NCBI GenBank assembly: GCA_900104855.1
Contig: FNSS01000001.1
Coordinates: 6,395,001 to 6,459,000, forward strand
Source of the DNA: Rhizobiales bacterium GAS188
Lineage (GTDB): Bacteria; Pseudomonadota; Alphaproteobacteria; Rhizobiales; Beijerinckiaceae
Reading direction: 5' to 3'
Length of the DNA stretch: 64,000 nucleotides
Both the position numbers and the translations under genes were made by a program. The notes below the pieces were generated by a model, which was not told where the DNA came from, ran no database searches, and worked only from the letters and a program-made list of their open reading frames with translations. This document shows, one piece after another, positions 1 through 64,000 of the stretch; the first letter of the stretch is position 1, and each line of letters begins with the position of its first letter.

Positions 1-675
1 CATCTCGCCGACTTCAAGGGCGTCCTGCAGGCCGACGCCTATGGTGGGTTCAAGAAGCTCTACGAAGCGGGGACGGACGAAGCGCCTCGCATCCGCGAGG
101 CGGCCTGTTGGGCCCATCTGCGCCGCGACTTCCATGACGTCTGGAAGATGACTGGCTCGCCGATCGCCCGGGAGGCGCTCGACAGGATTGGCGCACTCTA
201 TGACATCGAGCGCGACATCGCCGCTCAATCCGCCGAGGTGCGGCGACGCGTCCGGCAGGAGCACAGCAAGCCGCGCGTCGAGGCCTTCCGTGCGTGGTGT
301 GAATCCCAACTTCCCCGCATCCCCGGCAAGGGCGATCTCGCCAAGGCCATGCGCTATGCCCTCAATCGCTGGCACGCATTCACACTCTTCCTCGAGGACG
401 GCCGCGTCGCAATCGACAACAACGCCGCCGAGCGGGCGATCCGCCCCGTGGCTATAGGACGCAAGAATTATCTCTTCGCCGGATCGGACGCCGGGGGCGA
501 TATCATCGCCGACGCAATGACCATCATCGAGACGGCCAAGTTCGCCGGGCTCGATCCACAAGCCTACCTGGCAGACGTTCTCACCCGTATCAATGATCAT
601 CCAGCCCGCAAGCTCGACGAGCTGACGCCATGGAGCTGGAGGCCGCCGTCCGAGCAACGATCGCGCGCCGCCTGA
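1..675 (+). CDS. IS66 family transposase, C-terminal part (runs off the left edge)
   Basis: This is the C-terminal part of the IS66-type DDE transposase (TnpC), which catalyses transposition of the element. The reading frame is already open at base 1, so the N-terminal part lies outside the window. What is seen includes WAHLRRDFHDVW, then the AIDNNAAERAIRPVAIGRKNYLFAGS block that is a hallmark of IS66 transposases (about residues 138-160 of the fragment; the glutamate in NNAAERA is the likely catalytic E), and the usual tail DELTPWSW. The frame is intact to its TGA. A small ORF follows immediately, as in many rhizobial IS66 elements. The accessory genes TnpA and TnpB would be upstream and cannot be seen, so whether the element is complete is unknown. 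Confidence 0.93.
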   Translation, partial: HLADFKGVLQADAYGGFKKLYEAGTDEAPRIREAACWAHLRRDFHDVWKMTGSPIAREALDRIGALYDIERDIAAQSAEVRRRVRQEHSKPRVEAFRAWCESQLPRIPGKGDLAKAMRYALNRWHAFTLFLEDGRVAIDNNAAERAIRPVAIGRKNYLFAGSDAGGDIIADAMTIIETAKFAGLDPQAYLADVLTRINDHPARKLDELTPWSWRPPSEQRSRAA

Positions 676-677
676 CC

Positions 678-932
678 ATGGCAGCGATCACCCACGTCTT
701 CACCATCGCTCGCGTCGCCGAATTGCTGGGCGAGGACGAGGATTGGCTCAGAGAGATCAGCATCGAGATGGAACCGGAGGACGGCATCATCTCCGTCTAC
801 TCCATTGGTGATGATTACACGCCCGCATTCACGGACTTCGGAATCGATAACCTGCGACAGCTTGTCGATATCCACAAAGAGGATGCAAGGCGGCTTACCG
901 CCGACCCCGACAAAACAAAGCAACGGCCCTGA
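678..932 (+). CDS. small ORF downstream of IS66 transposase
   Basis: This is a protein of 84 residues beginning MAAITHVFTIARVAELLGE, with its ATG two bases after the transposase stop, so it is probably translationally coupled. Acidic small proteins of this type (AELLGEDEDWLREI, then TDFGI near the C terminus) are commonly annotated as hypothetical proteins just after IS66 tnpC in rhizobia; that link is from memory of the family. Nothing suggests a catalytic activity. An upstream in-frame ATG at 630 would overlap the transposase by 46 bases and is less likely. Confidence 0.6.
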   Translation: MAAITHVFTIARVAELLGEDEDWLREISIEMEPEDGIISVYSIGDDYTPAFTDFGIDNLRQLVDIHKEDARRLTADPDKTKQRP

Positions 933-944
933 GCGGCCGGTTAC
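925..944. repeat. probable right terminal inverted repeat of the IS66 element
   Basis: Read on the minus strand from 944 the sequence starts GTAACCGGCCGCTCAGG, close to the GTAAGCG start typical of IS66-family ends. It lies just past the small ORF, where the element should end. The left end is outside the window, so neither the partner repeat nor the expected 8-bp target duplication can be checked. Confidence 0.4.
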
Positions 945-1312
945 CGACGCCACGTCATCAAGAATTTCCCCCGCGCCCCCGCGCCCCGCGCCGTACGCGT
1001 GGCTGTCGCGCCGGTGAATGCGTCGCCGATCATCTTGTCTGACGGCTTGCCCCTCGCGCTCCAACACCGAAATGAGCCATCGTGTCCATTAGAGGCTTCG
1101 TGGACACGATCATCGTGTCAACACTTCCCCGCTCACTTCAGCGCGCTCTGCAGGCCCCGTCCAGACGGCCTTCACCCGAGGGATACGAATAACGGGCATT
1201 TGGACGATGATCACCTGACCTCCTTCGGCCGTTTGGCGATGCGCGCGGCGCGGCTTGTCGAATGAGCATTGCGGGCCCGCCTGCGCCGCTTCCGCGACTG
1301 CCCATCCGGGCG
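945..1312. other. gene-free stretch between IS66 and the spermidine-synthase-like gene
   Basis: No convincing coding sequence is seen. Short frames on both strands have no recognisable domain and no good ribosome binding site. The notable content is a set of nested palindromes at 1079-1119, listed separately. Confidence 0.5.
1079..1119. promoter_or_regulatory. nested palindromes built on the octamer ATCGTGTC
   Basis: The 10-mer ATCGTGTCCA (1079-1088) is followed 12 bases later by its exact complement TGGACACGAT (1101-1110). The last 8 bases of that arm form a second perfect palindrome with ATCGTGTC (1112-1119) across one central base. The octamer thus appears three times in alternating orientation. 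It could be an operator, an alternating RNA hairpin, or the end of an old mobile element; the sequence does not decide. Confidence 0.4.
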
Positions 1313-3412
1313 TCACCAGGTGATGATGCTCATCAGATTGGCGCTATTATCCGTCCAGACGAGCTTTGACGTCGATTCGTCGCGCCAGTCGGATATGGCC
1401 TCCTTGACCTCGGGCACTGCCCAGAGGCCAGCGTCGCGCGAGTAGAGGGCCCAGCTCGAGACCTCGTCGCAGCCCGGGCGCTCCTCATCGGTTTCGAACC
1501 AGTTCACCTTCATGCCGAAGGCGTCGGCCAAGCCCCGATGCAGGGGGGCCATTTCGAAGGTGTCGAGCTCGAAATTGATGGCGAGGATGCCGTCTTGCTG
1601 CAGATGCCGCAGATAGACGTCGAACGCTTCGCGCGTCATCAGATGCATGGGCGGCGAGGCGCCGCGAAAAGCGTCGATGATCAGCACGTCGAATTTCTGC
1701 GAGGCGCCGCCTTGGCTCTCGCGCTCGAGCAGGATGCGCCCGTCACCTTCCGCAATCTCGACCCTGGCCAGGCCGTCCTGAAGAAAGCTGAAATGCCGGA
1801 TCGCGAGCTTGGTCACGGCGGGATTCAGCTCGTAATAGCGCACGACATCGCCTGGCCGGCCATGCGCCGCGGCCATGCCGGCGCCGAGCCCGATGATGCC
1901 GACGCGCAAAGGCGCGTTCGGATCCGCGCCGCGACGCTTTTTCTGGAAGCGCAGGGCAAGGCCGATGCCGCTTTGCTCGTCATAGGCGCAGGCGGGCAGC
2001 CGCCGCTTCGCCGCTGCCTGATATTGCGATCCCTGATCGACGCCGGCCTGCTGCATCGCGAAGGAATACTCTTGCGGATCGTCCTCATCGGTCTTGTAGA
2101 CTTTGACGACGCCGTAGAAGTTTCGGACGCGCTCGACGATGCTGCCTTCGTTCGACATCTCGCCATAGACCGCTCGTCCGACGCCGGCGATGAACACGGC
2201 GAGAGCCGCCAACAGCGCGTAGCGGGGCAGGGGCGGGGCCTTCGGCTCGAGGCGGCGGCGGTCGAGCCGGAACGCAAGGCCGGCGATGGCTGCGATGGCG
2301 AGGGGGTGCTCGTAGAAGTCCCTGAATATCAAGGGCGCGAGCAGGGTGACGACCGCCCCTCCGAGCGCGCCACCGAGCGCGACCGCCATATAGAAGCGCG
2401 GCAAATCGCGTGTCGGCGGCTGCAGCCGCACCATTTCACCATGGCATATCATGCAGCCCGCAAAGAGCGTCGCGCATTGCAGGCCGAGCTGCAGCAGCAG
2501 GTCTTCAGAGGATTCGGGCCTGGCAAGATATTGGCTCAGTACCGCCAGCGCGACGAAGGCGACGAGGTACGGGGTGCGTCGATAGGCGCGCTGGTGGCCG
2601 AAGGCGAAGACGAAGGTCAGGAGATAGAGGCTCAAGGGCAAGACCCACAGGAACGGCACCACTGCCGACCATTGCGCGATCTGATTGGTGGTCGCGAGCA
2701 GCAGCACGGAACCGAGCGCCGAGTAGAGAAGCCAGAGCGGGAAACTGCGCTTGTGCCGCGCCTGGCTTGCCCCGGCGTCGTCGGAGAGCTCGAGCTTGGC
2801 GCCAGAGGGGCTCATCGCGACGACGATGGCGCAGCCGGCAAACAGCAGCGCATAGGCGTCGAAGGCGTAAGACCAGAGCTTCGTCTGATCGAGCGTCGTC
2901 ATGAAGGGCTCGAAGACGAAGGGGTAGCTCAACAGCCCGAGGAACGAGCCGAAATTCGAGATCGCGAAAAAGCGCGAAGCGAGGAGCTTCTTGTCGAGAT
3001 GACCGAGCCAGCGCTGCAACAGGGGTGAGGTCGTCGAGAGCACGATATAGGGCATCCCGACATAGCTGCCGAGAAGGGAGATGATGCGCCAGACCGGAGC
3101 CTTCGAATCGACAGGCTTGAGCGCGTCGGAAGGCGTGATCGGCAGGAAGAGGAGGACGGCAGCGACGAGAATGCCGATCTGCAGGATCGCCTGCGTCCTC
3201 AAGGTCAGCGGCTGTGTCACCGCATAGGCATAGGCGTAGCCGAGGAGGAGCGCGCATTGGAAGAACAGCATGCACACGGTCCAGGTCGTCGCGCTGCCGC
3301 CGAACCAGGGCAGGATGAACTTCGCGAGCATCGGTTGGACCTGGAACAGCAGGAAACCCGCCAGTCCCATCGTCGCCGAGAAGAGCAGGATGACGCTGAG
3401 CCTGGCCCGCAT
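1313..3412 (-). CDS. membrane-anchored spermidine-synthase-like protein (fused transporter/spermidine synthase type)
   Basis: This is a 699-residue fusion. The N-terminal ~430 residues are strongly hydrophobic, with roughly ten membrane segments starting at VILLFSATMGLAGFLLFQVQ. The C-terminal ~230 residues form a Rossmann methyltransferase-like domain of the spermidine synthase type, with a nucleotide-binding loop (GIIGLGAGMAAA), an acidic strand end (YYELNP) and FDVLIIDAF where true spermidine synthases have a conserved catalytic aspartate region. The family is usually annotated 'fused MFS/spermidine synthase'; its reaction is not established and polyamine synthesis should not be assumed. 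I chose the ATG at 3412 because the longer frame upstream overlaps an IS256 remnant read in the opposite direction. A GTG overlaps its stop codon but the following frame is not convincing. Confidence 0.85.
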   Translation of the reverse strand: MRARLSVILLFSATMGLAGFLLFQVQPMLAKFILPWFGGSATTWTVCMLFFQCALLLGYAYAYAVTQPLTLRTQAILQIGILVAAVLLFLPITPSDALKPVDSKAPVWRIISLLGSYVGMPYIVLSTTSPLLQRWLGHLDKKLLASRFFAISNFGSFLGLLSYPFVFEPFMTTLDQTKLWSYAFDAYALLFAGCAIVVAMSPSGAKLELSDDAGASQARHKRSFPLWLLYSALGSVLLLATTNQIAQWSAVVPFLWVLPLSLYLLTFVFAFGHQRAYRRTPYLVAFVALAVLSQYLARPESSEDLLLQLGLQCATLFAGCMICHGEMVRLQPPTRDLPRFYMAVALGGALGGAVVTLLAPLIFRDFYEHPLAIAAIAGLAFRLDRRRLEPKAPPLPRYALLAALAVFIAGVGRAVYGEMSNEGSIVERVRNFYGVVKVYKTDEDDPQEYSFAMQQAGVDQGSQYQAAAKRRLPACAYDEQSGIGLALRFQKKRRGADPNAPLRVGIIGLGAGMAAAHGRPGDVVRYYELNPAVTKLAIRHFSFLQDGLARVEIAEGDGRILLERESQGGASQKFDVLIIDAFRGASPPMHLMTREAFDVYLRHLQQDGILAINFELDTFEMAPLHRGLADAFGMKVNWFETDEERPGCDEVSSWALYSRDAGLWAVPEVKEAISDWRDESTSKLVWTDNSANLMSIITW

Positions 3413-3514
3413 GCGGATACCCCCTCGGTCGATCCTGCGCGATGAGGACGTATCCCGCAAGCTGACCTCGTGCGGATGCGGTCGAGTGAGATGGCACCTC
3501 GGGGTTTGCGCGCT

Positions 3515-3646
3515 AAGCTGGTCGTCGCCGCAGCAAAAACCTGGCGGCGGCTCAAAGGCACAAATCAGTTGCCCAAGCTCATCGCAGGTGTCAGATTCAA
3601 CGACGGCATCGAGGTCATCCGCATGCCGGAAAACCACGCCACCTGA
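3515..3646 (+). pseudogene. IS256 (mutator-type) transposase, C-terminal remnant, left copy
   Basis: The frame reads KLVVAAAKTWRRLKG, NQLPKLIAGVRFNDG, IEVIRMPENHAT, stop. This matches the extreme C terminus of rhizobial IS256-family transposases (KTWRRLKGxNQLPKVIxGV). Nothing homologous is seen further upstream, so only about the last 44 codons survive. The remnant lies about 100 bp upstream of the start of the divergent spermidine-synthase-like gene and immediately before the AT-rich plsY block, whose left border is near 3660. Confidence 0.75.
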
Positions 3647-3660
3647 TCGCCTCGCCACCC
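3604..3660 (+). repeat. 57-bp direct repeat, left copy (IS256 3' end)
   Basis: This segment matches 4344-4400 with 53 of 57 identical bases, at an exact offset of 740 bp and without gaps. It covers the last codons of an IS256-type transposase and about 14 bases after its stop. The two copies bracket the AT-rich plsY block. Confidence 0.85.
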
Positions 3661-3704
3661 GGGGAAATAAAAGAAAATCGGAGTCATTCCAAGGGAGAAG
3701 ATTG

Positions 3705-4328
3705 ATGATTGATATTTTGAAGATTTTTGCGGCCTTAGCTTTGGGCTATCTTTTAGGCAGCCTTAATACAGCTGTGATTGTAGGGAAAATATACGGCAAG
3801 GACATCAGCAGCCATGGAAGCAAAAATGCCGGGCTTACCAATACTCTGAGGGTATTTGGGAAATCTGCTGCGGCGTTTGTTCTTGCGGGAGATATATTAA
3901 AAGGGATAATTGCCTGCTTTATAGGGTTGCACCTCGGCGTTTATGTTTATTCGGGAGAGACTAAAGATTGCGTAAGCCTTTTAGCGGCAGGTGCAGGAGC
4001 GATTATTGGGCATAACTGGCCGGTATATTTTGGGTTTAAAGGGGGCAAGGGAGCACTTACAGCAGCGGCCGTGCTGTTTATGATTGACTGGGTTATGGCC
4101 TTTATATGTCTTGGTTTTTTTGTGATAATAGTAGCTTTAACCCGTTATGTTTCTTTAGGCACAATATGTGCTACAATGTTTTTTGTGGCTATTTCATTTA
4201 TACCTGTTTTTGGGAATACCTTTTATTTTTATATATTTGCGTGCCTAATGGCTTTTACAGTTATTTTCAAGCATAAGGAAAATATACAAAGGCTGCTTTC
4301 AGGAACAGAAAATAAACTTACTTTTTGA
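3705..4328 (+). CDS. plsY: glycerol-3-phosphate acyltransferase PlsY, AT-rich, Firmicutes-like
   Basis: PlsY is an integral membrane enzyme that transfers an acyl group from acyl-phosphate to glycerol 3-phosphate, making lysophosphatidate for phospholipid synthesis. The protein has 207 residues, the usual length. It shows the family motifs in order: GYLLGSLN near the N terminus, GSKNAGLTNTLRVFG (about residues 39-53) and GHNWPVYFGFKGGKG (about 101-115), plus several hydrophobic segments. The ATG has a strong Shine-Dalgarno, AGGGAG, 7 bases upstream. Base composition is strikingly unlike the neighbours: A/T-ending codons, runs such as TTTTATTTTTATATATT, and AAA/ATA codons that are rare elsewhere here. 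This and the sequence style point to recent transfer from a low-GC Firmicute (inference). It is flanked by IS256 3' fragments. A native plsY would be expected elsewhere. Assembly error or contamination must be excluded. Confidence 0.92.
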   Translation: MIDILKIFAALALGYLLGSLNTAVIVGKIYGKDISSHGSKNAGLTNTLRVFGKSAAAFVLAGDILKGIIACFIGLHLGVYVYSGETKDCVSLLAAGAGAIIGHNWPVYFGFKGGKGALTAAAVLFMIDWVMAFICLGFFVIIVALTRYVSLGTICATMFFVAISFIPVFGNTFYFYIFACLMAFTVIFKHKENIQRLLSGTENKLTF

Positions 4329-4334
4329 TTTTTT

Positions 4335-4386
4335 CGCGGCGCTCGGCATCGAGGTCATCCACATGCCGGAAAACCACGCCGCCTGA
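4335..4386 (+). pseudogene. IS256 transposase, C-terminal remnant, right copy
   Basis: Only the last ~14 codons remain (GIEVIHMPENHAA, stop), directly after the AT-rich plsY block. The composition changes abruptly from TTTTTGATTTTTT to CGCGGCGCTCGG near 4333. It is a diverged copy of the left fragment, so the two come from related but not identical elements or from an old duplication. Confidence 0.7.
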
Positions 4387-4400
4387 TCGCCTCATCACCC
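4344..4400 (+). repeat. 57-bp direct repeat, right copy (IS256 3' end)
   Basis: This is the partner of 3604-3660 with four mismatches. After 4400 the two flanks no longer resemble each other, which puts the repeat boundary close to the original insertion joint. Confidence 0.85.
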
Positions 4401-4751
4401 AAAATCCTGCGGGAGACATGAGCCCTCCCTTCGCCGGCGGCTGGCATAACAGCCTGGCCGGTGATGTCCTAGGCTGGTCGAGGCCAGCGAGCCTCCCGCA
4501 CCGAGCGGCCCGTGTTGGCCGTGCTTGCAAGGCGTCGCCTGCCGTCATCGAATCATGATTCGCAGCGACAGGTAGAATCGCACGCCGGTAGAATCACGGC
4601 GGGCTCGACGAGCTTGTGAAGGATTACCGAAGTTGGGCGGACGCTCTCTGCTCGGAGTTGTCGAGAAATGTCCCGGTGCCGGCCCCAATGATGCCGTCGT
4701 CATAACGAGAGAACTGTGCTATTTCTTGCGAATCGGGGAGGGGATCGCAAA
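4387..4751. other. gene-free leader upstream of the Cys-rich cluster
   Basis: No gene is seen. The stretch must hold the promoter of the Cys-rich cluster. Two copies of the 9-mer GGTAGAATC occur 16 bp apart at 4571 and 4587; a third lies at 10465, just after the cluster. A strong Shine-Dalgarno-like run, GGGGAGGGG, ends the stretch at about 4735-4743, 8 bases before the GTG at 4752. Confidence 0.45.
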
Positions 4752-5960
4752 GTGACGAGAAGTGGCCGTCCCGGCGCCGCGCTTTTCACCTTGCTGCTTC
4801 TGTTCTTCTTGCAGTGCCTCGGCTGCGCTTCGGCCAATCCCGGATGCAGCCTCGGCGATATCGGCCAGGCCGCCAAGGACACTTTCACCAACATCCCGGC
4901 GAGCTGCGCCCCTCAGGCCGCCGATCCCGCCTTCTACCCGGCGCTCGGCTATATCATCGCCCTGTTGCAGACGCCGCAAGGGACAGCTTTCTGCGATGCG
5001 GCGGAGAACGCCAACGCCTCCGCCATGGCCAATGCTTGGAAGCAATTGCCGGACTTCATCAAGGTGAAGCTCGAGCCGCTCTTGGGGGATTTGAGCGCGG
5101 ATGCCTCGGCCGCGCTCGACGTTGCCGCCTGTGCCTGCAAGACCGCGCAATGGAAGGGGCCGGGCGATCTCGCGGGAGATTTCGGCGCTTGCGTCTCGGA
5201 TGCGCTGTGTTCCGCGCAAGATTGGTTGCACGATAACGTCTCATCGGATTTCAGCTCGTGCACTGGTCCGCCGCCGCAGCCGCCGCAGCTCATCGATTGC
5301 CGCGTCGATCCCTGCGCGGCCGGCCTGCATGCCTGCGATACGGGCGTTCCCATAGCTGGCACCTATGGTGTCCAATGCTTCTCCGGTGATCGCGGCTATG
5401 TCTGCCAGGGCAGCTTCTGCTTTTCCGAGAATCTGTTCTCCACGGGCGAGGGCAATTACTGCTTCTGTCCGCCGGCGATGCAGCGCCATGATGGGTTCAT
5501 CCAGGACATCGAGGGCAACTGCGCGGCTTATGTGCTCTGCGCCTGTCCCGCGGACACCCAGCCGCTGAGCGCGACGGGGGCAGGCGCCTATATCTGCATG
5601 TGTCCGGATACCGGATTGCCGGTGAATGACGATGGATCATGTCCCGCGCCGCCGCCGAAATGCGAGCCGAGCTGCCCGGCGGGTTTTGTCTCCAAAATCA
5701 GCGACAAGCAGTCTTGCACCTATAGCTGCGAGTGCCCCGACGGGCTGACCAAGGCCGGCGATAAATGCGTGAGCCCCTGTGCCGATCCAAGCGACGTGCT
5801 GCTGGAAAGCGGGGCCTGCTGCCCGGCTGCCCAGGCGACATCCTGCGGCACTTGCTGCCCCGCCGGCATGGTGCCGGATGCCACGGGGCAGAGCTGCGTG
5901 ACGAAGCCGAAAGGCAAGGGGCCGCCCAAGCTCCCCAAACAACCCCTCAAGAGGCAGTGA
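4752..5960 (+). CDS. exported cysteine-rich protein, gene 1 of the Cys-rich cluster
   Basis: I do not recognise this as a named family. The 402-residue protein has a clear signal peptide: RSGR, a leucine/phenylalanine core (ALFTLLLLFFLQCLG) and a probable cleavage after CASA. The mature part has about 35 cysteines. Residues ~30-160 look helical, with scattered cysteines; from ~165 on, short Cys modules of the form CxC-x(n)-C and CCPA repeat (NYCFCPPAM, YICMCPD, YSCECPDG, CCPAGMVPD), reminiscent of EGF- or TIL-like folds. The tail is basic and proline-rich (KGKGPPKLPKQPLKRQ). I chose the GTG at 4752 over the GTG at 4716 because of the Shine-Dalgarno just before it. The next gene begins 4 bases after the stop, so the two are co-transcribed. 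The many cysteines imply disulfides formed outside the cytoplasm, fitting the thiol oxidoreductase two genes downstream. Confidence 0.8.
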   Translation: MTRSGRPGAALFTLLLLFFLQCLGCASANPGCSLGDIGQAAKDTFTNIPASCAPQAADPAFYPALGYIIALLQTPQGTAFCDAAENANASAMANAWKQLPDFIKVKLEPLLGDLSADASAALDVAACACKTAQWKGPGDLAGDFGACVSDALCSAQDWLHDNVSSDFSSCTGPPPQPPQLIDCRVDPCAAGLHACDTGVPIAGTYGVQCFSGDRGYVCQGSFCFSENLFSTGEGNYCFCPPAMQRHDGFIQDIEGNCAAYVLCACPADTQPLSATGAGAYICMCPDTGLPVNDDGSCPAPPPKCEPSCPAGFVSKISDKQSCTYSCECPDGLTKAGDKCVSPCADPSDVLLESGACCPAAQATSCGTCCPAGMVPDATGQSCVTKPKGKGPPKLPKQPLKRQ

Positions 5961-5964
5961 CGCG

Positions 5965-8900
5965 ATGGTGACCATTCGCGTCAAACCCGCATTACGCGCC
6001 CAGGCGCCGCTCATATTGGCGCGGCTGTCCCTGTTGGTCGCGGCCATGCTTGTGTGGGGCATCGTTCCGTCCTCCGCCCAGCCGGTGCCGCTTGGCCTGC
6101 TCGCGCCAGGCAACGCCGTGGTCACGGGATTTTCCGGCGTGGTCGCGCCGGCTGAGATCGCTCCGGGTGTCGATCCGCTCGGCTGGACCTTCATCGATGC
6201 GGACGGGCCTTCGCTGCGCGTGGTGGATTTGCGGAATATGCGCGGCCCCCTGGATGCCAGGCTGGTCGGAGCTCCCAAACCCTTCACCATCGCGGCCGCG
6301 CAGATCGGCCAGGTTTTCGCGGTCGCCCTCGATAACGCGGTGCCGCCGAATATCTATGCCGCCGCGGCCTCCGCCTTTGGTCTGCACATTGTGAGGGATG
6401 CGGGTGGCCAACCCGCTCACCAACGCATCGGCGCCCCGGGGACGAGCTTCATGCCGGGCCTCTGGGGACAGGCGGCGCCGGCGGGTGGGCCGGGATCGAT
6501 CTGGAAGATCGATGGGGTAACCGGCGCCGTGACCCTGTTTGCCAATGTGGGGCATGACGGCACAGCGAATTCCGGGCCGGCGCTCGGCGGATTGGCCTTC
6601 GACCCGGACAGCGATTCCTTCTTCGTCGCCGATCGCGAGAGCGGGCTGATCCATCGCTTCGATCTGAGAGGCGCGGAGGTCAGCCGTTACGATCACGGCG
6701 TGCAAGGCCGCATGGCACAGGGGCTGCCTCCCGTTGCGCACGACCCGGCGCGCCGGCTTGATATCACCAGCAGCGCTTTTGATGCGACGCGGCCCGAAAC
6801 CTGGAACTACGCAGCCCCGGAGCGCCGCCCATTCGGATTGGCGGTGCATGGGGGGAGGCTTTACTACGCCGTCGCCGACGGCTTGCAGATCTGGTCGGCG
6901 GCGATCGCCCCGGATGGCCTGGCGGATCCGATGCTCGAGATCACGGTTCCTCCGGGAAACGGCCCGACCGAAATCTCGAAGATCACCTTCGACGATCAGG
7001 GCCGCATGATCCTCGCGGAGCGGCCGGCGCCGAACGGAGCGGAAGATTTTCATGCGCTGACGCAACCGGGCGCCGGCCGGGTACTGCGCTATGCCATTGC
7101 GGAAGTCTATCCGGGCCTGGCGCGGAGCTGGCAGGCCGTGCCCGACGATTATTCCATCGGCTTTCCGCAAGGCATGACGAACGGCAATGGCGGCGTGGCG
7201 ATCGGCTTCGCCTATGATCGCTCCGGCCGGATCGATTTCGGCAGTTGCGGCGGCTTTCTCTGGTCCACCGGGGAGCAGCTCCGCAAATCGGGCGACCCAT
7301 CGGTCCTGGCGCGCTTGGACCCTTCGATGCCGCTGAATGTCGATGGTCTGCAGGGCAATCTGATCTGGAGCATTCGTCCGGGCAATACGCCGCCGCTCAG
7401 AAGCTATTTCATCGATTACGACGATCGGTTCGATGATGATGCGGCGCGCGGACATCTGGGGGATGTGGCGATCTGGCGCGTTTGCGGCCCGGTTTTGCGT
7501 GGCGGCTGGATGTTGCCTGGCTGGTTCGCAGGATGGGGCGAGGGCGGCGGCGGGTCTCTTGCATCGCCGCCCCCTCTCACCTGTCCGGCCGATCAGCAAA
7601 AGCCTGGCTTCCAATGCTGCCCGAAGGGCACTTCGCCAGGTGCCAATGGCCAATGCAAGCCATGGTGCCCCAATGGCAAAATGGATCCGCAAGGTCAGAA
7701 TCTTTGCGGCTTGGGTTTCGACAATGCGAGCTTCGACCCCGGCAATCCGAACAAGCTCACCTGTATCGGAGGCGCGGCGCCCATCGCCGGCAAGGGCATC
7801 CTGAGCTGCGCCGGTCACTCGCCTTTGCTGAATGGCGCCATTTGCCAGGCCGGTTGGAGCAAGCAGGATGTTCCAGGCATCGGCATCATCTGCCGTCCGA
7901 CCCCATTGCAGACGCAGTGCCCGCCGGGCCAGCAGGTGAGCCCCATCGACAATCATTGCCACGCCCTGTGCCTCGGCGGCACGGCTTGGCCGAGCCTGCA
8001 GTGCTGTGCACCAGGCTCGGCGGTGACCGCTTCAGGGCAGTGCTGTCCCGCGGGCTCGAGCGTCGACCCCAAGACCGGAGCTTGCGGCACCAAGATCTCC
8101 ATCTGTCCCCTGGGCTCCAAAGCGGATCCGAGAACCGGCATCTGCTCGCCGCCGGGCGGCGCCTGCCCACCGGGCTCCACGGTCGATCCGCGGACCGGGG
8201 CCTGCGCCAAGATCACCGTGACATGCTTGCCTGGCCTGTCGCCCGATCCGCTCAGCGGCGAGTGCAAGAGGCCACCGCCGAAAATATCCTGCCCGGCGTC
8301 GCAGCAAGGCAGCGATGGCAGTTGCTGCAAGGCTGGCTGGTCGCCCAACACTGCGGCGGGCGGCTGCTGTCCGCCCGGACAGGCGGCGGGGCCTGGAGGT
8401 GCCTGCAAGATCGTGCTCTGCCCCGCTCCGGGCAAGCAGGTCGGCGGCAAATGCTGCTCGCCCGAAGATCTGAAGCCCGGCGGGGCCTGCGCGGTTGCCC
8501 TGTGTGGTTCGGCCGGCGCGCCTGCCGGCCCCAGCAATGCCTGCTGCGATGCCGCCCATCTCTATGCCGGCCGCAATGGCGCGCAGGCGTGTTGCCCGAC
8601 GCCGCTCGTCAATGGCCAATGCTCACAATCGGGATCGGGAAAAGGTACGCCCGTCCTGCCCAAATGCGTGCCGGGCTCGACTGATCCGAGTTGCTGCGCC
8701 GCCGGCTATCAATGGGCCGGCAAGGCCTGTTGCCTCGCATCTCAACTGAGTTCCAGCGGCCAATGCTGCCCGGCAGGGCAAAAGCCTTCGGGGCCGAATA
8801 ATTCGCAGTGCCAGCCCGATCTCAAGGGCGAGATCCCACCCATCGGCGATGGCGGTCCTGGATCGCTCAATGCTGGCGGCCAATGCTGCGCCGCCGGGCG

Positions 8901-9588
8901 GATTCCGACGGCGAGCGGCGTTTGCTGCGCGCCTGGTCAAACGACATCGAGCGGACTTTGCTGCCCGGCCGGACAGATGCCTGATCCAAGGAACAGGCGC
9001 GCCTGCGTGCCGACGCGCAGTTGCGGCCTTCGCGAAACCCTGGTGAACGGCACATGCTGTCCAAATTCGAATCTCTACAAGGACGCCGCCGGGCAGAACC
9101 AATGCTGCGGCCAGATCGTCGATCCACTGAAGAATAGCTGCTCGAGCTCGATCCAGGGCGTGACGCCCGAATGTTTCGCGGGATATGTCAAGACGCAGGA
9201 CGGATCGTGTTGCGCCGAGAATCTCATCGGGCCCGATGGGCGCTGTTCGCCAGCCGTCAAACGCCTGCCGTTGCCGCCACCCATTCGCTTGCCGCAAGAG
9301 GAACCGCCGCCGGTCCGGATCGAGGGCGGCCCGGGCATTGTGCAGCCGATCCAGCCTGTCCATCCGCGGCCGCGCCAGCCGCCGCCGGTCTGGCCGTCGC
9401 GGCCGCCGCGACAGATCCTTGCGCCGCGCCAGCCGCCGCCAGCCTTGCCTTCACGACCTGTGCCGCCGCGGATGATGCGTCCAGGGCCCGGCCAGTTCCA
9501 GCGCATGCCCCAATTGCGCCCGCAACCGAGGCCGGTTGTCCCAGGGCAGCGATGCGCGTTCATCAATGGCATCAAGGTGTGCCGGTGA
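5965..9588 (+). CDS. large exported protein: probable beta-propeller plus long cysteine-rich repeat region, gene 2 of the Cys-rich cluster
   Basis: The protein has 1207 residues and no family name that I recognise. A signal peptide (LSLLVAAMLVWGIVPSSA, then QP) is followed by about 480 residues with few cysteines and repeated strand-like blocks (LGGLAFDPDSDSFFVAD, PFGLAVHGGRLYYAVADG, EISKITFDDQGRMILAE), which looks like a six-bladed NHL/SMP-30 type beta-propeller (inference). From ~530 to ~1125 come many Cys modules of ~15-25 residues: CPADQQKPGFQCCPKG, QCCPAGSSVDPKTGAC, CPPGSTVDPRTGAC, GQCCPAGQKPS. The last ~95 residues are rich in proline and arginine and end in CAFINGIKVCR. The modules resemble those of the preceding gene. 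The ATG lies 4 bases after that gene's stop. A surface adhesin, sensor or matrix protein is possible, but no function is shown. Confidence 0.8.
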   Translation: MVTIRVKPALRAQAPLILARLSLLVAAMLVWGIVPSSAQPVPLGLLAPGNAVVTGFSGVVAPAEIAPGVDPLGWTFIDADGPSLRVVDLRNMRGPLDARLVGAPKPFTIAAAQIGQVFAVALDNAVPPNIYAAAASAFGLHIVRDAGGQPAHQRIGAPGTSFMPGLWGQAAPAGGPGSIWKIDGVTGAVTLFANVGHDGTANSGPALGGLAFDPDSDSFFVADRESGLIHRFDLRGAEVSRYDHGVQGRMAQGLPPVAHDPARRLDITSSAFDATRPETWNYAAPERRPFGLAVHGGRLYYAVADGLQIWSAAIAPDGLADPMLEITVPPGNGPTEISKITFDDQGRMILAERPAPNGAEDFHALTQPGAGRVLRYAIAEVYPGLARSWQAVPDDYSIGFPQGMTNGNGGVAIGFAYDRSGRIDFGSCGGFLWSTGEQLRKSGDPSVLARLDPSMPLNVDGLQGNLIWSIRPGNTPPLRSYFIDYDDRFDDDAARGHLGDVAIWRVCGPVLRGGWMLPGWFAGWGEGGGGSLASPPPLTCPADQQKPGFQCCPKGTSPGANGQCKPWCPNGKMDPQGQNLCGLGFDNASFDPGNPNKLTCIGGAAPIAGKGILSCAGHSPLLNGAICQAGWSKQDVPGIGIICRPTPLQTQCPPGQQVSPIDNHCHALCLGGTAWPSLQCCAPGSAVTASGQCCPAGSSVDPKTGACGTKISICPLGSKADPRTGICSPPGGACPPGSTVDPRTGACAKITVTCLPGLSPDPLSGECKRPPPKISCPASQQGSDGSCCKAGWSPNTAAGGCCPPGQAAGPGGACKIVLCPAPGKQVGGKCCSPEDLKPGGACAVALCGSAGAPAGPSNACCDAAHLYAGRNGAQACCPTPLVNGQCSQSGSGKGTPVLPKCVPGSTDPSCCAAGYQWAGKACCLASQLSSSGQCCPAGQKPSGPNNSQCQPDLKGEIPPIGDGGPGSLNAGGQCCAAGRIPTASGVCCAPGQTTSSGLCCPAGQMPDPRNRRACVPTRSCGLRETLVNGTCCPNSNLYKDAAGQNQCCGQIVDPLKNSCSSSIQGVTPECFAGYVKTQDGSCCAENLIGPDGRCSPAVKRLPLPPPIRLPQEEPPPVRIEGGPGIVQPIQPVHPRPRQPPPVWPSRPPRQILAPRQPPPALPSRPVPPRMMRPGPGQFQRMPQLRPQPRPVVPGQRCAFINGIKVCR

Positions 9589-9619
9589 TGGCCGGCACAG
9601 CTGAAGAAGCGAGGCGAGC

Positions 9620-10444
9620 ATGAGACGCAAGATTCTCCTGGCCCATATGGTTCCGGCAGCGGCAGTGCTTCTGGCGATGGCGGTGCAGCCTTCGCCGGTC
9701 TCGGCGCAGGCCACGCGCGGCGAGATCGAAGCGATCGTGAAACAATATCTCGCCCAACACCCCGAGGAGATCGGGGATATGGTCAAGGACTACCTCGCCA
9801 AGCATCCCGAAGCGTTGCAGCAGGCCCTGATCGAGATGATGAAGAAGCGGACGGGGGCGGGCGAGCAGACGGCAAGTGCGCGCCCTGCCGCTCCCGACAA
9901 ATCCGCGCTCATCCACGACAATGCGAATATGCTGTTCGGCTCGAGCCGCCAGGTGACCTTGGGCAATGCCCAAGGCGACGTCACTCTTGTCGAGTTCTTC
10001 GACTATAATTGCGGCTATTGCAGGCGTGCCCTGTCCGATACGGTTACTTTGCTCAAGGATGATCCCAAGCTCAGGATCGTGCTCAAGGAATTCCCGATTC
10101 TCGGGCCAGGCTCGGTCGAAGCCGCGAAGATCGGCGTCGCCGTGCGTATGCAGGACCCGACGGGCAAGAAATATCTCGCATTCCATCAGAAGCTTCTCGG
10201 AGGCCGCGGACCAGCCAACCGCGACACGGCGCTCGCGGCCGCGCGCGAGGCTGGTATCGACATGGCGCGGCTCGAGGCCGATGGCACGAGCGACGAGATA
10301 GCCAAGACCTTGGATGAGACCCGCAGGCTCGGACAAACGCTCGGCATCAACGGCACGCCTGGCTATGTGGTCGGCACCATGATCGTGCCGGGCGCCATCG
10401 GGGCAGAGGGCCTCAAGCGCGTGATCCTGCAGGCGCGGAACTGA
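9620..10444 (+). CDS. exported DsbA-family thiol-disulfide oxidoreductase (ScsC-like), gene 3 of the Cys-rich cluster
   Basis: This is a 274-residue periplasmic thioredoxin-fold protein. The signal peptide ends in PVSA followed by QA. Residues ~33-75 form an amphipathic helix pair (IVKQYLAQHPEEIGDMV, then DYLAKHPEALQQAL) like the N-terminal oligomerisation segment of ScsC-type proteins. The thioredoxin fold carries the active site FFDYNCGYCRRAL (CGYC) and the cis-proline loop NGTPGYVVG. ScsC/DsbA proteins form or rearrange disulfides in exported proteins; whether this one oxidises or isomerises cannot be read from sequence. It begins 31 bases after the Cys-rich protein gene, with GCGAGG before the ATG, so it very likely belongs to the same operon and serves the two Cys-rich products (inference). 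No dedicated membrane partner (DsbB or DsbD) is in the window. Confidence 0.9.
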   Translation: MRRKILLAHMVPAAAVLLAMAVQPSPVSAQATRGEIEAIVKQYLAQHPEEIGDMVKDYLAKHPEALQQALIEMMKKRTGAGEQTASARPAAPDKSALIHDNANMLFGSSRQVTLGNAQGDVTLVEFFDYNCGYCRRALSDTVTLLKDDPKLRIVLKEFPILGPGSVEAAKIGVAVRMQDPTGKKYLAFHQKLLGGRGPANRDTALAAAREAGIDMARLEADGTSDEIAKTLDETRRLGQTLGINGTPGYVVGTMIVPGAIGAEGLKRVILQARN

Positions 10445-10532
10445 TCTCGCGACGCCCCCAAGGCGGTAGAATCGACAACCTCGCATTAGTCTTTGCGTCG
10501 CACAGTGATTCGCCTCCACCGGGGAGAATGCG

Positions 10533-11519
10533 ATGCCGAATGTCGTAGAGCCCACTGAAGCGCTAGAGCCGGCGGAGGGCAGCGATGCGGTCCGGCTGCT
10601 CATGCAGCGCTGGCTCGACGCGCTCGCCCATGAACGGCGGGCCTCGCCGAAGACGGTCGAAGCCTATGGGCGCGATCTGCGCCAATTCCTCGACTTCCGG
10701 GCAATGCCGCACAGCGCCGAGATCCGGCGCTCGCCGCTGAGGCAGGCCACCGATCTCGCCACACTGAGCGCTGCCGATATCCGCGCCTTCCTCGCCTCGC
10801 GCCGCGAGGCGGGCGTCGTCAACCGTTCGCTCGCCCGCCAGATCGCGGCGCTGCGCGGCTTTGCCCGTTTCCTGGAACGCGAGACCGGCATTCGCTGCGA
10901 GGCCCTCTTCGCCATCCGGGCGCCCAAGGCGCCGCGCTCGCTACCGCGCCCGGTCGCGGCGACGCCGGCCCGCGCCATGTGCGAGGCCGAGACGATCGAG
11001 GACGGGGCGCGCGAGGCCTGGATCGCGGCGCGCGATGCCGCGGTGCTCGCACTCCTTTACGGCTGCGGCTTGCGCATCTCGGAGGCGCTGTCACTCTGCG
11101 GACGCGATCTCGCAGCGCTCGATGCCGGCCGGATCACCGTGATCGGCAAGGGAGGGCGGGCCCGCGGCCTGCCGGTGATCGCGCAAGTCGCGCAGGCGGT
11201 GCGCCTCTATCTGTCCCAATGCCCCTATAGCGCCAAGCCGGACGCGCCGCTCTTCCGCGGGGCGCGGGGCGGTCCGCTCTCGGCGCGCATCATCCAGGCG
11301 ACGGTCGCAAGGTTGCGCGGCGTGCTGGGTTTGCCCGACAGCGCGACGCCGCATGCACTGCGCCACGCTTTCGCAACCCATCTCCTGGCGCGCGGTGGCG
11401 ATCTGCGCGCCATCCAGGAGCTACTCGGCCATGCCTCCTTGTCGACCACGCAGGTCTATACTGCCGTCGACCAGGCTCGCCTCATCGACGCCTATCGCAA
11501 CGCCCATCCGAGAGCGTAG
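10533..11519 (+). CDS. xerC: tyrosine recombinase XerC
   Basis: The 328-residue protein acts with XerD at dif sites to resolve chromosome dimers. An N-terminal SAM-like DNA-binding domain (about 25-125: SPKTVEAYGRDLRQFL) is followed by the catalytic domain with the full R-K-H-R-H-Y set: R in CGLRISEAL, K in IGKGGRARG, H and R in HALRHAFATH, H in LGHASLSTTQ and the nucleophile in VYTAVD. The ATG has GGGGAG 7-8 bases upstream. It follows the Cys-rich cluster by 88 bp. XerC rather than a phage integrase is favoured by size, motif spacing and absence of phage genes. Confidence 0.92.
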   Translation: MPNVVEPTEALEPAEGSDAVRLLMQRWLDALAHERRASPKTVEAYGRDLRQFLDFRAMPHSAEIRRSPLRQATDLATLSAADIRAFLASRREAGVVNRSLARQIAALRGFARFLERETGIRCEALFAIRAPKAPRSLPRPVAATPARAMCEAETIEDGAREAWIAARDAAVLALLYGCGLRISEALSLCGRDLAALDAGRITVIGKGGRARGLPVIAQVAQAVRLYLSQCPYSAKPDAPLFRGARGGPLSARIIQATVARLRGVLGLPDSATPHALRHAFATHLLARGGDLRAIQELLGHASLSTTQVYTAVDQARLIDAYRNAHPRA

Positions 11520-11550
11520 GCCGAATGTCCCAGCCGAATTACGCTGGCGA

Positions 11551-13311
11551 CTACTCCGGGAGACATGCACCTCGTAGCCCATCTGCGATCCGGGCCAGAT
11601 CTTCCGGCCGGCGAAGCGGGAATGCATTTCCAAGTTGCGAAATGCGGAATGCGGGGCTCAGCCTGAGCAAGCTCGCTGCCACTTCCCTTGCGGCATCCAA
11701 CCGGCCGGCGATCGCATAGCTGGCCGCAGCGACAATATAGGCTGGGACCCAGTGCGGTGTCTCTCGCATCGCCCTTCCCGCCCACGACGACGCCTCGTCG
11801 TACCGGCCAGCGGCAAGATGCGCCCACGCGGTTGCCGATTGCATCTGCCCGATCAGCGGATCAAGGGGGCTGAGGCGCATGGCACGCTGTTCGTAGGCGA
11901 TCGCGGTTTCCGGCTCTCCGAGCCAAACTCTGATGAGGGCGCTGAGATGCCACGCTGTCGCGAGGTTTGGGTTGAGCTTCAGAGCCTGCTCGACATGGGC
12001 TGCGCCATTCTCGAGTTCGCGGCAGACCAGGGCCAGCCCCAGCCCGCCCCATGCCAAGGCATTCGCATCGTCTTTGCCCAGCGCCACCGCGCACCGAGCT
12101 AGTCGCATGGTTTCGGCGGTTTCCAGGATGGGATCGGCCATCCAGCCATTCGCCCTGCGCTGTGCGAAGCAGCGAACGGCCCCGCCATAAGCCGTCGCAA
12201 AATTCGGATCGACCTCGATCGCCTTGAGGAACAGCCGCAGAGCCTCCTGATTGGCTTCCCTTGTGAACTGATGAGCACTTGCGGTCCCGCGCAAATAATA
12301 GTCGTAGGCGTCCAGACTATCGGTTGGCTTGCGCTTGGCCCTCTCGATCTCCGCCTTTTCGAGCCTCGGCGCGATCGCGCCCACGACGCTCGCCGTGACC
12401 TGGTCTTGAAGGTCGAAAACATCGCGCAGCGAGCCGTCGAATCGATCCGCCCAGAGATGCGAGCCGTTCGCGGTGTCGATCAGCTGCCCGGTGATGCGCA
12501 CTCGATCTGCCGCATTGCGCACGCTACCTTCCAGAACGTAGCGAACCCCCAGCTCGCGGCCGACCTGCTTGATATCGACCGCGCGGCCCCTGTAGGTAAA
12601 GCTCGAGTTGCGCGCGATGACGAACAGCCAGCGCATCCGCGACAATGCGGTAATGATTTCTTCGACGATGCCGTCGGCAAAATAGTCCTGCTCGGGGTCG
12701 CCGCTCATATTCTGGAATGGCAGGACCGCGATCGATGGCTTGTCCGGAAGCGCGGGAGCAATCGTTGCCATCGCTGCCGCGCCATCGAGACGCACTCTGA
12801 AGATGCGCAGCGGCCTTGCGATATTCTTGAGCTGTTGTTCGCCCGCATCCTCGAAGACGATATCGATCTTGCCGAGCGCGTCTTCTTGCACGCGGCTCGA
12901 CACGCAGATGCCGCCCGGCTCCGCCAAGCCCTCCAGGCGCGCAGCGACATTCACGCCGTCTCCGAAGATGTCGCCGCCATCGATGATGATGTCCCCGACA
13001 TTGACGCCGATACGGAGCTGGATACGGCTGTCGAGGGCGACATTCGCATCACGTGCGGCCATGCCTCGCTGCACCTCGACCGCACAACGCATCGCGTCCA
13101 CGACGCTCGCGAATTCGACGAGCATGCCGTCGCCCGTGGTCTTGACGATGCGCCCGCGATGCTCCGCGATCTTCGGGTCCACAAGCTCTCGCCGGCACGC
13201 CTTGAGCTTGGCGAGCGTGCCCTCTTCGTCGGCGCCCATAAGCCGGGTGTAGCCCGCAACGTCAGCCGCAAGAATGGCTGTCAGCCTCCGCTCGACGCGT
13301 TCGTTGGTCAC
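11551..13311 (-). CDS. class III adenylate/guanylate cyclase fused to TolB-like and TPR region
   Basis: This is a 586-residue soluble protein of a type abundant in rhizobia. The N-terminal class III cyclase domain (about 5-165) shows the two metal-binding aspartates (AADVAGYTRLM and KTTGDGMLVEF) and GDGVNVAARLEG. It is followed by a TolB-like segment (about 190-320: QNMSGDPEQDYFADG, then YVLEGSVRN, RVRITGQLID) and tetratricopeptide-like helices to the end. It would make cAMP (or cGMP) in response to an unknown signal sensed by the C-terminal part. The GTG at 13311 is chosen: it has AGAGG 5 bases upstream and lies 10 bases after the stop of the upstream membrane gene, so the two form an operon. 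An ATG at 13359 would overlap that gene. Confidence 0.85.
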   Translation of the reverse strand: MTNERVERRLTAILAADVAGYTRLMGADEEGTLAKLKACRRELVDPKIAEHRGRIVKTTGDGMLVEFASVVDAMRCAVEVQRGMAARDANVALDSRIQLRIGVNVGDIIIDGGDIFGDGVNVAARLEGLAEPGGICVSSRVQEDALGKIDIVFEDAGEQQLKNIARPLRIFRVRLDGAAAMATIAPALPDKPSIAVLPFQNMSGDPEQDYFADGIVEEIITALSRMRWLFVIARNSSFTYRGRAVDIKQVGRELGVRYVLEGSVRNAADRVRITGQLIDTANGSHLWADRFDGSLRDVFDLQDQVTASVVGAIAPRLEKAEIERAKRKPTDSLDAYDYYLRGTASAHQFTREANQEALRLFLKAIEVDPNFATAYGGAVRCFAQRRANGWMADPILETAETMRLARCAVALGKDDANALAWGGLGLALVCRELENGAAHVEQALKLNPNLATAWHLSALIRVWLGEPETAIAYEQRAMRLSPLDPLIGQMQSATAWAHLAAGRYDEASSWAGRAMRETPHWVPAYIVAAASYAIAGRLDAAREVAASLLRLSPAFRISQLGNAFPLRRPEDLARIADGLRGACLPE

Positions 13312-13321
13312 CGCGGCCTCT

Positions 13322-13870
13322 TCAGGCGACGCGCGGTGGACGACGGCGTCGGCGGGCATAGCGCCATATCGCCACGAGCTTGGCGATGATGCCGGCGCGT
13401 CCGCCGAGGAGCCCCGCTTCCTGCAAGGCCTGGTGGATATAGGCCTTGATCGGCACAATCTGCTGACGTGCCCAGTGATGCGCGGCATCGAACCAGGCAT
13501 AGCATCTGGCGAACCAGGGGATCGAGAGCAGCTTGTCCTTGCAGGTCTGGAACAGGAAGGCCACGAGCGCGATGCCGATGATATCGGCCGCGAGATACAT
13601 GGCGATGCCGGCGACCCATTGATGCCTGTGGAACAGCCAGATGGCCACGACCTTCATCACTTCGTGCACCACGGCCGGAACCAGGAAGACGATGAGCGTC
13701 GGATAGGGCGCGAGCCCGGCCATGTAGCGGCGCACCGCCTCCTTCAGCCCCTCGAGTGGAATGAGCCGGATGATGAAGGTGATGATCGGGTGCAGATGAT
13801 CCCACAGCCAGGACAGGCCAAGGAAAATCAGCGCGACGATCGTCCAGGCGACGCGGCGGAAACGGTGCAT
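13322..13870 (-). CDS. small membrane protein of unknown function
   Basis: The 182-residue protein has three or four hydrophobic segments: WTIVALIFLGLSWLWDH near the N terminus, TLIVFLVPAVVHEVMKVVA and AMYLAADIIGIALVAFLF, and a basic tail (YARRRRRPPRVA). I do not recognise the family with confidence. Its stop overlaps the ribosome-binding region of the cyclase gene, so the two are probably co-translated, and it could anchor or inform the cyclase. That partnership is inference only. Confidence 0.7.
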   Translation of the reverse strand: MHRFRRVAWTIVALIFLGLSWLWDHLHPIITFIIRLIPLEGLKEAVRRYMAGLAPYPTLIVFLVPAVVHEVMKVVAIWLFHRHQWVAGIAMYLAADIIGIALVAFLFQTCKDKLLSIPWFARCYAWFDAAHHWARQQIVPIKAYIHQALQEAGLLGGRAGIIAKLVAIWRYARRRRRPPRVA

Positions 13871-14277
13871 GCCTGTTGATAGCCCATGGCCACGGCGGTG
13901 TCATGGACGCATTGTGGCAGCCAACCCTCGCATTTATGGGCCGTATATGCTTTCGGCGCCTTTTCCCAATCGAAACTTTATCTCGGCAGGCGCATTTCCT
14001 GGGACGTTCGCTGCGCCGAGGACCACGGCAGTGGCCGTCGCGAGGCGTCAGGCGAGATGGTCACAAAGCGGTGCGTCTCGATGGCGCGACCGCGTCGCCG
14101 CAACACCCGGGTGCCGATGACGGATCGAGGAAAGATGGCCGAAAATGCTGTTTGCGCCAAATCCTGTTTGCGCCAGATGCCGCGCGATCGAGCTCGCGGA
14201 GCCCCGTCCTGGCGCATGCGATCCGTCGAGGAAGGCGGCCGCAGAATGCCGGGCCAAGACCTGAGAAGGACGTCGCC
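13871..14277. other. gene-free stretch between divergent genes
   Basis: No convincing gene is seen. An open frame runs upstream from the SLOG gene start but has no domain and poor start sites. A 15-base motif (CTGTTTGCGCCAAAT and a near copy) is repeated in tandem at 14148-14178. The stretch must hold promoters for the membrane protein/cyclase operon on one side and the SLOG gene on the other. Confidence 0.4.
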
Positions 14278-14787
14278 ATGCGGATCATCGTGAGCGGTGG
14301 CCGCAGCCATTGCGACCTTGAACTCGTCCAACGTGAACTCACCAAGCTGCATCTGCGCATGCCGATCGATGTCGTGATTCACGGATGTTGCGGCGCCCGC
14401 GCCGGGGCCATCGAGCATTGGGCGCGCCTGCAAGGCCTTGGCGTGGTCCGCTATCCGCCGAACTGGGAACGCTTCGGCCATCGCGGTGAAATCCTGCGCA
14501 ACTCCTTCATGCTCGAGGACAGCCGGCCCGATCTCGTGGTCGCCTTCCCGGGCGGCCACGGCACGGCCGATCTCGTGCAGCGCGCCCGGAATGCCGGTGT
14601 CATGGTGCTCGAGATCGGCTCGGCGCCGCAAGAGGAGGGCGGAGAGGCCGGACATGACGCCATAATCGCCGACGGCGCCGCGAGACGACCGCCAACCGAA
14701 CGTCAGACCCTCCACACAAGCGGCACGGCGCCTCGCGGCCATGACGGCCAAGGGCGCGGCGCGCATTTCGAAGGAGCTCCAGCATGA
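14278..14787 (+). CDS. DUF2493 / YspA-like SLOG-domain protein
   Basis: The 169-residue protein has a nucleotide-binding-type Rossmann fold of the SLOG superfamily. It starts MRIIVSGGRSHCD, continues with DVVIHGCCGARAGA, and carries the diagnostic VVAFPGGHGTADLV loop (GGxGTxD), the ligand-binding motif of this superfamily. Residues after ~125 look disordered. SLOG proteins are thought to bind nucleotides or their derivatives, often in stress or anti-phage settings; the ligand here is unknown. The ATG is preceded by AGAAGGA. Its last four bases overlap the start of the next small gene (ATGA), so the two are coupled. Confidence 0.8.
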   Translation: MRIIVSGGRSHCDLELVQRELTKLHLRMPIDVVIHGCCGARAGAIEHWARLQGLGVVRYPPNWERFGHRGEILRNSFMLEDSRPDLVVAFPGGHGTADLVQRARNAGVMVLEIGSAPQEEGGEAGHDAIIADGAARRPPTERQTLHTSGTAPRGHDGQGRGAHFEGAPA

Positions 14788-14969
14788 AGCCTGAACATGA
14801 GGTGCGGCGAGTGATCATCAGGGAATGGATGTCCCTGCCGAAAGAGAAGCGCACCACAAGGGAGCAGGCCGCAGCCTTCGCCAAAGGGGCTGCCGGCCGC
14901 GTGCCCGGCGCCGGCGACCCTGCCGCGAAGGTCATGGCTTGGCTCAATTCGCGCCTGGACAGGCCGTGA
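14784..14969 (+). CDS. 61-residue hypothetical protein, coupled to the SLOG gene
   Basis: This is a small charged protein (KPEHEVRRVIIREWMSLP, then REQAAAFAKGAAG and AKVMAWLNSRLDRP). It has no signal peptide or membrane segment and no family that I recognise. It starts inside the SLOG gene stop (ATGA overlap), has GGAG 8 bases upstream of its ATG, and ends 161 bp before kdpA. The overlap is the main reason to believe it is real. Confidence 0.6.
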   Translation: MKPEHEVRRVIIREWMSLPKEKRTTREQAAAFAKGAAGRVPGAGDPAAKVMAWLNSRLDRP

Positions 14970-15130
14970 GCGCGCATCTGCCCGAAGGACGAGGATCGCG
15001 CCCGGACCGTGTGACCGGCCCTCGCTCGACGTCGACGCAGCCCGCTCGCGGCATGGTCCGAAGTCCTCCGGCGTCCGCCCGCGGCTGAAGGCGCCGGTCG
15101 GCGGATCGCATCAGGGGCGAAGACAGGCAC

Positions 15131-16840
15131 ATGTCGTTCATCGGTTGGCTGCAAATCTTCGCAACGCTTGCCCTGGTGGTCGCTGCCGCCATCCCGCTGG
15201 GAAGCCTTATCGCAGGCCTCATTCGCGGAGAGCGAAACCCTCTCACACCTCTCCTCGGTCCTCTCGAACGGTCTTTCTACAGGCTCGCCGGCGTCGATCC
15301 GGCACGCGAGCACAATGCTCTCCACTACACGGTCGGCTTGTTGGCGTTCAACGCCGCCGGCTTCCTGCTGCTCTACGCCATTCAACGGCTGCAACACCTC
15401 CTGCCCTTGAACCCGCAAGGCTTCGACGCGGTGCCTGCGGACCTCGCCTTCAATACCGGCATCAGCTTCCTCACCAATGCCGACTGGCAGAACTATGCCG
15501 GCGAGACGACGATGAGCCATTTCACGCAGATGGCCGGGCTCACCGTGCAGAATTATCTCTCCGCGGCGACCGGCCTCGCGACGGCCTTCGCGTTCACGCG
15601 CGCCTTCACCCGGTCCGAGGCCTCCGGGCTCGGCAATTTCTATGTCGACATGACGCGGGCGGTTCTCTACCTGCTCCTGCCCTTGGCCATCATCTTCGCC
15701 CTTGTCCTGGTCGCGCTCGGGGTGCCGCAGACATTCGCCGCGTCCGTGCAGGCGACGACCCTCGAAGGGGTGACCCAGACCATCTCGCTCGGCCCGGTGG
15801 CGAGCCAGGAAGCGATCAAGTTTCTCGGCACCAATGGCGGTGGCTTCTTCAACACCAACTCCGCGCACCCCTTCGAGAATCCGAGCGCCGTCACCAACCT
15901 GCTCGAGACCTTTGCCCAGCTCGTCCTGCCCGTGGCGACGGTCTTCGCGTTCGGCGCCTGTCTCAGGGAGGCACGCCAAGGTCGCGCGCTCCTCTATGTC
16001 ATGGGCATCGTCCTGCTCGTTGGCGCCTTCACGCTCTATTTCGCCGAAGCCTCGGGCAACCCGATCCTGACGGCGCTCGGCGTCGACCCGTCGGTCGGCA
16101 ATCTCGAGGGCAAGGAATTGCGGTTCGGCCAGGCGATGACCGCGCTTTTCACCACCGCGACGACCGGGACAGGCACCGGGGCAGCGGACGCGATGCATGA
16201 TTCCCTCCTGCCGATCGGGGGGCTGGTCGCCCTGTTCAACCTCCTGATCGGTTGCGTCACCCCAGGCGGGGTCGGCTCAGGCCTTTACGGCATGCTGATC
16301 GTCGCCCTGCTCGCCATCTTCATCGCCGGCCTGATGATCGGCCGCACGCCGGAATATCTCGGCAAGAAGATCGAAGCGCGGGAGATGAAGCTCGTGATGT
16401 TCGCTTCCTTGATCTATCCCCTGCTCGCGCTCGGCTTCGCGGCCGCCTCGATGACATTGCAATCGGCGCTCGACAGCCGCACCAATATGGGGCCGCACGG
16501 CTTCACCGAAATCCTCTACGCCTACGCCTCGACGACCGCGAATAACGGCTCGATCTTCGCTGGCCTCAACGGCAACACGCCCTGGTACAACACGACGCTC
16601 GGCATCGTGATGCTGATCGGGCGCTTCTTCTACATCGTGCCAGTGCTGTCGATCGCGAAATCCATTGCCGGCAAGAAGAAGGTCGCAGCCTCGGCGGGAA
16701 CCTTCCCGACCGATGGGGCGTTGTTCGTGGCGCTGCTCCTTGGCGTACTGATCATCGTGTATCTCTTGCAGTATTTCGCCGTCCTGGCGCTTGGCCCGAT
16801 CGTCGAGCATTTCCTGATGCTCGAGGGCAAGACCTTCTGA
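15131..16840 (+). CDS. kdpA: potassium-transporting ATPase, K+-channel subunit KdpA (no kdpB or kdpC beside it)
   Basis: KdpA is the membrane channel-like subunit of the KdpFABC high-affinity K+ pump. The protein has 569 residues, full length. The four selectivity-filter-like loops are present: [32 protein letters not shown], the glycine-rich [16 protein letters not shown], and [13 protein letters not shown]. The frame is intact and ends in [11 protein letters not shown] as expected. In almost all bacteria kdpB and kdpC follow directly; here the next gene is an ATP-grasp ligase, and I see no kdpF, kdpB, kdpC, kdpD or kdpE in the window. KdpA alone is not known to transport K+ actively, so either the partners are elsewhere or the operon has been broken. 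Confidence 0.93.
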
Positions 16841-16973
16841 GGCGGCGATGGACGGGTCTCGGATGAGCAGGCCTCGATCGAGCCGGCGCAGCCTTTGCGC
16901 CGCAGCTGCCCAATGGCCGTCCGCAGCGACGAATAGGCCTGAATTTTCCCAAGCAAAGGCGGAATATCGCGCA

Positions 16974-18665
16974 ATGCCGAATCATCTGATCGTCGTCGAC
17001 GAATGCGAGGACTTTCGCTGGGTCGATCCGAGCGGCCTGGTCATCACGGCCGAGGAGTATCTGCGCCGGGGCCGCGGGGCGCCGGAGCTTCCCGTCGTCA
17101 ATCTCTGTCGCGAGCACGGCCATCTGAGCTCAGGCTATTATGTGTCGCTCATCGCCGAGGCGCGCGGCGCCAAGGCCCTGCCCGATATGCGCGCCGTCGC
17201 GGACCTGGACCACGCCGAGATTCGCGACGAGTGCAAGGCCGCGCTCGAGAGCCTTCTTGCCCGGGCGCCGGGACTGCCGGGCTCGAGCGCAGCGTTCAGC
17301 CTCCATGTCTATTTCGGGGAGCCCGACCAGCCGGTATTCAAGGAGCTGGCGCATCGTGCCTTTGAGCTTTTGCGCACACCGATCCTGCGCATCGATTTCG
17401 AGCAAGCGACGTCCATCAATTTCGGGCAAGCAACGCCCATCAATTTCGAGCAAGCGACGTCTTGGCGCATCGCTTCCCTGCGTGTTCTCGCACCGCAGGA
17501 AGTGCCACAGGCGCATGACGCTATCCTCCTCGACGGCCTCGAGCGCCTTGCGCTGAGGATGAATTACCGGAGCCAGGGGAAATCGCGCCCGGTCGATGGC
17601 TCAGCCGACGATTTGGCGCATCCGTTCGGGCGAGCCCCCAGGCGGGCGCCCCCGTCGCGCTTCGACCTCGCGGTGCTCGTCAATCCCCAGGACAAGATCC
17701 CGCCCTCGAAAGCCAAGGCGCTGGCGCGCCTCGCCGATATCGGGCGAGAGCTTCGCGTAACGGTCACGCTCGTCGAGCCTCGGGACTATGAGCGCCTCGC
17801 GCGCTTCGATGCGCTCTTCATCCGCGAGACGACGTCCGTGTCGGACCACACCTATCTTTTCGCCCGCAAGGCGGAGCAGGAGGGGATCCCGGTTCTCGAC
17901 GACCCGGCTTCGATCATCCGCTGCACCAACAAGGTGTTCCTGGCCGAGCTCATGCGTCGCGGCGGCGTCGCCACGCCGGGAACCCGCTTTCTCACGCGCC
18001 ATTCGCTTGCCGATATCGAGAAGGAGCGCGACTTCCCGCTCGTCGTGAAGATCCCCGACGGCTCCTTCAGCAAGGGCGTCGAGCGAGCCGCAGACCAAGC
18101 GCAGTTGCGCGAGATCGCCGAGGCGATGTTGAGGCGATCGCACGTCGTCATCGTGCAGGACTTCCTGCACACCGAGTTCGACTGGCGCATCGGCGTGCTC
18201 GGCGGCGAGCCTTTCTTCGCGGCGCGCTATTTCATGTGCGACCGACATTGGCAGATCCTCAAACATGCGCCCGACGGCAGCTATGTCGAGGGTGTGACGG
18301 AGGCGGTCGCGACAGGAAATGTCCCGCACGAGGTTCTAGATGCGGCGCTACGGGCCGCGCATCTCGTCGGCGATGGCCTCTACGGCGTCGACCTCAAGGC
18401 GACGAGCGAAGGCGTGTTCGTCATGGAGGTCAACGATAATCCCAATATCGATGTCGGACTCGAGGACGCGGTGGTCGGCGACGAGCTTTATCGCCGCCTC
18501 CTGCTCGACTTTCAGCGCCGCATCGAGGCGACGCGCCGCCGGGGCAGCGCCAAGGTGATACGCTTCGGCAGGACGTCGCTTGCCGATATCGAGGGTCGCT
18601 GCGAGACCTCGGCCACGGAATTCGCCCTGCGGCAAACGACACGCCGCGAGCGCCCGTTCAAGTGA
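16974..18665 (+). CDS. RimK-like ATP-grasp ligase with RLAN N-terminal domain
   Basis: The 563-residue protein belongs to the ATP-grasp superfamily, whose members join a carboxylate to an amine using ATP. The N-terminal ~200 residues match the RimK-like ATP-grasp N-terminal (RLAN) type (HLIVVDECEDFRW, then LCREHGHLSSGYYVSLIAEA). The ATP-grasp domain (about 290-525) shows FIRETTSVSDHTY, LVVKIPDGSFSKGV, LYGVDLKATSEGVFVMEVNDNPNI (metal-binding E and N). The substrate is unknown; glutamate ligation to a protein or peptide is the family expectation. Three in-frame 24-bp repeats (17391-17462) insert the octapeptide I[DN]F[EG]QAT[SP] three times in the linker. I chose the ATG at 16974, where the conserved N terminus begins; the frame is open further upstream but that part looks non-coding. 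Confidence 0.82.
   Translation: MPNHLIVVDECEDFRWVDPSGLVITAEEYLRRGRGAPELPVVNLCREHGHLSSGYYVSLIAEARGAKALPDMRAVADLDHAEIRDECKAALESLLARAPGLPGSSAAFSLHVYFGEPDQPVFKELAHRAFELLRTPILRIDFEQATSINFGQATPINFEQATSWRIASLRVLAPQEVPQAHDAILLDGLERLALRMNYRSQGKSRPVDGSADDLAHPFGRAPRRAPPSRFDLAVLVNPQDKIPPSKAKALARLADIGRELRVTVTLVEPRDYERLARFDALFIRETTSVSDHTYLFARKAEQEGIPVLDDPASIIRCTNKVFLAELMRRGGVATPGTRFLTRHSLADIEKERDFPLVVKIPDGSFSKGVERAADQAQLREIAEAMLRRSHVVIVQDFLHTEFDWRIGVLGGEPFFAARYFMCDRHWQILKHAPDGSYVEGVTEAVATGNVPHEVLDAALRAAHLVGDGLYGVDLKATSEGVFVMEVNDNPNIDVGLEDAVVGDELYRRLLLDFQRRIEATRRRGSAKVIRFGRTSLADIEGRCETSATEFALRQTTRRERPFK
17391..17462 (+). repeat. three 24-bp tandem repeats inside the ATP-grasp gene
   Basis: Units lie at 17391-17414, 17415-17438 and 17439-17462. 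Unit 2 differs from units 1 and 3 at several bases, some of them silent. All stay in frame. The repeats encode the octapeptide noted in the gene entry and lie between the RLAN and ATP-grasp domains. Confidence 0.9.
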
Positions 18666-18756
18666 ATGCATCGAAGGACCGCCGCGATGGCGCTCGCGGG
18701 GTCACGGCCGCGCATCGGCCCAGGCTGTCACGTCTTGATTGAGCCTGCGCGGGCGG

Positions 18757-20844
18757 TCAATTGATCGATGTTTGCGCGAGCCGCGCCGGGTTGTCGATAC
18801 GTTGCAGGAGGTCGTCGATATGGCGGCGCTCGCCTTCGAATTCGGCGAGCGCGCCGCCGTTCAGCTCGCGCCCTTGCGGCAGCTTGATGCGCAATGGATC
18901 GTAGAACTGCCCGTTGATGATGACCTCGTAGTGGAGATGCGGTCCGGTGGCGTGGCCGGTGGAACCGACGAAGCCGATCACCTGGCCCTGACGGACCTTC
19001 ACGCCCGGCGCGATCCCTTTGGCGTAGGCGGACATATGGTCATAGCCCGTCACATAGCCATTGGTGTGCTCGACCTCGACGCGGTTGCCATTGCCTGAAT
19101 CGTAGCTGGCGCGGATGACCGTGCCGTTGCCCGAGGCGAAGATGGGCGTCCCGGTGGGGCTTCCCCAATCGACCCCGGTATGCATCATGGTGCGCCCGAA
19201 CATCGGGTGCGATCTCACGCCGAAGGGCGAGGTGACGCTGCCTCCCTCGATGGGCTTGCGCAGCAGGAACTTGTTCGCCGATTTGCCGTTCTTGTCGAAA
19301 TACTCGATCTGGCTGCTGTCCCGCCCCTGATAGCGATAGAATGTCCTGACCTCATCGCCGATGGTCAGCTTGGCATAGAGGACATCCTGCTGCTCCGGGT
19401 TCGCGCCATTGTCGTCCTTGGCATAGAGGACGTCGAAGGAATCATCGGTGCGCGCCCTCGCCTGGAAATCCACGTCATAGGCGAAGATGCGGACCAAGGC
19501 GTCGATCACCTGGCGCGGAATGTTGTTCTTGAGGGCCGTCGCGTACACGCTCTCATAGACCGTCGGGCCCTCATCGACCTCGCGCCTCGCGGCGTGCTGA
19601 GCGCGCAGCGCCGTCGCGGCATTGGCCGCCGTCACCGGCGGCACGACGGCGCGGAAGATGCCCGCATCGTCCGTGGCGACGATCGCGTTGACCTTGTTGT
19701 CCGCGTAGGTGACGACCCGCAAGAGCTGCGGGCGCGCGCCATCCTTGCCTTTCTCCGCGACCAGGAGGCGCAACTTCTGTCCCGGGCTGATCGAGACATC
19801 GCGGAGCTGGGGTGCGAGGAGCGCCTTGATCTGCTTTGCCTCTTCGCCCGTTGCGCCATTGGCGCTCAGAATCTGCTCGAAACTCTCCCCGCGTCGCGCC
19901 ACCACCAGCCTTTCGCCGGCGATGAGGCCATGCTCCTGGTCTTTGGAGATGGAGGTCACATTCTCGGGCACGACCTTGACGTCGATCGAGGAAAAGGACC
20001 CAAGACCTTCAGCAGGATGACCTTCAGCAGGATGACCTTCCGCAGGATGACCATTGGCAGGATTGCCCATGACGGCGCTCGTGCCATCCGAGTTTGTCAC
20101 CTTCTCGATGAGCCAAGGGCTGGGCAGCGCCAGCTCCAGGCCGGATGGCGAAGTTGCGGCGATTTGCGTCGTCGCATCCTGATCCGTGAGGCTTGCGGGC
20201 GCGAAAACGACCGGATCGCTGCCCGAGAGCCCAGTCTTGATCATCGCCACATCGGCGTTCTCGAGCTCGTAATCGGGCGCTGCCTGCGCCGCCGAGGCCG
20301 AGGCGACCATCTTCAACGGGTCGAAAACGGGGATTTGGTCGGCGACGCTCGGAGCGGCAAGCAGAAGCGGTGTCGAGACGCGCGTGAACTGGCGCGTCTT
20401 GATGACTTCCCGATTGCCGATGGTGATGGTGTCCGGCATGGTCGCCGTCTGCTTGGCGCCGACCTCGTTGGAGATCGAGACGGTCTTGTCGCCTTTCGTG
20501 CCTTCGGCGGAGGAACCGTCGCCCCTCGCGCCGCCCGGAGATTCGATATCGGTGAGCTTCGCGCCCGTCGCGAAATTGGCCTGGCCGTCGAGCGCCACCA
20601 GCAGCGAGGCCGCAAGCAGAGTCGCGCCGCCGACGCCTGCCAGCACGGTGCCGGCGAGCCAACGCAAATTCACCGCGTGCGGGCCAGTCGATGCGAGCTC
20701 GGGCTCGAGCACGAGCGCAGGTGCATCTCCGAAAACGGAAGCGCGCGCCTGTCTCGCCGGAGTTTCGCGGATGGTCGCATCGAACCGATTCGTGGCATCG
20801 CACAAGGAGCCGCTCCCGTCACTATGAAGCGGCTCTCGGAACAT
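18757..20844 (-). CDS. M23 family metallopeptidase (peptidoglycan endopeptidase), membrane-anchored
   Basis: The 695-residue protein probably cuts peptidoglycan cross-links in the periplasm. A cytoplasmic N terminus is followed by one membrane segment (about 64-85: LAGTVLAGVGGATLLAASLLVA), a long low-complexity linker, a middle region with LysM-like elements (ISPGQKLRLLVAEKG), and a C-terminal LytM/M23 domain. The domain has GSVTSPFGVRSHP, HTGVDWG (zinc H and D) and GPHLHYEV (catalytic HxH), so it looks active. A 15-bp tandem repeat in the linker encodes GHPAE three times. The ATG at 20844 has CGAGG upstream. The gene is convergent with the ATP-grasp ligase gene. Confidence 0.9.
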   Translation of the reverse strand: MFREPLHSDGSGSLCDATNRFDATIRETPARQARASVFGDAPALVLEPELASTGPHAVNLRWLAGTVLAGVGGATLLAASLLVALDGQANFATGAKLTDIESPGGARGDGSSAEGTKGDKTVSISNEVGAKQTATMPDTITIGNREVIKTRQFTRVSTPLLLAAPSVADQIPVFDPLKMVASASAAQAAPDYELENADVAMIKTGLSGSDPVVFAPASLTDQDATTQIAATSPSGLELALPSPWLIEKVTNSDGTSAVMGNPANGHPAEGHPAEGHPAEGLGSFSSIDVKVVPENVTSISKDQEHGLIAGERLVVARRGESFEQILSANGATGEEAKQIKALLAPQLRDVSISPGQKLRLLVAEKGKDGARPQLLRVVTYADNKVNAIVATDDAGIFRAVVPPVTAANAATALRAQHAARREVDEGPTVYESVYATALKNNIPRQVIDALVRIFAYDVDFQARARTDDSFDVLYAKDDNGANPEQQDVLYAKLTIGDEVRTFYRYQGRDSSQIEYFDKNGKSANKFLLRKPIEGGSVTSPFGVRSHPMFGRTMMHTGVDWGSPTGTPIFASGNGTVIRASYDSGNGNRVEVEHTNGYVTGYDHMSAYAKGIAPGVKVRQGQVIGFVGSTGHATGPHLHYEVIINGQFYDPLRIKLPQGRELNGGALAEFEGERRHIDDLLQRIDNPARLAQTSIN
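20006..20065 (-). repeat. 15-bp tandem repeat in the M23 peptidase linker
   Basis: Three near-identical units occur at 20006-20020, 20021-20035 and 20036-20050, with a degenerate fourth to 20065. On the coding strand each adds the pentapeptide GHPAE. Confidence 0.88.
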
Positions 20845-21151
20845 CAGGACCTCGTGGCAAGTGTGGATCTGGCGGCGGATAGACGCCGCCGAAGACCACT
20901 GCCTGCCGGAGACGAAATCTCACGGCCCACAAAGAAGGGGATCATGTTCTTAATGGGGCGTCAGGCCCGGTCCGCGGAGGCGAGGAGGGGCGCCTCCGCA
21001 ATTTAGAGTGGCGGCGGAGCGCGCTCCTCGCGGATATCGCTCGAAATGACGGTGGCGCGATACGGCTGCGTCGATGCGACACATCCGCGGGCGTCGTCGG
21101 GCAAAGCTGTGATTGCCCGACGAGGCGAGCCGCAGACCTTCCGGCCGTTGC
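20845..21151. other. gene-free stretch between metC and the M23 gene
   Basis: No coding sequence, terminator with a T-run or strong palindrome is seen. It lies downstream of metC and upstream of the M23 gene, both on the minus strand, and must hold the M23 promoter. Confidence 0.4.
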
Positions 21152-22345
21152 TCAGGCTTTCGCCGCCTTGCGCATCCGCTCGAAGCCCGCATCGAGATCC
21201 GCCTTCAGGTCCTCGACGTCCTCGAGGCCGATCTGCAGGCGCAGGCAAGGCCCGCCAGGATCGAAGCTGGTGGCGGTGCGATAATCCTTGCAGTCGAAGG
21301 GCACGATCAAGCTCTCGAAGCCGCCCCAGGAATAGCCCATGCCGAACAGCTTCAAGCCGTCGAGCATGGCGGCGATGGCCGGTTGCGCCACAGGATGCAG
21401 CACCACCGAGAACAGGCCGGACGCACCCAGGAAATCCCGTTTCCAGATGGCATGGCCCTCGAAGGAGGGCAGGGCGGGATGCAGCACCTTGCTGATCTCG
21501 GGCCGCGACTCGAGCCAGCGCGCCATGTCGAGGCCCGCCCGCTCCTGCTCGTTGAGGCGCAACCGCATGGTGCGCAGGCCGCGCAGCGCCAGGAAGACAT
21601 CCTCGGGGCCGGCACAGATCGCCATCGCGTCGAAGGCGTCGCGCAGGCGCGGCCAATACTCCTTATTGGCCGAGACGAGGCCGAGCAGCAGGTCGGAATG
21701 GCCGCCGAGATATTTCGTGCCCGCCTCGATGGCGATATCGGCGCCGCGCTCATGCGGCGGGAAGAAGAAGGGCGTGGCCCAGGTATTGTCCATGAGCAGC
21801 GCCGCGCCGCGCGCATGCGCCGCCGCGGCCAGCGCCGGGATATCCTGCATCTCGAAGGTCTGAGAGCCTGGCGCCTCGGTGAACACCACCGTGGTGTTGG
21901 GCTGCATCAGCGCCGTGATGCCGGCGCCGATCAGCGGGTCGTAATAGGTGGTCTCGACGCCGAAGCGCTTCAGCACCGTGTCGCAGAAATTGCGCGTCGG
22001 GCGATAGACCGAATCGGTGACGAGCAGATGGTCGCCGGCCTTCAGGCAGCTCATCAGCGCGAGCGAGCAGGCGGCGAGGCCGGAGGGCACGAGCACCGTG
22101 CCGGCGGCGCCGGAAATGTCGCTCCAGGCCGTCTCCAAGGCGTCCGTCGTCGGCGTCCCGCGCGTTCCGTAGAGGTAGCGCCCGCGCCGATGCATCAGAT
22201 CATCCATGGTCGGATAGATGACAGTCGAGCCGCGGAAGGGCGGCATGTTGACGAAGCCGTGCTGGCCGGCCGGATCGCGCCCGGCGACCACGACGCGCGT
22301 GCGCGCCTTGTATGCGGTCGTCCCCTTGCCGGAATGCACAGCCAT
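21152..22345 (-). CDS. metC: cystathionine beta-lyase
   Basis: This PLP-dependent cytoplasmic enzyme cleaves cystathionine to homocysteine, pyruvate and ammonia in methionine synthesis. The 397-residue protein belongs to the Cys/Met metabolism PLP family: YGTRGTPTTDALE near the N terminus, VLVPSGLAACSLALMSC, DNTWATPFFFPP (PLP-binding aspartate), and the lysine that carries PLP in GTKYLGGHSDLL. The C-terminal SWGGFESL is typical of MetC. The ATG has AAGGGA upstream. It is divergent from aapJ, with the same neighbourhood as in many rhizobia. Other members of the family (cystathionine gamma-lyase or gamma-synthase) are less likely given SWGGFESL. Confidence 0.9.
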   Translation of the reverse strand: MAVHSGKGTTAYKARTRVVVAGRDPAGQHGFVNMPPFRGSTVIYPTMDDLMHRRGRYLYGTRGTPTTDALETAWSDISGAAGTVLVPSGLAACSLALMSCLKAGDHLLVTDSVYRPTRNFCDTVLKRFGVETTYYDPLIGAGITALMQPNTTVVFTEAPGSQTFEMQDIPALAAAAHARGAALLMDNTWATPFFFPPHERGADIAIEAGTKYLGGHSDLLLGLVSANKEYWPRLRDAFDAMAICAGPEDVFLALRGLRTMRLRLNEQERAGLDMARWLESRPEISKVLHPALPSFEGHAIWKRDFLGASGLFSVVLHPVAQPAIAAMLDGLKLFGMGYSWGGFESLIVPFDCKDYRTATSFDPGGPCLRLQIGLEDVEDLKADLDAGFERMRKAAKA

Positions 22346-22546
22346 GATCGTTCCCTTCGGTTTCTCGTGACATCGGCGGCCACCTGTCGGGCCGGGCCGC
22401 CTTGTGGCGCCGCACTCAATGGGAGGCGATCTCGCCCGTCAAGTCGCTCTCTCTCGCGGCCGCCATGTCCGGTTCGGCGCGACCGCCGAGGCGCCAAGGC
22501 GCGGGCAGCGAACCCAGTGGCCGCCGGCCAGCCCGGCGCTGGGGGC

Positions 22547-22575
22547 TTGACCGGGTTGCGAAAAGTGCATGAGAT
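22547..22575 (+). promoter_or_regulatory. putative sigma-70 promoter of aapJQMP
   Basis: TTGACC (22547-22552), a 17-base spacer and TGAGAT (22570-22575) resemble -35 and -10 boxes. They would give a leader of about 70 bases before the aapJ ATG. The rest of the 22346-22653 intergenic stretch shows no gene and no recognisable riboswitch. Confidence 0.35.
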
Positions 22576-22653
22576 GGCTGCGACAGGTTGGCCGTTGGGG
22601 GCAACGCCTTGCCACTTCAAGAGAGCCGACCGAAAAATGGAGGCGTGTCACTT

Positions 22654-23670
22654 ATGAAACCATTTCTCGCCCTGGTCGCGGCCGGCCTCGGCATTGCGCT
22701 CGTTTCGAGCGCTGCCGACGCCCAGACGCTCAATCAGGTCAAGCAGCGCGGCCAGCTCATCTGCGGCACCAATGTCGGCCTCGCGGGCTTTGCCTTGCCC
22801 GATGCTCAAGGCAATTGGACAGGCCTCGATGTCGATTATTGCCGGGCGATCGCGGCCGCCGTGCTCGGTGATGCCACCAAAGTGAAGTTCATCCCGCTCG
22901 ACGCCACGAGCCGCTTCGAATCGCTCAAATCCGGCGCGGTGGACGTGTTGTCGCGCAATACCACCTGGACCTTGTCGCGGGATTCCGCTCAGGGCCTCGA
23001 TTTCGAGGCGACCAACTACTATGACGGCCAAGGCTTCATGGTGCGCAAGAAGATGAACATCAACTCGGCGCTCGAGCTGAATGGCGCTTCGGTCTGCGTG
23101 CAGCAGGGCACGACGACGGAATTGAACCTCGCGGACTACTTCCGCGCCAACAAGATGAAATACGAGGTCGTCGCCTTCAAGGGCGAGGATGAGACCCTCA
23201 AGGCCTATGATTCCGGCCGTTGCGACTCCTTCACGACTGACGCGTCAGGGCTCGCCGCGGAGCGCATCAGGCTCACCGCGCCCGATGATCACATCATCCT
23301 GCCCGAGATCATCTCGAAGGAGCCGCTCGCTTCCTCTGTGCGCAAGGGCGATTCGCAATGGGCGACGATCGTTCGCTGGGTCCATTACGCGATGCTCAAC
23401 GCGGAGGAAAACGGCGTCACCTCGAAGAATGTCGACGAGATGATGAAGTCGACCAACCCGGAAGTGAAGCGCATGCTCGGCGTCGAAGGCAAGTTCGGCG
23501 AGGGGCTCGGCATCCCCAATGAATGGGTGGTTAACATCATTAAGCAGGTCGGCAATTACGGTGAGGTGTTCGATCGCAATGTCGGCGCCGGCTCGCCGCT
23601 CAAGCTGCCGCGCGGCTTGAACAATCTGTGGACCAAGGGCGGCCTGCAATACGGCCCGCCGATCCGCTGA
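22654..23670 (+). CDS. aapJ: general L-amino acid ABC transporter, substrate-binding protein
   Basis: This is the periplasmic binding protein of the Aap/Bzt broad-specificity amino-acid importer. The 338-residue protein has a signal peptide (FLALVAAGLGIALVSSAADA, cut before QT) and a type II periplasmic binding fold (RGQLICGTNVGLAGFALPD, then LSRNTTWTLSRD and QQGTTTELNL). The C terminus (LNNLWTKGGLQYGPPIR) is characteristic of AapJ/BztA. The ATG at 22654 starts the signal peptide and has TGGAGG about 10 bases upstream. Permease and ATPase genes follow on the same strand; a hairpin after the stop probably sets the excess of binding protein over membrane subunits. Confidence 0.93.
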   Translation: MKPFLALVAAGLGIALVSSAADAQTLNQVKQRGQLICGTNVGLAGFALPDAQGNWTGLDVDYCRAIAAAVLGDATKVKFIPLDATSRFESLKSGAVDVLSRNTTWTLSRDSAQGLDFEATNYYDGQGFMVRKKMNINSALELNGASVCVQQGTTTELNLADYFRANKMKYEVVAFKGEDETLKAYDSGRCDSFTTDASGLAAERIRLTAPDDHIILPEIISKEPLASSVRKGDSQWATIVRWVHYAMLNAEENGVTSKNVDEMMKSTNPEVKRMLGVEGKFGEGLGIPNEWVVNIIKQVGNYGEVFDRNVGAGSPLKLPRGLNNLWTKGGLQYGPPIR

Positions 23671-23676
23671 GACAAG

Positions 23677-23701
23677 GCGGGGTCGTGCTGAACGGCCCCG
23701 C
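23677..23701 (+). terminator. intercistronic hairpin after aapJ
   Basis: GCGGGGTCG (23677-23685) pairs with CGGCCCCGC (23693-23701) across a 7-base loop, with one G-T pair. It starts a few bases after the aapJ stop and has only TT after it, so it is more likely a 3'-end stabiliser or partial terminator than a full terminator. Confidence 0.55.
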
Positions 23702-23832
23702 TTCGCCTACGCCCGCGGCCTCGAGATGCGTCTCGCGGCCGCCGGCCTTGCCGACGAACGAGCCGGATCGCGCGCCGAACTGCGCTGGCCGGGTTCTTGC
23801 CTTCTGAGAAACGCAAGCGACAAGGGAAGAGC

Positions 23833-25044
23833 ATGGTGGGGATGGACAGGGATACCGGCAGTGTCGCCCTTGCGGCTCCGAGTGGCGCGAGCATCTTCTA
23901 CGATCCGAAGATCCGTGGGATTGTCTGGCAAGGCCTGGTGATTCTCTTCGTCGGCTTCCTGTTCTACGAGGCATTCGCCAATGCCCGGGCCAACCTCGCC
24001 GCCAAAGGCCAGGTCTTCGGTTTCGGCTTCCTCAGTCAGCCGGGCGGCTTCGACGTCAACCAGCACCTGATCTCGTTCTCGTCGGAGGAAGGCTCAACCT
24101 ATGGGCGGGCCTTCATGGTCGGCCTGTTGAACACCGTCCTGGTCGCCGCCATCGGCATCGTGCTCGCGACCATCCTCGGCTTCTTCATCGGCATCGCAAG
24201 GCTGTCGACCAACTGGATCGTCGCCAGGGTGGCACAGACCTATGTCGAGGTGGTCCGCAACATCCCGTTGCTGCTGCAACTGATCTTCTGGTACAAAGCG
24301 GTGCTGCAGCCGCTCCCCAATCCCAGAAACGCGGTGTCCCTCGGAGCCGGATTCTTCCTCAGCAATCGCGGGCTCACAATCCCCCAGCCGAGCTTCGGGC
24401 CAGGCTCCGAAGATGTCTTCTACGCGCTCGTGCTCGGCCTCATCGCGGCTTTCGTGTTTCGCCATTGGGCCAAGGGGCAACAGGAGAGGTCCGGACGCCA
24501 ATATCCGACCGGCCTCATCGGGCTCGCCGCCGTCATCCTGTTGCCGCTGATCGCCTATCTGGTGCTCGGCCGACCGATCGAGTTCGACGTTCCGGTGCAG
24601 AAGGGCTTCAACTTCGCCGGCGGCATGCAGGTCTACCCGGAATTCGTGGCACTGCTGCTCGGCCTCGTCATCTATACGGCGGCCTTCATCGCCGAGATCG
24701 TGCGTGCCGGCATCCAGGCCGTGTCGCGCGGGCAGGTGGAAGCCGCGCATGCGCTGGGGCTGCGCCATAAGCCGACGCTCGACCTCGTCATCATCCCGCA
24801 GGCTATGCGGGTGATCACGCCGCCCCTCACCAGCCAGTTCCTGAACCTGACGAAGAACTCCTCGCTCGCGGTCGCCATCGGCTATCCCGACCTCGTGCAG
24901 ATCTTCGCGGGCACGGCGCTCAACCAATCCGCCAAGGCGATCGAGATCATGTTGATGACCATGGCAGTGTATCTGTCGCTGAGCATCATCACATCCTTCG
25001 TCATGAACATCTACAATCGCCGCATGGCGCTGGTCGAGCGCTGA
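23833..25044 (+). CDS. aapQ: general L-amino acid ABC transporter, permease (AapQ/BztB)
   Basis: The 403-residue inner-membrane protein has about eight hydrophobic segments (GIVWQGLVILFVGFLFYEA is the first). The binding-protein-dependent permease motif, EAAHALGLRHKPTLDLVIIP, lies near residue 300; this is the EAA loop that contacts the ATPase. The long form (about 400 residues, with an extended central region) is typical of the Aap/Bzt group. I chose the ATG at 23833 with GGGAAGA upstream over earlier non-ATG starts. AapM starts 14 bases after the stop. Confidence 0.92.
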   Translation: MVGMDRDTGSVALAAPSGASIFYDPKIRGIVWQGLVILFVGFLFYEAFANARANLAAKGQVFGFGFLSQPGGFDVNQHLISFSSEEGSTYGRAFMVGLLNTVLVAAIGIVLATILGFFIGIARLSTNWIVARVAQTYVEVVRNIPLLLQLIFWYKAVLQPLPNPRNAVSLGAGFFLSNRGLTIPQPSFGPGSEDVFYALVLGLIAAFVFRHWAKGQQERSGRQYPTGLIGLAAVILLPLIAYLVLGRPIEFDVPVQKGFNFAGGMQVYPEFVALLLGLVIYTAAFIAEIVRAGIQAVSRGQVEAAHALGLRHKPTLDLVIIPQAMRVITPPLTSQFLNLTKNSSLAVAIGYPDLVQIFAGTALNQSAKAIEIMLMTMAVYLSLSIITSFVMNIYNRRMALVER

Positions 25045-25058
25045 AAGGGGGAATGATC

Positions 25059-26252
25059 ATGTCGGCGATCACCGATCCGGGAATTCCCACCCCCGAGATT
25101 CCGCTTTCCGAAGCGAGATCCTTCGAAGGCTATGTGTCGGCCATGCCGATCGAGCCGCAGACGCCGCCGATCGCTGCCCGGGGGGCGATCGGCTGGGTGC
25201 GCGCCAATCTGGTCAATAGCGTCGGCAACGCAGTCCTGACGGTCGTCTTCGGCGCGCTCTCCCTCTATGTGATCTGGGGTTTCCTGAAATTCGCGCTGAT
25301 CGACGCCACCTGGACCGGCAGCAATCGCGACGCCTGCCTCGCCAAGCCCGGCCAGGCGGCGGGGGCCTGCTGGCCGATGATCCATGAGCGCCTCGCCTAT
25401 TTCGTCTATGGTTCCTATCCGCTCGACCAGCGCTGGCGCGTCGATATCGTCTTCGTGCTCGGCGCCATCGGCCTCGTCTGGGCGCTGTGGCTCAATGCCC
25501 CGCGCCGTGATCTCGCCGCGCTCTACTTCTTCGTGCTCTTCCCGATCGCAGCCTTCTGCCTTCTCTGCGGCTTCGCGCCGATCGGCTTGCCGGTAGTGGA
25601 TACGGATCTCTGGGGCGGAATCCTCGTTACGCTCGTGATCTCGAGCGCCGGCATCGTCGCCGCCCTGCCGCTCGGCATCGTGCTGGCGCTTGGGCGACGA
25701 TCGAAGCTGCCGATCATCAGCCTCGCCTCGACCGTCTTCATCGAAGTCGCGCGCGGCGTGCCGCTGATCACGGTCCTGTTCGTCGCCAAGGTCATGCTGG
25801 GCTATTTCATCCCCGAATGGCTCGATCCGGCCCTCATGGTCAAGGCGCTGATCGCCGTCGCCCTGTTCTCGGCCGCCTATATGGCTGAGGTGGTGCGTGG
25901 CGGCCTGCAGGCCATCCCGAAAGGCCAGCAGGAAGGCGCAAGCTCGCTCGGGCTCGGCTATTGGCAATCGATGCGGCTGATCATCCTGCCGCAGGCGCTG
26001 CGCCTGACTATTCCGGGCATCGTCAACACCTTCATCGGCGGCTTCAAGGACACTTCGCTCGTGCTGATCATCGGCATGTTCGATTTCCTCGGCACGATCA
26101 ATATCGCGACCGCCGACGCCAAATGGGCGACGCCCGTCAGCGCCTCGACCGGATATCTGTTCGCCGCCATTTTCTATTGGATTTGCTGCTTCGGCATGTC
26201 ACGCTATTCGCGTGCGGTCGAGATGCGTCTCAACGTCGCCCATAAACGCTGA
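25059..26252 (+). CDS. aapM: general L-amino acid ABC transporter, permease (AapM/BztC)
   Basis: This 397-residue second permease subunit pairs with AapQ to form the channel. Hydrophobic segments include VLTVVFGALSLYVIWGFL and FLFLGAIGL-like blocks, and the EAA loop is EGASSLGLGYWQSMRLIILP. Of two ATGs six bases apart, 25059 is chosen because GGGGG lies 7 bases upstream. The C terminus (FGMSRYSRAVEMRLNVAHKR) is the usual AapM ending. Confidence 0.92.
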   Translation: MSAITDPGIPTPEIPLSEARSFEGYVSAMPIEPQTPPIAARGAIGWVRANLVNSVGNAVLTVVFGALSLYVIWGFLKFALIDATWTGSNRDACLAKPGQAAGACWPMIHERLAYFVYGSYPLDQRWRVDIVFVLGAIGLVWALWLNAPRRDLAALYFFVLFPIAAFCLLCGFAPIGLPVVDTDLWGGILVTLVISSAGIVAALPLGIVLALGRRSKLPIISLASTVFIEVARGVPLITVLFVAKVMLGYFIPEWLDPALMVKALIAVALFSAAYMAEVVRGGLQAIPKGQQEGASSLGLGYWQSMRLIILPQALRLTIPGIVNTFIGGFKDTSLVLIIGMFDFLGTINIATADAKWATPVSASTGYLFAAIFYWICCFGMSRYSRAVEMRLNVAHKR

Positions 26253-26264
26253 AGGATGATCCGA

Positions 26265-27050
26265 ATGGCCATGTCACAATCTGCGAACGCTCCCGCCCCG
26301 AAAGCCGTCATCAGCGACGAATCCGCCGTTCTCATGCAGGGCGTGAACAAATGGTATGGCGATTTCCATGTGCTGCGCGACATCAATCTCGATGTGAAGC
26401 GCGGCGAGCGCGTCGTTGTCTGCGGCCCTTCGGGCTCCGGCAAATCGACCATGATCCGCTGCATCAACAGGCTCGAGGAGCATCAGAAGGGCCGGGTCGT
26501 CGTCAACGGGCACGAGCTGACCAATGATCTGAAGCGCGTCGACGAAGTGCGCCGCGAGGTCGGCATGGTGTTCCAGCACTTCAACCTGTTCCCGCATCTC
26601 ACCATCCTCGAGAACTGCACTTTGGCGCCGATCTGGGTGCGCAAAATGCCCAAGAAGGACGCCGAGGCGGTGGCGATGAAGTATCTGACGCGCGTCAAGA
26701 TCCCCGAGCAGGCCAATAAATATCCCGGCCAGCTCTCGGGCGGCCAGCAACAGCGCGTCGCCATCGCGCGCTCCTTGTGCATGAACCCGAAGATCATGCT
26801 CTTCGACGAGCCGACTTCCGCGCTCGACCCCGAAATGGTGAAGGAGGTACTCGACACCATGGTGTCGCTCGCCGAGGAAGGCATGACCATGCTCTGCGTG
26901 AGCCATGAGATGGGCTTCGCGCGCCAGGTCGCGAACCGGGTGATCTTCATGGATCAGGGGCAGATCGTCGAGATGAATGCGCCGGCGGAGTTCTTCTCGA
27001 ACCCGCAGCATGAGCGCACCAAGCTGTTCCTCAGCCAGATCCTGCATTGA
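26265..27050 (+). CDS. aapP: general L-amino acid ABC transporter, ATP-binding protein
   Basis: This 261-residue cytoplasmic ATPase powers the Aap importer. All ABC motifs are intact: Walker [11 protein letters not shown]-loop [11 protein letters not shown], signature LSGGQQQR, Walker [14 protein letters not shown]-loop VSHEM. The ATG at 26265 has GAAGGA 8 bases upstream; an ATG at 26256 lies inside that Shine-Dalgarno. It is the last gene of the aap operon and is followed by a palindrome cluster that separates it from the convergent rne gene. Confidence 0.95.
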
Positions 27051-27073
27051 GGCGGGCGTTGCGTTGCCACTCC

Positions 27074-27269
27074 GTGGGGGGAGGGATGCGACCAGCGCTG
27101 ATCGCATCCCTCCGCCACGAAGCCGGCTGGAAGCCGGCGGTCCAAGGGAAGATTGGACCGCCGGCTTCCAGCCGGCTTCGCTGCGGTTAATCACCCAGCC
27201 CCTCACCCGCTCCCTCGCGTTGCTCGGGATCGACCTCTCCCCGCAAGCGACCGCTAGCGGGGGAGAGGT
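27074..27269. repeat. cluster of three palindromes between aapP and rne (probable bidirectional terminator / rhizobial palindromic element)
   Basis: Hairpin 1 pairs GGAGGGATGCGA (27080-27091) with 27102-27113, and flanking GTGG/CCAC extend it. Hairpin 2 is a perfect 26-bp stem, 27119-27144 with 27154-27179, around a 9-base loop. Hairpin 3 pairs ACCTCTCCCCGC (27233-27244) with 27257-27269, with one bulge. Two genes converge here, so it can end transcription from both sides. The CTCTCCCC...GGGGAGAG type of stem is widespread between genes in rhizobial genomes. Confidence 0.75.
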
Positions 27270-27276
27270 GGGCTCC

Positions 27277-30225
27277 TCACTCCTTGGCGCCGAGCGCCGA
27301 GCGTGCCTTCGACCACCAGCCGGCGCGCTTGGCGCGTGCGGGGTCATAGGTCGAGGTGAGAACCGGCTCAGGCTGAGCAGGTTCGGAAGCCGGCGCGGCC
27401 GCCTGCGGCTCGCCTTCGCCATTGCGCTCAGGCCGAGGACTTGCCGAAAGACCTTCGCTTGCCGAAAGATTTTCGCTTGCCGGAAGATCTTCCGCCTTGA
27501 ACTGCGCCCGCGGTGCGGTCTCGTGTGGGGGCGCTTCGGCTAGGGGCGCCTGAGGGGGCTCGGGCGCGTGGTCGACATCATGGTCGGCCAGCGGCGCTTC
27601 GACCCTCTCGCTTTCGCCATCGGCAGCAGCCTCCCTGTCATTCGCCGGCTCGGCCGCAAATGGGAGCATCCCATCGTCGTCCTCACGGCGGGCGCGCCCA
27701 CCTCCACGACGGCCGCGGCGGCGCTTGCGGGGCTGCTCGGCAGCGACCGTTTCCGCGCCGACCGCGGCTTCACCGGTTTCCGCCACTTCGGCGTCGGCAT
27801 CCTCGGCATCGGGTTCGTGATCCTCGCCCGAACGGGGATGTTCGCCTTGTCCGGCGGAAGCATGTTGCGGGGCACCGCCGAACTCGACGTCGCGCTCGCC
27901 GCCGCGCCGACGGCGCCGACGCCGACGCCGCTTCTGCGAGCCTTCGCCTTCGCCGCCCGAACGCGCTTCGGCGGTGTCATGCGCCTCGCTCTCGATCTCC
28001 GGCGTCTCGTCCTCGGCTCGCTCCTCATCCTCGATATGCGCTGCTTCGATGCGTGCCGCGGCCTCGGGCTGGCGCGGTTGCGCCTCGGCCTCGAAGCCCG
28101 GTGCCTCGGAGCGCGGCGCGACCGGCTCGCCGAGTTCGATGGCGAAGAAGTCGACGCCGTTATGCTTGTCGTCGGCGACGAAAGTCACCGACAGACCGAA
28201 GCGATCCTCGATCTGCCGCAGATGGCGGCGCTTCTGATTGAGGATGTAGAGCGCGATGTCGGTGCGCGTCTTGACGATAAGGTTGCGCGAGGCGTTCTTG
28301 ACGAGGGCATCCTCGACATGGCGCAGCACATGCAGCGCCACCGACGGCGTCGAGCGCACGCGACCGGCGCCGGCGCAATGCGGGCAGGGGGTGGAGGAAC
28401 CTTCGACCACGCCGGACCTGATGCGCTGGCGCGACATTTCGAGGAGCCCGAAGGGCGAGATGCTGCCCACCTGGATGCGGGCGCGATCGTTCTTGAGGCA
28501 ATCCTTGAGGCGCTTCTCGACCGAGCGGTTGTTGCGCTTCTCGTCCATGTCGATGAAGTCGATGACGATCAGCCCGGCGAGGTCGCGCAGGCGAAGCTGG
28601 CGTGCCGCCTCTTCGGCAGCCTCGAGATTGGTCTTGAGCGCCGTGTCCTCGATATTGTGCTCGCGCGTGGCGCGCCCGGAATTCACGTCGATGGCGACCA
28701 GAGCTTCGGTCTGGTTGATGACGATGTAGCCGCCGGAGCGCAGCGTCACGATGTTCGAGAACATGGCGTCGAGCTGACGTTCGACCCCGAAGCGGGCGAA
28801 GACCGGCTCGGTCTCCTTGTCGAGCTTGACGACCTTGGCATGGCTCGGCGCGAGCATGCGCATGAAGTCCTTGGCTTCCTTGTAGCCGTCGTCGCCGGCG
28901 ACCAGGACTTCATCGATGTCCTTGTTGTAGAGATCGCGGATGGCGCGCTTGATCAGCGAGCCTTCCTCATGCACCAGCGCGGGCGCGGAAGATTTCAGGG
29001 TCAGCTCGCGCACATTCTCCCAGAGCCGCAACAGATACTCGAAATCGCGCTTGATCTCGGCCTTGGTGCGCGCAGCGCCCGCGGTGCGCACGATGACGCC
29101 CATCCCGTCGGGCACGTCGAGCTCCTGGGCAACCGATTTCAGCCGCTTGCGGTCGGGCGCATTGGTGATCTTGCGCGAGATGCCGCCGCCACGCGCGGTA
29201 TTGGGCATCAGCACCGAGTAGCGGCCGGCGAGCGACAGATAAGTGGTGAGGGCCGCGCCCTTATTGCCGCGCTCTTCCTTGACCACCTGCACGAGCAGGA
29301 TCTGGCGGCGCTTGATGACTTCCTGGATCTTGTAGTTGCGGCGCAGCGGCCGGCGGCGCTCGGGCACCTCTTCGAGGCCGTCTCCGGCGCCGAGATGCTC
29401 GATCACCGGTTCACCGGTCTCGGCGGGCTGATGGTCCGAGGAGCGCTCATCGACGACCGAGACCTCGATGACCTCGCCTGCGGTGGCGGAAGGCAGGTTC
29501 TCGGCATCCGCAGCCTCGGCGCTCGCGGCGGCGTCATTCGAGGGCAGCTCTTCGTCGGAGGGCAGCTCTTGGTGGGAGGGCAACTCTTGGAAAGGCGGTG
29601 GGGTCTCTTCCGAAGTGGTCTCGGCGTCCGCGGCAAGCTCGGGGCTCGACGGCGCCTCCTCGCTCGAGGGCGCGTTCTCGTTTGCGTCGCTCTCCTCGCC
29701 CGCAGCCGCCTCGCCATTCGCGGGCGCCGCTTGGCTCGAAGCCTCTTCGTGGCTCGAACCTTCCTCGTGGCTCGAAGCCTCTTCGTGGCTTGAGCCCTCT
29801 TCGTGGCTTGAGCCCTCTTCGGCCGAGGCTGCCTCTAGGCTGCCGCTCGAGACCTTGGGACCCTTATGGGACGAGGCCGCGGCGCGGCGGCCGCGGTTGC
29901 GGCGCGGGCCCGGCTCGTCGTCATCCGACTCTCTCGCCGATCTTGCTTCCTCTGCGACCAGCGCCTCGCGATCAGCAACCGGGATCTGATAATAATCGGG
30001 GTGGATTTCGCTGAAGGCTAGGAAGCCATGGCGATTGCCGCCATAGTCGACGAAGGCCGCCTGCAGCGACGGTTCGACCCGCATGACCTTGGCGAGGTAA
30101 ATATTCCCCCGCAAGGGCTTGCGCTGAGCCGATTCGAAATCGAATTCTTCGACGCGCTGCCCGCGAACGACGACGACACGCGTCTCTTCGGGGTGGGCGG
30201 CATCGATGAGCATCTTGTTGGCCAT
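27277..30225 (-). CDS. rne: ribonuclease E
   Basis: This 982-residue endoribonuclease matures rRNA and tRNA and starts mRNA decay; it is the scaffold of the degradosome. The S1 RNA-binding domain starts at about residue 37 (GNIYLAKVMRVEPSLQAAFVDYG) and is interrupted by a ~200-residue acidic low-complexity insertion, usual in alphaproteobacteria, then resumes (VQVVKEERGNKGAALTTYLSL). Catalytic aspartates lie in AIDVNSGRAT and IVIDFIDMDEK; the zinc link is CPHCAGAG. The C-terminal ~280 residues are disordered, with an arginine run and acidic patches that would bind RNA and partners. The insertion holds tandem SSHEE[GA] repeats. The ATG at 30225 begins the conserved MANKMLIDA. Confidence 0.95.
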   Translation of the reverse strand: MANKMLIDAAHPEETRVVVVRGQRVEEFDFESAQRKPLRGNIYLAKVMRVEPSLQAAFVDYGGNRHGFLAFSEIHPDYYQIPVADREALVAEEARSARESDDDEPGPRRNRGRRAAASSHKGPKVSSGSLEAASAEEGSSHEEGSSHEEASSHEEGSSHEEASSQAAPANGEAAAGEESDANENAPSSEEAPSSPELAADAETTSEETPPPFQELPSHQELPSDEELPSNDAAASAEAADAENLPSATAGEVIEVSVVDERSSDHQPAETGEPVIEHLGAGDGLEEVPERRRPLRRNYKIQEVIKRRQILLVQVVKEERGNKGAALTTYLSLAGRYSVLMPNTARGGGISRKITNAPDRKRLKSVAQELDVPDGMGVIVRTAGAARTKAEIKRDFEYLLRLWENVRELTLKSSAPALVHEEGSLIKRAIRDLYNKDIDEVLVAGDDGYKEAKDFMRMLAPSHAKVVKLDKETEPVFARFGVERQLDAMFSNIVTLRSGGYIVINQTEALVAIDVNSGRATREHNIEDTALKTNLEAAEEAARQLRLRDLAGLIVIDFIDMDEKRNNRSVEKRLKDCLKNDRARIQVGSISPFGLLEMSRQRIRSGVVEGSSTPCPHCAGAGRVRSTPSVALHVLRHVEDALVKNASRNLIVKTRTDIALYILNQKRRHLRQIEDRFGLSVTFVADDKHNGVDFFAIELGEPVAPRSEAPGFEAEAQPRQPEAAARIEAAHIEDEERAEDETPEIESEAHDTAEARSGGEGEGSQKRRRRRRRRRGGERDVEFGGAPQHASAGQGEHPRSGEDHEPDAEDADAEVAETGEAAVGAETVAAEQPRKRRRGRRGGGRARREDDDGMLPFAAEPANDREAAADGESERVEAPLADHDVDHAPEPPQAPLAEAPPHETAPRAQFKAEDLPASENLSASEGLSASPRPERNGEGEPQAAAPASEPAQPEPVLTSTYDPARAKRAGWWSKARSALGAKE
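27440..27493 (-). repeat. 18-bp tandem repeat, three copies, in the rne 3' part
   Basis: Units are at 27440-27457, 27458-27475 and 27476-27493, in frame, encoding variants of the hexapeptide LSASE[GN] in the disordered C-terminal tail. Confidence 0.85.
29540..29593 (-). repeat. 18-bp tandem repeat, three copies, in the rne insertion
   Basis: Units are at 29540-29557, 29558-29575 and 29576-29593. They encode the related hexapeptides FQELPS, HQELPS and DEELPS. Confidence 0.82.
29732..29821 (-). repeat. 18-bp tandem repeat, five copies, in the rne insertion
   Basis: Five units run without gaps from 29732 to 29821. The last two (29786-29803 and 29804-29821) are identical, and the others differ by a few, partly silent, changes. 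They encode five copies of SSHEE[GA]-type hexapeptides. Confidence 0.9.
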
Positions 30226-31122
30226 AGGGCGTATCTTTCTTGTAGACGCCGGAGATGTCCGGCGTGATGGGGTGCGGCGAGCGGCGAAGGGGCGCGAAGG
30301 CCACGCGACGCCGCTAGCTTCGAGGCAGTGAGATATTGCAAGGAAACGGCAGAGCGCCGCCTCCCTGATCTTGGAGAGGTTCGGGGCGGGCTCCGATCGA
30401 TCGCTGATCGAGAAAGGAGGCGAGGCGCGGCGAATGACGGAAAGATCGCCGAGACGACCTTTCGTTCCATTCTGTCACGCAGCATCGACATCATGCCATT
30501 GTCCTGGCGGACCGGCTCCGACGGATGTTGGTCATTCGTCGTTGAAGCGCGTTCCACATATTCAATATCAAGGGCCGACAAGGTCGCCCCTCGCGGAGGT
30601 TCCCGGCTTTCGCGCCAAACCATGGGAAGCGCGAAAATCGAGACTTGAAGCACCGGCCTTGCAACGCAACAGCATTGCTCGCCGCCGCCATCGTAGCCGG
30701 GCTTGCCCGACAAATGGGAACCATTCGCCGGCGCCTGGCCACGAGTTGCCGCCCTTAGGATGAGCAGCCAATCGTGAAGAATCACCCGAAATCGGGCGAT
30801 TGAGCGGCCTTCCAACGCCCCAGCGTCTGGCGAAGCGGGAAAATCGACGCACGTCGACGACGGATTCCTCGCGCCGTCGTGCCGCGATCACCTCAAGCCC
30901 GCGAGTTCGCTCGAACTCGGCGACGTCGGAGAATCGACAGCTCGCTTCATGCTTAGACTTAGGTAAGGGCTCTTGGCAAGTTCCGCCAGATGCGGCCCGC
31001 AATGTGTCTGCGGCGCCACAGGGCGTCAGGAAAGGCATGCCTCGGCCTTTGGATCGTTAATCCTTGTTGAAGAACCTGCCGCTAATCCTCTACGGCTAAG
31101 TGTGAGCCACATCGGAGGCAAG
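30226..31122. other. long gene-free divergent region between rne and the amidase gene
   Basis: About 900 bp without a convincing gene; short frames on both strands lack domains. It should hold a long rne leader, where RNase E of other bacteria regulates its own mRNA, and the amidase promoter. Visible structure: an imperfect palindrome AATCACCCGA/TCGGGCGATT near 30780-30801 and a perfect one at 30902-30919, listed separately. Confidence 0.5.
30902..30919. promoter_or_regulatory. perfect 8-bp inverted repeat upstream of the amidase gene
   Basis: CGAGTTCG (30902-30909) and CGAACTCG (30912-30919) are exact complements around CT. Size and symmetry fit a dimeric repressor site about 200 bp upstream of the amidase start. 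No regulator can be named. Confidence 0.35.
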
Positions 31123-32484
31123 ATGTTGGCCGGATCGAGGCCATCGCTGATGAGCGGAGCCATGTTGGGGTCGCGGAGCGAGAGATCGTTCCACCCGATC
31201 GGCGCGTCGCGCCGGCTCGGCCGGATCCGCGCCGTCGCGCTCAATTTGTGCGGTCTCGCCCTTTTCGGCGGCCTCGTCGCTGGTCTTGCGGTCGCGATTC
31301 CGGTTTCGGCAGGCGCCATGGAGCAGGGACCTGCCGTTGCCGTACGCACCGTGGTGGTGGCCGCCAAGCTCGAGCAGACGGCTTCGGGCGCTCGCCTCGT
31401 CTTCGTCGCCTCGCAACCTCTGACCGCGACACCTTTCGCGCTCGAGAAGCCGGACCGTCTGGTGCTCGATCTGCCGGAGGTGAATTTCCAACTGCCGGCC
31501 CATACCGGGGAAGCCGGGGCGGGCCTCGTCAAATCTTTCCGTTACGGCTTGTTCGGCTTCGGCCGATCGCGCGTGGTCATCGATCTTTCGGCGCCGGCGC
31601 GCATCGTCTCGGCCGTGAATGCGCCGCTATTGAAGGATCTCGGAACGACATTCACCATCGAGCTCGCGCGAGCCGATCGTGAAGCCTTCCACGAATTGGC
31701 CGGCGGCGCCCACGCGACCTCGGCCATGGCGTCCTCCGCCCCAGTGGCGCCCGCACGGTCGGCGACCCCGCAAAAGGATACGCGCCCGCTGATCGTCATC
31801 GACCCGGGTCATGGCGGCTTCGATCCGGGCGCCATGGGCGGCAGCGGCGAAGTCGAGAAGAATATCACGCTCGAATTCGCCACGACGCTCGCGGCCGAGC
31901 TCGAGCGAAGAGGGCATGTGCAGGTTGCGCTGACGCGCACCAACGATAGCTTCGTGTCGCTCACCGATCGGGCGCGTTTCGCCCATGATCAGAACGCTGC
32001 TCTGTTCGTCTCCATCCATGCCGATACCCTGATGGGCAGCCCGCATGTGCATGGGGCGACCATCTACACTCTGGCCGATCACGCCAGCGATGCCGATGCG
32101 GCGCGCGTCGCCGAAAAGGAGAATCGGGTCGACCAGCTGGCAGGCCTCGATTCGAGCAACACCGATGAGGAGGTGGTGTCGATCCTCGACGATCTGATGA
32201 AGCGCGAGACGAAAGTGCTTTCGCTTGCCTTCGCCAAGAAACTGATCCAGACGCTCGAGCCGCATGTGCGCTTGAACAAGAACCCTTTGCGCGCCGCCTC
32301 CTTCGTGGTGTTGCGCGCACCTGACGTTCCGTCCGCGCTCGTCGAGCTCGGCTATCTGTCGAGCGAGGCCGATCGTGCCTCGCTTACATCGCCGCAATGG
32401 CGCGAGGACACGGCGCGTGCGATTGCGACTGCGATCGAGGCGCGTCTGCCGGCGCAGCCCGGAGCGGCGGCGCTCGCGAATTGA
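31123..32484 (+). CDS. amiC: N-acetylmuramoyl-L-alanine amidase (AmiC type)
   Basis: This 453-residue exported enzyme splits septal peptidoglycan between muramic acid and L-alanine during cell separation. A signal or anchor segment (NLCGLALFGGLVAGLAVAIPVSAGA, about 40-65) is followed by an AMIN targeting domain (about 75-185) and the Amidase_3 catalytic domain (about 225-445). Zinc and catalytic residues are visible: VIDPGHGGFDPG (H), GEVEKNITLEFA (E), VSIHADT (H) and ALVELGYLSS (E). The ATG at 31123 has CGGAGG 4-5 bases upstream; a GTG at 31102 is also possible. It is followed by PBP1A, the usual rhizobial order, so cutting and building enzymes sit side by side. Confidence 0.92.
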   Translation: MLAGSRPSLMSGAMLGSRSERSFHPIGASRRLGRIRAVALNLCGLALFGGLVAGLAVAIPVSAGAMEQGPAVAVRTVVVAAKLEQTASGARLVFVASQPLTATPFALEKPDRLVLDLPEVNFQLPAHTGEAGAGLVKSFRYGLFGFGRSRVVIDLSAPARIVSAVNAPLLKDLGTTFTIELARADREAFHELAGGAHATSAMASSAPVAPARSATPQKDTRPLIVIDPGHGGFDPGAMGGSGEVEKNITLEFATTLAAELERRGHVQVALTRTNDSFVSLTDRARFAHDQNAALFVSIHADTLMGSPHVHGATIYTLADHASDADAARVAEKENRVDQLAGLDSSNTDEEVVSILDDLMKRETKVLSLAFAKKLIQTLEPHVRLNKNPLRAASFVVLRAPDVPSALVELGYLSSEADRASLTSPQWREDTARAIATAIEARLPAQPGAAALAN

Positions 32485-32791
32485 GGCCGAAGCCTGCAGC
32501 CTCGGCAAGATTGGAGCGAGAGCCTTGGTGGAGTGAGAGCCTTGGTGGAGCGAGGCCTTGGACTCGGCCTTGCGGCGCGGTTTCGCCTCACAAAAGCCCA
32601 ACCTACAATCGAGACTGTTGCAGATGGGTCACGGATTTTCCGCCATCGCTCGGCTAAAAGGTCGCGGAGATCGAGCAAGGGCGTTTCATAAGCGAAGCGC
32701 TCCGAGGGTGTCCGATTGAGACAATTTGTCCCCGTATGGGCGCGGCGGGTCCGGTTTCGCGTTTCCGGTGATGTGGCTAGATATTAAACGC
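32485..32791. other. amidase-PBP1A intergenic stretch with a tandem repeat
   Basis: No gene is seen. A 17-bp unit (GGAGCGAGAGCCTTGGT) is repeated at 32513-32529 and 32530-32546 with a partial third copy to about 32562. The core AGAGCCTTG recurs in another array after cvpA. The promoter of PBP1A should lie in this stretch. Confidence 0.55.
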
Positions 32792-35215
32792 ATGCGATCA
32801 CTGCTCAGATTTTTCGGATTTCTCTTCACCGCGGCGACGATCGTCTTCGTGGTCGGGGCCGGCGCGGCCGCGGTGCTGATCTGGCACTTTTCCCAGGAAC
32901 TGCCCGACTACACGCAGTTGCGCGACTACGAGCCGCCGGTGATGACGCGCGTGCACGCGGCCGATGGCAGCCTGATCGCCGAATATGCCAAGGAGCGGCG
33001 CCTCTATTTGCCCGTCCAGGACGTGCCGAAGCTGCTGATCAACGCCTTCCTCTCGGCCGAGGACAAGAATTTCTTCTCGCATAGCGGCGTCGATCCGGAA
33101 GGCATCGGGCGCGCCATCGTCTCGAACTTCACCCGGCAGGGACGTCGCCAGCAGGGCGCCTCGACCATCACCCAGCAGGTGGCCAAGAACTTCCTGCTGT
33201 CGTCGGAGCAGACCTATGATCGCAAGATCAAGGAGATGCTGCTGGCGCTACGCATCGAGGCGACCTACACGAAAGAGAAGATCCTCGAGCTCTATCTCAA
33301 CCAGATCTATCTCGGTTTCGGCAATTACGGCGTCGCCGCCGCGGCGCTGAACTATTATGGCAAGTCGGTGCATGAGCTGACGCTCGGCGAGGTGGCCTAT
33401 CTCGCGGCCCTGCCCAAGGCACCGAGCAATTACAATCCCTTCGAACGGCACGATGCCGCCATCGAGCGCCGCAACTGGGTGCTCGACCGCATGGCCGAGA
33501 ACGGCTTTACGACGCGCGAGGACGTGCAGAAGGCGAAAGCCGAGGACATCCACCTCAACCTGCGCAATGTCTCCCCGAACAATGTGGCGGCAGGCTTCTT
33601 CACCGAGGAGGTGCGCCGCGAGCTCGCCGACCGCTACGGCTCATCCCAGCTCTACGAGGGCGGGCTGTCGGTCCGCACCACGCTCGACCCGGCGCTGCAG
33701 CAGATTGCCCGCAAGGCGCTGGTCGACGGGCTCGTCCGCTACGACGAATCGCATGGCTGGCACGGCGTCATCCAAAAGATCGATCTCGGAGCCGATTGGG
33801 GTGAGGCGCTCGCCCAGGTGCCGGCGCTGACCGACGTGAAGCCATGGCAGCTCGCCATCGTGCTCGACGCCAACGACCTGTCGGCCAAGATCGGCCTGCA
33901 GCCGGGGCGCCAGCCAAGCGGCGCCGTCTCTCCGATCCGCGATACGGGCGCGATTCTCAGCGACAACGTGAAATGGGCGCGCAAGGGCAAGCTGCGCGAG
34001 ATCCTGTCGAATGGCGACGTCGTCTATGTCGAGCCGCTCGACGGCAAGCCCGGTCAATACCGGCTGCGCCAGATCCCCGAGATCTCTGGAGCGCTGGTGG
34101 CCATGGATCCGTTGACGGGACGCGTCTTCGCGATGGTCGGCGGCTTCTCCTTCAGCCAGAGCGAGTTCAATCGCGCCACCCAGGCTCTGCGCCAGCCGGG
34201 CTCGGCCTTCAAGCCCATCGTCTATGCGACGGCGCTCGACAATGGCTACACGCCTTCGACCGTCGTGGTCGACGGACCGATCGAGATCGATCAGGGGCCG
34301 GGCCTGCCGCCCTGGCGGCCGGAGAATTTCGAGCCGACTTTCGCCGGACCAAAGCCGATGCGCTACGGCCTCGAGCACTCGAAGAATCTGATGACGGTGA
34401 GGCTCGCCAAGGATGTGGGCATGCCGCTCATTGTCGAATATGCCAAGAAATTCGGCGTGTATGACGATCTCAAGCCCTATCTGCCGATGGCGCTGGGAGC
34501 GGGCGAAACCACGGTGCTGCGTCTGACGACGGCCTATTCGATGCTCGCCAATGGCGGACGCCGCATCAAGCCGACCCTGATCGACCGCATCCAGGACCGC
34601 TGGGGCCACACCATCTTCAAGCATGACGAGCGCGTCTGCGCCGCCTGCGATTCCGATGACTGGCACGACCAGCCCGAACCCAAGCTGATCGACAAGCGCG
34701 AACAGGTCATCGACCCGATGACCGCCTATCAGATCACCTCGATGATGCAGGGCGTCATTCAGCGAGGCACCGGCATCTCGATCAAGGAGCTCGGGCGTAC
34801 TTATCTCGCCGGCAAGACGGGCACCACCAACGATGCCAAGGATATCTGGTTCGTCGGATTCTCGGCCAATCTCGCGATGGGCGTCTATCTCGGCTATGAC
34901 CAGCCGCGCTCGCTCGGCGACAGCGTGCAGGCGGCTACCTATGCGGCGCCGGTCTTCCGCGACTTCATGCGCGCGGCGCTGAAGGACAAGCCCGATACGC
35001 CCTTCCGGGTGCCCGAAGGCATCAAGCTCATCCGTGTCAGCGTCGCGACCGGGCTACGTGCCGGTCCCGGCGACGGCAACACCATCATGGAAGCCTTCAA
35101 GCCGGGCCAGGCGCCCCCGGACTTCTTCGCGGGCGGAGGCACCGGAACGAGATCGGCAGGCGTTTCGCCTGAAGCCGATCGGGCGGTCGGCGCCGGCACG
35201 GGCGGCTTGTACTGA
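32792..35215 (+). CDS. mrcA: penicillin-binding protein 1A (bifunctional glycosyltransferase/transpeptidase)
   Basis: This 807-residue inner-membrane enzyme polymerises glycan strands and cross-links peptides in the periplasm. After one membrane anchor (FFGFLFTAATIVFVVGAGAAAVLIW) comes the GT51 glycosyltransferase domain (about 55-235) with its catalytic glutamate in SAEDKNFFSH and GASTITQQVAKNF. The transpeptidase domain (about 440-735) has the serine in QPGSAFKPIV (SxxK), EHSKNLM (SxN) and GKTGTTND (KTG). The start is uncertain: ATGs at 32771 and 32792 both fit; I chose 32792, where the conserved N terminus RSLLRFFGFLF begins, although neither has a clear Shine-Dalgarno. Confidence 0.94.
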   Translation: MRSLLRFFGFLFTAATIVFVVGAGAAAVLIWHFSQELPDYTQLRDYEPPVMTRVHAADGSLIAEYAKERRLYLPVQDVPKLLINAFLSAEDKNFFSHSGVDPEGIGRAIVSNFTRQGRRQQGASTITQQVAKNFLLSSEQTYDRKIKEMLLALRIEATYTKEKILELYLNQIYLGFGNYGVAAAALNYYGKSVHELTLGEVAYLAALPKAPSNYNPFERHDAAIERRNWVLDRMAENGFTTREDVQKAKAEDIHLNLRNVSPNNVAAGFFTEEVRRELADRYGSSQLYEGGLSVRTTLDPALQQIARKALVDGLVRYDESHGWHGVIQKIDLGADWGEALAQVPALTDVKPWQLAIVLDANDLSAKIGLQPGRQPSGAVSPIRDTGAILSDNVKWARKGKLREILSNGDVVYVEPLDGKPGQYRLRQIPEISGALVAMDPLTGRVFAMVGGFSFSQSEFNRATQALRQPGSAFKPIVYATALDNGYTPSTVVVDGPIEIDQGPGLPPWRPENFEPTFAGPKPMRYGLEHSKNLMTVRLAKDVGMPLIVEYAKKFGVYDDLKPYLPMALGAGETTVLRLTTAYSMLANGGRRIKPTLIDRIQDRWGHTIFKHDERVCAACDSDDWHDQPEPKLIDKREQVIDPMTAYQITSMMQGVIQRGTGISIKELGRTYLAGKTGTTNDAKDIWFVGFSANLAMGVYLGYDQPRSLGDSVQAATYAAPVFRDFMRAALKDKPDTPFRVPEGIKLIRVSVATGLRAGPGDGNTIMEAFKPGQAPPDFFAGGGTGTRSAGVSPEADRAVGAGTGGLY

Positions 35216-35419
35216 AGCGGCCGAAGGGCGCTGCTTGCCGCGGCGCTTCCTGCCTGCGGTCGTGACCGGCAGCGCCGGGCTTCGGTCGGCCGTGTGGGTT
35301 TACAAGCCAAATGCCTATCACTATCTCCTGCCTCTCATATCTCCGCTGCCTCACTCTTGCGCCGGATCCGTCCGGCGCGATCGCTTGAAGCTCTTCGCCG
35401 TCATCAGGTGCTTCCCGTC

Positions 35420-36548
35420 ATGCGTGCCGAGACCGAGACTCAACTCGAAGCCGCCAAGCAATCCATTGGATTGCTGAGGAGGCATCTTTGACTGGGACAA
35501 AGCGCAAAAGCGCCTCGCCGAGCTGAACGCGCTCGCCGAGAGCTCTTCGCTCTGGGACGATCCGGCGAAGGCGCAGCAGGTGATGCGCGAACGCACCGAT
35601 CTCGAGACGCGCATCCAGACAATCGGCTCGCTCGAGCGTGAGCTCGACGATGCCGGCGTGCTCATCGAGCTCGGCGAAGCGGAGAGCGACCGCGATTCGA
35701 TCGCCGAGGGCGAGAAAGCCATCGGCTCGGTAGCGCACCGCGCCGCACGTCAGCAGGTCGAGACGCTGTTGTCGGGCGAAGCCGACGGCAATGACAGCTA
35801 TCTCGAAGTGCATTCGGGCGCAGGCGGCACCGAAAGCCAGGATTGGGCCAATATGCTCATGCGCATGTACACGCGCTGGGCCGAGCGCCATAAATGCAAG
35901 GTCGAGATCGTCGACATCGCCGATGGCGAAGAGGCGGGCATCAAGAGCGCGACGCTGCTGGTCAAGGGCAAGAACGCCTATGGCTGGCTCAAGACCGAAT
36001 CGGGCGTGCATCGCTTGGTGCGCATCTCGCCCTTCGATTCCAATGCGCGGCGCCATACGAGCTTCGCGTCGGTCTGGGTCTATCCGGTGATCGACGACAA
36101 GATCGACATCCAGATCAACGAATCGGATTGCCGCATCGACACCTTCCGCTCCTCGGGCGCGGGCGGACAGCACGTCAACACCACCGATTCGGCCGTGCGC
36201 ATCACGCATATCCCGACCAACATCGTCGTCTCCTGCCAATCGGAGCGCTCGCAGCACAAGAACCGCGCGACGGCCTGGTCGATGTTGCGCGCCAGGCTCT
36301 ACGAAGCCGAGTTGCAGAAGCGCGAGGAGAAGGCCAGCGCCGATGCCGCCTCCAAGAAGGATATCGGCTGGGGTCACCAGATCCGCTCCTATGTGCTGCA
36401 GCCCTATCAGCTCGTGAAGGATCTGCGCACCGGCGTGACTTCGACGTCGCCATCGGACGTGCTCGACGGAGATCTCGATGCCTTCATGGAGGCGACCTTG
36501 GCGCAGCGTGTCTACGGCACCACGGCGCTGGTCGAGGATATCGAGTAG
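35420..36548 (+). CDS. prfB: peptide chain release factor 2, made by programmed +1 frameshift
   Basis: RF2 ends translation at UGA and UAA. The gene is split: codons 1-23 (ATG 35420 to CTT 35488), an in-frame TGA at 35489-35491, then the main frame continues from 35490. Shifting +1 at CTT-TGA-C gives a 375-residue protein. Functional motifs are intact: [15 protein letters not shown] (SPF stop-codon recognition) and [16 protein letters not shown] (GGQ peptidyl hydrolysis). It lies 204 bp downstream of PBP1A on the same strand, the usual rhizobial order. Without the shift only a 23-residue peptide is made, so automated calls that start in the second frame lose the N terminus. Confidence 0.95.
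35477..35491 (+). promoter_or_regulatory. programmed +1 ribosomal frameshift signal of prfB
   Basis: AGGAGG (35477-35482) acts as an internal Shine-Dalgarno three bases before the slippery CTT (35486-35488), followed by TGA and C (35489-35492). This is the classical RF2 autoregulation site: low RF2 slows termination at TGA and favours the shift. Confidence 0.93.
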
Positions 36549-36590
36549 GAGGGGTAATTCGGAGCTGGCCTGCGCCGAAGCGCCGACCCA

Positions 36591-38138
36591 TCAGGCAGCC
36601 GCGCGGATGGCCTCGCCCATTGTCGAGCAGACGACACGGTTGCGCCCGCCGCCCTTGGCCTTATAGAGCGCCGCATCGGCTTGCCGGATGAGTGCCGTCG
36701 GCTGGTCGCCGAAGACCGGGTAGATCGACGTGACGCCGATGCTCGCCGTGATGACGCCATGCGGGCTTCCGGCATGCGCGATCGCCAGGCGGACGATCTC
36801 GAGGCGAATACGTTCGGCGATGCCGGCCGCGCCCTCGGCACTGGAGGCCGGCAGGAGAATGGCGAATTCCTCGCCGCCATAGCGGCCGACCACATCGGTG
36901 CCGCGCTGGACGCTCGCCTGGATGCAGCTCGCCACCGCCCGCAAGGCAGTGTCGCCGACCGGATGGCCGTAGCGGTCGTTATAGAGCTTGAAGCAGTCGA
37001 CATCGAGCATCAGCACCGAGAGGCAGCTCCGCCCGCGCAAGGCGCGCAGCCACTCGACCTCCATCATCTCGTCGAAGCGGCGCCGGTTGAAGAGTGAGGT
37101 CAAGGGGTCGCGCTCGGCAAGGCGTGTGAGATGCTCCTCGACGGCGGCGCGGGCGCGCAATTGCACGCCGAGCAGCAAGGTGAGCGCGATCACTGCCGCG
37201 CACAGCACGAAGACGGCGCCCGCGGTCATCAGCGCCTTGCGCAGCCAGGGGGCGAAGACATCATCGGTCGAGATGCCGACGATCTGAAGCAGGGGCAGAT
37301 GACCCACTTGGCCGTAGACGAAGAGGCGCTCCACGGCATCGACCGGGCTCTTATGGATGAAATGTCCCGTGGCCTGCGTCTTGAAGTCGCCGAAGATCCT
37401 GGCCGAGCTCGGAAGGTGGTGCCCGATGAAGGAGCTGTCATAAGGCCGGCGCATCACCACCGCCCCGTCCTGATGCAGGAGCGTGATGGAATCGTTCGGC
37501 CCCAACGCGAATCGGTCGAACAGATTCTTCAGGTAGCCGAGCTCGATCGTGCCGACCACCACACCGTCGAAGCTGCCATCGGGGCGGTTGAGACGGCGGC
37601 TCAGCCCGATGCTCCATTGATCGACGGAGCGGGCGATGAAAGGCTTGCTGATGAAGAGCCCGGCATTGGCATCGGCTGCATGAATCTTGAAGTAGTCTTG
37701 CCCGGCAAGATCAGCTTGGCGGGGCGCGATGCCGGCGGAATCAGCGACGACCTTGCCTTGCGCGTCCAGGACCAGAATGGCGCCGAGATCGGGCGCGGTC
37801 GCCGCCCGATCGAACAGGATCATCTGTCGCAATTCAGGATCCTGGTTGCGGACCTTGGGATTCTCCCAGCCGTCGACGACGGCCTGCAGCGACAGGTCGT
37901 AGAGCTCGACATTGCGGGCGATGTCTTGTCTCAGGGCGGCGCTGAGATTGCCGCCTTGGCGTAGCGCCTGGGCCCAGACATCCTGGTATTCGCTGAGGAG
38001 CACTGCTGCGAAGATGCCGCAGATGGCGAGGAGATAGACGACCGTCAGCACCATCAACCGGGCGCTGGAGAGCCAGCGTGCCCAGGCCAGGATGGTTGCG
38101 CCGGTCTTGCGTCGGAAGAGGGCGATCTCGGTCGTCAT
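36591..38138 (-). CDS. membrane-bound diguanylate cyclase with periplasmic sensor domain
   Basis: This 515-residue protein makes cyclic di-GMP. A first membrane segment (about 26-50: ARLMVLTVVYLLAICGIFAAVLL) and a second (about 300-325: AGAVFVLCAAVIALTLLLGVQL) enclose a periplasmic region of the PDC/dCache type (DLGAILVLDAQGKVVADSAG). The C-terminal GGDEF domain starts at about 340 (LAERDPLTSLFNRRRFDE) and has the active loop GRYGGEEFAI. The product-inhibition site RxxD is present as RGTD, five residues before the loop. The domain therefore looks active and feedback-controlled. The ligand of the sensor part is unknown. It converges with prfB. Confidence 0.92.
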   Translation of the reverse strand: MTTEIALFRRKTGATILAWARWLSSARLMVLTVVYLLAICGIFAAVLLSEYQDVWAQALRQGGNLSAALRQDIARNVELYDLSLQAVVDGWENPKVRNQDPELRQMILFDRAATAPDLGAILVLDAQGKVVADSAGIAPRQADLAGQDYFKIHAADANAGLFISKPFIARSVDQWSIGLSRRLNRPDGSFDGVVVGTIELGYLKNLFDRFALGPNDSITLLHQDGAVVMRRPYDSSFIGHHLPSSARIFGDFKTQATGHFIHKSPVDAVERLFVYGQVGHLPLLQIVGISTDDVFAPWLRKALMTAGAVFVLCAAVIALTLLLGVQLRARAAVEEHLTRLAERDPLTSLFNRRRFDEMMEVEWLRALRGRSCLSVLMLDVDCFKLYNDRYGHPVGDTALRAVASCIQASVQRGTDVVGRYGGEEFAILLPASSAEGAAGIAERIRLEIVRLAIAHAGSPHGVITASIGVTSIYPVFGDQPTALIRQADAALYKAKGGGRNRVVCSTMGEAIRAAA

Positions 38139-38313
38139 CCATTCGAGGGTGACCGATAAGGGTTAGATTCACGTGAATCCGCGGCATCGAATCCCGTGCG
38201 CGTTGCAATCGCAACCCGTAATTGTGGCCCCCTTTGGTTGTGAAAGGCCGCCACCTCGAAACGTGGATAACGAATGATGGACGAGCGCATGCGGCCTGTC
38301 GCTTCCTGGTCAC

Positions 38314-39810
38314 TTACACGCGGCGTGCCGGATTGACCCAGGCGAGCACGAGCGCGCCTGCGGTGAACAGCGAGACCGTGAGGAAAGCGGCGCGGAAGGC
38401 GTGCGCGATCTCGAGCGCGACCACCTTCTGGCGCTCGGGATCGAGCTGCGCCAGGATGTCGGGCCCGCGCTCCACCATCGCGCCCAGCAAGGCGGCAGCT
38501 TTGCTGTCGGTGGTGGCGAGCGACAGGAAGAGCACGGCGCCGACGATCGCCGTGCCGATCGAGGCCCCGACCGAGCGCGAGAACTGGACGGAGCCAGCCG
38601 CCGCGCCCAGCATCCTCGGGCCGGCCGCCGATTGCACCGTCACATTGACCACGCCCATCACGGTTCCCATGAACAGCGCATTCACGCCGAGCAGCCCGGA
38701 AATCTGCGGCGGCGTAAGATAGGGTGCTCCAAGCGCAAGCCCGATGATGGTCGCGAGCGATACGATGAGCCCGAAGGAGGGGAAGACGAAGGTCCGGCCC
38801 GTCTTCGAGACCAGGCGGCCGGTGACCAGCGAGCCGAGGCCGATCCCGGCGGTGAGCGGCAGGAGCAGGAAGCCGCTCTCGGATGCCGTGGCGCCGCGCA
38901 CCACGCGAAGATACAGCGGCAGGAAGGTGATGAGCGAGACGAGCGCCGCGCCATGGCAAGCGGCGAGCGCGTCGCTGCGCCAGATCGCCGCCTTGCTCAG
39001 GAGCGAGATCGGCAGGAGCGGAGAGGCGACCCGCTTCTCCTGGCGGATCAGCAGGATCAGCGCGCCGACGGCGCAGACCGCAAGAGCAATGACCAGCGGC
39101 ATGAAGCTTGCCTCGAAGCGTTGCGCGAACTCGATCGCCAGCAAGGTGGGGGCGACGAACAACACGAACAGAGCGAGCCCCATGGCGTCGAACTGCCAAG
39201 CCTCGTCCGAGCTGCGCCGCCGCGGCAGGCGCAACATGAGGACGGCGGCGAGGAGGCCGATCGGTATGTTGACCAGGAACACCGACTGCCAGCCGAAATG
39301 CTGGGTCAGATACCCGCCGGCGACCGGACCGAAGGTCGATGAGGAGACGACGACGGCTGCGAGATAGCCCTGATAGCGCCCGCGCTCGCGGGGCGGAATG
39401 GTCTCCCCGATCAGGGCTTGCGAGGAGGTCATCAGCCCGCCGCCGCCGAGCCCTTGCAGCAGGCGCGCCAGCGACAGGAGCACGATGCTCGGCGCCAGCG
39501 CGCAGAGCACCGAGGCGACCATGAAAATGGTGAGCCCGACATACATCACCCGCCTGCGCCCGAAGACGTCGCCCAAGCGTCCATAGACGGGCGCAGCGAT
39601 CGTCGTCGCCAGGAGGTAGGAGATGACCACCCATGAGATCTGCTCGACATTGCCGAGCGAAGCCGCGATCGCCGGCAAGGCGGTCGCCACGATCGTCTGA
39701 TCCGCGACCGCGAGGAACATCGGCAGCATGATCGAGGGGAAGATCGTCAGGAACAGCTTGGTCGTCGAGAGGGGTGCCGGTGCGGCCTCGGCGGGAGACT
39801 GGGCGGACAA
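38314..39810 (-). CDS. MFS multidrug exporter, DHA2 (EmrB/QacA) type
   Basis: This 498-residue inner-membrane proton-driven exporter has about 14 hydrophobic segments. The D1 motif ADQTIVATALPAIAASL and the loop motif A GRLGDVFGRRRV mark the DHA2 family; GGGGLMTSSQALIGE in the fifth helix is the usual motif C region. The start is a TTG at 39810, supported by GAGAGG 7 bases upstream and by the family N terminus; no ATG fits better. No MFP adaptor (EmrA) gene is adjacent, so it probably works alone. Substrates cannot be predicted. Confidence 0.87.
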   Translation of the reverse strand: MSAQSPAEAAPAPLSTTKLFLTIFPSIMLPMFLAVADQTIVATALPAIAASLGNVEQISWVVISYLLATTIAAPVYGRLGDVFGRRRVMYVGLTIFMVASVLCALAPSIVLLSLARLLQGLGGGGLMTSSQALIGETIPPRERGRYQGYLAAVVVSSSTFGPVAGGYLTQHFGWQSVFLVNIPIGLLAAVLMLRLPRRRSSDEAWQFDAMGLALFVLFVAPTLLAIEFAQRFEASFMPLVIALAVCAVGALILLIRQEKRVASPLLPISLLSKAAIWRSDALAACHGAALVSLITFLPLYLRVVRGATASESGFLLLPLTAGIGLGSLVTGRLVSKTGRTFVFPSFGLIVSLATIIGLALGAPYLTPPQISGLLGVNALFMGTVMGVVNVTVQSAAGPRMLGAAAGSVQFSRSVGASIGTAIVGAVLFLSLATTDSKAAALLGAMVERGPDILAQLDPERQKVVALEIAHAFRAAFLTVSLFTAGALVLAWVNPARRV

Positions 39811-40379
39811 ACCTGTGCCTCTCGAGTGATAGCAATTGGCGAGCGATTGGCCGGATCACGCCTCGCGCCCGGCGATCCTCCACATATAGCGGTCTTGGGA
39901 TTTGTCACAGCCTGCCGGCGGATCAAGGCCATATCGGAAGATCGGCCGCTTCGGTTGGGGCGGCCGTCATAAGCTATACGGGCGGGGCCCGACAACCAGC
40001 GAGCCTTTCGAGAAGCGCCGCAATATCAAGCCTTCTCAGCGATCTACGGGTAGTGGCGCAGCTGACGGCAGTGCCGTCTCGGCCTCGGCCGGCGCGGTCA
40101 CGTGGCAGGTTTCGAAGGCGCCCACTTCCATTCCGCGAAGGTTTCGGCTAGAAGCCCCACTCCGCAATGCCTCGGCCGGAGGCTGAACGGGAGGTTCCTC
40201 GAGAGTCCTGCTGCTTGGCAGGTTTCGAGGAGCAGGGGCGGTTGGCCTCGTCTCCCAGTGTCTCCGCCTTCGTGTGGACATCGAGCTTACGCCTTTCCAA
40301 CAAGGCTGCTCGAAGGGCTTCGCGCCGAGGTTGTGGATCGAGTCGCCGGAAGGCCGGCGACGCCATAGGAAAGGCTATC
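39811..40379. other. gene-free stretch upstream of rpsF
   Basis: About 570 bp between the divergent exporter gene and rpsF. No gene is seen; open frames reading into rpsF lack domains. It should hold the ribosomal operon promoter and leader, including the hairpin at 40342-40361. Confidence 0.45.
40342..40361 (+). promoter_or_regulatory. leader hairpin just before the rpsF ribosome binding site
   Basis: GTCGCCGG (40342-40349) and CCGGCGAC (40354-40361) pair perfectly around AAGG. The Shine-Dalgarno AGGAAAGG follows within six bases. Many bacteria have a structured S6:S18-binding element here through which the S6-S18 complex represses its own operon; the position fits, but I cannot confirm the consensus by eye. 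Confidence 0.4.
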
Positions 40380-40865
40380 ATGTCGCTCTACGAGCATATT
40401 TTCATGTCGCGCCCCGACGTGACTTCACAGCAGGTCGAAGCGCTGATCGAGCAATATAAAGGCGTCATCGAAGCTGGCGGCGGCAAGGTCGCCAAGCAGG
40501 AATATTGGGGCGTCAAATCGCTCGCCTACAAGATCCGCAAGAGCCGCAAGGCGCATTTCACGCTCCTCAATCTCGACGCGCCACATGCGGCCGTGGCCGA
40601 GATGGAGCGCCAGATGCGTCTCAGCGAGGATGTGATCCGCTTCATCACCGTGCGGGTCGAGGCGCATGAGGATGGACCCTCCATCATGATGCAGAAGCGC
40701 GACGACCGGCGCGACCGCGATGACCGCTTCGGCGATCGCGGTTATGGCGGGGGCGGTGGCGGCTTCCGTGACCGCGGCGACCGTGGCGATCGCGGTCCGC
40801 GGCGCGACCGCGACCAGAGTTTCGAGGGGGCGCCTGCCGCCAACTCCGCAAACGTGCAGGGCTGA
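40380..40865 (+). CDS. rpsF: 30S ribosomal protein S6
   Basis: S6 sits on the platform of the small subunit and binds 16S rRNA together with S18. The 161-residue protein starts [17 protein letters not shown] and has the conserved [20 protein letters not shown]. Residues ~105-161 form a long Arg/Asp/Gly-rich tail ([17 protein letters not shown]), which is usual in alphaproteobacteria but absent in E. coli. Shine-Dalgarno AGGAAAGG precedes the ATG. rpsR follows after three bases. Confidence 0.96.
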
Positions 40866-40868
40866 ACC

Positions 40869-41120
40869 ATGACCGTTTCCACTTCCACTTCCACCACGCG
40901 CCGCCCCTTCTTCCGTCGCCGCAAGAGCTGCCCGTTCTCGGGCGCCAATGCACCCAAGATCGACTACAAGGACGTGAAGCTCCTGTCGCGCTACGTGTCC
41001 GAGCGCGGCAAGATCGTGCCGTCGCGCATCACGGCCGTCTCGCAGAAGAAGCAGCGCGAGCTCGCGACCGCGATCAAGCGGGCCCGCTTCCTCGGGCTGA
41101 TGCCTTACGTCATTCGCTGA
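40869..41120 (+). CDS. rpsR: 30S ribosomal protein S18
   Basis: This 83-residue basic protein binds S6 and 16S rRNA. It shows [33 protein letters not shown] and the C-terminal [13 protein letters not shown]. It directly follows rpsF, as in nearly all bacteria. Confidence 0.97.
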
Positions 41121-41125
41121 CCATG

Positions 41126-41148
41126 CGAGGGGCGCCTCGGCGCCCTCG
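41126..41148 (+). terminator. GC-rich hairpin after rpsR
   Basis: CGAGGGG-CGCC pairs with GGCGCCCTCG with a one-base bulge and a two-base loop. There is no T-run, so it may only reduce read-through into the DUF2232 gene. Confidence 0.5.
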
Positions 41149-41241
41149 TCCCTGAAACATGTCCGGCGGTGCAACCCCTCCGGATCGGCTGAGGCGGGAC
41201 ATCTCCGCCTCTAACCCTGCGCAGAGCAGCGGGACAACGGT

Positions 41242-42288
41242 ATGAAGCGCGGCGATATCCTCATCGGCGTCGGCGCCGGGCTCGTCTCGGCGGTGCTGTT
41301 CGCGACCGTGATCCGCGGCTCGCTGGCCGGCATCCTGCTGTTCTATTTGACGCCCTTGCCGATCGCCATCGTCTCGCTCGGCTGGAACCATCGCTCGGGC
41401 CTCGTCGCCAGCGGCGTCGGGGCGCTGGCGGTCGGGCTGATCTTCAATCCGCTCCTCGGCCTGATGTTCGCGCTGGCATTCGCCTTGCCGCTCTGGTGGC
41501 TCTCTTTCCTGGCGCTGCTGGCGCGCCATGGGGCGCAAGTTTCCCTGCCGCAAGTTTCTCTGCCGCAAGATTCTCTCGCGAACGTCGCTGCGCCGAATGT
41601 CGCCGCCTCGCCAGCCGTTCCGCCCGCGCCGCATTGGTATCCGCTCGGCATGCTCGCGATCTGGGCGGCGGGGCTGTCCGTCGCCCTGACGCTCGGCGGG
41701 GCCATGCTGCTCGGCCCCGATTACGAGACCTTCCGCGCCGCCGTCCAGGAGATGGTGGAGATCGCGCTGAAGAGCGGCATGGACGAACTGCCGGGCCTTG
41801 GCGCCGAGACGCTGCCGGCGGAGCGCATAGCTAGCCTCGTCGCATCGGTGTTCCTGCCATTGACCGCGGGCGGATCGACCCTTCTGTCGCTTGTCATCCT
41901 GTTGGTCGCCGCCAAGATCGTCTCCTTGTCGGGGCGCTTGCCGCGCCCTCTGCCATCCATTGCCCGCGACTTCGTCCTGTCGCGCTCGGCGCTGATCGGG
42001 CTTGTCGCCAGCTTCGTGCTCGCCCCCTTTCCGGGGTGGCCGCGCTTCGTGGCCTTCGCGCTCGTGGGCACGATCGGCATGCTGCTCGCCATGCAGGGTC
42101 TCGCGACTGCGCATGTGCTGCTGGCGCGCATTCCGGCCCGCCCGTTCATCCTCGGGGTCGGCTACGCCATGATCGTGATCGTCTTCCCCTGGGTGCTCAT
42201 GGGCCTCGCAATATTCGGCCTCGTCGAGATGGCCTTGGCGCTGCGGGCCCGTTCGCTCGCCCACGCCGCATCGCGGAAACTGAACTGA
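41242..42288 (+). CDS. DUF2232 membrane protein
   Basis: This 348-residue integral membrane protein belongs to the DUF2232 (YybS-like) family regularly found between rpsR and rplI in alphaproteobacteria. About eight hydrophobic segments are visible, beginning ILIGVGAGLVSAVLFATVI. Its role is unknown; co-transcription with ribosomal proteins suggests a growth-linked function. A linker after residue ~98 holds a tandem repeat (VSLPQ units). Confidence 0.85.
   Translation: MKRGDILIGVGAGLVSAVLFATVIRGSLAGILLFYLTPLPIAIVSLGWNHRSGLVASGVGALAVGLIFNPLLGLMFALAFALPLWWLSFLALLARHGAQVSLPQVSLPQDSLANVAAPNVAASPAVPPAPHWYPLGMLAIWAAGLSVALTLGGAMLLGPDYETFRAAVQEMVEIALKSGMDELPGLGAETLPAERIASLVASVFLPLTAGGSTLLSLVILLVAAKIVSLSGRLPRPLPSIARDFVLSRSALIGLVASFVLAPFPGWPRFVAFALVGTIGMLLAMQGLATAHVLLARIPARPFILGVGYAMIVIVFPWVLMGLAIFGLVEMALALRARSLAHAASRKLN
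41536..41580 (+). repeat. 15-bp tandem repeat in the DUF2232 gene
   Basis: Units at 41536-41550, 41551-41565 and 41566-41580 encode QVSLP, QVSLP and QDSLA. More degenerate units (NVAAP, NVAAS) may follow to 41610. Confidence 0.82.
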
Positions 42289-42327
42289 AATGCCTGCCCA
42301 CCATCAGAAATCGAAGGAGATGCCAAT

Positions 42328-42894
42328 ATGGAAGTGATTCTGCTCGAGCGTGTCGCCAAGCTCGGCCAAATCGGCGATGTCGTGCGTGTCAAGGACGGGT
42401 TCGCCCGCAATTTCCTCTTGCCGCGCAACAAGGCGCTGCGCGCCACCGAATCCAATCGCAAGCGCTTCGAGAGCCAGCGCGTCGAGATCGAGGCGCGCAA
42501 CCTCGAGCTCAAGACGGAGGCGAAAGCGGTCGCCGAGAAGCTCGACGGCCAGAGCGTCGTCCTCATCCGCCAGGCCGGCGAGAGCGGCCAGCTTTACGGC
42601 TCGGTCTCGACGCGTGACATCGCCGAGGCGCTCGTCAAGGCGCGCTTCAAAGTGTCGCGCGAGCAGGTCGTGCTCAATACCCCGATCAAGACGCTCGGCC
42701 TGCACACCGTTCCGGTACATCTGCACCCGGAAGTCGACGTCAAGATCACGGTCAATGCGGCGCGCAGCGCCGAGGAAGCCGAGCGCCAGGCGCGCGGCGA
42801 AGTGATCGCAACGCGCGAGGAGACGAGCCTCGAGGATCTCGGCCTCGAAGTCGGTGCCGCCCTCGCGGAAGCCGGACCGCTCGCTCAGTTCTGA
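42328..42894 (+). CDS. rplI: 50S ribosomal protein L9
   Basis: L9 binds 23S rRNA at the base of the L1 stalk and reaches across to the next ribosome. The 188-residue protein has the N-terminal domain ([19 protein letters not shown], then [14 protein letters not shown]), the long connecting helix (about 40-75) and the C-terminal domain ([27 protein letters not shown]). It is about 40 residues longer than in E. coli, as usual in rhizobia. AAGGAG precedes the ATG. Confidence 0.97.
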
Positions 42895-42910
42895 GCGGCC
42901 TTCGATCGAC

Positions 42911-42952
42911 TGCCTGGGGCGTGCCCGCGACCTGTGTGGCGCGCCCCGGGCA
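42911..42952 (+). terminator. hairpin after rplI
   Basis: TGCCTGGGGCG (42911-42921) pairs with CGCCCCGGGCA (42942-42952), 11 pairs with one G-T. The loop is about 20 bases and no T-run follows. The position, 16 bases after the rplI stop, fits transcript ending. Confidence 0.5.
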
Positions 42953-42956
42953 GCAT

Positions 42957-42983
42957 CCGCAAAAGTGGTCCCCGCTTTTGCGG
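42957..42983. repeat. rhizobial palindromic repeat (CCGCAAAAG...CTTTTGCGG)
   Basis: CCGCAAAAGTGG and CCGCTTTTGCGG pair around a short loop and are followed by AAAGATCGTGCTC. Sequences of this form (CCGCAAAAGTGG...TTTTGCGG...AAGATC) are common intergenic repeats in Rhizobiales, from memory of such genomes. Confidence 0.6.
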
Positions 42984-43561
42984 AAAGATCGTGCTCATAC
43001 TCACTAGCGGCGTGCGACCCGGCCAGGCCATGCCGCTTGGCCGGATCATATGCGAGCATTCAGGCGTGAGTTTCCTGGTCGGTGGGATGACGAACCTCCT
43101 CCTCGCCGATGCCGCCTCGTCGCCAACTGCAGCAAGCTCCAGGCAAGGGATCGTGCGTAGCGACGCTATGTGACCGCGACACAGCGCCCCTGCGATATCC
43201 ATGACGGCCCAAATGTCGACCGCCCAAATGTCGAGCTTGCGGGCGCCGATCAGTGGCTGTCACTTCACGAGGTGACGCCTCCCGGCCAGATGAGGGTCGG
43301 CCCCCGTTTACGCGCCGTTGATGGGGGCATGCCCGGTTGTGAATGGACCGTTTATCGCGCCTACCGCCAGATAGCGGCGACAGCGCGAAGCGGGAGGCCA
43401 GTCGCCGCCCCGTGCCTATTGTGCTGGCATGTGTCGGGATGGCTTCGGAATGCCGGTGGTCAGGTTTCAAACGGATGGCGACCATCCGCTGCAGCCGGGC
43501 CGCAAGGCATAATCCTTGCTACATCTCGATGTCTGTCTTGAGAGCTGAGGGGCTGCACGTG

Positions 43562-45016
43562 ATGAGATGCATGAGATCGGGCGGGCGCTGGCTGCCTACG
43601 CTGGCGGCATGTCTGCTCGCTGGGGTGGCATTTGCCGATGATAGCGGCGGCACACCGCCCGCGGCCGCGCCCAATCCTGCACCGAGCAAGGCCGCGCCGA
43701 AAACGATCTGGGAACAGGACACGCTGCTCGGCGATATGGGCGGCTTCCGCAGCAAGGCCGCCGATGCCGGCGTGCAGCTCGGCCTGACCTACACGCTCGA
43801 CCTGTTGGGCAATCCGACGGGCGGCATCCGGCGAAGCTTCATTTCGGAAGGCGTGCTGGCGCCGACGCTCGACATCGATCTCGGCAAGTTCACCAAGGTC
43901 GACGCGCTGTCGGGCACGTCCTTCCATGCCAGCATGTTCCAGGTGGCGGGCCGCTCGATCAGCCTGCACAATACGGGCGCACTTTATCTCGCGACCAATA
44001 TCGAGCAGGTGGCGACGACGCGCATCTTCGAGGCTTATTTCGAGCAGAAGCTGTTCGGTGATCAGGTGACGGTGCGGGCCGGCCAGATGGCGATCGATTC
44101 GGAATTCCTGGTCAGCCCGACCGCCGCGACCTTCATCAGCAACACCTTCGCTTTCCCGACCTGGATGGCCGCCGATCTCCCCAATGGCGGCGCCGCGACG
44201 CCGCTGGCAGCGCCCGGCGCACGGGTCAAATACGCGCCGACCGATCGGCTGAGCCTGATGCTCGGCGTCTATTCGGCCGATCCCGCGGGCCGCGGCAACC
44301 TGTTGCTCACGCCGCCCTCGAACAACCCCGAATACAAGAACCGCTACGGCACGACCTTCAACCTCAACTATGGCACGCTCTATATGGCGGAGGCGGGCTA
44401 TGCGGATGCCAAGGCGACCTTGCCCTTCGCCTATAAGCTCGGAGCCTGGTTCGTCGGCGGTGGCCGCTTCTTCAACCAGCGCTTCGATACGAACGGCGTC
44501 TCGCTCGCCAATGTGGCCCTGACCAATGGTGTCGCCAAGCGCTATTCCAATGATTGGGGCGTCTACGGCGTCGCCGACCAGACCTTGTGGGCCCCCGGAG
44601 GCGAAGATCCGCGCAAGATCGCAGCCTTCGTGCGCGCCGGACTCAGCCCCGACGATCGCAACCTGATCGATGGCTATGTGGATGGCGGCGTCACCTTCAC
44701 GGGCTTCGTGCCCAGCCGCTCGAGCGACGTCATCGGCGTGGCGGCGACCTATTCCAAGATCAGCTCCAATGCCAGCAGCCTCGATCGCGACACGGTGCTG
44801 TTCGGCACCAATCCGCCGGGCTTCCCGATCCGCGACTACGAGTTCGTCGGTGAGGCGACCTACCAGCTGGTCCTCGCGCCATGGCTGACGGTGCAATTCG
44901 ACGCCCAGCACATCGTCCATCCCGGCGGCCATGTGCTGGCGGCACAAGGCTCGCGCACCGGCCTCCTGATCAAGGATGAGACCATCCTCGGCGTGCGCAC
45001 CCAGGTGAAGTTCTAA
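43562..45016 (+). CDS. OprB-family carbohydrate-selective porin, first of a tandem pair
   Basis: This 484-residue outer-membrane protein probably forms a beta-barrel for sugar uptake. The signal peptide (LPTLAACLLAGVAFA, cut before DD) is followed by a proline/alanine linker and the OprB region (LLGDMGGFRSKAADAGVQL, then YFEQKLFGDQVTVRAGQM, RYSNDWGVYGVADQ). The last residue is phenylalanine after alternating hydrophobics (GVRTQVKF), the outer-membrane insertion signal. ATG 43562 is chosen; a GTG three bases upstream is equally possible. The next gene is a paralogue with the same C-terminal pattern. Confidence 0.87.
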   Translation: MRCMRSGGRWLPTLAACLLAGVAFADDSGGTPPAAAPNPAPSKAAPKTIWEQDTLLGDMGGFRSKAADAGVQLGLTYTLDLLGNPTGGIRRSFISEGVLAPTLDIDLGKFTKVDALSGTSFHASMFQVAGRSISLHNTGALYLATNIEQVATTRIFEAYFEQKLFGDQVTVRAGQMAIDSEFLVSPTAATFISNTFAFPTWMAADLPNGGAATPLAAPGARVKYAPTDRLSLMLGVYSADPAGRGNLLLTPPSNNPEYKNRYGTTFNLNYGTLYMAEAGYADAKATLPFAYKLGAWFVGGGRFFNQRFDTNGVSLANVALTNGVAKRYSNDWGVYGVADQTLWAPGGEDPRKIAAFVRAGLSPDDRNLIDGYVDGGVTFTGFVPSRSSDVIGVAATYSKISSNASSLDRDTVLFGTNPPGFPIRDYEFVGEATYQLVLAPWLTVQFDAQHIVHPGGHVLAAQGSRTGLLIKDETILGVRTQVKF

Positions 45017-45027
45017 CGGCTGAAACG

Positions 45028-45050
45028 GCGCGCCCCTTCGAGGGGCGCGC
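45028..45050 (+). terminator. strong hairpin after the first porin gene
   Basis: GCGCGCCCC (45028-45036) and GGGGCGCGC (45042-45050) are exact complements around TTCGA, 11 bases after the stop codon. There is no T-run. Confidence 0.65.
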
Positions 45051-45238
45051 GACGCTGTCGTGAAGCAGGGCCGAAATTTGAGCATGCAACAATATTGCTT
45101 AATGCTTGAAGACCGCGCCGTTCTGCCGATTTTGTCTTAGAATTCAACTAATTCCAATGTGACGCCCCGCTATTGCAATGATCAGGGAAGCCTGTAATCC
45201 CTAGCTCGCGGCGAGTCTGGTGATTCAGAGGTGTGGGC

Positions 45239-46726
45239 ATGGGGCGCGGCGGCTTGGCGAGAGCTCTCCTTGCGAGAGTTCTCTTGGCGGGAGCGGTCTT
45301 TGGGCTGCTGGCGGGTTCGCCCGCCTTCGCGGATGGCGGTCCTTGCGACGCGCCGACCGGTCCGGCGCAATATCCCGACAAATTCGACTGGAAGGCCGGA
45401 TCCTATCTTTTCGGCGATCTCTATGGCGTACGTGCCAAGGGGACCGAAGCCGGCGTGACCTTGTGCTCGCAATATAATTTCTACGCCTATGACAATGCGC
45501 GTGGAGGCTTGAAGCGCGGCGTCGACGCGCAAGGCCAGCTCTTCTCCTGGATCGACATCGATCTCGGCAAGTTCACCCGTGTCGACCTTCTGAACGACAC
45601 CTATCTGCACGCAGGCCTTTATTCGCTGCAAGGACGCTCGATCACGCCGCGCGAGATCGGCGCCTTCTCCTCGGTGAGCTTCTTCGAGGCGCTTTCGACC
45701 AACCGGCTGGGCGCGGTGTGGATCGAACGGCGTTTCCTTGAAGGCAAGCTCAGCGTGCGTGCAGGCCAGCTCGGCATCGACGATGAGTTCTTCCAGGCGC
45801 CGACCGCGCAGGCTTTCCTCAACTCGACCTTCGGTTTTCCGGGCTGGACAGGAGCCGTGCTGCCGGGGGGAGGGGCCGCCTATCCGCTGCAAGGGCCGGG
45901 AGCGCGCGTCAAATATTCGCCGACCGACGCCATAACGGTGATGGCCGGTGCCTATACGGGCGATCCGGCCGGCCGCAGCAATCCGGTTCCCCAGCTCGCC
46001 AACCGCTTCGGCACCACCTTCAACCTGAACGGCGGCACCTTGTGGATCGCCGAAGCCGCCTATTCGACGGCTTACGCGAATTCCGGCGTCGCGCTGCCCG
46101 GCACCTACAAGATCGGCTCCTGGTTCGAGACCGGTCATAACTTCAACGCCCTGCATCTCGACACTAGCGGGCTGTCCCTGGCCGCCCCGAGCTCGACCGG
46201 CCAGGCGAAGCGCTCTTCCAATGATTGGGGCGTCTACGGCATCGTCGACCAGACGCTGCTGACCGGCGACAAGGACGGGGTGCATAAGCTCGCCGCCTTC
46301 CTGCGGCTCGGCGCCAGCCCGAGCGACCGCAACCTCGTCGATCTTTATGCCGATGCCGGCTTGACCTTCACCGGGCTGATCCCCGGCCGGCCCACCGATC
46401 TGATCGGCGTGGGCGTGGCCTATGACCGCATCAGCGATGCGGCGCGCGCGCTCGATCGCGACACGCGCGCCTTCGCGACCATGGCGGCGATCGCCAACCC
46501 GGCTTCTTTCGCCTTTCCTTCAAGCCCGATGGCTCCGGTGCGCGACCAGGAGGTGATGATCGAGGCGCTCTACACCGTCAACGTCACGCCCTGGCTCACC
46601 GTCGACCTCGACGTCCAGCACTTCTTCCACCCGGGCGGCCATGTGCTGGCGGCGAGCGGCCCCAATCTCGGCAAGGTCGTCAAGGATGCGACCGTGCTCG
46701 GCCTCAACACCCAGATCAAGTTCTGA
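45239..46726 (+). CDS. OprB-family carbohydrate-selective porin, second of a tandem pair
   Basis: This 495-residue outer-membrane porin is a paralogue of the preceding gene. Shared blocks include SNDWGVYGIVDQTLL, ASPSDRNLVDLYADAG and HPGGHVLAASGP. Signal peptide: ARALLARVLLAGAVFGLLAGSPAFA, cut before DG; the leader DNA contains three degenerate 15-bp repeats (45259-45303). It ends in GLNTQIKF with terminal phenylalanine. ATG 45239 has AGAGG 8 bases upstream. A hairpin and an AT-rich ~190-bp spacer separate it from the first porin, so it probably has its own promoter. Two cysteines (GPCDAP and TLCSQ) near the N terminus are not seen in the partner. Confidence 0.87.
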   Translation: MGRGGLARALLARVLLAGAVFGLLAGSPAFADGGPCDAPTGPAQYPDKFDWKAGSYLFGDLYGVRAKGTEAGVTLCSQYNFYAYDNARGGLKRGVDAQGQLFSWIDIDLGKFTRVDLLNDTYLHAGLYSLQGRSITPREIGAFSSVSFFEALSTNRLGAVWIERRFLEGKLSVRAGQLGIDDEFFQAPTAQAFLNSTFGFPGWTGAVLPGGGAAYPLQGPGARVKYSPTDAITVMAGAYTGDPAGRSNPVPQLANRFGTTFNLNGGTLWIAEAAYSTAYANSGVALPGTYKIGSWFETGHNFNALHLDTSGLSLAAPSSTGQAKRSSNDWGVYGIVDQTLLTGDKDGVHKLAAFLRLGASPSDRNLVDLYADAGLTFTGLIPGRPTDLIGVGVAYDRISDAARALDRDTRAFATMAAIANPASFAFPSSPMAPVRDQEVMIEALYTVNVTPWLTVDLDVQHFFHPGGHVLAASGPNLGKVVKDATVLGLNTQIKF

Positions 46727-46890
46727 ACCCGAGCGGAGAATGCAAGAGGGCGTGAGCGCGTCGGTCGCTCATTTCGCGACCAGCTGTGGATAGGGGGCAT
46801 AACCTCGCGCCGCGCGGCCCTTGCCCGCAATCGGTGCTACGATAGACGTGGTCGAACTCGCCTCCGAATCACGCCTTCATCCGAGCTGCC

Positions 46891-48390
46891 ATGTCGAACG
46901 CCGTCGCCCTGAAGCCTCTCCCGCAAACGCCCGAATACCGGCAGGCGCCGGCCTCGGTCGAGGCCGAGCAGGCGCTGCTCGGCGCCATCCTCATCAACAA
47001 CGAGGCCTTCGACAAGGTCCAGGATTTCCTCGAGGCCTCGCATTTCTCCGAGGAGATCCATCGTCGCATCTATGAGAACTCCGCCTCCCTGATTCGGGCA
47101 GGCAAGCTCGCTTCGCCGATCACGCTCAAGACCTTCCTCGGCGACACCGAGGCTGGCGGCGTGACGATGTCGCAATATCTGGCGAGGCTCGCCGCCGAGG
47201 CGACCACGATCATCAATGCGGAGCAGTACGGGCGGATCATCTACGAGCTGCATCAGCGCCGCTCCCTGATCGGCATCGGCACCGAGGTGGTCAACACCGC
47301 CTTCGACGCCCAGGTCGACCTGCCGCCCAAGGCCCAGATCGAGGAGGCCGAGAAGAAGCTCTATGAGCTCGCCGAGCTCGGGCGCTATGAGAAAGGCTTC
47401 GTCCGCTTCACGGACGCCGCGGCGCGCGCCATCGACATGGCGGCCGCCGCCTATCGGCGCGACGGCAAGCTCTCGGGCGTCGCCACCGGCCTCGCCGATC
47501 TCGACCGCATGATGGGTGGCCTGCAATCCTCCGATCTCGTGATCATTGCGGGGCGTCCCGGCATGGGAAAGACGGCGCTCGCGACCAACATCGCCTATAA
47601 TATCGCGCGCTCCTACCAGGCCGAGGAGGAGCCCGACGGGCGGCTGCGCACCGTCGATGGCGGCATCGTCGGTTTCTTCTCGCTCGAAATGTCGGCTGAG
47701 CAGCTCGCCACCCGCATCATCGCCGAGCGCTCGGGCGTGCCCTCCTACAAGATCAGGCGCGGCGACATCATCGAGGATGACCGGCGCGGCATTTTCGAGT
47801 TCTCGAAGATCACCGAAGCCGCGCGCGAGATGCAGTCCATCCCGCTCTATATCGACGAGACCGGCGGCATCTCGATCGCGCAATTGGTGTCGCGGGCCCG
47901 CAGGCTCAAGCGTCAGCGCGGCCTCGACGTGCTGTTCGTGGATTATCTGCAGCTCCTCTCGGCTTCGGCGAAGCGCGGCGAGAACCGCGTCCAGGAGCTC
48001 ACCGAGATCACCACCAGCCTGAAGGCGCTGGCCAAGGAGTTGGCGGCGCCGGTCGTGGCGCTGTCGCAGCTCTCGCGCCAGGTTGAGAACCGCGACGACA
48101 AGCGCCCGCAGCTCTCGGATCTGCGTGAATCGGGATCGATCGAGCAGGATGCCGACGTGGTGATCTTCGTCTATCGCGAGGAATATTATTTGAAGAACAA
48201 GAAGCCGCGCGAAGGCACCGACGATCATCTCAAATGGATGGGTGAGATGGAGCAGGCGCATGGCAAGGCCGAGATCATCATCGGCAAGCAGCGCCACGGC
48301 CCGACGGGCACGGTCGAAGTGCAGTTCGAGGCGGATGTGACGCGCTTTTCGAACCTCGCCCACGACGAGTCGCTGCCGGAGCAGATGTAG
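46891..48390 (+). CDS. dnaB: replicative DNA helicase DnaB
   Basis: DnaB is the hexameric helicase that opens the replication fork. The 499-residue protein has the N-terminal helical domain (SVEAEQALLGAILINNEAF) and a RecA-like domain with Walker A GRPGMGKTAL, Walker B (LDVLFVDYLQLLS), SQLSRQVENRDDKRP and DLRESGSIEQDADVVIF. The C terminus is complete. It follows the ribosomal/porin region, the common rhizobial order (rplI, then dnaB, then alr). Confidence 0.97.
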   Translation: MSNAVALKPLPQTPEYRQAPASVEAEQALLGAILINNEAFDKVQDFLEASHFSEEIHRRIYENSASLIRAGKLASPITLKTFLGDTEAGGVTMSQYLARLAAEATTIINAEQYGRIIYELHQRRSLIGIGTEVVNTAFDAQVDLPPKAQIEEAEKKLYELAELGRYEKGFVRFTDAAARAIDMAAAAYRRDGKLSGVATGLADLDRMMGGLQSSDLVIIAGRPGMGKTALATNIAYNIARSYQAEEEPDGRLRTVDGGIVGFFSLEMSAEQLATRIIAERSGVPSYKIRRGDIIEDDRRGIFEFSKITEAAREMQSIPLYIDETGGISIAQLVSRARRLKRQRGLDVLFVDYLQLLSASAKRGENRVQELTEITTSLKALAKELAAPVVALSQLSRQVENRDDKRPQLSDLRESGSIEQDADVVIFVYREEYYLKNKKPREGTDDHLKWMGEMEQAHGKAEIIIGKQRHGPTGTVEVQFEADVTRFSNLAHDESLPEQM

Positions 48391-48439
48391 AGCCTTCGTC
48401 CGATCTTCGCTATATGTCGCTCCCTATGGGAGGATCATC

Positions 48440-48823
48440 ATGCTCGATCATGTAGGCTTTGCCGTCTCCGACTACGACCGCTCGCTCGCCTTCTACAAGA
48501 CGGCCCTCGAGCCGCTCGGCTACGGTGTCGTCATGGAGATCCCGCGCGAGGTGACAGGCGGAGAGGCCCATGCCGGCTTCGGGCCGGAGGGGCGGCCGCA
48601 ATTCTGGATCGGCTCGGGCGTTTCCCTTTCGGGGCGCCTGCACGTCGCCTTCACGGCAGGCTCGCGCGCCGATGTCGATGCCTTCCATGAAGCCGCGATG
48701 CGAGCCGGCGCCAAGGACAACGGCAGACCGGGGCTGCGCCCTCTTTATCATCCGAATTATTACGGTGCCTTCGTGCTCGATCCCGACGGCCATAATGTCG
48801 AGGCGGTATGTCACCTGCCCTGA
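48440..48823 (+). CDS. VOC (glyoxalase/bleomycin resistance) family protein
   Basis: This 127-residue single-domain protein has the vicinal oxygen chelate fold: LDHVGFAVSDYDRSLAFYKTAL at the start and NYYGAFVLDPDGHNVEAVCH at the end. Metal ligands are H4 and E121 of these motifs. The substrate is unknown; the family includes glyoxalases, dioxygenases and drug-binding proteins. GGGAGG precedes the ATG by 6-7 bases. Its end overlaps the start of alr by 16 bases, so translation is coupled. Confidence 0.85.
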   Translation: MLDHVGFAVSDYDRSLAFYKTALEPLGYGVVMEIPREVTGGEAHAGFGPEGRPQFWIGSGVSLSGRLHVAFTAGSRADVDAFHEAAMRAGAKDNGRPGLRPLYHPNYYGAFVLDPDGHNVEAVCHLP

Positions 48824-50001
48824 GCGAGATGGCGCTGGCCCTCGAGACGGCGAGCACGACGCCGGACAGCCTCTCTGCGGCGGCGCCGGCGAGCGGCGTC
48901 CTTACCATCGACCTGCAGGCCATCATCGCCAATTGGCGCCAGTTGCGGGCGCGCGTCGCGCCGGCCGCCTGCGCCGCGGTGGTGAAGGCCGATGCCTATG
49001 GCACGGGCCTCGCCGAGACGGGCGCTGCGCTTGCCGGCGCCGGCTGCGACACCTTCTTCGTGGCCGTTCCGTCGGAAGGCCTGACCTTGCGGCGCGCCTG
49101 CCCGGCGGCGACCATCTATATCCTCAACGGATTGGCGATGGGGCAGGGGCCGCTCTATCTCGCCCATGGATTGCGGCCGGTGCTGGGCTCGCGCGACGAG
49201 ATCGCCGAATGGCGCGAAGCCGCGGCTGGCGCGGGCGGGCAAGCGGCGGCGGCGATCCAGGTCGATACCGGCATCAACCGGCTCGGCTTCACCATGGCGG
49301 ATTTCGCCACGCTGATCTCGGAGACGGGCAAGACGGGCCTCGGCTTTCCCCTGGCGCTGCTGATGAGCCATTTCGTCGCTTCGGACGATGCCGATCATCC
49401 GCTCAATGCGCGCCAGATCGCGGCCTTCCGCGAGATGCGGGCCCTGTGCCCGCAGGTGCAGGCGAGCCTCGCCAATTCGTCAGGCATATTCCTCGGATCT
49501 GCAGCCCATCACGACCTGGTGCGGCCGGGCTATGCGCTCTATGGCGGCAATCCGACCCCGAAGCGCGATAACCCGATGCGTAGCGTCGTGACGCTGACCG
49601 TGCCGATCGCGCAGCTGCGTGTCATCGAAGCAGGCGAAACGGTCGGCTACGATGCGCAATGGACGGCACCAGGCAGGCGGCGCATCGCCACCTTGCCGAT
49701 CGGCTATGCGGATGGCTATCCGCGCGCCGCGACCGCGACGGACGTCAAGCGCGAGCGCCAGATCGTCGCCGGCGAGGCCATCATCGCAGGGCGGCGTTGT
49801 CCCTTCGCCGGCCGGGTCTCGATGGATCTGATCACCGTCGATGTGACCGGGATCCCCGAGGGAGCGGTCAGGCGCGGCGACCCCGCCATCCTGATCGGCG
49901 AGGCCTTGCCGATCGACGAGGTGGGCGGGCGGGCCGAGACCATCGGCTATGAGATCCTGACGCGCCTCCGGCGGCGCTATCAGCGCCAGTATCTGCGCTG
50001 A
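48808..50001 (+). CDS. alr: alanine racemase
   Basis: This PLP enzyme converts L-alanine to D-alanine for peptidoglycan. The 397-residue protein has the PLP lysine in AVVKADAYGTG (about residue 53), VDTGINRLGF, ANSSGIFLG, the second catalytic base region ETVGYDAQW (about 280) and FAGRVSMDLITVDV. Start is uncertain: ATG 48808 overlaps the VOC gene and has GAGG close by; ATG 48829 is an alternative. The stop region overlaps the convergent transporter gene by 22 bp. Confidence 0.94.
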   Translation: MSPALSEMALALETASTTPDSLSAAAPASGVLTIDLQAIIANWRQLRARVAPAACAAVVKADAYGTGLAETGAALAGAGCDTFFVAVPSEGLTLRRACPAATIYILNGLAMGQGPLYLAHGLRPVLGSRDEIAEWREAAAGAGGQAAAAIQVDTGINRLGFTMADFATLISETGKTGLGFPLALLMSHFVASDDADHPLNARQIAAFREMRALCPQVQASLANSSGIFLGSAAHHDLVRPGYALYGGNPTPKRDNPMRSVVTLTVPIAQLRVIEAGETVGYDAQWTAPGRRRIATLPIGYADGYPRAATATDVKRERQIVAGEAIIAGRRCPFAGRVSMDLITVDVTGIPEGAVRRGDPAILIGEALPIDEVGGRAETIGYEILTRLRRRYQRQYLR

Positions 50002-50954
50002 GCGGACGAAGGCGGCGACGCCGGTCGCCCTCGGCCGGACGCCCGACGCAATTGTCCGTTCACGGCCGCGATGCCGAGCACGATCAGAACCATGCCGACG
50101 AGGGTCCACCACGTGAAGGCTTCGCCGAGCACCAGAACCCCGAGCGCCACGCTGAAGCCTGCTCTGAGATAGCTGCCGCTATTTGTCCCGAGCGCTCCGA
50201 GCGTTTGCACCAGTCGGAAGAAGATGATCATCGCGACTGCGGTGCAAAGCACCGACAGCACGGCGAGCGCAGCGATCGCCACAGAGCTCGGCGATAGCGT
50301 CCAGGGCCTATCGACCGCAAGCGCGATCGGAACCATGAGAATGGCAGCGCAGCTCATGGCGCCCGTCGCCGTCACGGCGGCCGGCAGAGCGGCGAAACGC
50401 CTGCCCCACATCGGCGCGAGCGCATAGCACAGGCTCGATCCCAGCACGGCAGCCTGCGCCAAGGGAGCGCTCCCGATGCCCAGTGGCGCCGCTTTGCCCA
50501 TGATGGTGACGACCCCGGCAATGCCGAGCAGCACCCCGGCGATCTTCTGCCAGCCGACCTGTTCATGTCGTGTGGCGAGGGTGATCAGCAATGCGAAAAT
50601 CGGCGGTGTGGCGTTGAGCACGCCGGCGAGCCCGCTGGAAATGTGTTCCTCGCCCCAGCTGATCAGGGTGAAAGGCAGCGCGCTCTGGAGCAGGCCTTGA
50701 ACGAGAAATCCCTGCCAGGTCTTCGCATCCTTCGGCAGATCGAGGCCGCGCCATCTGATGAACAAGGCGAGCAGGATGGCGGCCACGGCGACGCGGGTGG
50801 CAACCATGGTTGCGGGCGGGATCGTCTCGACCGCAATCTTGATCAGCGTGAACGAACCGCCCCACAGGAAGGACAAGAGAACCAGGAGGGAGATCTCTGT
50901 GGCAAAGTTTGTCTCCCGCTTTTCTATGGCGCTTGCCGATCCCGCTGTGCTCAC
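49980..50954 (-). CDS. EamA-family (DMT superfamily) transporter
   Basis: This 324-residue inner-membrane protein has ten predicted segments arranged as two EamA repeats (LLVLLSFLWGGSFTLIKIAVE and LGSSLCYALAPMWGRRFAAL begin the halves). Family members export amino acids or metabolites; the substrate cannot be told. It starts with GTG 50954, supported by GAGGAGGG 5 bases upstream. The C-terminal tail (RRASGRGRPASPPSSAQRR) lies over the end of alr. Confidence 0.87.
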   Translation of the reverse strand: MSTAGSASAIEKRETNFATEISLLVLLSFLWGGSFTLIKIAVETIPPATMVATRVAVAAILLALFIRWRGLDLPKDAKTWQGFLVQGLLQSALPFTLISWGEEHISSGLAGVLNATPPIFALLITLATRHEQVGWQKIAGVLLGIAGVVTIMGKAAPLGIGSAPLAQAAVLGSSLCYALAPMWGRRFAALPAAVTATGAMSCAAILMVPIALAVDRPWTLSPSSVAIAALAVLSVLCTAVAMIIFFRLVQTLGALGTNSGSYLRAGFSVALGVLVLGEAFTWWTLVGMVLIVLGIAAVNGQLRRASGRGRPASPPSSAQRRYWR

Positions 50955-51089
50955 TGTGCCCTCCTCATGCTGGCAGTGAGCAAGCTTTGCCTCGACGGCT
51001 GCGGCAATGCTGGCTGGAAACGGACCTGATCCCCCGATCGAGTCCGAATGCGGCTACCCCGTGGGCATGGCCGGTGTTAGCTTCGTGAC

Positions 51090-51704
51090 GTGCCGGCGCA
51101 TGAGCTATCCCCGACGGTCTTGATCCGCGAGACCTGCGATCGCGCCCGACTTGCGCGTGATCCGGCTTTCGACGGCTTGTTTTTCACAGGGGTGCGCACC
51201 ACGCGCATCTATTGTCGCCCCATATGCCCAGTGCACCCAGCACGGTCTGAAAACGTCGTCTTCTTCCCGACCGCGGCTTCCGCCGAGCGAGCAGGATTTC
51301 GTCCCTGCTTGCGCTGCCGACCGGAGGCCGCGCCCGGCAGCCCTGCTTGGGCCGGCACCGTGACGACGGTGGGACGCGGACTTCGGCTCATCGGGGACGG
51401 CTTTCTTGATCGGCACTCGGTCGGGGAGCTGGCGGAGATTCTCGGGATCGGGCCACGTCACCTTCTTCGACTGTTCATGCGGCATGCGGGTGCGACGCCG
51501 AGCGAGGCAGCGGTGACCCGACGGGTTCAAAATGCCAAGCGACTCATCGACCAGACCGATCTGCCTTTGTCCGAGATTGCGTTTGCCGCGGGGTTCAGCA
51601 GCGTGAGGCGCTTCAACGATGCGTTCCTCGCAACCTACAGACGCCCGCCTTCGTCATTCCGCAGGCCGTCAAAAGCGATCGCGGTCGGCTGGCACAAAAC
51701 GTGA
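51090..51704 (+). CDS. AdaA-like methylphosphotriester-DNA methyltransferase and AraC-type regulator
   Basis: This 204-residue protein has an N-terminal Ada zinc domain (FDGLFFTGVRTTRIYCRPIC, then FRPCLRCRPE: four cysteines, the first of which accepts methyl from DNA phosphotriesters) and a C-terminal AraC-type helix-turn-helix (about 105-190: LAEILGIGPRHLLRLFMRH, then LPLSEIAFAAGFSSVRRFN). Once methylated such proteins activate alkylation-repair genes. It stops right after the DNA-binding domain, with neither the AlkA glycosylase domain nor the Ogt domain to which this architecture is often fused. The GTG start has no strong Shine-Dalgarno. The neighbours do not include an alkyltransferase gene. 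Confidence 0.85.
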   Translation: MPAHELSPTVLIRETCDRARLARDPAFDGLFFTGVRTTRIYCRPICPVHPARSENVVFFPTAASAERAGFRPCLRCRPEAAPGSPAWAGTVTTVGRGLRLIGDGFLDRHSVGELAEILGIGPRHLLRLFMRHAGATPSEAAVTRRVQNAKRLIDQTDLPLSEIAFAAGFSSVRRFNDAFLATYRRPPSSFRRPSKAIAVGWHKT

Positions 51705-51806
51705 TCATCCCGCTCGAAATCTGATAGATGCGTCGGGCGGTTGCGCCCGCCACTTGCCGGCGCGGCGAGGATTGCGTCGCGTCCCTCACCAGCACAGATT
51801 GACCAC

Positions 51807-53222
51807 ATGGCCCGTCACGAACGCATTTTCGCCTGCCAAGCCTGCGGCGCCGTCTATGGGCGCTGGCAAGGCAAATGCGATGCTTGCGGCGGCTGGAACA
51901 CCGTGGCCGAGGAGAACGCCGCGCGCGCCGCCCCTGTGCCCGGAGCCGGGGGCTCACAATCCTCGGCGCGCACCAAGGGCCGGCCCTTCCAGCTCGAAGC
52001 CTTGCAAGGAGCGGTCGAAGAGGCGGCGCGCACGAAGTGCGGCATCGCGGAGCTCGATCGCGTCACCGGAGGCGGCTTCGTCAAGGGATCGGTGCTGCTG
52101 ATCGGCGGCGATCCCGGCATCGGTAAATCGACCCTGCTGATCCAGGCCTCGGCAGCGCTGACGCGCGCCGGCGGGCGCGTCGCCTATATCTCGGGCGAGG
52201 AGGCGACCGCGCAGGTGCGGCTGCGCGCCGAGCGCCTCGGCCTCGCCACGGCGCCGGTGGCATTGGCGGCGCAGACCAATGTCGAGGACATCATCGCCAC
52301 CTTGTCGCGCGGAGCGGCGCCGCATCTCGTGGTCATCGATTCGATCCAGACAATGTGGTCGCCCTTCGTGGAATCGGCGCCCGGCACGGTGACCCAGGTG
52401 CGCGCCTCGGCGCAATCCTTGATCCGCTATGCCAAGACCTCCGGGGCGAGCGTCATCCTGGTCGGGCATGTGACCAAGGACGGGGCGATCGCCGGGCCGC
52501 GCGTGGTCGAGCATATGGTGGATGCGGTCATCTCCTTCGAAGGCGACGGCGCCCATCATTTCCGTATCCTGAGGGCCTCGAAGAACCGTTTCGGGCCGAC
52601 CGACGAGATCGGCGTCTTCGAGATGACGGGGGCGGGCCTCGCCGAAGTCGCCAACCCGTCGGCGATGTTCATCGCCGGCCGCGATCAGCATGCCGCAGGT
52701 GCGGCCATTTTTGCCGGCATGGAGGGCACGCGGCCGCTGCTGATGGAGATGCAGGCGCTGGTCGCACCGAGCGCTCTGCCGACGCCGCGCCGAGCCGTGG
52801 TCGGCTGGGACAATAATCGCCTGGCCATGGTGCTCGCCGTGCTCGATGCGCATGGCGGGCTGAAATTCGGCGGCTACGACATCTATCTCAACGTGGCGGG
52901 TGGGCTGCGCATCGGCGAACCCGCCGCCGACCTCGCAGCAGCCGCGATCCTCGTCTCCTCGCTCACCGGCATCGTGATCCCCAACGACACGGTGATCTGC
53001 GGGGAAGTGGCCTTGTCGGGCGCCGTACGCCCGGTCAGCCAGATGGCGGCGCGCCTGAAGGAGGCGGCGAAGCTCGGCTTTTCCCGGGCCATCGTGCCGG
53101 CGCTCGGCACGGAGGGGGCGCCTTCAGGCCTCAAGCTTCAAAATGTGGCCACGATCAGCGATCTCGTAGCCATGCTGTCGCTCGGCGCGACAAAGAAGCC
53201 GAAAATGAACGCAGGATATTGA
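51807..53222 (+). CDS. radA: DNA repair protein RadA
   Basis: RadA is a RecA-like ATPase/helicase that helps branch migration in recombination. The 471-residue protein has the N-terminal zinc finger (FACQACGAVYG, then KCDACGGW), Walker A GGDPGIGKSTL, the RadA-specific KNRFGPTDEIG and a C-terminal Lon-like domain (about 310-471: YDIYLNVAGGLRIGEPAADLA). ATG 51807 starts at the zinc finger. It precedes cvpA and purF as in other rhizobia. Confidence 0.95.
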   Translation: MARHERIFACQACGAVYGRWQGKCDACGGWNTVAEENAARAAPVPGAGGSQSSARTKGRPFQLEALQGAVEEAARTKCGIAELDRVTGGGFVKGSVLLIGGDPGIGKSTLLIQASAALTRAGGRVAYISGEEATAQVRLRAERLGLATAPVALAAQTNVEDIIATLSRGAAPHLVVIDSIQTMWSPFVESAPGTVTQVRASAQSLIRYAKTSGASVILVGHVTKDGAIAGPRVVEHMVDAVISFEGDGAHHFRILRASKNRFGPTDEIGVFEMTGAGLAEVANPSAMFIAGRDQHAAGAAIFAGMEGTRPLLMEMQALVAPSALPTPRRAVVGWDNNRLAMVLAVLDAHGGLKFGGYDIYLNVAGGLRIGEPAADLAAAAILVSSLTGIVIPNDTVICGEVALSGAVRPVSQMAARLKEAAKLGFSRAIVPALGTEGAPSGLKLQNVATISDLVAMLSLGATKKPKMNAGY

Positions 53223-53351
53223 ACACAGGATTCTTTCCGCCCGCCCCAGATGACGCCACCCAGCAAAGTCGCTATAGACTGCCTCCGGGGCGCGGCAGGG
53301 GACTGACCGCGGCTTTTTGTCGTCAGTGGCTTGGAAGCGGGAAATGCGCAG

Positions 53352-53984
53352 ATGCCTGTAAGTCCTCTCGATCTCGCCGTATTGGCGATCGTCCTCATCT
53401 CGGCATTCCTGGCATCCGTGCGCGGCTTCACCCGCGAAGTCCTCGCCATCATCTCCTGGGTGGCGGCTGCGGTCTCCTCCTATTATTTCTACCCGCAGGC
53501 TTTGCCTTATGCGAAGCAATACATCAGCAACTCGACCATCGCCCTGATCGCGGCGATCGCCGCGGTCTTCCTGGTCACCCTCATCGTGGTGGCGCTGATC
53601 ACGGTCAAGATTTCGGATTTCATCCTCGATTCGAAGATCGGCCCCCTCGACCGCAGCCTTGGTTTCCTGTTCGGCGCGGCCCGCGGCGCGCTGATCGCGC
53701 TCGTCGCCTTCGCCTTCTTCGTCTGGCTGGTCCCCGAGAAGAACCAGCCGGCCTGGGTAAAGGATTCGCGCGTGCGCCCGCTCCTCGAGCCGGCGGGTGA
53801 GACTCTGGTCGGCCTCTTGCAATGCGATGACCCGAACAGCGCGATCGGCCGCGTCTGCACGGTGATGATGAAGGGCCTCGGCAAGGGCGGGAAGGTCGAC
53901 GCCGCCGATGCGGGTGCTGCGCCCCAGCCTGCCGCGCCCGACACCGATAGCGGCGCCGCGAAACCGGCGACGCCCAAGCCTTGA
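53352..53984 (+). CDS. cvpA: CvpA family membrane protein
   Basis: This 210-residue inner-membrane protein has four segments (LDLAVLAIVLISAFLASVRG, then REVLAIISWVAAAVSSYYF, ALIAAIAAVFLVTLIVVAL and RGALIALVAFAFFVWLV). The glycine/arginine turn SVRGFTREVL is the family signature. In E. coli the gene lies before purF and affects colicin V export and envelope homeostasis; the mechanism is unclear. The C-terminal ~45 residues are low complexity (AADAGAAPQPAAPDTDSG). Its last codons form the first unit of a repeat array that continues past the stop. Confidence 0.9.
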   Translation: MPVSPLDLAVLAIVLISAFLASVRGFTREVLAIISWVAAAVSSYYFYPQALPYAKQYISNSTIALIAAIAAVFLVTLIVVALITVKISDFILDSKIGPLDRSLGFLFGAARGALIALVAFAFFVWLVPEKNQPAWVKDSRVRPLLEPAGETLVGLLQCDDPNSAIGRVCTVMMKGLGKGGKVDAADAGAAPQPAAPDTDSGAAKPATPKP

Positions 53985-54120
53985 TGCTTAAAGCCTTGAT
54001 GCGCAGAGCCTTGATGCCCAGAGCCTTGGCGATCGAGTCTTGACCGCCAGTCGCTGCAACCAAGTCTATGCAACCAACTTCGCTGCAACCAAGTCTGTGC
54101 GATCAGGTCTATGCAATCGC
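53977..54120 (+). repeat. short tandem repeat array between cvpA and purF
   Basis: A 15-bp unit (AGCCTTGATGCTTAA) starts at 53977 and recurs at 53992 and 54007, with degenerate units at 54022 and 54036. A second, ~29-bp unit (TCGCTGCAACCAAGTCT...) starts at 54051 and 54080. A 12-bp pair (TGATTCTTGCCG and TGATTCTTGCCA) lies further on at 54157-54180. No gene is seen between 53985 and 54250. Confidence 0.8.
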
Positions 54121-54250
54121 GCCGGTCATGCTCATATGAACGGCGAGCGCCGGGCATGATTCTTGCCGTGATTCTTGCCAGGCCAAGCATAGCTGCTCGG
54201 GGGCAATCGAAGGCTCTTGCACCGCCGCCTTGAAGAACTCGGAGCCACCC

Positions 54251-55711
54251 ATGGAAGACTACGCCGACAGGCTGCGCGAGGAATGCGGCGTCTTCGGGAT
54301 CTTCGGCCATCCCGACGCTGCCGCCATCACCGCGCTCGGGCTGCATGCGCTTCAGCATCGTGGCCAGGAGGCGACCGGCATCGTCACCTTCGACGGCACG
54401 CGCTTCCATTCCGAGCGCCGGCTCGGGCTCGTGGGTGACGCCTTCTCGGATGAGCGCGTCATCGCCAACCTGCCGGGCGCCAGCGCCATCGGCCATAACC
54501 GCTATTCGACCACGGGCGAAACCGTGTTGCGCAATGTCCAGCCGCTATTCTCCGAGATCACCGGCGGCGGCTTCGCGGTCTGCCATAACGGCAATCTGAC
54601 CAATGCCTTGACGCTGCGCGAAGGGCTCATCCGCGACGGCGCCATCTGCCAGTCGACCTCGGATACCGAGGTGATCTTGCATCTCGTGGCCAGGAGCCGG
54701 AAGAACCGCTTCATCGATCGCTTCATCGACGCGCTGCGCCAGATCGAAGGCGCCTATGCGCTGGTCGGCATCACCAACAAGAAGATCATCGGCGCCCGCG
54801 ATCCGCTCGGCATCCGCCCGCTGGTGATCGGCGAGCTCGGCGGACGCTATATCCTGGCTTCCGAGACCTGCGCCCTCGACATCATCGGTGCGCGCTATGT
54901 CCGCGACGTCAAGAACGGCGAGGTCGTGGTGATCACGGAGGAGGGAATCGAATCGCATTTCCCCTTCCCGCCGCAGCCGATGCGCCCCTGCATCTTCGAA
55001 TACATCTATTTCTCGCGGCCCGATTCCATCGTGAACGGACGTCCCATCTACAGCTTGCGCAAGGCGATGGGCGTGGAGCTCGCCCGCGAAGCTTATGCCA
55101 AGGCCGATGTGGTCGTGCCGGTGCCCGATTCCGGCGTGCCCGCGGCGCTCGGCTTTGCCCAGGAAAGCGGCATCCCCTTCGAGCTCGGCATCATCCGCAA
55201 TCACTATGTCGGGCGCACCTTCATCGAGCCGACCCAGAGCATCCGGGCGCTCGGCGTGCGCATGAAGCACAGCGCCAACCGCGCCGTGGTCGAGGGCAAG
55301 AGCATCGTGCTGATCGACGATTCGATCGTGCGCGGCACCACATCGGTGAAGATCGTGCGCATGATGCGCGAAGCCGGGGCTCTCGAGGTGCATTTCCGCA
55401 TTTCGAGCCCGCCCATCCGTTTTCCCGATTTCTACGGCATCGACACGCCGGTGCGCGACAATCTCTTGGCCGCGACCCATGATCTCGAGGAGATGCGCAG
55501 CTATATCGGTTGCGACAGCCTGGCCTTCCTGTCGGTCGACGGGCTTTACCGCGCCATGGGCGAGGCGGCCCGCGATCCGCGCCGGCCGCAATTCACCGAT
55601 CACTGCTTCACCGGCGATTATCCGACGCCGCTCACCGATGTGGACGGCGCCTCGGGCAGCCTGCGTCAGGGCGGCCCGAAGCAGCTCTCGCTGCTGGCGG
55701 AGGCGGGCTGA
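54251..55711 (+). CDS. purF: amidophosphoribosyltransferase
   Basis: PurF makes phosphoribosylamine from PRPP and glutamine, the first step of purine synthesis. The 486-residue protein has the glutaminase domain with the N-terminal nucleophile cysteine in REECGVFGIFGH (residue 13, so a short propeptide is removed), ALQHRGQEATG, GHNRYSTTG, and the PRPP site IVLIDDSIVRGTTS. ATG 54251 starts MEDYADRLREECG; an in-frame TTG upstream is less likely. Confidence 0.96.
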   Translation: MEDYADRLREECGVFGIFGHPDAAAITALGLHALQHRGQEATGIVTFDGTRFHSERRLGLVGDAFSDERVIANLPGASAIGHNRYSTTGETVLRNVQPLFSEITGGGFAVCHNGNLTNALTLREGLIRDGAICQSTSDTEVILHLVARSRKNRFIDRFIDALRQIEGAYALVGITNKKIIGARDPLGIRPLVIGELGGRYILASETCALDIIGARYVRDVKNGEVVVITEEGIESHFPFPPQPMRPCIFEYIYFSRPDSIVNGRPIYSLRKAMGVELAREAYAKADVVVPVPDSGVPAALGFAQESGIPFELGIIRNHYVGRTFIEPTQSIRALGVRMKHSANRAVVEGKSIVLIDDSIVRGTTSVKIVRMMREAGALEVHFRISSPPIRFPDFYGIDTPVRDNLLAATHDLEEMRSYIGCDSLAFLSVDGLYRAMGEAARDPRRPQFTDHCFTGDYPTPLTDVDGASGSLRQGGPKQLSLLAEAG

Positions 55712-55750
55712 TCGTGCATCCCTGCTCCGGAATCGAGGTCGCGCTGCTCC

Positions 55751-56485
55751 ATGACTGACGAGACTACCGAGACACGCCGCGTCGCTCTGGTCACGGGCGC
55801 CTCGCGCGGCATAGGCCGTGCGGCCGCGCTCGCTTTGGCGCGGGCCGGATGTCATGTCATCGCGCTCGCGCGCACCGTCGGTGGGCTCGAGGAGCTCGAC
55901 GACGTCATCAAGCGCGAAGGCGGCAGCGCCACCCTGGTGCCGGCGGATCTGACGGATTTCCAGGCGCTCGACCGGCTCGGAGTGGCGATTGCCAAGCGCT
56001 GGGGGCGTCTCGACGCCTTTATCGGCAATGCCGGCCTGCTCGGTCCGATCACGCCTCTCGGCCATGTCGAGCCGAGCGCCTGGGATCGCGTCATGGCGAT
56101 CAACGTGACGGCGAATTGGCGCCTGCTGCGCGCCGTCGATCCGAGCCTGCGCGCTTCGCCGAGCGGCCGGGTGGTGTTCGTTTCCTCTGGGGCCGCGACC
56201 AGCTGCCGGGCTTATTGGGGCCCATATTCGGTCTCGAAAGCCGCCCTCGAAGCTCTGGCCCGCACTTATGCGGCCGAGACGGTGACGACCCCGGTCCGCG
56301 TCATGCTGCTCAATCCGGGTCCGCTGCGCACTGCGATGCGTGCCGAGGCAATGCCGGGCGAGGATCCGCTCATGCTCAAGACGCCGCAGGACCTCGCGCC
56401 CTGGTTCGTGAAGCTCACCCAGCCCGACTGGACCGAGACCGGCAAGGTCTTCGATTTCCCAACCCAGGCCGTCATCAGCCGCTGA
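55751..56485 (+). CDS. short-chain dehydrogenase/reductase
   Basis: This 244-residue NAD(P)-dependent oxidoreductase has the cofactor loop TGASRGIGRAAAL and IGNAGLLGP; the catalytic serine lies in VFVSSGAA and tyrosine/lysine in YSVSKAAL. The substrate is unknown. It follows purF by 39 bases, a neighbourhood conserved in rhizobia, so it may be co-transcribed. Its last 11 bases overlap the end of the convergent Rieske gene. Confidence 0.9.
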   Translation: MTDETTETRRVALVTGASRGIGRAAALALARAGCHVIALARTVGGLEELDDVIKREGGSATLVPADLTDFQALDRLGVAIAKRWGRLDAFIGNAGLLGPITPLGHVEPSAWDRVMAINVTANWRLLRAVDPSLRASPSGRVVFVSSGAATSCRAYWGPYSVSKAALEALARTYAAETVTTPVRVMLLNPGPLRTAMRAEAMPGEDPLMLKTPQDLAPWFVKLTQPDWTETGKVFDFPTQAVISR

Positions 56486-57737
56486 GGCAATGCTCGGCGA
56501 GGCGCTCGATATACCAGGTGACGAAATCGTCGACCTGTCCTTCGGTGAAGGGCGAATAGGGGCCCGGCTCATAGGCTGAGCTGCGCACCCCCGCTTGGGT
56601 GCGCTCGACCAGGGCCGCGTCCTGGCCGTTGGTCGCGACCCAGACCTTGGTCAGGTTCTCGACATCGTAATCCTCGCCTTCGACCGCGTCCTTGTGGACG
56701 AGCCAGGTGGTGCGCACCAGCGTCTCGTCGGGCGAGAGCGGCAGCGCGCAGAAGCTGATCGCATGGTCGCTCATGGCGTGATGCCAGGAATTCGGCTGGG
56801 TGTGGATATGCAGGCCGCCGAGCTTGGCCTCGGTGATCTTGCCCATCAGCTTGCGGCAGGCGATCCGCGAATCCATGGTCTGCGATTCGTTTTCGCCGGC
56901 GAGCACCAGGCGCTCGGTGCGAAAGGCCGAAGCCCGGCCCTTCAGATGCTCGACAGCGCTCGACGGATAGCCTTGCGCCTCCCAGGCGGCGACGGTCTCG
57001 CGTGCCGTTTGCGCATAAGCCTCGGCCTCGTTCCGTTGCCGCTCGCTGGCGGCCGCAGGATCGAAGGCGACCGAATATTCGCAGAAGGACTTCAAGAGCT
57101 CCGGATGCGAGGCCCCGCAATGATAGCACTCACGATTATTCTCCATCGTCAGCTTCCAGTTGCCGCGCTCGACGAGGTCGATCTGGGCGGCGACCTTGGT
57201 GTTGCGCAGGTCATGGGGAGCAAGCCGTGGTGCGAGAGACGCCGCGAGGTCGTCAATATCGGCCGGTGCGTCCTCGGCGAGGCAGATGAACATCAGCCCT
57301 TCGATCGAGCGCAGATGGACGGGCTTCAGCCCGTGGCAGGATTTGTCGAAATCCGCGCCCATCTGGCGCGCATTGATCAGCGCCCCGTCGCGCTTATAGG
57401 TCCATTGGTGATAGGGGCAGACGAAGCGGATCACGCGGCCGCGCTCGGCGGTCACGAGCTGGGCGCCCCGATGGCGACACACATTGTGGAAGGCGCGCAT
57501 CTCGCCGTCATCGCCGCGCACCAGGATCACCGATTGCGCGCCGATATCGAGCTTGCGGTAGTCACCCGGTTGCGGCGCTTCGGCTTCGACGCCGGCGAAG
57601 ATCCAATGGCGCCCGAAGATCACGGCGAGGTCGAGGTCGAACACTTCGCGCGAGGTGTAGAAGGGGGCCTCCAGGGTATAACCGGGCCGCCGCGCCTCCA
57701 CGAGGTGGCGGCTATCGAGGGGGGCTCTCATGAGCAT
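56475..57737 (-). CDS. Rieske non-heme iron oxygenase alpha subunit, GbcA-like
   Basis: This 420-residue oxygenase has the Rieske [2Fe-2S] motif CRHRGAQL...CPYHQWTY (CxH...CxxH) in the N-terminal third and the mononuclear iron site ENNRECYHCGASHPE (E/N...H...H) near residue 190. The long blocks ADFDKSCHGLKPVHLRS, PNSWHHAMSDHAISF and TKVWVATNGQDAAL match glycine betaine monooxygenase GbcA, which demethylates glycine betaine to dimethylglycine; stachydrine demethylases are close relatives. No reductase partner (GbcB type) is seen in the window. ATG 57737 has CGGAG upstream; the longer frame to 57812 is not believed. Confidence 0.88.
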   Translation of the reverse strand: MLMRAPLDSRHLVEARRPGYTLEAPFYTSREVFDLDLAVIFGRHWIFAGVEAEAPQPGDYRKLDIGAQSVILVRGDDGEMRAFHNVCRHRGAQLVTAERGRVIRFVCPYHQWTYKRDGALINARQMGADFDKSCHGLKPVHLRSIEGLMFICLAEDAPADIDDLAASLAPRLAPHDLRNTKVAAQIDLVERGNWKLTMENNRECYHCGASHPELLKSFCEYSVAFDPAAASERQRNEAEAYAQTARETVAAWEAQGYPSSAVEHLKGRASAFRTERLVLAGENESQTMDSRIACRKLMGKITEAKLGGLHIHTQPNSWHHAMSDHAISFCALPLSPDETLVRTTWLVHKDAVEGEDYDVENLTKVWVATNGQDAALVERTQAGVRSSAYEPGPYSPFTEGQVDDFVTWYIERLAEHCLSG

Positions 57738-57903
57738 CTGCGGCTCCGTGCACTGCCTGCGACGCAATCTTAGCGTATTCGCGCGAATACGCGACTGCCG
57801 ATTTTGCCGCATCGGCGAGGCGACGGCGATCGAATGTTCGCCGCATGCATCATCTGGTTTGCGTCATTTGGCAAGCCACTCCGGATTGGGCTAGATCGAC
57901 GGC

Positions 57904-58356
57904 GTGACGGACATATTGTTTTATCATCTGCAGGCGCGCTCGCTCGAAGCGGTGCTTCCGCAACTCGTCGAGAAGAGCCTGGAAAGGGCATGGCGCGTCG
58001 TCGTCCAGACCACCACGCGCGAACGCCTCGCCGCGCTCGATGAGCGCCTTTGGACCTATGACGATGCGAGCTTCGTGCCGCATGCGACCGATGAGGACGG
58101 CGACCCGGCGAGCCAGCCCGTCCTCCTGACCACGGCTTCGACGAATCCCAACCGCGCCGCGATCCGCTTCCTGACGGAGGGCGCGTCCATGCCTGAGGAT
58201 GCGGCGAGCTATGAGCGGATCGTGCTCATCTTCGACGGCAACGATCCGGACGCGGTGGCGGCGGCGCGCCTGGCCTGGCGAGGCGTCACGACAGGCGGCT
58301 TTGCCGCGACCTATTGGCGCCAGAACGAGGCCGGCCGCTGGGAGAAGCAGGCATGA
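57904..58356 (+). CDS. holC: DNA polymerase III chi subunit
   Basis: Chi links the clamp loader to single-strand-binding protein at the fork. The 150-residue protein starts TDILFYHLQARSLEAVLPQLVEKSL, and WRVVVQTTTRERLAALDERLWTYDD with FVPHATD is the family pattern. The C terminus FAATYWRQNEAGRWEKQA is typical. The start is GTG 57904. Its stop overlaps the ATG of the next gene (ATGA). Confidence 0.92.
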   Translation: MTDILFYHLQARSLEAVLPQLVEKSLERAWRVVVQTTTRERLAALDERLWTYDDASFVPHATDEDGDPASQPVLLTTASTNPNRAAIRFLTEGASMPEDAASYERIVLIFDGNDPDAVAAARLAWRGVTTGGFAATYWRQNEAGRWEKQA

Positions 58357-58739
58357 GACGGATCGCGGTTGTGCTTTGCCTGGCATCGGCGCCGATGGCC
58401 GGCGGCTGCACGGTCGATGCCACCGGCTTTGCGACCGACTTCCACAGCTATCACCAGGGCACGGTGCGCGCCTCGACCGCCGAGGCGCTGGTCGGGCCCG
58501 ATGGCCGCTGCGAAAGCGATATCAGCCTCGATCCCTCGCTGCTGCGCCAGCCGAGTTCGGCGGGAGTGCCGCTCGGCTCGACGGAATGCGAGCTGGTGGC
58601 GCGCCTCGGCGGACCTTATTCGGTTGAGATCCGGCGCGGGCCGGCAGGCGAGAGGCTGGCGCGGCTCACCTATGTGTCGGGCGCGCGCATCGGCGTCTAT
58701 GCCTTCACCAATAACCGCCTCACCGCCATCGAGCACTGA
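58353..58739 (+). CDS. putative small exported lipoprotein of unknown function
   Basis: This 128-residue protein has a signal peptide RRIAVVLCLASAPMAGGC; the AGGC resembles a lipobox, though it lacks the usual leucine. The mature part has RCESDISLDPSLLRQP and ARLTYVSGARIGVYAFTNNRL, a short beta-rich domain. I do not recognise the family. It starts within the holC stop (ATGA), so it is translated from the same mRNA. Confidence 0.65.
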   Translation: MRRIAVVLCLASAPMAGGCTVDATGFATDFHSYHQGTVRASTAEALVGPDGRCESDISLDPSLLRQPSSAGVPLGSTECELVARLGGPYSVEIRRGPAGERLARLTYVSGARIGVYAFTNNRLTAIEH

Positions 58740-58758
58740 GCGCCACTCCCGGTGACCC

Positions 58759-59229
58759 ATGAGCCGCGACAACCTCGACATCGTGCCGATCCGCGGCAGC
58801 CTGCCTGAGGGGTTCGAGTTGTTGCTGGCGGAGGCCAGGCGCGAGGGCCATGAATTCCTGGACCGCCTGCATAATGGGTTCGGCAAGGGCAGCGAGGCTT
58901 ATGACGGGCCGCGCGAAGGCGCCTTCGCCGCCTTCCTCGGCGGACGCCTTGCCGGGGTGGGTTCGATCGCGGTCGATCCCTATCTCGGCGATCCGGAGAT
59001 CGGGCGCCTCCGGCATGTCTTCGTCGGCGAGGCGGCGCGCCGCAAGGGCATCGCGGAGGCACTCGTGACCACCTGCCTCGAGCGTGGGCGCGGCTTTACC
59101 CTGATCAGGCTGCGCACGCGAAATCCCGATGCGGCGCGTCTCTATGAGCGGCTCGGCTTCACGCCGGTTGCGCTCGCGGGCACGACGCATGTCTACCGCC
59201 CCTCGGCCGCGCCGGCCGGCGGCGGCTGA
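58759..59229 (+). CDS. GNAT family N-acetyltransferase
   Basis: This 156-residue enzyme would transfer acetyl from acetyl-CoA to an unknown amine. The GNAT core is clear: RHVFVGEAARRKGIAEAL (CoA loop, RxxGxA) and RLRTRNPDAARLYERLGF. It starts 19 bases after the lipoprotein gene and ends 13 bases before the phosphotransferase gene, so an operon from holC onward is likely. Confidence 0.88.
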   Translation: MSRDNLDIVPIRGSLPEGFELLLAEARREGHEFLDRLHNGFGKGSEAYDGPREGAFAAFLGGRLAGVGSIAVDPYLGDPEIGRLRHVFVGEAARRKGIAEALVTTCLERGRGFTLIRLRTRNPDAARLYERLGFTPVALAGTTHVYRPSAAPAGGG

Positions 59230-59242
59230 CGACGCCTCCGCC

Positions 59243-60193
59243 ATGGATCCGTTTCCGAGATTCACGAATGACATGACCTTCGATGCCTGGCGCGCAGACC
59301 CGTCGCAATGGCTGCCGCTGGCGATCGACATTGCGCACCATCATTCCATGCCCCATGCGGACCTTCACGTATTCCCCACCGGGACAAATCTCGTCGTCGC
59401 TCTCAACTGCTCGCTCATCCTGAAGATCTTTCCTCCGACGCTGCGACATCAATTCGTGTCGGAGCGCGCCTCGCTGTCGCAGCTCCGGAATCGGCTCGAC
59501 GTCGCCGTCCCGGAGATCGTGCTGGAGGGGGAACGCGACCAATGGCCCTATCTGGTGATGACGCGCCTCGACGGCATCTTAGGGACGGAAGCTTGGCCGC
59601 TGCTGCCGGAGGATCAGAAGGAGATCGTCCTTGGCCAGATCGGCGAGACCATTGCGCAGGTGCAGCGTGTTCCGGTCGGAGACCTGGCGCGCCTCGAACC
59701 TCGCTGGAAGGAATTCATCCTCAGGCAGATCGACGGATGCCGGGCGCGACATCTGCGCCTCGGATTGCCGCAAAAATATCTGGACGGGCTCGACGACTTG
59801 CTCGGCGCGGCGCCAGCGCTGATCCCCATGGACGCAAGCCCGGTCATCCTCACCGGCGAATACACGCCCGAGAATTTTCTCCTGGCGCATGGTGCCGACG
59901 GTTGGCGGCTGTCGGGCCTCATCGATTTCGGCGACGTCATGACGGGGTGGGGCGAGTACGACCTTCTTGGCCCAAGCGCCTTCATGACTTCTGGCATGCC
60001 GGGCCGCGTCCGGAACTTGTTTCGGGGCTTTGGATATTCACAAGCCGATATGGGCCCGATATTGAATCGACGGCTGATGACGCTCCTTTTCCTGCATCGC
60101 TTCAGCGATCCGGCCCGGCAGATCGGCATCGAGGGCTGGCAGCAGAAGACCGACAGCTTAGGCGATCTCGAGCGGCTCCTCTGGCCGGTTTGA
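59243..60193 (+). CDS. aminoglycoside phosphotransferase-fold protein (APH/choline kinase superfamily)
   Basis: This 316-residue protein-kinase-like phosphotransferase has the ATP lysine in LILKIFPP, the catalytic loop region LTGEYTPENFLLAH (where most members have HGDLHPGN; here the H-D pair is replaced by TGEYTPEN), and the metal-binding DFG-like LIDFGDVMTG. The substrate is unknown. The altered catalytic loop lacks the usual aspartate, so activity is uncertain. The start could also be ATG 59273. Confidence 0.78.
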   Translation: MDPFPRFTNDMTFDAWRADPSQWLPLAIDIAHHHSMPHADLHVFPTGTNLVVALNCSLILKIFPPTLRHQFVSERASLSQLRNRLDVAVPEIVLEGERDQWPYLVMTRLDGILGTEAWPLLPEDQKEIVLGQIGETIAQVQRVPVGDLARLEPRWKEFILRQIDGCRARHLRLGLPQKYLDGLDDLLGAAPALIPMDASPVILTGEYTPENFLLAHGADGWRLSGLIDFGDVMTGWGEYDLLGPSAFMTSGMPGRVRNLFRGFGYSQADMGPILNRRLMTLLFLHRFSDPARQIGIEGWQQKTDSLGDLERLLWPV

Positions 60194-60215
60194 AGCAAAG
60201 GAGCGGGCGCGACGC

Positions 60216-60836
60216 ATGCTTCCGGTATCGGCAGTTCTCTTCGACATGAACGAGGTGCTTTGCCGCTACGACAAGGCGGCCCGGGTCACGAGTCTTGCCC
60301 ATGCGTCCGGGCAAGGCCCGTCCTTGATCGAAGCCGCGATATGGGAGGCGGGCTACGAGGACCTCGGTGATAGCGGGGCGATCGATGCGGAGGAATATCT
60401 GCGCGGCTTCGGCCAGCGGATCGGCTATGCCCTGTCCCTGCAGGAGTGGGTTGCGGCATTGAGGGCGGCCCTTACCCCGCTGCCCGAAGCCCTCGCGCTC
60501 GCAGCCCGAATCGGGCGCGAGGCGCGGATCGCCGTCTTGACCAACAACAACCTCCTGGTCGCTCGGGAGATCGACGCGGTCTTCCCCGAGCTTCGGTCCG
60601 TTTTCAGCGACACTATCTTCGTGTCGGCCGAATTCCACGCCCGCAAGCCTGACCCGGAAGTCTATCTTCGCTGCGTGGCGAGGCTTGGCGTATCGCCCCA
60701 GGCGACCCTTTTTGTCGACGACAGTCCCCTGAATGTCGCAGGCGCCGAGCAGGCGAGGCTGCAGGCGCACTGCTACACGAACGCAAAGTCCCTCGCAGAG
60801 GCGCTCGCCGGCTATGGGCTCCTGCGCCAAACCTAA
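60216..60836 (+). CDS. HAD-family hydrolase
   Basis: This 206-residue small phosphatase of the haloacid dehalogenase superfamily has the nucleophile in AVLFDMNEVL (D present, the second acid replaced by N), motif II IAVLTNNN, motif III lysine in FHARKPDPEVYL and motif IV LFVDDSPLNV. The substrate is unknown; it resembles YihX-type sugar phosphatases. AAGGAG lies about 12 bases before the ATG. It is the last gene of the run that begins with holC. Confidence 0.85.
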   Translation: MLPVSAVLFDMNEVLCRYDKAARVTSLAHASGQGPSLIEAAIWEAGYEDLGDSGAIDAEEYLRGFGQRIGYALSLQEWVAALRAALTPLPEALALAARIGREARIAVLTNNNLLVAREIDAVFPELRSVFSDTIFVSAEFHARKPDPEVYLRCVARLGVSPQATLFVDDSPLNVAGAEQARLQAHCYTNAKSLAEALAGYGLLRQT

Positions 60837-60855
60837 TTCTTACCAGGCCTCATTC

Positions 60856-61686
60856 TTATTTCGGCGTGTCCTGCGCAGGTGGCGTCGCCGCTGCGACATC
60901 CGGACGGGCCTTCGGCACCCTGGCGCGGCGTCCTTGCACCAGCGTGGTGATGGCGCCACGCAGGGTGCGCACATCCTGCTCGGTGAGCTGCATGCGATGC
61001 AGCACATTGCGCAGATTGCGCGCCATGATCTCCTTACGCTCCACCGGCAGGAAATAATTGCAGGCCGCGAGCTCGGTCTCGACATAGCCGATGAAGGAGA
61101 GAAGCGTCGCCTTGGCGGCGAGCGGTCCGGCATCGGGCACGATCAGCGGATGAGTTGCGGCATGGCTCACGCGGAACCATTCATAGCCGATGAGCAGCAC
61201 GGCCTGGGCGAGGTTGAGCGACGCATAGGCCGGGCTCACCTGGAAGGTGATGGCGACATCCGCAAGCGACACCTCGTCATTGGTGAGGCCGTTGCGCTCG
61301 CGCCCGAACAGGATGCCGGCCCGCGAGCCGCCGGCGAGGCCGGACGCCATCTGGTCGATGGCGGCGCCCGGTGTCAGCACCGGCTTCAGCTGGTGGCGAT
61401 CGCGCGCCGTCGTCGCATAGACGAGGTTGAGATCGGCGATCGCCTCCGCCACGCTGCCGAAGAGCTTCGCTCCGTCGAGGATATAGGCAGCGCCCGAAGC
61501 CGCCGAGCGCGCGCCCTTTTTCGGCCAGCCGTCGCGCGGCGCGACGAGACGCAGCTCCGACAGGCCGAAATTCGCCATGGCGCGCGCGCACATGCCGATA
61601 TTCTCGGCGAGCTGGGGCGCCACCAGGATGATCGCCGGACCGCCCTCCAGGCGCGTCTGGGTGCGATCGGTGCCGGAACCAGGCAA
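60856..61686 (-). CDS. trmJ: tRNA/rRNA 2'-O-methyltransferase, TrmJ type
   Basis: This 276-residue SPOUT methyltransferase modifies ribose of tRNA position 32. The start is PAIILVAPQLAENIGMCARAM (the N-E-N region of the family), followed by YATTARDRHQLKPV, the knot motif GILFGRERNGLTNDE and SLNLAQAVLLIGYE. The start is a TTG at 61686 with GGAG upstream; no ATG fits the conserved N terminus. It lies 12 bases downstream of the DUF2237 gene, in the same operon. Confidence 0.9.
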   Translation of the reverse strand: MPGSGTDRTQTRLEGGPAIILVAPQLAENIGMCARAMANFGLSELRLVAPRDGWPKKGARSAASGAAYILDGAKLFGSVAEAIADLNLVYATTARDRHQLKPVLTPGAAIDQMASGLAGGSRAGILFGRERNGLTNDEVSLADVAITFQVSPAYASLNLAQAVLLIGYEWFRVSHAATHPLIVPDAGPLAAKATLLSFIGYVETELAACNYFLPVERKEIMARNLRNVLHRMQLTEQDVRTLRGAITTLVQGRRARVPKARPDVAAATPPAQDTPK

Positions 61687-61698
61687 GGGATGCTCCGC

Positions 61699-62100
61699 TC
61701 AGGACAGGTCGATGGCGTGCCGCTTGAGGTCGGAAAGCCCGCAATAATCGAGCGCGCTCGCCTCCGTGGCACGCAGCACCACGCGTGGCGCGCTATCCGC
61801 CTCGAGGGCCTCTCGCCAGCGTGGCGCGCACAAGCACCAGCGATCGCCGGGCTTCAGGCCCGCAAACCCGAAATCGGGCATCGGCGTCGACAGGTCATTG
61901 CCGCTCGCCTTGGAGAAGGCGAGGAACTCGGCCGTCATGACGGCGCACACCGTATGGCTCCCGACATCCTCGCGGCTGGTGTCGCAGCAGCCATTGCGGA
62001 AGAAGCCGGTCATGGGGTTGAGCGAGCAGGGCTCGAGCGCGCCGCCGAGCACATTCTTGGAAGGGCGACCTCCACCGCCTCCGCCTTCAGTCCTGAACAT
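61699..62100 (-). CDS. DUF2237 family protein
   Basis: This 133-residue protein matches the DUF2237 family almost throughout: NVLGGALEPCSLNPMTGFF, RNGCCDTSREDVGSHTVCAV, FLAFSKASGNDLSTPMP and GLKPGDRWCLCAPRWREAL. The conserved cysteines suggest a metal or redox role, but no function is known. A run of five or six glycines precedes the domain. It is co-directional with trmJ. Confidence 0.9.
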   Translation of the reverse strand: MFRTEGGGGGGRPSKNVLGGALEPCSLNPMTGFFRNGCCDTSREDVGSHTVCAVMTAEFLAFSKASGNDLSTPMPDFGFAGLKPGDRWCLCAPRWREALEADSAPRVVLRATEASALDYCGLSDLKRHAIDLS

Positions 62101-62291
62101 GATGTCCTCCGCGCTGCGCCGTCACTCTAGCCGCTCCCGCGGCTCAAGTCAGCGCTTGCCGCTGTCCGTTTCGCAGGCAGCCACGAGCCATGACGCAAGC
62201 GTGATGCTGGCAATCGCTTCCCGAGCCGTCGCTTTTGTGGTGCAAAGAGGCGAGCTTGAGATCCCTTCCCGCAAGGCCGCCAGAGATAGTC

Positions 62292-63536
62292 ATGAACAGA
62301 TCCGTTTCGTCGGACGCCGCACTCGCCCAAAACGACGCAACTGCGAAAGACGATGCGCTTGCAAGAGATAAAGCACTTGCTCACGCGCATCGCCTGCTCG
62401 ACAAGCTGCCGCTGGTCGATGGGCACAACGACCTGCCCTTCGTCATCAACCGCGACAGCGACGCCAAGGGCGATGTGCGCCGCTACGACCTGGCGCGCCA
62501 GCATCAGCGGGCCGATACCGACATCCCGCGCCTGAAGGCCGGCCGGCTCAGTGCCCAGATCTGGGCGGCCTTCATCCCCACGAAATCCCCACATCCGGCC
62601 CGCACCGTATTGGAGCTGATCGACACCATCCTGCAGCTGCATGAAGCCTATCCGGACGTGTTCATGCGCGCCTTGAGCGCGGCCGATATCGGCAAGGCGA
62701 AGCGGCAGGGCAAGATCGCGTCATTCCTCGCCGTCGAAGGCGGCGTCGGTCTCGAGAACAGCCTGTCACCGCTGCGCGTCTGGCAGGCGGCGGGCGCGCG
62801 CCTGATGACGCTCTGCCATAACGAGACGCTGGACTGGGTCGATTCGGCGACCGATGTCGCTCGTCATAAGGGGCTCACCGCTTTCGGCCGCGCCGTGGTG
62901 GCGGAGCTCAATCGCTTGGGCATGATGGTCGATCTGGCCCATGTCAGCCCTGACGTGATGCGCCAGGTGCTCGACATCACCAGGGCGCCGGTGGTGTTTT
63001 CGCATTCCAATGCGCGTGCGCTCGCCGACCATCCGCGCAATGTGCCCGACGACGTGCTCGATCGCATTCCGGCGAATGGCGGCATCGTCATGGCGACCTT
63101 CGTGCCCGACTTCATCAGCCGCCGCTCCTATGAATGGATGATGCCGTTCAAGGACGAGTTCGGGAAGACGCGCCACGATGTCGACATGACGAAGGCGCTG
63201 CCCGACCGCGAGCGCCAGCTCGGCAAATGGCCGCGCGGCACCATGGTGCAGCTCTGCGACCATATCGACTACATCGTGAAGCGGATCGGCATCGACCATG
63301 TCGGCATCGGCTCGGATTTCTATGGCGGCCCGACGCCGGACGGGCTCGAGGATGTCAGCCGCTTCCCGTATCTCCTCGCCGAGCTGATCCGGCGCGGCTA
63401 CACCGACACGGCCATCGCCAAGATCGCCAGCCGCAATTTCGTTCGCGTCTTCCGCGCCGTCGAACGGGCCGGCAAGACGCTGCGCGAGACCGAGGCGCCG
63501 CGGGTGGGACGGCTGGAGGATTTCGACGGGAAGTAG
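62292..63536 (+). CDS. membrane dipeptidase (peptidase family M19)
   Basis: This 414-residue zinc dipeptidase of the renal dipeptidase family has metal ligands visible in LVDGHNDLPF (HxD), SFLAVEGG (E), MMVDLAHVSPDVM (H) and VFSHSNARALADHPRN (H), and HVGIGSDFYGG (D). It lacks a signal peptide, so it is probably cytoplasmic. Residues 6-35 are a low-complexity stretch of repeated A-L-A-x-D hexapeptides (QNDATAKDDALARDKALAH), another tandem-repeat-derived segment. Start choice is uncertain because the Shine-Dalgarno is weak. Confidence 0.92.
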   Translation: MNRSVSSDAALAQNDATAKDDALARDKALAHAHRLLDKLPLVDGHNDLPFVINRDSDAKGDVRRYDLARQHQRADTDIPRLKAGRLSAQIWAAFIPTKSPHPARTVLELIDTILQLHEAYPDVFMRALSAADIGKAKRQGKIASFLAVEGGVGLENSLSPLRVWQAAGARLMTLCHNETLDWVDSATDVARHKGLTAFGRAVVAELNRLGMMVDLAHVSPDVMRQVLDITRAPVVFSHSNARALADHPRNVPDDVLDRIPANGGIVMATFVPDFISRRSYEWMMPFKDEFGKTRHDVDMTKALPDRERQLGKWPRGTMVQLCDHIDYIVKRIGIDHVGIGSDFYGGPTPDGLEDVSRFPYLLAELIRRGYTDTAIAKIASRNFVRVFRAVERAGKTLRETEAPRVGRLEDFDGK

Positions 63537-63544
63537 GGTTTCTT

Positions 63545-63678
63545 CCCTCTCCCGCGCTCTTCGCGGGAGAGGGTGGCGAGACGCAGTCGAGCCGGGTGAG
63601 GGACGTCGGTGAAGCGCTCAACCGTCCCTCATCCGCGTCGGCTTCGCCTCGGCACCTTCTCCCGCGAGCGGGAGAAGG
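63545..63678. repeat. palindrome cluster after the dipeptidase gene
   Basis: Two perfect hairpins, 63545-63556 with 63562-63573 (12 bp, CCCTCTCCCGCG) and 63655-63665 with 63668-63678 (11 bp, CCTTCTCCCGC), enclose a third imperfect one (GAGGGAC...GTCCCTC). It lies between convergent genes and resembles the cluster after aapP, so it probably ends transcription from both sides. Confidence 0.75.
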
Positions 63679-63682
63679 AAGG

Positions 63683-64000
63683 CTACCCTCCCAGCGCCTG
63701 ATCCAGATCGGCGATGATGTCGGCTGCGTCTTCGATGCCGATCGACAGACGCACCACATCCGGCCCGGCACCAGCCTTCGTCTTCTGCTCGTCCGACAAT
63801 TGGCGATGCGTCGTCGAGGCCGGATGAATGACGAGCGAGCGGGTATCGCCGATATTGGCGAGATGCGAGAACAGCTTGAGCTCCGTGACGAGCTTCACGC
63901 CGGCATCATATCCGCCCTTCAGCCCGAAGGTGAACACGGATCCTGCGCCCTTGGGGCAGTATTTCTGGGCAAGCGCATGGTATTTGTCGTCGGGCAATCC
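63683..64000 (-). CDS. metY: O-acetylhomoserine sulfhydrylase, C-terminal part (runs off the right edge)
   Basis: This PLP enzyme makes homocysteine (or methionine) from O-acetylhomoserine and sulfide. Only the last ~105 residues are in the window: YCPKGAGSVFTFGLKGGYDAG, LANIGDTRSLVIHPASTTH and the ending VRLSIGIEDAADIIADLDQAL, all characteristic of the MetY group rather than MetC or MetB. The frame is open to the right end. Together with metC this shows two routes to homocysteine. Confidence 0.9.
   Translation of the reverse strand, partial: GLPDDKYHALAQKYCPKGAGSVFTFGLKGGYDAGVKLVTELKLFSHLANIGDTRSLVIHPASTTHRQLSDEQKTKAGAGPDVVRLSIGIEDAADIIADLDQALGG

Follow-up and report, generated by a model that had tools for sequence, protein, structure and literature searches.

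Disulfide enzymes which come with clients of their own are few, and the clients known for them carry far fewer cysteines than the proteins described below. The genes of DsbL/DsbI and of the arylsulfate sulfotransferase AssT are adjacent in uropathogenic Escherichia coli and Salmonella, and the ScsC and alpha-DsbA2 proteins of Proteus, Caulobacter and Wolbachia are trimeric disulfide isomerases. In chlamydiae a small and a large cysteine-rich envelope protein, OmcA and OmcB, are encoded side by side and are thought to be cross-linked through disulfides, and propellers are combined with cysteine-rich repeats in LRP2/megalin. DsbL is treated as an additional homologue of DsbA with a possible dedication to specific substrates, AssT being a native one (PMC6067686), and another study places alpha-DsbA2 in no gene cluster (PMC6450060). 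Here we analysed a locus of Rhizobiales bacterium GAS188 (9.09 Mb assembly, 3 contigs) in which two genes for cysteine-rich proteins, A and B, are followed by a gene for a ScsC-like thiol oxidoreductase, C; the window is the whole stretch of 64,000 nucleotides in which they lie. In our best explanation, over which belief and doubt are evenly balanced, A-B-C is a self-contained mobile cassette and C is the foldase of a disulfide-joined, exported A-B pair. No description of an A-B-C cluster was found among the best-ranked matches of a literature search of open-licence PMC papers, and A and B bear no family name in Pfam and NCBIfam, the libraries used.

Layout of the locus and its three proteins

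All three genes are co-directional on the + strand, between positions 4752 and 10444 of the window, with a gap of 4 bases between A and B (5960 to 5965) and of 31 bases between B and C (9588 to 9620), as the preliminary description had reported. It had also given each of them a signal peptide, and their N-termini are indeed signal-peptide-like when judged by eye, from which A and B are apparently exported. The gene downstream of C encodes a tyrosine recombinase. Promoter-like sites (2 against 0.9) and terminator-like sites (2 against 3.5) were near the level of shuffled sequence. The features are as follows.

4735..4743, + strand: ribosome-binding-site-like GGGGAGGGG, 8 bases upstream of the GTG start of A, read from the sequence
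4752..5960, + strand: gene A, cysteine-rich protein of 402 aa with a signal-peptide-like start (open reading frame and homologues)
5742..5909, + strand: C-terminal cysteine module of A, resembling a module in the B tail (tblastn; A profile against B tail)
5965..9588, + strand: gene B, 1207 aa, signal-peptide-like start (open reading frame; cysteine counts)
6079..7485, + strand: N-terminal domain of B, residues 39-507, probable beta-propeller (Foldseek on a low-confidence model; weak DFPase profile match)
7486..9264, + strand: cysteine-rich tail of B, residues 508-1100, 65 cysteines, many CC pairs (sequence and tail alignment)
8857..9018, + strand: stretch of the B tail matching the A profile, the shared cysteine module (E 7e-6)
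8884..8886, + strand: codon of C974 of B, weak candidate for an unpaired cysteine (tail alignment)
9265..9549, + strand: proline-rich segment near the C-terminus of B (sequence)
9620..10444, + strand: gene C, ScsC/DsbA-family thiol oxidoreductase, 274 aa (Pfam)
10010..10021, + strand: active-site CGYC of C, residues 131-134 (sequence and alignment)
10352..10360, + strand: GT-cisPro loop of C, residues 245-247 (alignment)

As read from the sequence, the GTG at 4752 is the better start of A, because GGGGAGGGG stands 8 bases before it. A is laid out as an N-domain with 8 invariant cysteines followed by cysteine modules. Its mature form holds 35 cysteines in 375 residues, the cysteine content of three other window genes that we compared being 0.4 to 1.5%, and mature B holds 69, of which 67 lie beyond residue 510; the earlier estimate of about 35 cysteines in A and more in B was thus accurate. 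The same description had placed both CC and CxC modules in both proteins, which holds for CxC in A (5 motifs) and CC in B (17 pairs) but not for CxC in B (0). Neither A nor B gave a Pfam match above cut-off or an NCBIfam match at E up to 1, which lends them added interest. The C-terminus of A was considered as a granulin and rejected (15.5 bits against a Pfam cut-off of 20.9, with a weak match in 1 of 12 members), and three Fusion glycoprotein chains matched by the A profile in the PDB (E 0.016 to 0.2) were taken as chance. The predicted structure of A had a mean pLDDT of 51.6 and gave no Foldseek match at E under 0.001. Since the C-terminal module of A recurs in the tail of B, A may owe some of its sequence to such a tail. 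The preliminary description had argued from the similar cysteine modules that A and B arose together; the common module stands, but B also exists without A, and therefore the two are not wholly of joint origin.

For B the predicted structure (mean pLDDT 42.9) was used solely for the fold class of the N-domain. The best 50 Foldseek matches were mostly propellers at E about 1e-5, comprising NHL, DFPase and designs from it, SMP-30, lactonases and, top-ranked, LRP2/megalin, with low TM-scores (query at most 0.14, target at most 0.50). Most of these propellers we take to be six-bladed and some seven-bladed. The B N-domain is thus a probable beta-propeller, most likely six-bladed as far as the model can tell. 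A profile of 31 B N-domains matched DFPase in the PDB weakly (E 0.0015 for the whole sequence, 0.035 for the best stretch), and this search returned DFPases and their engineered kin and no LRP2; Pfam NHL reached 13.0 bits in the window's B against a cut-off of 20. Across 36 members of the B family, at E up to 0.01, DUF11 occurred in 11, PG_binding_1 in 4 and VWA in 2, and NCBIfam models, including DUF11-type and peptidoglycan-related ones, matched 1 to 5 of the 36. B belongs to a wider family, in which a probable beta-propeller is joined to a variable tail and some members carry DUF11 or peptidoglycan-binding domains. These domains indicate the cell envelope or surface, so the 'surface or matrix structure' proposed earlier for A and B is plausible. 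The A-B complex may be an adhesin, a coat or an enzyme, and we lean towards an envelope or surface structure. Among the DUF11/PG-binding relatives of B that were fetched, no A or C match adjoined B within the contigs, the ends of which limit some of these loci. The DNA of the B tail contains two short rows of tandem repeats, and a plasmid search gave one match to the B propeller, 34% identical, in Ciceribacter.

C exceeded the Pfam cut-offs for DSBA (81.6 bits), Thioredoxin_4 (58.9) and ScsC_N (31.2), in agreement with the thioredoxin-fold protein with CGYC, cis-proline loop and ScsC-like N-terminus that had been recognized at first reading. Its profile matched 16 PDB sequences at E up to 1e-6, among them 3gyk, 7rgv, 4xvw, 6nen and 4gxz. 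The last three are solved ScsC-type proteins, presumably from species of this group (Proteus, Caulobacter, Wolbachia). G245, T246 and P247 were invariant in the 10 aligned C proteins, and the ScsC_N match covers residues 50-70 with the first CxxC at 131, so that the N-terminal extension has a length of 50 or more residues. In PMC6450060 GT-cisPro is noted in five isomerases, and the most telling feature is said to be an N-terminal addition at least 50 residues long. C has both the motif and an extension of this length, and may accordingly act as an isomerase rather than an oxidase.

Every genome searched (17) held at least one further ScsC-like match. The main housekeeping paralogues carry an extra C-terminal CxxxxC in 17 of 17, and the cassette C proteins have the two active-site cysteines (CxxC) only in all 11 counted, including that of G145, a genome from another family. 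In a tree of 31 rows, a single branch parted the 10 cassette C's from the other paralogues, with a support of 93/100 and recovery in 92% of 200 bootstrap trees in a bootstrap that had not settled; G522's C forms a long branch, and a fragment of 143 residues from G569 was left out. By this tree cassette C stands apart from the housekeeping ScsC-like copy. DsbB and DsbD_N matches were present in 5 of 5 genomes searched (that of the window and 4 others), and in the window's genome both lie far from the window, the DsbD_N (ScsB/DsbD-type) matches millions of bases away.

Distribution, gene order and apparent movement of the cassette

A is less widespread than B, as seen from counts that each include the window's own genome. 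Within the family the B N-domain was present in 22 of 397 genomes and, as a profile, in 11 of 349 genomes of the phylum, all within the window's order, and whole B was matched in 17 of 60 relatives. A was detected in 9 of 397 genomes of the family (that of G586 was missed in this search and found separately), 3 of 397 of the order and 1 of 337 of the class. Altogether we gathered 14 A-bearing genomes. Ten have the order A-B-C on one contig (window, L025, L026, G024, G003, G002, G522, G582, G586 and G145), and Bradyrhizobium sp. LTSP885 and Xanthobacter tagetidis ATCC 700314 can be named as carriers of the cassette. In G001 and G569 B is interrupted by a contig end, and its remainder, followed by C, lies on a second contig, these pieces presumably belonging together. 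C is absent from G504 (5 contigs, 98% complete), where A and B both have odd cysteine numbers and a different gene comes after B; in G353 the contig ends at A, which leaves C undecidable there. Because C exceeds the Pfam cut-offs and the A-B-C order is repeated in other genomes, the cluster is not due to chance; it is real and conserved, and apparently mobile.

With A present, C adjoins B in 12 of 13 decidable genomes, in two of them apparently over a contig break, and with A absent in 0 of 7 loci (Fisher p 1e-4, uncorrected for kinship); the seven (L028, L029, L031, L033, L057, L069, L115) had downstream sequence present and over 50% identity in the N-domain. C therefore tracks A and not the cysteine-rich B, and an association of C with any cysteine-rich B is ruled out by the A-lacking loci. 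The tails of these B proteins hold 40 to 58 cysteines, which means that C is unnecessary for such tails as such, and the A-B pair without C in G504 argues against an absolute need of the clients for C. The flanks of 15 A-bearing loci had no gene consistently in common: the broadest match was an ABC-ATPase-like frame (named by eye) in 5 loci at varying places, and the remaining matches were one frame in 3 loci and seven in 2. Similarly, when reading frames from 13 loci with A and 10 without it were grouped, the widely common ones among the 25 largest groups were those of the cassette and of neighbours found only at the Methylocystis-type loci. The preliminary description had held the enzyme to be dedicated to the pair and had named, among what would refute this, cysteine-rich homologues routinely without an adjacent ScsC-like gene. 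Such homologues do occur, as A-lacking B and in G504, which goes part of the way to that refutation, and the view that cysteine-rich substrates always come with C or need it is not supported. The dedication itself survives in an evolutionary sense: judged from the grouping of C, the gene order and the varied flanks, C is dedicated to the A-bearing form.

The window's cassette is, by sequence comparison, nearer to that of Bradyrhizobium than to those of its own genus. Compared with three genomes of the same genus, the window has an identity of 80-91% in the housekeeping paralogue (one of them partial) and of 51-54% in cassette C, while window and Bradyrhizobium share 70% identity in cassette C and 72% in the B N-domain and are paired in the trees of both. 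G145, from another family, groups with G522 and G504. From the trees and identities we infer that the cassette has been transferred between families as one unit. Pairwise identities among A, B and C were correlated at 0.82-0.86 (Pearson) against 0.26-0.41 with the housekeeping paralogue, and at 0.59-0.67 against 0.04-0.11 by Spearman, over pairs that are not independent. The A-B-C counts are likewise not independent events, because the cassette members form one clade.

Cysteine parity and the proposed A-B pair

Even cysteine numbers are favoured among exported bacterial proteins, a trend weaker in Burkholderia than in E. coli (PMC7678975). Counting the cysteines of mature proteins, we noticed an odd number in A in 14 of 14 genomes (29, 31, 33 or 35). 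Of these cysteines 25 are invariant; Cys 304, 308, 322 and 326 occur only in the window, Bradyrhizobium and Xanthobacter, and Cys 306 and 324 only in Xanthobacter. Several of the variable cysteines have a common pattern and others stand alone, so that not each has a partner of the same pattern. B accompanied by A was odd in 10 of 10 intact loci (35, 39, 39, 43, 45, 49, 49, 67, 69, 69), or in 10 of 11 if one includes the B of G582, which stops early, more than 600 bases short of C, and has 38. Close B relatives for which no A was found were even in 7 of 7 (40, 44, 54, 54, 56, 56, 58) and more distant ones in 12 of 13 (G518 having 21), 6 of 8 (L062 and L064 having 7 each) and 4 of 4, making 29 of 32, seven of which are closely akin and have 8 cysteines apiece. 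In five distant ones, L037, L042, L047, L055 (the same as G518) and L064, the contig stops too soon for A to be seen, and these take in two of the three odd exceptions, G518 and L064, the third being L062. The parity of B with and without A differed at Fisher p 6e-7 (first 28 A-lacking B, uncorrected for kinship), and on a tree of 29 B proteins the odd label required 2 changes against a mean of 9.0 for shuffled labels. Left out of the B parity counts were the short B of G582, duplicates of a locus already counted (L054, L065, L066) and B genes truncated at a contig end or with a disrupted frame (L027, L030, L041, L045, L048, L051, L058, L061, L067). The cysteine counts of B thus vary by tens with parity mostly kept, and in the A-bearing clade B is of another parity than in close relatives without A.

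Odd A together with odd B where A is present, and even B where it is absent, point to one inter-chain A-S-S-B bond; one spare cysteine per chain linking A to B is the simplest reading of these counts, while homodimers (A-A, B-B) or a free thiol would also agree with odd parity. C974 of B, which is a cysteine in all 10 loci with A and in none of the 3 aligned loci without it, is a weak pointer to the unpaired residue, because A-lacking tails align poorly. The parity rule and the A-S-S-B bond predicted from it are the most useful of the new results, as parity turns a vague 'cysteine-rich cluster' into a sharp prediction.

The best explanation builds on a conserved cassette, on how C groups in the tree and on the parity pattern, all read from sequence, and would add to them export, the A-B bond, A and B as clients of C, isomerase over oxidase activity and the cell location. 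A, B and C would move horizontally as a single self-contained cassette. A and B would be exported and most of their cysteines paired within the chain, which in this genome would make about 17 disulfides for A and 34 for B, the one cysteine left over in each chain joining A to B. C, a ScsC-type protein that would have split from the housekeeping ScsC-like paralogue to become the own foldase of A-B, would form and reshuffle bonds in the periplasm and favour the A-B bond over wrong pairings. The finished complex would present the B propeller on a stiff cysteine-rich stalk at or beyond the cell envelope. More tentatively, and short of an even balance, we propose a two-chain protein with one inter-chain disulfide among some fifty intramolecular ones, made from a mobile kit with its own isomerase, in which B turned from even to odd upon the joining of A and C was recruited from the housekeeping paralogue for that very bond.

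It is possible, although we consider it unlikely, that C is dedicated to A alone, with B folded by the general Dsb machinery, A and B meeting noncovalently and the odd cysteines serving homodimers or a free thiol; the absence of C beside B when A is absent, the B tails with 40-58 cysteines that do without C and the further ScsC-like gene in each of the 17 genomes all agree with this, but a free-standing B leaves the parity difference between A-bearing and close A-lacking loci unexplained. We find it improbable that C acts mainly on copper or as a general periplasmic isomerase, in the manner of ScsC of Proteus or Caulobacter, and adjoins A-B by operon hitch-hiking. The ScsC_N segment and the profile matches to 4gxz, 6nen and 4xvw would suit such a function, yet the DsbD_N matches lie millions of bases away, C remains with A-B across families and its group is distinct from the housekeeping copy. 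Least probable of all is a secreted enzyme system with a lactonase- or DFPase-like hydrolase in the B propeller and cysteine-rich parts that merely stabilise it, as the weak DFPase profile match and the SMP-30/DFPase folds matched by the low-confidence model speak for it, but the former spans about 98 profile positions, Pfam SGL did not go beyond E 0.19 (in 2 of 31 members) and the DUF11, VWA or PG_binding_1 domains of some relatives suggest a surface role.

Comparison with known systems

C resembles the ScsC/alpha-DsbA2 isomerases in its DSBA domain, CGYC, GT-cisPro and N-terminal extension with ScsC_N. ScsC differs in belonging to a scs cluster, whereas C adjoins two cysteine-rich proteins and appears to stand outside any scs cluster, with B upstream, the tyrosine recombinase downstream and the ScsB-type DsbD_N matches distant. 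The N-terminal domain of B is homologous to that of DUF11/PG-binding proteins of the same order, several of which differ in having DUF11, PG_binding_1 or VWA tails, and this domain ties A and B to a larger group of presumed surface proteins in the order. In layout, a propeller with a cysteine-rich part, B may also resemble LDL-receptor-type ectodomains, as suggested by the low-confidence model.

With DsbL/DsbI the cassette shares an extra DsbA-type enzyme possibly dedicated to particular substrates. On the other hand, DsbL has a DsbB-like partner of its own in DsbI, while C is ScsC-like with DsbB and DsbD_N matches far away, and the clients differ. We infer that A and B are the clients of C; with 29-35 cysteines in A and 35-69 in B, accompanied by a private ScsC-like enzyme, they would make a natural set for tests of substrate specificity in such enzymes. 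The clients also have a likeness to chlamydial OmcA/OmcB, which like A and B are a small and a large cysteine-rich protein encoded adjacently; Pfam gave no chlamydial cysteine-rich family for 36 members of the B family (E up to 0.01) or 12 of the A family (E up to 0.1), and the A-B cassette differs from OmcA/OmcB in that it brings its own oxidoreductase.

Flanking genes

Directly 3' of C, the ScsC-type thiol oxidoreductase gene of the A-B-C cassette, the window carries a XerC/D-like tyrosine recombinase (10533-11519; Phage_integrase, 121.5 bits), which is probably of the chromosomal type and which, in a flank comparison of 15 A-bearing loci, was absent from the frames common to cassette loci. 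By eye, a frame at 148-675 resembled an IS66-type transposase, or rather its C-terminal portion, and on this resemblance it looks like mobile DNA near the cassette.

The propeller-like domain of B

Alignments A1 and A6 delineated an unnamed propeller-like domain family in the window's order, with fusions to DUF11, PG_binding_1, VWA or Cys-rich tails, and we presume it to be a family of surface proteins which extends beyond the cassette. At L028, L029, L031 and L069 we found Methylocystis-type B genes lacking both A and C; these loci have downstream neighbours of their own in common, including small proteins (183 to 194 aa) whose N-termini resemble signal peptides.

Divergence and apparent loss of C

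In the C tree, the branch of the cassette C of genome G522 (L056:10895-11686) was unusually long, at 1.08, and this C is perhaps relaxed. At locus L053 of genome G504, A-B was present and C had apparently been lost, and C was retained in the near relatives G522 and G145. The G504 locus offers a natural experiment on whether the two Cys-rich proteins, A and B, can dispense with C.
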